NCBI GenBank assembly: GCA_002685655.1
Contig: NYXM01000204.1
Coordinates: 1 to 12,030, forward strand
Origin: Planctomycetaceae bacterium
Lineage (GTDB): Bacteria > Planctomycetota > Planctomycetia > Pirellulales > Pirellulaceae
Direction of reading: 5' to 3'
DNA length: 12,030 bases
This document shows, in pieces, positions 1-12,030 of the stretch. The notes beneath the pieces are model-generated. The model had not been told where the DNA came from. It saw only the letters and a program-made list of their open reading frames with translations, and did not search any database. The position numbers and the translations under genes are program-made. The number at the start of each line of letters is the position of its first letter. The stretch's first letter is position 1.

Positions 1-91
1 CCTTCGCCGGCAGCGAAACGGAGTTGCCCATTTCGTCGCTGACTTGCTGCCAACGCGCATGAATCCGGTCAAAAGCCGAAGTAAACTGCGA
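1..91 (-). pseudogene. Fragment of a second RAYT-like transposase copy (5'-truncated, continues left)
   Basis: These 91 bases are identical to positions 705-795, which lie inside the complete transposase gene of this window. In the minus frame they encode the segment beginning SQFTSAFDRIHARWQQ, corresponding to about residues 199-229 of the intact protein. Identity stops abruptly after base 91, where a GGGAGAAAAA-type microrepeat begins, so the upstream (N-terminal) half of this copy, including the HUH motif, is absent here. The remainder would lie left of the window. The absence of any substitution means the duplication is recent or kept identical by gene conversion. An assembly duplication is a possible alternative that cannot be excluded from one window. 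Confidence 0.8.
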
Positions 92-190
92 AGGGAGAAA
101 AAGGGAGAAAAAGGGAGAAAAAAAGGGAGAAAGACACAGACCTTGAAGAGGGAGAATGGGAAAGATGGGACGGCGGCCCGGTGGGCCGCT
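91..190 (-). repeat. Interspersed repeat, left copy: purine microrepeat tail, conserved core and GC hairpin
   Basis: Four units of a 10-bp GGGAGAAAAA-like microrepeat (93-130, the last offset by two extra A) are followed by AAGACACAGACCTTGA at 131-146. That is the exact reverse complement of the core TCAAGGTCTGTGTCTT found at 1539-1554 and 1603-1618. Purine-rich GGGAGAATGGG-type sequence follows, and then a hairpin with a 7-bp GC stem (173-179 with 183-189, loop GGT). Read on the minus strand, the order is hairpin, CCCATTCTCC, core, pyrimidine tail, matching the layout of the right-hand copies near 1500-1690. I take it as one member of a dispersed repeat family with a slippage-prone tail. Confidence 0.7.
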
Positions 191-198
191 GGAATTGG

Positions 199-320
199 CT
201 GATGGATCATCAGTGACCTTAAAGCAGACTAAAATAGACAAGAGACGCACAAGGCATCGATGATGCTCATCGATCGCCAGGGTGATCACACGAAGTCGGT
301 GGTCGCAGTCGCAAAGCGAC
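199..320. repeat. Cluster of short hairpins on the 3' side of the transposase gene
   Basis: Three perfect small palindromes occur in about 120 bases downstream of the transposase stop. They are CTGATG-GAT-CATCAG at 199-213, an 8-bp stem ATCGATGA with TGC loop at 256-274, and GTCGC-AAA-GCGAC at 308-320. With the GC hairpin at 173-189 this makes four structures in 150 bp. HUH/Y1 transposases recognise small subterminal hairpins in single-stranded DNA, so these are candidates for an element end or for REP-like sequences. They could also act on the mRNA 3' end. No T-run follows them in the minus direction, so they are not called as an intrinsic terminator. Confidence 0.5.
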
Positions 321-342
321 AAGTTCGGCCGTGACGAGGAGG

Positions 343-1389
343 TTATCCCGATCCAACCACGCCGGGAGAAGGCCGCGGAGCCGGGCGGCTGCGGAAGAGG
401 TCCAGAAAAGAGTCGAGCCAAGCATGTGGCTCGATGTCGAGCCGTTCCAGGATCGGAGGTAAGTCGGCCGGAATGAATCCACGTTTGCCCTCGCGGATCA
501 CGCGGCCCAAGGTGTCGAGCAGCGAGAGATACTGGTCGCGCGTCATGGGCAGGAAGCCCTTGTTGGAGATCCGCGCCGCACCAATTGGATTGCAACTCGG
601 CACTCGATCGGCGCTGTTGCTCGGAGAGCACATCGTTGCTGGAGGTTGGTACGCTATGGCGCGCTCATCGAGCGCAACGGGCGCCAACCAAGCATCTGCT
701 TCATCCTTCGCCGGCAGCGAAACGGAGTTGCCCATTTCGTCGCTGACTTGCTGCCAACGCGCATGAATCCGGTCAAAAGCCGAAGTAAACTGCGATTGTT
801 CGGGCGTGTCGGCCAAGCCTGCGTGAATCCAGTTGAGGTCCACGTAGATGCTGCAAGCCAGGACGTCAGTCCAGGATGCCAGTTTCGAGCAGTCGAAACG
901 CTTGGCGAAGAAGCGTCCGTCAACGTCGTCTTCGCGGTTGGCGCGACACGCAATCGTCTGGCAGGCCAGGCGCATCATCCAGGAGATGTCCGAGAGTCGG
1001 CAACGGTACTCGTCGACGTCTGGCAGGAGCAGACCGACCTCACAAGGTTTGGGGTCGGGAACAGATCCGTCTTCGTTCTTGCGCAGCGGGCAGACAAACC
1101 ACCAGCGCCAGGCCACTTCCTCGTCAGACCACGTGCTGACAATGTCGGGCCGGTTGCGGAGCACAATGTGGAGGTGATTATCGAGAATCGCGTAGTCCAA
1201 AACATCAATGGCCATGACCCCTGCTAACTGGCGAAAGCGGTCCCTCACCCAATCCTTGCGATAGCTGAAGTTCTTGCCCGTGAGTGCATCCCATCCAAAC
1301 AGATGGCGGCGGCGGACGAGTCGATTCCAACAGTGATAGACACCGACGTGATCGGGGTCGAAGACTTTCGAACGAGGCTTGGCAGGCAT
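343..1389 (-). CDS. REP-associated-type (RAYT) Y1 transposase
   Basis: Encodes a 348-residue HUH/Y1 transposase-like protein that would cut and join single-stranded DNA at short hairpins. Visible features are an N-terminal YHCWNR segment (about residues 18-23), the HUH metal-binding motif NHLHIV (HLH at 72-74), and YVDLNWIHAGL (tyrosine about 182), which matches the Y-x-x-x-N-x-x-x-AG block common in REP transposases. It is longer than a typical IS200 TnpA, with a C-terminal extension of about 150 residues. An upstream ATG at 1428 overlaps the predicted -10 box, so I chose the ATG at 1389, preceded by GGAG at 7-nt spacing. The reading frame is intact. There is no TnpB-like partner. Inverted copies of a dispersed repeat lie on both sides. 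Superfamily assignment is firm; RAYT rather than another Y1 subgroup is likely. Confidence 0.85.
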   Translation of the reverse strand: MPAKPRSKVFDPDHVGVYHCWNRLVRRRHLFGWDALTGKNFSYRKDWVRDRFRQLAGVMAIDVLDYAILDNHLHIVLRNRPDIVSTWSDEEVAWRWWFVCPLRKNEDGSVPDPKPCEVGLLLPDVDEYRCRLSDISWMMRLACQTIACRANREDDVDGRFFAKRFDCSKLASWTDVLACSIYVDLNWIHAGLADTPEQSQFTSAFDRIHARWQQVSDEMGNSVSLPAKDEADAWLAPVALDERAIAYQPPATMCSPSNSADRVPSCNPIGAARISNKGFLPMTRDQYLSLLDTLGRVIREGKRGFIPADLPPILERLDIEPHAWLDSFLDLFRSRPAPRPSPGVVGSG

Positions 1390-1410
1390 TTGTACGCTCC
1401 GGCTGACACG

Positions 1411-1456
1411 ATTCGCGAATGAACGCATGTATACACGTATTTGATAGAATATGCAA
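1411..1456 (-). promoter_or_regulatory. Transposase promoter with a palindrome at the start-site region
   Basis: On the minus strand TTGCAT (1456-1451) and TATACA (1433-1428) are separated by exactly 17 bases, a plausible sigma70-type promoter with a modest -35 box. The predicted transcript start is near 1421. A perfect 10-bp palindrome ATTCGCGAAT (1411-1420) sits right at that point, about 20 bases before the chosen ATG at 1389. A repressor bound there would block initiation, but operator function is inference. The layout supports translation from 1389 rather than from the ATG at 1428. Confidence 0.5.
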
Positions 1457-1500
1457 CCACTTCCGGTAGTTCGATATGTACCCCCCGAAACTCTGCTCCT

Positions 1501-1690
1501 CTACGCGCCAAGCTGCCCATCCTGCCAACTCAACCAACTCAAGGTCTGTGTCTTGTTTTGGTCCCTACGCGCCAAGCTGCCCATCCTACCAACTCAACCA
1601 ACTCAAGGTCTGTGTCTTGTTTTGTTCCTTGTTTTGTTTTGTTTTTGTTCCTGTTTTGTTCCTGTCTGTGTCTTGTTTTGTTCTGCCGCC
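1501..1690 (+). repeat. Interspersed repeat, right copies: 64-bp tandem pair with TTGTTTTGTTCC microrepeat tail
   Basis: Bases 1501-1560 and 1565-1624 are 60-bp tandem copies differing at one position (G/A), separated by GTCC and followed by TTCC, giving a 64-bp period. Each copy starts CTACGCGCCAAGCTGCCCAT and ends with the core TCAAGGTCTGTGTCTT plus GTTTTG. Low-complexity TTGTTTTGTTCC-like sequence follows, and then a third partial core (GTCTGTGTCTTGTTTTGTTC, 1664-1683). The same core occurs inverted at 131-146, on the other side of the transposase. Reading frames cross the repeat on both strands but they are low-complexity translations and are not called as genes. Confidence 0.85.
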
Positions 1691-1699
1691 TGATCGACA

Positions 1700-2039
1700 A
1701 CGCATCGAACAAGAGACCCGCCAACACTGGCCGAAGATCCTCCGTTCTGATGTGCAGAGTTCAGCTCGATTTTTCAGCCAACTCATGCGTCGTGCTGACT
1801 ATCTTTTGGAGCCGCTGGACAGTTGGCCGTAGCTGTCGATCCACTCCCGGACGTGAAACGGACGAGGCATGTCTGTCTTCAGGTCGGCAGGAATGTGGGG
1901 CACGAACAGCTGCAACCGGAAACGATACCACTCGTAAGTATCTGGTATCGGGGGCTCGGTGCGTCTTGCACCAGTCGAGGGAGACATCGACGAAGGCAAC
2001 GACCGTGTCTGTTGGATTTTGATGCGCGCCAAATATCAT
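1700..2039 (-). pseudogene. Decayed tyrosine-recombinase (integrase) fragment, core-binding domain
   Basis: On the minus strand one frame reads VAFVDVSLDWCKTHRAPDT (about 2003-1944). A second frame then continues DTYEWYRFRLQLFVPHIPAD through KPFHV-type PFHVREWIDSYGQLSSGSKR (about 1942-1802), where a TAG at 1801-1799 ends it. Joined, this is the N-terminal SAM-like core-binding domain typical of planctomycete phage-integrase-family proteins. The frame break coincides with a 7-bp near-duplication: GATAC occurs twice (minus strand 1949-1945 and 1942-1938), and removing one 7-bp unit restores D-T-Y-E-W in one frame. Beyond the stop, RRMSWLKNRAEL hints that homology continues. The catalytic R-H-R-Y domain is missing and no start region is recognisable. 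Confidence 0.7.
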
Positions 2040-2217
2040 CGCGGCGCGAAGCAGCCTTCACGTCGACCGCTACTGACCGGCGTCGTCATGCTAGCGATGA
2101 GTGCCGAAGTCAAGCAACTCTTCAGTCCGATCGGAGCAGTACACCGAGTCGTTCGATCGTTTCAATCTTCGCGTTTATTTCCGGCATCCGTTGTATTGAA
2201 CAAGCTCCAATTTGCAC
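2040..2217. other. Intergenic stretch without recognised features
   Basis: This is the space between the integrase remnant and the stop of the STAS gene. All frames are interrupted or lack family motifs. A CGATCG-containing pair of small inverted words near 2130-2160 could form a weak hairpin, but no T-tract follows in the direction of the upstream operon, so no terminator is called. Confidence 0.5.
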
Positions 2218-2580
2218 TTACGAATTGACGTTTGCAATCGCTTCTTCCCGCGACTTGAGAATTGGCCAAATCGTATCGAACTTGGCCGTCTTTAGAATCT
2301 CCTGTCCGACTTTTGAGACACTGCAAACGGCGAATGTTCCACCCGACTTATTCACTTTCTTCCAAACGACCACCATCAGTTCCAGCATGATCGAGCCGAA
2401 ATAGTCGAGCGCCTCCAGGTCGATAATGGCGTGCTTGGAGTTATTCTTCTCCAACTGTTCAATCAGCGCGTCACATTCGTCACGCACTTCGTCTTCGACC
2501 AGCCCGTGAATGTTGGCGACTGCGGCAATAATCAGAGCATCATCGCTCGATTCAACGCGAAAGAACTTGGGTGAACTCAT
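2218..2580 (-). CDS. STAS-domain protein (anti-sigma-factor antagonist-like), non-canonical phosphosite
   Basis: Encodes 120 residues spanning one STAS domain, the fold of SpoIIAA/RsbV anti-anti-sigma factors that bind RsbW-like kinases. The core is IIDLEALDYFGSIMLELM (about residues 52-69), where classical members read D-S-S-G; here it is D59-Y60-F61-G62-S63. The serine normally phosphorylated is therefore replaced, most probably by Phe61. The start at 2580 is chosen because AGGAG lies 9 nt upstream. An in-frame upstream ATG at 2613 would extend into the previous gene and has no comparable site. The gene begins four bases after the stop of the REC-HATPase gene, so the two are almost certainly one transcript and probably translationally coupled. 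It could bind its partner constitutively or be switched by another residue such as Ser63. Confidence 0.85.
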   Translation of the reverse strand: MSSPKFFRVESSDDALIIAAVANIHGLVEDEVRDECDALIEQLEKNNSKHAIIDLEALDYFGSIMLELMVVVWKKVNKSGGTFAVCSVSKVGQEILKTAKFDTIWPILKSREEAIANVNS

Positions 2581-2584
2581 CGGA

Positions 2585-3508
2585 TTACGCTCCTGGCGAC
2601 ATCGTGGTGTCATGTCGTTTCACCAGCGTCACCTCGTTGCCGTCTTGATTGAATAACACGTCATCCATAAACGTCCGCATCAGCAGTAGTCCACGACCGC
2701 TGGGTTTTTCCAGATTAGCGGGGTCGGTCGGGTCCGGCAAAACCGATGGATCGAATCCTGGGCCCTCGTCACGAATCTGAAAACGACCCTCTTCTGGCGT
2801 CACTTTAGCGTCAACAAAGATTCTACGCTGACGATACGGATTCATGCCCAAACGCTGATCAACTAACGTTCGATATATCGCCCGATCTCCCTCGCGTGCC
2901 TTCGAGTCTAGTTCAAGGTTGCCGTGATAGAAAGCGTTGTTCAACGCCTCTTCCAGCGCCACGCAGGTACGAATTCCATTCGTCTCGTCACACAGTTTTG
3001 CTTTGCGTATGAAACTGCGCATATAGTTTATCAGTGCGGGGATCATGGTCACGTCGTTTTCGATGACGAATTGACAACCCGTCATACAGTCCATCAATCG
3101 ACATTGAATCTGTTCTTCCTGTGCCACGGACAGCACGTTTTCAACGGTGTCCACCAGCATACTTGCCAAGGCACTTTTGGGCACATAGCTGGACGCGCCA
3201 GTCTGTAATGCCCGTACGGCGATCTCCTCATTTCCCTTGCCAGTCATCAGTATTACGGGGACAAGTGGGTATCGCTTGTTAACCTCGGCAGTCAGTTCAA
3301 GGCCGTCCAGGTTGGGCATAATCATGTCTGTCAGGACGATGGTGGGGCAGGCGTGCCCCATCAACTCAAGGGCCTCTTCGCCGTCTCCGGCATAGACGAT
3401 CTCGATATTGGGCGCTTTTGCCAGCAAACCACCCACGAGTCGGCGGTCGATCGGCGAGTCATCCACAACGAGAACCGTTGCCATCATACGGTAATCCATA
3501 GGCGGCAC
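2585..3508 (-). CDS. Response regulator fused to an RsbW-like HATPase domain
   Basis: A 307-residue two-domain signalling protein. Residues about 10-125 are a REC domain with the acidic pair D16-D17, phosphoacceptor D61 in LTDMIMP, T89 (MTGKG) and K111 (YVPKS). Residues about 140-305 form a HATPase_c domain of the anti-sigma/serine-kinase type: N-box EEALNNAFYHGN (187-197), G1 box DEGPGFDP (247-254) and G2 box SGRGLLLM (270-277). There is no histidine-kinase dimerisation domain, so ATP-dependent serine kinase or binding-switch activity towards a STAS partner is expected, gated by aspartate phosphorylation. The GTG at 3508 is chosen because GGGGAGG lies about 10 nt upstream; ATG at 3499 is an alternative. 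It is the first gene of the operon with the STAS protein. No cognate histidine kinase is nearby. Confidence 0.9.
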   Translation of the reverse strand: MPPMDYRMMATVLVVDDSPIDRRLVGGLLAKAPNIEIVYAGDGEEALELMGHACPTIVLTDMIMPNLDGLELTAEVNKRYPLVPVILMTGKGNEEIAVRALQTGASSYVPKSALASMLVDTVENVLSVAQEEQIQCRLMDCMTGCQFVIENDVTMIPALINYMRSFIRKAKLCDETNGIRTCVALEEALNNAFYHGNLELDSKAREGDRAIYRTLVDQRLGMNPYRQRRIFVDAKVTPEEGRFQIRDEGPGFDPSVLPDPTDPANLEKPSGRGLLLMRTFMDDVLFNQDGNEVTLVKRHDTTMSPGA

Positions 3509-3698
3509 GACGTTACCGCCTCCCCAGCAGGACCAACAACTTTATTTCGCTCATCATAAACCGTAGAAGTTAACGTCTCCACTGGCAAACGCAACTACTG
3601 ATGACTCCTAACAATACCTGCAAAACCACCGTATTTCCGCCGAGTCGGAGTTTTGGCGGGATCGTGTTAGAAGCTCTTAGAGAAGTCGAGCACGGACG

Positions 3699-3726
3699 TT
3701 GACTAGGGTGTTGGCTCACCTAAAAT
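3699..3726 (+). promoter_or_regulatory. Sigma70-type promoter for the glycosyltransferase cluster
   Basis: TTGACT (3699-3704) and TAAAAT (3721-3726) are separated by 16 bases, five of six matches to each consensus hexamer. A start near 3733 would leave a leader of about 180 nt before the GTG at 3916. The leader contains a possible imperfect hairpin (3731-3759, ACAAC/GTTGT inner stem with CCGA/TCGG outer stem) and the interspersed repeat at 3794-3842. I see no known riboswitch fold. The upstream part of this spacer (3509-3698) carries no other feature I can support. Confidence 0.6.
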
Positions 3727-3793
3727 GAACCCGAAACAACTTGCGAGGTTGTGTCTCGGACCGATCCAGGCTATGGCTCGGTTGCGGCGACCC

Positions 3794-3842
3794 GCTCCGC
3801 CACCAACCTGCGGTCGGTGCCCGCCGCTGAAAACTGGACTCA
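3794..3842 (+). repeat. Interspersed ~49-bp repeat, copy A
   Basis: This segment matches 9146-9193 in the same orientation. Both share GCTCC, then an identical 18-base block ACCAACCTGCGGTCGGTG (3802-3819 and 9154-9171), then a similar tail ending GACTCA with one indel and a few substitutions. It lies in the leader of the glycosyltransferase gene. Two dispersed, mostly conserved non-coding copies 5.3 kb apart suggest a genome-wide short repeat family. Confidence 0.7.
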
Positions 3843-3915
3843 TTTGTAAAGAAAGACCTGATACAAGCATTCTAGCCCTCCTAACCACCCACCTACAGAT
3901 CGGAATGATATTATT

Positions 3916-4647
3916 GTGCGATCGCTTGCGGCGCTGCCCGTTTTTAATGAGGCCAGTTCAGTGGACGAGGTACTGGACGAGGTGGCCCGATATTGCGACG
4001 AAGTGCTCCTTGTCGATGATGGATCGTCTGACGGTACAGCCGAATTGCTTCGCCTAAGATCGAACCTTCGAATCGTTACTCATGACCACAACCTAGGTTA
4101 CGGAGCTGCGCTGCAAACGGCATTTCGCTATGCTGTTGAACACCGGTTTGACGTCTTGATCACCATCGACTGCGATGGGCAGCACGAACCGCAACGGATC
4201 CCACAGTTTGCGGCGGCCTGCAGCAGTTGCGATATCGTTTCCGGGAGCCGGTACCTCAAGGCGTTTCCAGGCGATACCGAGCCACCCGCCCAGCGACGCC
4301 AGATTAACTGCCGAATCACAGCCGAATTGAATCGGCGGCTGGGATTGCGAGTTACTGATGCATTCTGCGGGTTCAAAGCCTATCGGGTCGAAAGCCTGAA
4401 GAAACTCTCCCTGACCGAATCAGGGTATGCGATGCCCTTGGAACTTTGGGTCCAGGCAGTCAGTGCTGGTCTGGAGATTGTCGAACTCCCCGTCCCGCTG
4501 ATCTATCTGGATCAAACTCGTTCGTTCGGAGACGTTTTGGACGATGCCGACACGCGCGTGCAGCACTATCACGATGTACTGGATCGCAGCATCGCCGCAG
4601 TGGATTCCCGAGTGAACATGTCGGTTTGCGGAGAAGGGACCGGTTGA
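3916..4647 (+). CDS. GT2-family glycosyltransferase (polyprenyl-phosphate sugar transferase-like), soluble
   Basis: A 243-residue GT-A-fold glycosyltransferase. It shows the N-terminal nucleotide-sugar-binding strand ALPVFNE (about 6-12), LLVDDGSSDGT (31-41), the DxD metal/nucleotide motif in TIDCDGQH (about 83-90), and GSRY followed by a conserved central block. This pattern matches the DPM1/dolichyl-phosphate-sugar-synthase-like group, but the C-terminal membrane helices seen in many members are absent. The acceptor is therefore uncertain; a lipid phosphate or small molecule is possible. GTG is the only reasonable start, because a stop lies at 3859-3861 and no in-frame ATG precedes the conserved sequence; the ribosome binding site is weak. 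It is the first gene of a three-gene plus-strand cluster, with 16 bases to the next start. Confidence 0.85.
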   Translation: MRSLAALPVFNEASSVDEVLDEVARYCDEVLLVDDGSSDGTAELLRLRSNLRIVTHDHNLGYGAALQTAFRYAVEHRFDVLITIDCDGQHEPQRIPQFAAACSSCDIVSGSRYLKAFPGDTEPPAQRRQINCRITAELNRRLGLRVTDAFCGFKAYRVESLKKLSLTESGYAMPLELWVQAVSAGLEIVELPVPLIYLDQTRSFGDVLDDADTRVQHYHDVLDRSIAAVDSRVNMSVCGEGTG

Positions 4648-4663
4648 TCTCCGGCGCAGGAGC

Positions 4664-6232
4664 ATGCAATACCGACGGCTCCGTGCTCCGCACCACCATG
4701 GCCAGTGTGTGATCGATCCACCACTGTCGACCGCGGCCACGCTTGTCGCCGAGAACCAAGCGAATACTCAAATCGACACGGACTTGCCGGGGCAGTCGTT
4801 GCATGAGATTGCCAGAACGGCGCGTCACGATTTGTTGAGCGCCGCTCGTCGCTATACCGCCGCTTATCGTGATGTGCCGGCGGTGACGATGGATGAAGAC
4901 GCGCCCCTGGTGATGGCCGGTCATCAGCCTTCGCTGTTTCATCCGGGCGTCTGGTTCAAGAACTTTGTGCTGGACCATCTTGCAAAGAAGCTCAACGCCA
5001 TCGCTGTCAATCTTCTGATCGATAATGATGTTTCGCGGCAGGCGGCGATTCGTGTCCCCACCGGCAACGTCCTTGCGCCGCGCGCCGTGACTGTTCCTTA
5101 CGACAAACCACAGCCGGGAATGCCGCTCGAGGAAAGTCGTTTGCTCGACCCAGTTTTGTTCGCCGGCTTCGGAGATCGGATCTGTGAGACAGTTCGGCCG
5201 TTTTCGCGCAATCCGCTCATTGCACAGTTATGGCCCCTGGCCGAACAAGCCGCTCAACGCACGAATCGCGTCCACCATTGCCTCGCGGAAGCTAGACACT
5301 GCATTGAACACCAATGGGGCCTCGATACCTTGGAATTGCCGCTGGGCGAAGTGTGCCAACAGACAGCATTTCGCTGGTTCATGTCGCACATCTTGGCTCA
5401 CGCGCAACGATTCCAGGTTGAACACAACGACACCCTGAACGAGTACCGACGGGCAAATCGTGTTCGGAGCAAGACGCATCCAGTGCCCGAACTTGCGCAG
5501 CAAGACAATTGGCTTGAGGCCCCATTCTGGATCTGGACAAGTGACAACCCAATACGTCGACCGCTCTTCGCGCGACCCATGGGCGATCAAACCGATCTTT
5601 CAGACCTGCGTGGTCTGACGCTGCAGGACGTTCCGCTGAATCCCGCCGGCAGCGACGAGGCGGCGGTCACGTATTTCGCCGAACGAGAGAGGCAAGGCAT
5701 CAAGATCCGCCCACGGGCCTTGATGACGACCATGTTCGCCAGACTCTTCCTATCTGACCTATTTCTCCACGGCATCGGGGGTGCGAAATACGATCAACTG
5801 ACCGACGATCTGATCCAACGTTTCTTCGGTCATCCTGCCCCCAACTTTCTCGTGGTAACTGCTACTGCGCACCTGCCGATTCAGCGCGATCCTGTTCACC
5901 CCAATGACCTACGTGAACTTCGTCAGCTGGCGCGGGATTTTCGCTTCCATCCCGAACGTTATTTGGAGGAAACACGCAGCACGAAACCGCTGATTGAAGA
6001 AAAACAAAAGTGGATTCACGACGACATTGCGAGTCCGCGGCAACGCCATGAAGCCATCAGCCGGTTGAACAACACACTGTCCGGTTTGTTACGCAAAAAA
6101 CAGGCGCAAACCGCCGAACGTTCGGCGCATGTGGCGGCAGCTCTGGCACGGGAACGCATCCTTGGCTCGCGCGAGTATTCATTTTGCTTGTTTTCGCAAG
6201 CAACTTTGCAACCATTACTACTAGACTTTTGA
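4664..6232 (+). CDS. Conserved planctomycete-type protein of unknown function, possibly BshC-like
   Basis: A 522-residue soluble protein that I do not firmly recognise. Visible features are VMAGHQPSLFHPGVWFKNF (about 83-101) followed by a hydrophobic strand and LLIDNDVS (117-124), a central RPRALMTTMFARLFLSDLFLHGIGG-type segment (about 350-375), and a helical, charged, coiled-coil-like C-terminus with many Arg, Lys, Glu and Gln. The order and spacing resemble bacillithiol cysteine ligase BshC: a GQQ-G-L motif then an acidic strand end, a central block ending in GG, a C-terminal coiled coil, and a similar total length. This is a by-eye comparison at low identity. The ATG at 4664 has AGGAG only one base upstream, which is too close, so the start may be an in-frame GTG at 4709. 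The frame is intact throughout. Confidence 0.7.
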   Translation: MQYRRLRAPHHHGQCVIDPPLSTAATLVAENQANTQIDTDLPGQSLHEIARTARHDLLSAARRYTAAYRDVPAVTMDEDAPLVMAGHQPSLFHPGVWFKNFVLDHLAKKLNAIAVNLLIDNDVSRQAAIRVPTGNVLAPRAVTVPYDKPQPGMPLEESRLLDPVLFAGFGDRICETVRPFSRNPLIAQLWPLAEQAAQRTNRVHHCLAEARHCIEHQWGLDTLELPLGEVCQQTAFRWFMSHILAHAQRFQVEHNDTLNEYRRANRVRSKTHPVPELAQQDNWLEAPFWIWTSDNPIRRPLFARPMGDQTDLSDLRGLTLQDVPLNPAGSDEAAVTYFAERERQGIKIRPRALMTTMFARLFLSDLFLHGIGGAKYDQLTDDLIQRFFGHPAPNFLVVTATAHLPIQRDPVHPNDLRELRQLARDFRFHPERYLEETRSTKPLIEEKQKWIHDDIASPRQRHEAISRLNNTLSGLLRKKQAQTAERSAHVAAALARERILGSREYSFCLFSQATLQPLLLDF

Positions 6233-6296
6233 AGAATGCACTATATGGTAGTGAACGCTGAGGGATCGCAATCACACCGCAGTAGGGATGCTGATC

Positions 6297-7688
6297 ATGA
6301 CTTCCACAACGGTGCCAAGCCGCAAAGCGTGTGACGTCAATCAAGGCCTGGAGGCTGTTAAGACTTCTGTCCCCGTGCCTTCGCCTGCTTCTGCCTGGCA
6401 GACTTCTTTTTCCGGCTTCAAAATTATTGAGGGCCGCGCCGGCGATCACCACGACGTTCAGCAGTTGCTGACAACCCTGTTTCACGGTCCGTCGATGGGT
6501 GATTTTCAAGCTCAGATTGACGATCCGTTCTACGAGCCGAATGACCGAGTGTTGGTCAAGCGAGACAAGCATGTGGTGGGACATGTCCATCTGGCCAAAC
6601 GAGAAATCCACTTTGGGCCCTTCCAGTTTGCCGTCGCCCATGCGACTGATTTGGGCATCCTGCCAGAATACCGCGGACAGCAATGTGCCACACAACTGCT
6701 GGCTGCGGCCGAATGTCGGATGGGAGAAGATGGTGCCGTGATGGGGGTGATTCGCACGAGCATCCCAGAGTTCTTCAAACGACGAGGCTGGTCCGTCTGT
6801 ATGCGTCACAGTTTTTCCGTGGCAGGTGCTCGAGATATCCTCTCGAGGCTTGGGGAGTCGACTCCGGTCGAATTCGATCCTCTACAACCTGCGAGAGCGC
6901 CACTGAACATTCGATTGTGGCGGCATGTCGAGGAGGCGGCGTTGATGCGAATCTACGCCGACAACACACACAACGTTTTTGGGCCGGTCGCCCGCAGCGA
7001 CAGCTATTGGCGGTGGTTGATCAATCGCCGTGCCTATGATCGCATCTACATTGCTATTGATGGTCCGGACAAAATCGAATTGAACGACACGTTGACACCC
7101 ATTGTGGGTTATGCGGTGGTCAAAGACGAGCGGATCGTCGAACTGATGACATCGGATGATGATCCACGCGTCGCCGAACAGTTGTTGGCCCGAACTTGCC
7201 GCGATGCGATTGAACACGATACGCATCATGTGCGACTCGATGCAGCACCGAATGATCCGCTGCACCGGGCATTCAAGGCGGCTGGCGGCAAGCAGCATTA
7301 TCACGAGTCGGAAGCGGGCGAAGTGTGGATGGTTAAGGTCTTTGATCCAATCGCCCTGTTTCGCACGATTTCAAGCGAAGTACACCGGCGAGCGAAAGCA
7401 GCGGGAATGACCATCCCCAACGAGCTAGGTGTCCTGTTGGATGGGAAGAAATATGTACTTTCGACTCGCCGCCGCACCACCCGGTTGGAACCGGGGAAGT
7501 TGGGACGCAGCTATTTGGAGTGCAGTGCATCCGAGTTTACGCAGTTGATGCTGGGCCACTTCAATGTGGAAGCCTCAATTGAAGCGGGGCGTCTACAGGC
7601 CTCCACCCGCGTCGCCGTTGAGACGGCCGCGATCCTATTCCCACAATTGCCGCTTTGGCAACCACCGTTCGATTCGCTTCCGTCATAA
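6297..7688 (+). CDS. Eis-like GNAT acetyltransferase with C-terminal SCP2-like domain
   Basis: A 463-residue protein with the three-part layout of the Eis family. The N-terminal GNAT domain carries acetyl-CoA-binding motif A in DLGILPEYRGQQCATQLL (about 115-132), and a degenerate second GNAT-like domain covers about 190-345. The last ~90 residues (LGVLLDGKKYVLSTRR to the end) resemble the SCP2/sterol-carrier-like tail. Known Eis proteins acetylate amines of aminoglycosides, peptides or polyamines; the substrate here is unknown. ATG 6297 is preferred because AGGG lies 9 nt upstream, whereas ATG 6288 directly abuts it. It follows the preceding gene by 64 bases and may share its transcript. Its stop codon is immediately adjacent to the stop of the converging downstream gene. 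Confidence 0.8.
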   Translation: MTSTTVPSRKACDVNQGLEAVKTSVPVPSPASAWQTSFSGFKIIEGRAGDHHDVQQLLTTLFHGPSMGDFQAQIDDPFYEPNDRVLVKRDKHVVGHVHLAKREIHFGPFQFAVAHATDLGILPEYRGQQCATQLLAAAECRMGEDGAVMGVIRTSIPEFFKRRGWSVCMRHSFSVAGARDILSRLGESTPVEFDPLQPARAPLNIRLWRHVEEAALMRIYADNTHNVFGPVARSDSYWRWLINRRAYDRIYIAIDGPDKIELNDTLTPIVGYAVVKDERIVELMTSDDDPRVAEQLLARTCRDAIEHDTHHVRLDAAPNDPLHRAFKAAGGKQHYHESEAGEVWMVKVFDPIALFRTISSEVHRRAKAAGMTIPNELGVLLDGKKYVLSTRRRTTRLEPGKLGRSYLECSASEFTQLMLGHFNVEASIEAGRLQASTRVAVETAAILFPQLPLWQPPFDSLPS

Positions 7689-9086
7689 CTAGAGTTCCAC
7701 AACCTGCTGATATTCAGGCACGCTGACGGGCCACTTCATTTCCTCCCGAATGTGCTCGGCAAGACTTGTGGCCGCGTCCTCGTCACCGTGCGTCAAGAAC
7801 ACCTGTTGCGGTGCGTCGCGCAAGTTCGACAGCCAACGAATCAGGCCACCGCGATCGGCATGACCGGAGAAGCCATAAATCTGCGCAACCTCGGCCCGCA
7901 TCGTGTGTTCTCGCCCATGAATCCGCACTGTTTTCGGACGTTTGAGGATTTGCGAGCCGAGCGTGCCAGGACTTTGGTAGCCGACAAACAGAATCGTCGA
8001 GTTGGGGTCACCAATATTGTTCCGCAAGTGATGTTTGATCCGACCACCGGTACACATGCCGGAACTCGCCATCACGATCAAGGGCTGTCGCACTTCGTTG
8101 ATCGCCTTTGAATCATCTACGGAACGCACTAACGTCAAACCAGGGAATTGCAGTGGAGCTTGATCCGAATCGATCAACTCCCAAGACTCGTCGTCAAAGC
8201 ACTCGCGGTAGCAGCGAAAGATCTTCGTGACGTTCACCGCCATCGGGCTATCCAAGAAGACCGGTACATCGGGGATCTGGTCCGTGTGCACCAACTGCCC
8301 GATGTGATACATCAATTCCTGAGCTCGTTCCACCGCAAATGTCGGAATGACCAGGTTGCCGCCCTGAGCCATGGTGCGATTGATCACGTCGCGCAACTGC
8401 GTCTCGACGTCGCCGCCGTCGCGATGGTCCCGGTCGCCGTACGTCGACTCCATCACGACAAAGTCGGCTTGCTCGAACAAGCTCGGATCGCGAATTAACG
8501 GCTTTTCCCACTGGCCAATGTCGCCCGAGAACAGCAACCGGCGCTGGCTGCCATTTTCTCGCACTTGGAATTCGAGCATTGCTGAACCCAGGATATGCCC
8601 GGCGTCGTGAAACGTCACAGAAATTGCCTCCGTCACGTTCACGGGTTCGCCGTACAAGCAGCCTTGAAACAAGGGCATGGTCTGATCGACATTCCTGCCG
8701 TGGTACAACGCAGTCTCTGGATATTTCCCCTTGCGACCTTCACGCGCATGCCGTTTCTTCTTGTACGCCGCGTCTTCTTCTTGGATCTTGGCCGAGTCAC
8801 GCATGATCACTTCCGCCAGGTCGACGGTCGGTCGTGTCGAATAGATCAGGCCGCCAAAACCGTGGGAAACGAGCCTTGGAATCAGGCCGCAGTGATCCAG
8901 ATGGGCGTGTGTCAGCACCAACGCATCCAACTGGTTCGGCGGGATGGGATTCACTTCCCAATTGCGACTGACAAACTGCCGCTCCTGGAACATGCCGCAA
9001 TCAATCATCACCTGCTTGCCACCTGCTTCCAGGCAGTAGCGCGATCCCGTAACTTGACGATTGGCACCCAAAAAATGAATCTTCAC
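7689..9086 (-). CDS. MBL-fold beta-CASP ribonuclease (RMMBL, CPSF73/TTHA0252-like)
   Basis: A 465-residue metallo-beta-lactamase-fold nuclease predicted to cut RNA in the cytoplasm. Zinc-ligand motifs are visible: HAHLDH at 60-65, DAGHILGS with His164, and FSGDIG with Asp189. STYGDRDH marks the start of the beta-CASP region, and a late FSGHAD plus LTHGDEDA mark the RMMBL C-terminus. Length and order match bacterial RNA-specificity-domain hydrolases related to CPSF73. The start is GTG at 9086, with AGGA six bases upstream; it places KIHFLGA, the first family strand, directly at the N-terminus. The open frame continues upstream to 9281 but that part looks non-coding and includes a repeat. The gene runs convergently to the Eis-like gene with no base between the stops. 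Confidence 0.92.
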   Translation of the reverse strand: MKIHFLGANRQVTGSRYCLEAGGKQVMIDCGMFQERQFVSRNWEVNPIPPNQLDALVLTHAHLDHCGLIPRLVSHGFGGLIYSTRPTVDLAEVIMRDSAKIQEEDAAYKKKRHAREGRKGKYPETALYHGRNVDQTMPLFQGCLYGEPVNVTEAISVTFHDAGHILGSAMLEFQVRENGSQRRLLFSGDIGQWEKPLIRDPSLFEQADFVVMESTYGDRDHRDGGDVETQLRDVINRTMAQGGNLVIPTFAVERAQELMYHIGQLVHTDQIPDVPVFLDSPMAVNVTKIFRCYRECFDDESWELIDSDQAPLQFPGLTLVRSVDDSKAINEVRQPLIVMASSGMCTGGRIKHHLRNNIGDPNSTILFVGYQSPGTLGSQILKRPKTVRIHGREHTMRAEVAQIYGFSGHADRGGLIRWLSNLRDAPQQVFLTHGDEDAATSLAEHIREEMKWPVSVPEYQQVVEL

Positions 9087-9145
9087 TGACGTTCCTAACA
9101 CGGCAGGGCCGCAGCCAAAACAGTGAACGTGTCTGTATTTGGTAA

Positions 9146-9218
9146 GCTCCCCGACCAACCTGCGGTCGGTGTCGGTCGCTAAACCTTGACTCAAATACAA
9201 CAAGTTTCCGACCGCAGG
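9146..9218 (+). repeat. Interspersed repeat, copy B, with 11-bp inverted arms
   Basis: Bases 9146-9193 match copy A at 3794-3842, including the shared 18-mer at 9154-9171. In this copy CCTGCGGTCGG (9159-9169) is mirrored exactly by CCGACCGCAGG (9208-9218), so the region can fold into an 11-bp stem with a 38-base loop. Copy A lacks the second arm. It lies 60-130 bases upstream of the ribonuclease GTG, possibly in its 5' leader. Confidence 0.7.
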
Positions 9219-9283
9219 GAGACTAACCAAGCGTGAATCCGTACGGCGGGAAGACGAGCCAAGAATTGTACCCGAGTCCACAT

Positions 9284-9311
9284 ATTCTCACGATCGCATT
9301 CTCACGATCGC
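9284..9311 (+). repeat. Tandem 14-bp direct repeat (two units)
   Basis: ATTCTCACGATCGC occurs twice back to back (9284-9297 and 9298-9311), each containing the palindrome CGATCG. It lies in the spacer between the ribonuclease and the methyltransferase. It could be slippage or a paired binding site; nothing further can be supported. The rest of 9219-9380 shows no gene. Confidence 0.7.
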
Positions 9312-9380
9312 AGAATCCGCCATACGGGCTGTTGCAGCGGTACCCGTTCACAACATGACAAACTGGTGTCTCAGTCTGAG

Positions 9381-9458
9381 GGGGTCAGACACATTTCTTG
9401 GCGAGTGAAACGTTCGTGATGATTTGCCTATACCTCGCCAAAAAGTGCGTCAGACCCC
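9381..9458. repeat. REP/MITE-like imperfect palindrome
   Basis: Two 25-base arms (9381-9405 starting GGGGTCAGACACATTT and 9434-9458 ending GTCAGACCCC) are inverted with 21 of 25 positions paired, around a 28-base loop. The element lies just 3' of the methyltransferase stop (30 bases), a common location for REP elements. GGGGTCAGAC-ended palindromes are typical of dispersed bacterial repeats mobilised in trans by RAYT transposases, and a RAYT-type gene occurs in this window. As RNA it could stabilise or terminate the methyltransferase transcript, but no clear T-run follows. Confidence 0.75.
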
Positions 9459-9488
9459 GGTGGCTTGAAGGGCCACGTTGCAGTGGAT

Positions 9489-10307
9489 TCAAGGGCTCGA
9501 CGCGCTACACCTGAATTCCAACAGCATGCCTGGCAAAAAGTTCTCGGGCAGTTCATTGATGTCACGGTCATCCAACACCTGAACCTGCAAGTCATACTTT
9601 GGACCCAGCTCAATCGCTTTTCTGATGGCCGTCACGTTGCCGTAGGCGAGCAGCGCTCTGCCGTTTGGGTTCAAACGGTCTGCGAGCTGACTCAGTAATG
9701 ACTCAAGCAGAAGAAGACCATGATCGTACAACGCATATTCGTCGATGGATTGTGGATGTTGGTCCTCCCAGGGAGGATTGGAAATGATCAGGTCGAAGCG
9801 TTCGCCAAGTTGGAGCACGGCGAAAGCCGAGCTATCCTCCAGCGGCACGCGACGGGTTTCCAAACGGTCAAGCAGTTCCAACATCTCAGCGTTATAGCGT
9901 GCATTCTCCAGCGCGTTTGGATTGACGTCCGTCGCCACGACTCGCTTCGCTTGCGCTTGGAGGCAGCAGAGAGCCACCAGCCCGGAGCCGGTGCCGATCT
10001 CCATGACCGTTCGCTTCCGCACTAGATCGGTTGTGTGAATCAGTTTTCGAAGGCTGCTGGTGTCTCGAGGCTCCCAGAATACGGTTTCGAACACGACGAT
10101 GTCGAAAGGCAACTCGGCCACGCGAAAGCGACCACGGATCGGTGGCTTGTCTGGCGTCGCGACCTCACCGGGGAACGACGGTTCAGACGCGGCCGGCTGA
10201 GTGGCCTGCGGCGGGATCGCTTGAGGTTTACAACTCGTTGCCGCGATGCAACCAAGGCCACCGATCAGCAACGAAACAAACAAACCTGTGCGACAAAGTG
10301 GTTTCAC
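9489..10307 (-). CDS. Class I SAM methyltransferase (NPPW) with an apparent lipoprotein signal peptide
   Basis: A 272-residue protein. Residues 58-272 form a Rossmann-like SAM methyltransferase: VMEIGTGSGLV (101-111, motif I), VVATDVNPNAL (123-133, motif II) and the catalytic tetrapeptide NPPW (177-180) used by N5-glutamine and N6-adenine methyltransferases such as PrmC or RlmF-like enzymes. The first ~26 residues look like an export signal: MKPLCRTG, then hydrophobic LFVSLLIGGLG, with Cys20 and Cys26 as possible lipidation sites. A Pro/Ala/Gln-rich linker follows (27-57). The GTG start at 10307 is well supported by AGGTGAT, a perfect 7-base Shine-Dalgarno match, five bases upstream, so the signal segment appears genuinely translated. 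A SAM enzyme outside the cytoplasm would be unusual; a membrane-anchored cytoplasmic form is the alternative. Confidence 0.85.
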   Translation of the reverse strand: MKPLCRTGLFVSLLIGGLGCIAATSCKPQAIPPQATQPAASEPSFPGEVATPDKPPIRGRFRVAELPFDIVVFETVFWEPRDTSSLRKLIHTTDLVRKRTVMEIGTGSGLVALCCLQAQAKRVVATDVNPNALENARYNAEMLELLDRLETRRVPLEDSSAFAVLQLGERFDLIISNPPWEDQHPQSIDEYALYDHGLLLLESLLSQLADRLNPNGRALLAYGNVTAIRKAIELGPKYDLQVQVLDDRDINELPENFLPGMLLEFRCSASSP

Positions 10308-10626
10308 GGTACATCACCTGCCGGGGACAAACATATGACGCCATTCGTTGGCCTGCGTTCCGGGCTGGATTTGGACGCTGCCACTGAGGCAAGGTTTACC
10401 GTTTCGAGTCGACATTTGCGTCTCCATAAAGAAAAACAGCTTCTTTGGAGGAGTCATTTGGTCACCGAGCTCCCATTTTTTCAAACCGTTTGCAACCTTG
10501 ACAGCTCACTTTTTGGCTAGTTCTTCGGTCTTAAAAAACGTAGCGCCTGTTTTCTTGCGGCAAGCAACCAAACGGCATGGACTTAGGGACTTGAGTCTTT
10601 TTTCCGCGCTGGTTCCGATCCGCGTT

Positions 10627-10642
10627 TGGCACGACAGCTGCA
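10627..10642 (+). promoter_or_regulatory. Sigma54-type promoter of the small-protein gene
   Basis: TGGCACG (10627-10633) and CTGCA (10638-10642) give the required GG-N10-GC spacing, with a perfect -24 block and one mismatch to TTGCA in the -12 block. A start near 10653 yields a leader of about 60 nt to the ATG at 10713. Sigma54 promoters need an enhancer-binding ATPase; no convincing enhancer palindrome was identified, though CTTGC-GG-CAAG at 10554-10564 is a small candidate. The rest of the spacer from 10308 to 10620 has T- and A-rich tracts but no gene I can support. Confidence 0.65.
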
Positions 10643-10712
10643 TTCCGTTCACGGCAGATGGACGAGTTCTTACCACCTACTGGACGCAAGGAAGTCAACC
10701 CGGGAGGAAATC

Positions 10713-10898
10713 ATGAGCGTTAGAGAAAAGAAGCAAACTTTGGAAGAACGAATGCTAGGCACGATCATCGACGCCATGCTGGACGCCAAGCAAGACTTGA
10801 GCGACAGAACGGTTCTCGATTGGTCACGCATTCTCATGGACTCATGTCGTCGCCGTAGGTTTGGAACTGATCAGTCTCCGTTTGTCACATCCTGCTAA
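10713..10898 (+). CDS. Small unknown protein (61 residues) under a sigma54-type promoter
   Basis: A 61-residue protein I do not recognise, beginning MSVREKKQTLEERMLGTIID. It is highly charged and probably helical over residues 1-50. It contains an amphipathic stretch LGTIIDAMLDAKQDL, a basic CRRRRF patch near 50 and a C-terminal cysteine. There is no signal peptide or membrane segment. The start is strongly supported by GGGAGG seven bases upstream. The gene is isolated: sigma54-type promoter, 60-nt leader, coding region, then a strong terminator about 50 bases after the stop. An upstream in-frame ATG at 10626 precedes the promoter's -12 box and is not used. The short length limits certainty, but four independent gene signals coincide. 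Confidence 0.75.
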   Translation: MSVREKKQTLEERMLGTIIDAMLDAKQDLSDRTVLDWSRILMDSCRRRRFGTDQSPFVTSC

Positions 10899-10949
10899 GC
10901 GATGCTTAGATTCAATTCGGGTACGTTTCTGGGGAAGCGGCGTACTCCC

Positions 10950-10987
10950 AAGGGCGAACGTGTCACCGAAGCACGTTCGCCCTTTTT
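10950..10987 (+). terminator. Rho-independent terminator of the small-protein gene
   Basis: AAGGGCGAACGTG (10950-10962) pairs perfectly with CACGTTCGCCCTT (10972-10984) around a nine-base loop, and the 3' arm runs into TTTTT (10983-10987). There is no T-run on the minus side, so it works mainly for plus-strand transcription. It ends the small-protein unit before the converging DUF1553 remnant. Confidence 0.9.
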
Positions 10988-11012
10988 GTGTTCGAAGAAA
11001 GCACATCCATCT

Positions 11013-11960
11013 CTAGCGTACGTGCATGAATTCGTTTGCACTCAACAGGGTCTGCGCGTACTGCTCCCAGGCGGACAGTTTCGGTTCATTTGCGTTTGTC
11101 GCAGTGTGATTGGGCTGCTTAGCCTGCGTCAGAAACCGTAGGCCAATCGCCTGTTCGCGGTCCGTCGGCGGTCTCGCGAACAACAGTCGATAGGCGCGGT
11201 CAATGCGCTGTGCGTCATTCTTGGCCTCGGCCGCCAACCGCCGAGCCAACTCGCGTGCCCGTTCAATCATGAACGGGCTGTTCATCATGAACAGAAACTG
11301 CTGCGGCACGATGCTGGTGACGCGTTTCGCGCTCGTCGCTCGCGGCGACGGAAAATCAAAGAGCCGCAAGAACTCGTCCGATTCGAACCGGTCGCCGTTG
11401 CGGCTGACGACAGAATAGAGCGTTCGTCGCCGACTGCTGAGCAGACGTTCGGTTGGCAAACCACCGATCGTTTGATCCAAACCGCCGACCACGTCCAACA
11501 ACGAATCACGCCACGCTTCGACGTCCATTCGTCGAGGGTTCATCCGCCAAATCGACCGGTTGTCTCCATCGTGTTTGAAATTCTCGGCATTGTACTGGCT
11601 ACTCATCTGATAGGTTGCCGAAAGCATGATCGTGCGGTGCAGGCGTTTGATTGACCATCCCGACTCGACAAACTCCACGGCCAACCAGTCCAGCAACTCC
11701 GCGTGCGTAGGCGGTTGCCCGAGCGTTCCAAAATTGCTGGGCGAACGAACCAGTGCGCGTCCAAAGTGCTGCAGCCAAATACGATTCACGATCACCCGCG
11801 CGGTCAGCGGGTTGTCTGGGCCGACGACGGCAGCGGCCAGCTCGATCCGCCCGCTGCCTTGAGTGAACTGTGGCCGATCGCCGTCTGCCAGGATCTTTAG
11901 GAACCGCCGCGGAGCAATCTCGCCCTGTTTGCGAAGGTTTGTGAACGGCGTTTGAAAACG
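11013..11960 (-). pseudogene. 5'-truncated DUF1553 (planctomycete PSD1) gene remnant
   Basis: From about 11942 down to the stop at 11013 the minus frame is open and matches the C-terminal DUF1553 domain. It runs NLRKQGEIAPRRFLKILADG, then GSGRIELA, DNPLTARVIVNRIW, HFGRALVRSPSNFG and PPTHAELLDWLA, then PRRMDVEAWRDSLL, and late VPQQFLFMMNSPFM and YRLLFARPPTDRE. Intact family members are usually 700-1100 residues with upstream cytochrome-like and DUF1549 domains; here only about 310 residues remain. Upstream the frame hits TAG at 11963-11961 inside a repeat, and no ATG, GTG or TTG precedes the homologous segment (the first is an internal GTG at 11795). It is most likely a dead 3' fragment; the coding frame itself has no breaks, so truncation may be recent. 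Confidence 0.8.
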
Positions 11961-11994
11961 CTAGCGCTTGGGCGGTTGAAAAGGCTAGCGCCCG
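11947..11994. repeat. Tandem 24-bp GCTAGCGC-containing repeat at the truncation point
   Basis: Bases 11947-11970 and 11971-11994 are two 24-base units matching at 20 of 24 positions. Each has the layout GGCG-TTGAAAA-GCTAGCGC. The first contains GCGTTT-GA-AAACGC (a 6-bp hairpin) and the palindrome CGCTAGCG; the second has GGGCG/CGCCC arms. They coincide with the point where DUF1553 homology ends. The last 36 bases of the window (11995-12030) show nothing recognisable. Confidence 0.7.
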
Positions 11995-12030
11995 ATGTGG
12001 TTTTGTTATTGTAATTGCGCCAAGCGGCCC

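Follow-up and report, generated by a model that had tools for sequence, protein, structure and literature searches.

The gene unit described here spans positions 10626-10984 of the window (the whole analysed stretch of DNA, 12,030 nucleotides in length), and all of its features lie on the + strand. It begins with a sigma54 (-24/-12) promoter of the GG-N10-GC type, TTGGCACGACAGCTGCA (10626..10642), which agrees with the consensus in 11/13 positions. A leader of approximately 60 nt follows, presuming that the RNA starts about 12 nt after the GC, at 10653. The Shine-Dalgarno sequence GGAGG (10703-10707) is located 5 nt 5' of the ATG at 10713 and precedes the coding sequence of a small protein (10713..10898, stop included), a frame of 61 codons with the stop codon TAA at 10896-10898. 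The unit is closed by an intrinsic terminator of 14 pairs and then TTTTTGTG (10950..10984). An earlier note on this DNA had described a sigma54-type promoter with exact GG-N10-GC spacing, a strong Shine-Dalgarno sequence and a 61-codon frame, all of which are read directly from the sequence (GG at 10628-10629, GC at 10640-10641); its perfect 13-bp terminator also exists, with 14 pairs instead of 13 by the tool's count.

Three features are additional to that first reading: a near-palindromic motif CAAACCGTTTGCAA upstream of the promoter (10482..10495), which is a candidate site for an activator of the enhancer-binding protein type, a 41-nt block TTACCACCTACTGGACGCAAGGAAGTCAACCCGGGAGGAAA in the leader that includes the Shine-Dalgarno sequence (10670..10710), and a second predicted 3' hairpin GUACG..UCUGGGGAAG..CGUAC between stop codon and terminator (10919..10947). 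At gathering thresholds no Rfam family matched the window.

Elsewhere in the window, the - strand of 2218-3508 encodes a protein with response-regulator and HATPase_c_2 domains beside a STAS-domain protein, likely a partner-switching regulator pair. A 522-residue open reading frame on the + strand (4664-6232) has no Pfam match at E 0.1. The peptide stretch LRRQRNGVAHFVADLLPTRMNPVKSRSKLR is encoded twice on the + strand, at about 2-91 and at 706-795, which points to a duplicated DNA fragment.

A search with the single protein sequence yielded 15 relatives of 61-62 residues with 70-97% identity, and a profile search added one distant relative. Once members detected in genomes were added to the profile, it retrieved 78 clusters at E 2.6e-11 or better, and the homologous clusters number 79 in all; the few that carry an organism label are hypothetical proteins of Pirellulaceae, Planctomycetaceae or Planctomycetes. 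Among the genes of the window and of its close relatives L001 and L002, dN is 0.07-0.16, dS 0.9-2.0 and dN/dS 0.07-0.10. The 61-residue frame is a real protein under purifying selection, and the conservation of the frame, for which the earlier note had suggested dN/dS as a check, is borne out by a ratio that is not random. The scan of 15 members against Pfam and NCBIfam assigned the window protein to no family; each hit came from a single member only, the best with E 0.022 (NCBIfam) and 0.055 (Pfam), none above a curated cut-off. A profile of 15 members found no PDB sequence at E up to 10, and the structure search gave no usable PDB match for either model. No paper on the protein family was found among the matches listed in a literature search that covered titles and the beginnings of abstracts, with most subscription journals outside its range.

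All 71 aligned rows share L15, L23, L29, W37 and C45. Of 70 distinct sequences, 62 terminate in Cys; this final Cys is lacking in L003, P0067 (L012) and P0059 and stands in the penultimate position in P0060, P0070 and P0076. The 112-residue members L010 and L022, which end in ASLDLG and were cut at the C-end in alignment A7, are both counted among the eight sequences without a final Cys. Since the final Cys is missing or displaced in several members, a chemistry of two Cys residues is not universal in the family. Alignment A7 comprises the new clusters except 13 of 63 (P0018, P0027, P0031, P0036, P0041, P0044, P0049, P0057, P0058, P0063 and P0077-P0079), five of which are 112-residue proteins. 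AlphaFold2, supplied with 71 sequences, predicted helices at residues 3-24, 26-30 and 34-49, with block-mean pLDDT values of 84-93 over residues 11-50 and of 53-55 beyond. The prediction is thus a helical hairpin whose second helix bears the invariant Trp and Cys. The positions of the two Cys residues suggest, with modest confidence, a thiol-based adaptor.

The site TTGGCACGACAGCTGCA is the only GG-N10-GC site with at least 10/13 matches on either strand of the window. Because a site of at least 11/13 is present in 13% of 200 dinucleotide-shuffled windows, the promoter of the single window is modest evidence, and the case for it is carried by conservation over 13 loci, namely the window, L001-L003 (genome contigs) and nine further genome loci. 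A GG-N10-GC site of at least 9/13 is present in all 13 of these readable loci, starting 60-111 nt 5' of the ATG, with start codons of distant members picked from the alignment; the score is at least 10/13 in 12 of them and 9 in L012. In shuffled upstream sequences the chance of a site of at least 9/13 in the same stretch is about 2% per locus. The loci include groups of close relatives (window/L001/L002; L010/L022; L015/L024/L025) and are not all independent, and the promoter-bearing members extend down to 25% protein identity. Given this divergence and the different neighbours of the gene, shared ancestry of unselected DNA is a poor explanation. The conservation of the -24/-12 elements among relatives, which the earlier note had proposed to examine, is thus observed, and sigma54-type regulation of the small-protein gene is well supported computationally. 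A sigma54 gene, recognized by its DNA-binding domain, was found in 11 of the 12 carrier genomes, and none was found in carrier genome G003. In related genomes the activator ATPase family PF00158 has roughly 15-20 strong matches (above 100 bits: 20 in G001, 15 in G002 and 16 in G817; all matches: 25, 19 and 21); the weak matches mean little, since this family also gives signals in all 14 control genomes.

The motif CAAACCGTTTGCAA is located 144-146 bp upstream of the promoter in the window, L001 and L002, is identical in 14/14 positions in L001 and L002, and its L002 version is a perfect palindrome, TTGCAAAC-N-GTTTGCAA. The motif was derived from these three loci and tested at every offset on the ten held-out loci. 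Offset 143-144 ranked first of 364 with a score of 86 (mean 52.3, sd 6.6), which was reached by 0/2000 mononucleotide shuffles; a lesser peak occurs at offset 64-66 (score 77). At 144-145 bp the motif is strong in L009 (12/14), L015 (11/14) and L025 (12/14), which are the only held-out loci that singly exceed shuffles. It is moderate (9/14) in L010, L022 and L024, the last being no better than shuffles when taken alone, weak (8/14) in L012 and L023, and absent at the expected place in L003 and L011 (4/14 matches each). Overall the motif is strong in 6 of 13 loci and absent at the expected place in 2. This position-fixed motif may mark the site of an enhancer-binding protein and strengthens the earlier proposal of control through such an activator. 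Between motif and promoter, a further block TTAGGGACTTGAG..TTTTTT (10583-10603), conserved in the window clade and best kept in L002, might be a DNA-bending site.

No activator signature motif was found in 7-16 kb around the 13 members. Looking for the activator by a palindrome close to its own gene led nowhere: among 30 activator loci inspected of 65 matches listed, the best palindrome match had 3 mismatches. Allowing at most one mismatch, the palindrome was located in 3 of 12 carrier genomes, at two member loci and three other places; in the remaining nine it is lacking at this stringency, including at the member gene itself. A wider regulon was considered and rejected: the extra palindromes of G001 and G002 adjoin an unrelated long frame without a sigma54 site of at least 10, and the third falls inside a long frame of G824. 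The combination of motif core and sigma54 site at this spacing was counted 37 times in the 12 carrier genomes versus 16 times in the reversed control, so that many of the 37 must be due to chance. Among the 30 of these that were inspected, an activator site of at least 11/14 accompanies a promoter of at least 10/13 in only four loci, all of which belong to the small-protein family; two more family loci have activator sites of 9.

Carriers of the gene are at least 7 of 98 relatives of G001, at least 12 of 149 genomes of the family (one spurious genome dropped), at least 3 of 396 in the order (after removal of one, with 15 candidates scored per genome) and at least 1 of 392 in the phylum (two dropped; 16 candidates scored per genome). 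These counts are lower bounds, since part of the first-look candidates were scored and genomes may be incomplete. Two further searches of 60 relatives each gave 6/60 and 5/60, all already known carriers. The loci L007, L008, L016 and L026 were rejected as spurious, with 23-30 residues matched at E 2.5e-4 to 3.5e-3 and no member-like frame. The neighbours differ between lineages, and so the gene behaves as an autonomous unit. Two carriers encode an SprT-like protein upstream, in the same orientation (L031:5615-6382 and L034:7437-8204, the latter just below the Pfam cut-off), and a convergent glutamine synthetase gene lies downstream in L031 (6962-8407, by Pfam) and, by eye, in L035. In loci of the L010/L022 type (L028 around 5077, L032 around 873) the end of the 112-residue protein gene overlaps the start of the downstream gene, by eye a creatininase-type enzyme; this overlap suggests translational coupling.

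The leader block 10670-10710 is identical in the window, L001 and L002 (3/3); the synonymous sites of the adjacent coding sequence differ by 54-69%. The block contains no ATG or GTG and its frame is shifted by one base between the window and L001/L002, and it is therefore not coding together with the small gene. Visual inspection of the other 10 leaders did not reveal it. Leaders of mRNAs controlled by CsrA carry GGA motifs, one of them at the ribosome site and one in a hairpin loop. The leader of the small gene resembles them in its GGA motifs, one of which is likewise at the ribosome site, and in that the carriers hold CsrA-family genes; it differs in that the GGA excess over the family is not significant and in that no stable hairpin was found in the leader. 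Outside the last 20 nt, GGA occurs 14 times over 13 leaders versus 9.4 expected, a count reached by 122/2000 shuffles, and CsrA control was rejected as a family-wide rule. CAAGGAAGU and GGGAGGA in the leader block resemble CsrA sites. CsrA-family matches number 4-18 per carrier genome (G001-G003, G401, G403, G410, G431, G738, G805, G817, G818 and G824), several of which lie within stop-to-stop frames of 270-430 residues; CsrA paralogues have apparently expanded in these genomes.

At the 3' end, none of 200 shuffles folded as well as the window's stretch from stop codon to terminator (z -3.5), and hairpin and terminator together reach z -3.5 to -5.4 across the window, L001 and L002; the window hairpin alone is no better than shuffles (z -0.73, 43/200). 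Six core pairs of the hairpin are kept in this clade, three of them with a one-sided change and none with a two-sided change. The terminator is present in the same three loci, with one two-sided A-U to G-C change in L001, where more than 100 nt of unrelated sequence separate stop codon and hairpin. Covariation of the 3' elements was rejected, as a single two-sided change in 3 sequences was reached by 149/500 shuffles. A strict scan over 260 nt detected no comparable terminator in nine of the ten other loci (in L009 within the roughly 120 nt available), and L022 has a weak 7-pair candidate. After the gene in L009, a 7-bp tandem array (CCAGACT; about 1-113) extends up to the contig end.

We regard it as rather probable that the unit is a stand-alone, signal-gated small-protein gene of Pirellulaceae type, in which an enhancer-binding protein and sigma54 control a helical-hairpin, thiol-based adaptor. 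A sigma54 enhancer-binding protein would bind the near-palindrome about 144 bp upstream of the promoter, and under an inducing condition the bound activator would loop to RNA polymerase-sigma54 at the -24/-12 elements and open the promoter on a signal. The resulting short mRNA would end at the terminator, and its strong ribosome site would direct the synthesis of a soluble 61-residue helical hairpin. Given its C-terminal Cys and the invariant Trp and Cys of helix 2, this protein would most likely act as a thiol-based adaptor, sensitive to redox state or metal, with another protein as its binding partner.

For the function of the protein, the main rival is a stress-made nucleic-acid or ribosome-binding factor that would contact RNA, DNA or ribosomes with the basic end of helix 2. 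It could account for the four consecutive Arg residues after C45 in proteins of the window clade, for Arg at position 46 in 67/71 rows and for Lys or Arg at position 49 in 70/71; however, the full run is not kept in the family (34/71 rows have Arg at position 47, and at position 48 there are 38 with Gln and 23 with Arg), the charges of the window protein almost balance with 11 K+R and 10 D+E, and known factors in Pfam, NCBIfam and the PDB sequences gave no match, so that this function appears unlikely. A further alternative places the RNA first, as a main or equal product in which leader and 3' hairpin form a regulatory RNA, e.g. a CsrA-binding leader, and the protein is secondary. The identical leader with its presumed CsrA-like motifs, the CsrA-family matches in all 12 carrier genomes and the 3' hairpin kept in the window clade would fit such a product, whereas the leader and 3' elements are not seen outside this clade, where the protein is conserved. 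Together with the weak GGA excess, the covariation result and the folding of the three clade leaders, which is no better than that of shuffles (z +0.6 to +1.1), this makes a leading role of the RNA quite improbable.

Two readings question the unit as such. The patchy occurrence in the family might reflect a mobile toxin, antitoxin or phage-derived small protein, but searches of 72,556 plasmid and 50,697 phage records gave no match to the window protein, the member loci examined have no neighbour that they all share, each genome has a single accepted match, and by eye the protein has no membrane segment; a mobile origin is accordingly considered very unlikely. It is more unlikely still that a conserved small open reading frame with a housekeeping promoter happens to lie behind a chance GG-N10-GC site. 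The frequency of equally good sites in shuffled windows and a -35-like hexamer TTGACA (10498-10503), which follows the upstream motif and is conserved in the window, L001 and L002, speak for coincidence. Against it stand the sigma54 sites in all 13 loci at their low chance per locus and the scan of 9500-12030, in which no sigma70-type site was found on the strand of the small gene and the sole sigma70-like site is on the other strand (10105-10076; shuffles average 0.9).

Sigma54- and enhancer-binding-protein-regulated genes of Pirellula sp. strain 1 / Rhodopirellula baltica are reportedly the subject of a study by Studholme and Dixon from 2004. Like the small gene, they represent planctomycete genes with sigma54 promoters: the available parts of the respective papers cite csrA as a sigma54 target in Pirellula (PMC12316311) and propose a sigma54 promoter for the thioredoxin gene of R. 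baltica, whose rpoN is not regulated in heat shock and is lowered in high salt (PMC2754498). They differ in that no small protein of the present family is mentioned in these parts (PMC12316311, PMC2754498), and in the available main text of the former the terms 'small protein' and 'hypothetical' have 0 occurrences each (PMC12316311). These targets are plausible surroundings for the small gene and not evidence for it. For the putative adaptor, CP12 offers a comparison of working mode only. CP12 is a small charged protein, of 80 residues according to PMC9406205, that regulates partners through its Cys residues and, unlike the family described here, belongs to photosynthetic organisms.

It is possible, although rather doubtful, that the unit is a dedicated sigma54 switch with the small gene as the only strong target, releasing on a signal a redox- or metal-gated thiol adaptor in the form of a helical hairpin. 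If true, it would add an as yet undescribed signalling module to those of planctomycetes. Since a sigma54 promoter requires an activator that answers to a signal, a small protein kept behind such a promoter down to 25% identity is a handle on a planctomycete signal, and the fixed upstream motif could serve as bait in a search for the activator. The protein family itself has no name as yet and is conserved, and the short length of its members lends itself to rapid structural and biochemical study.
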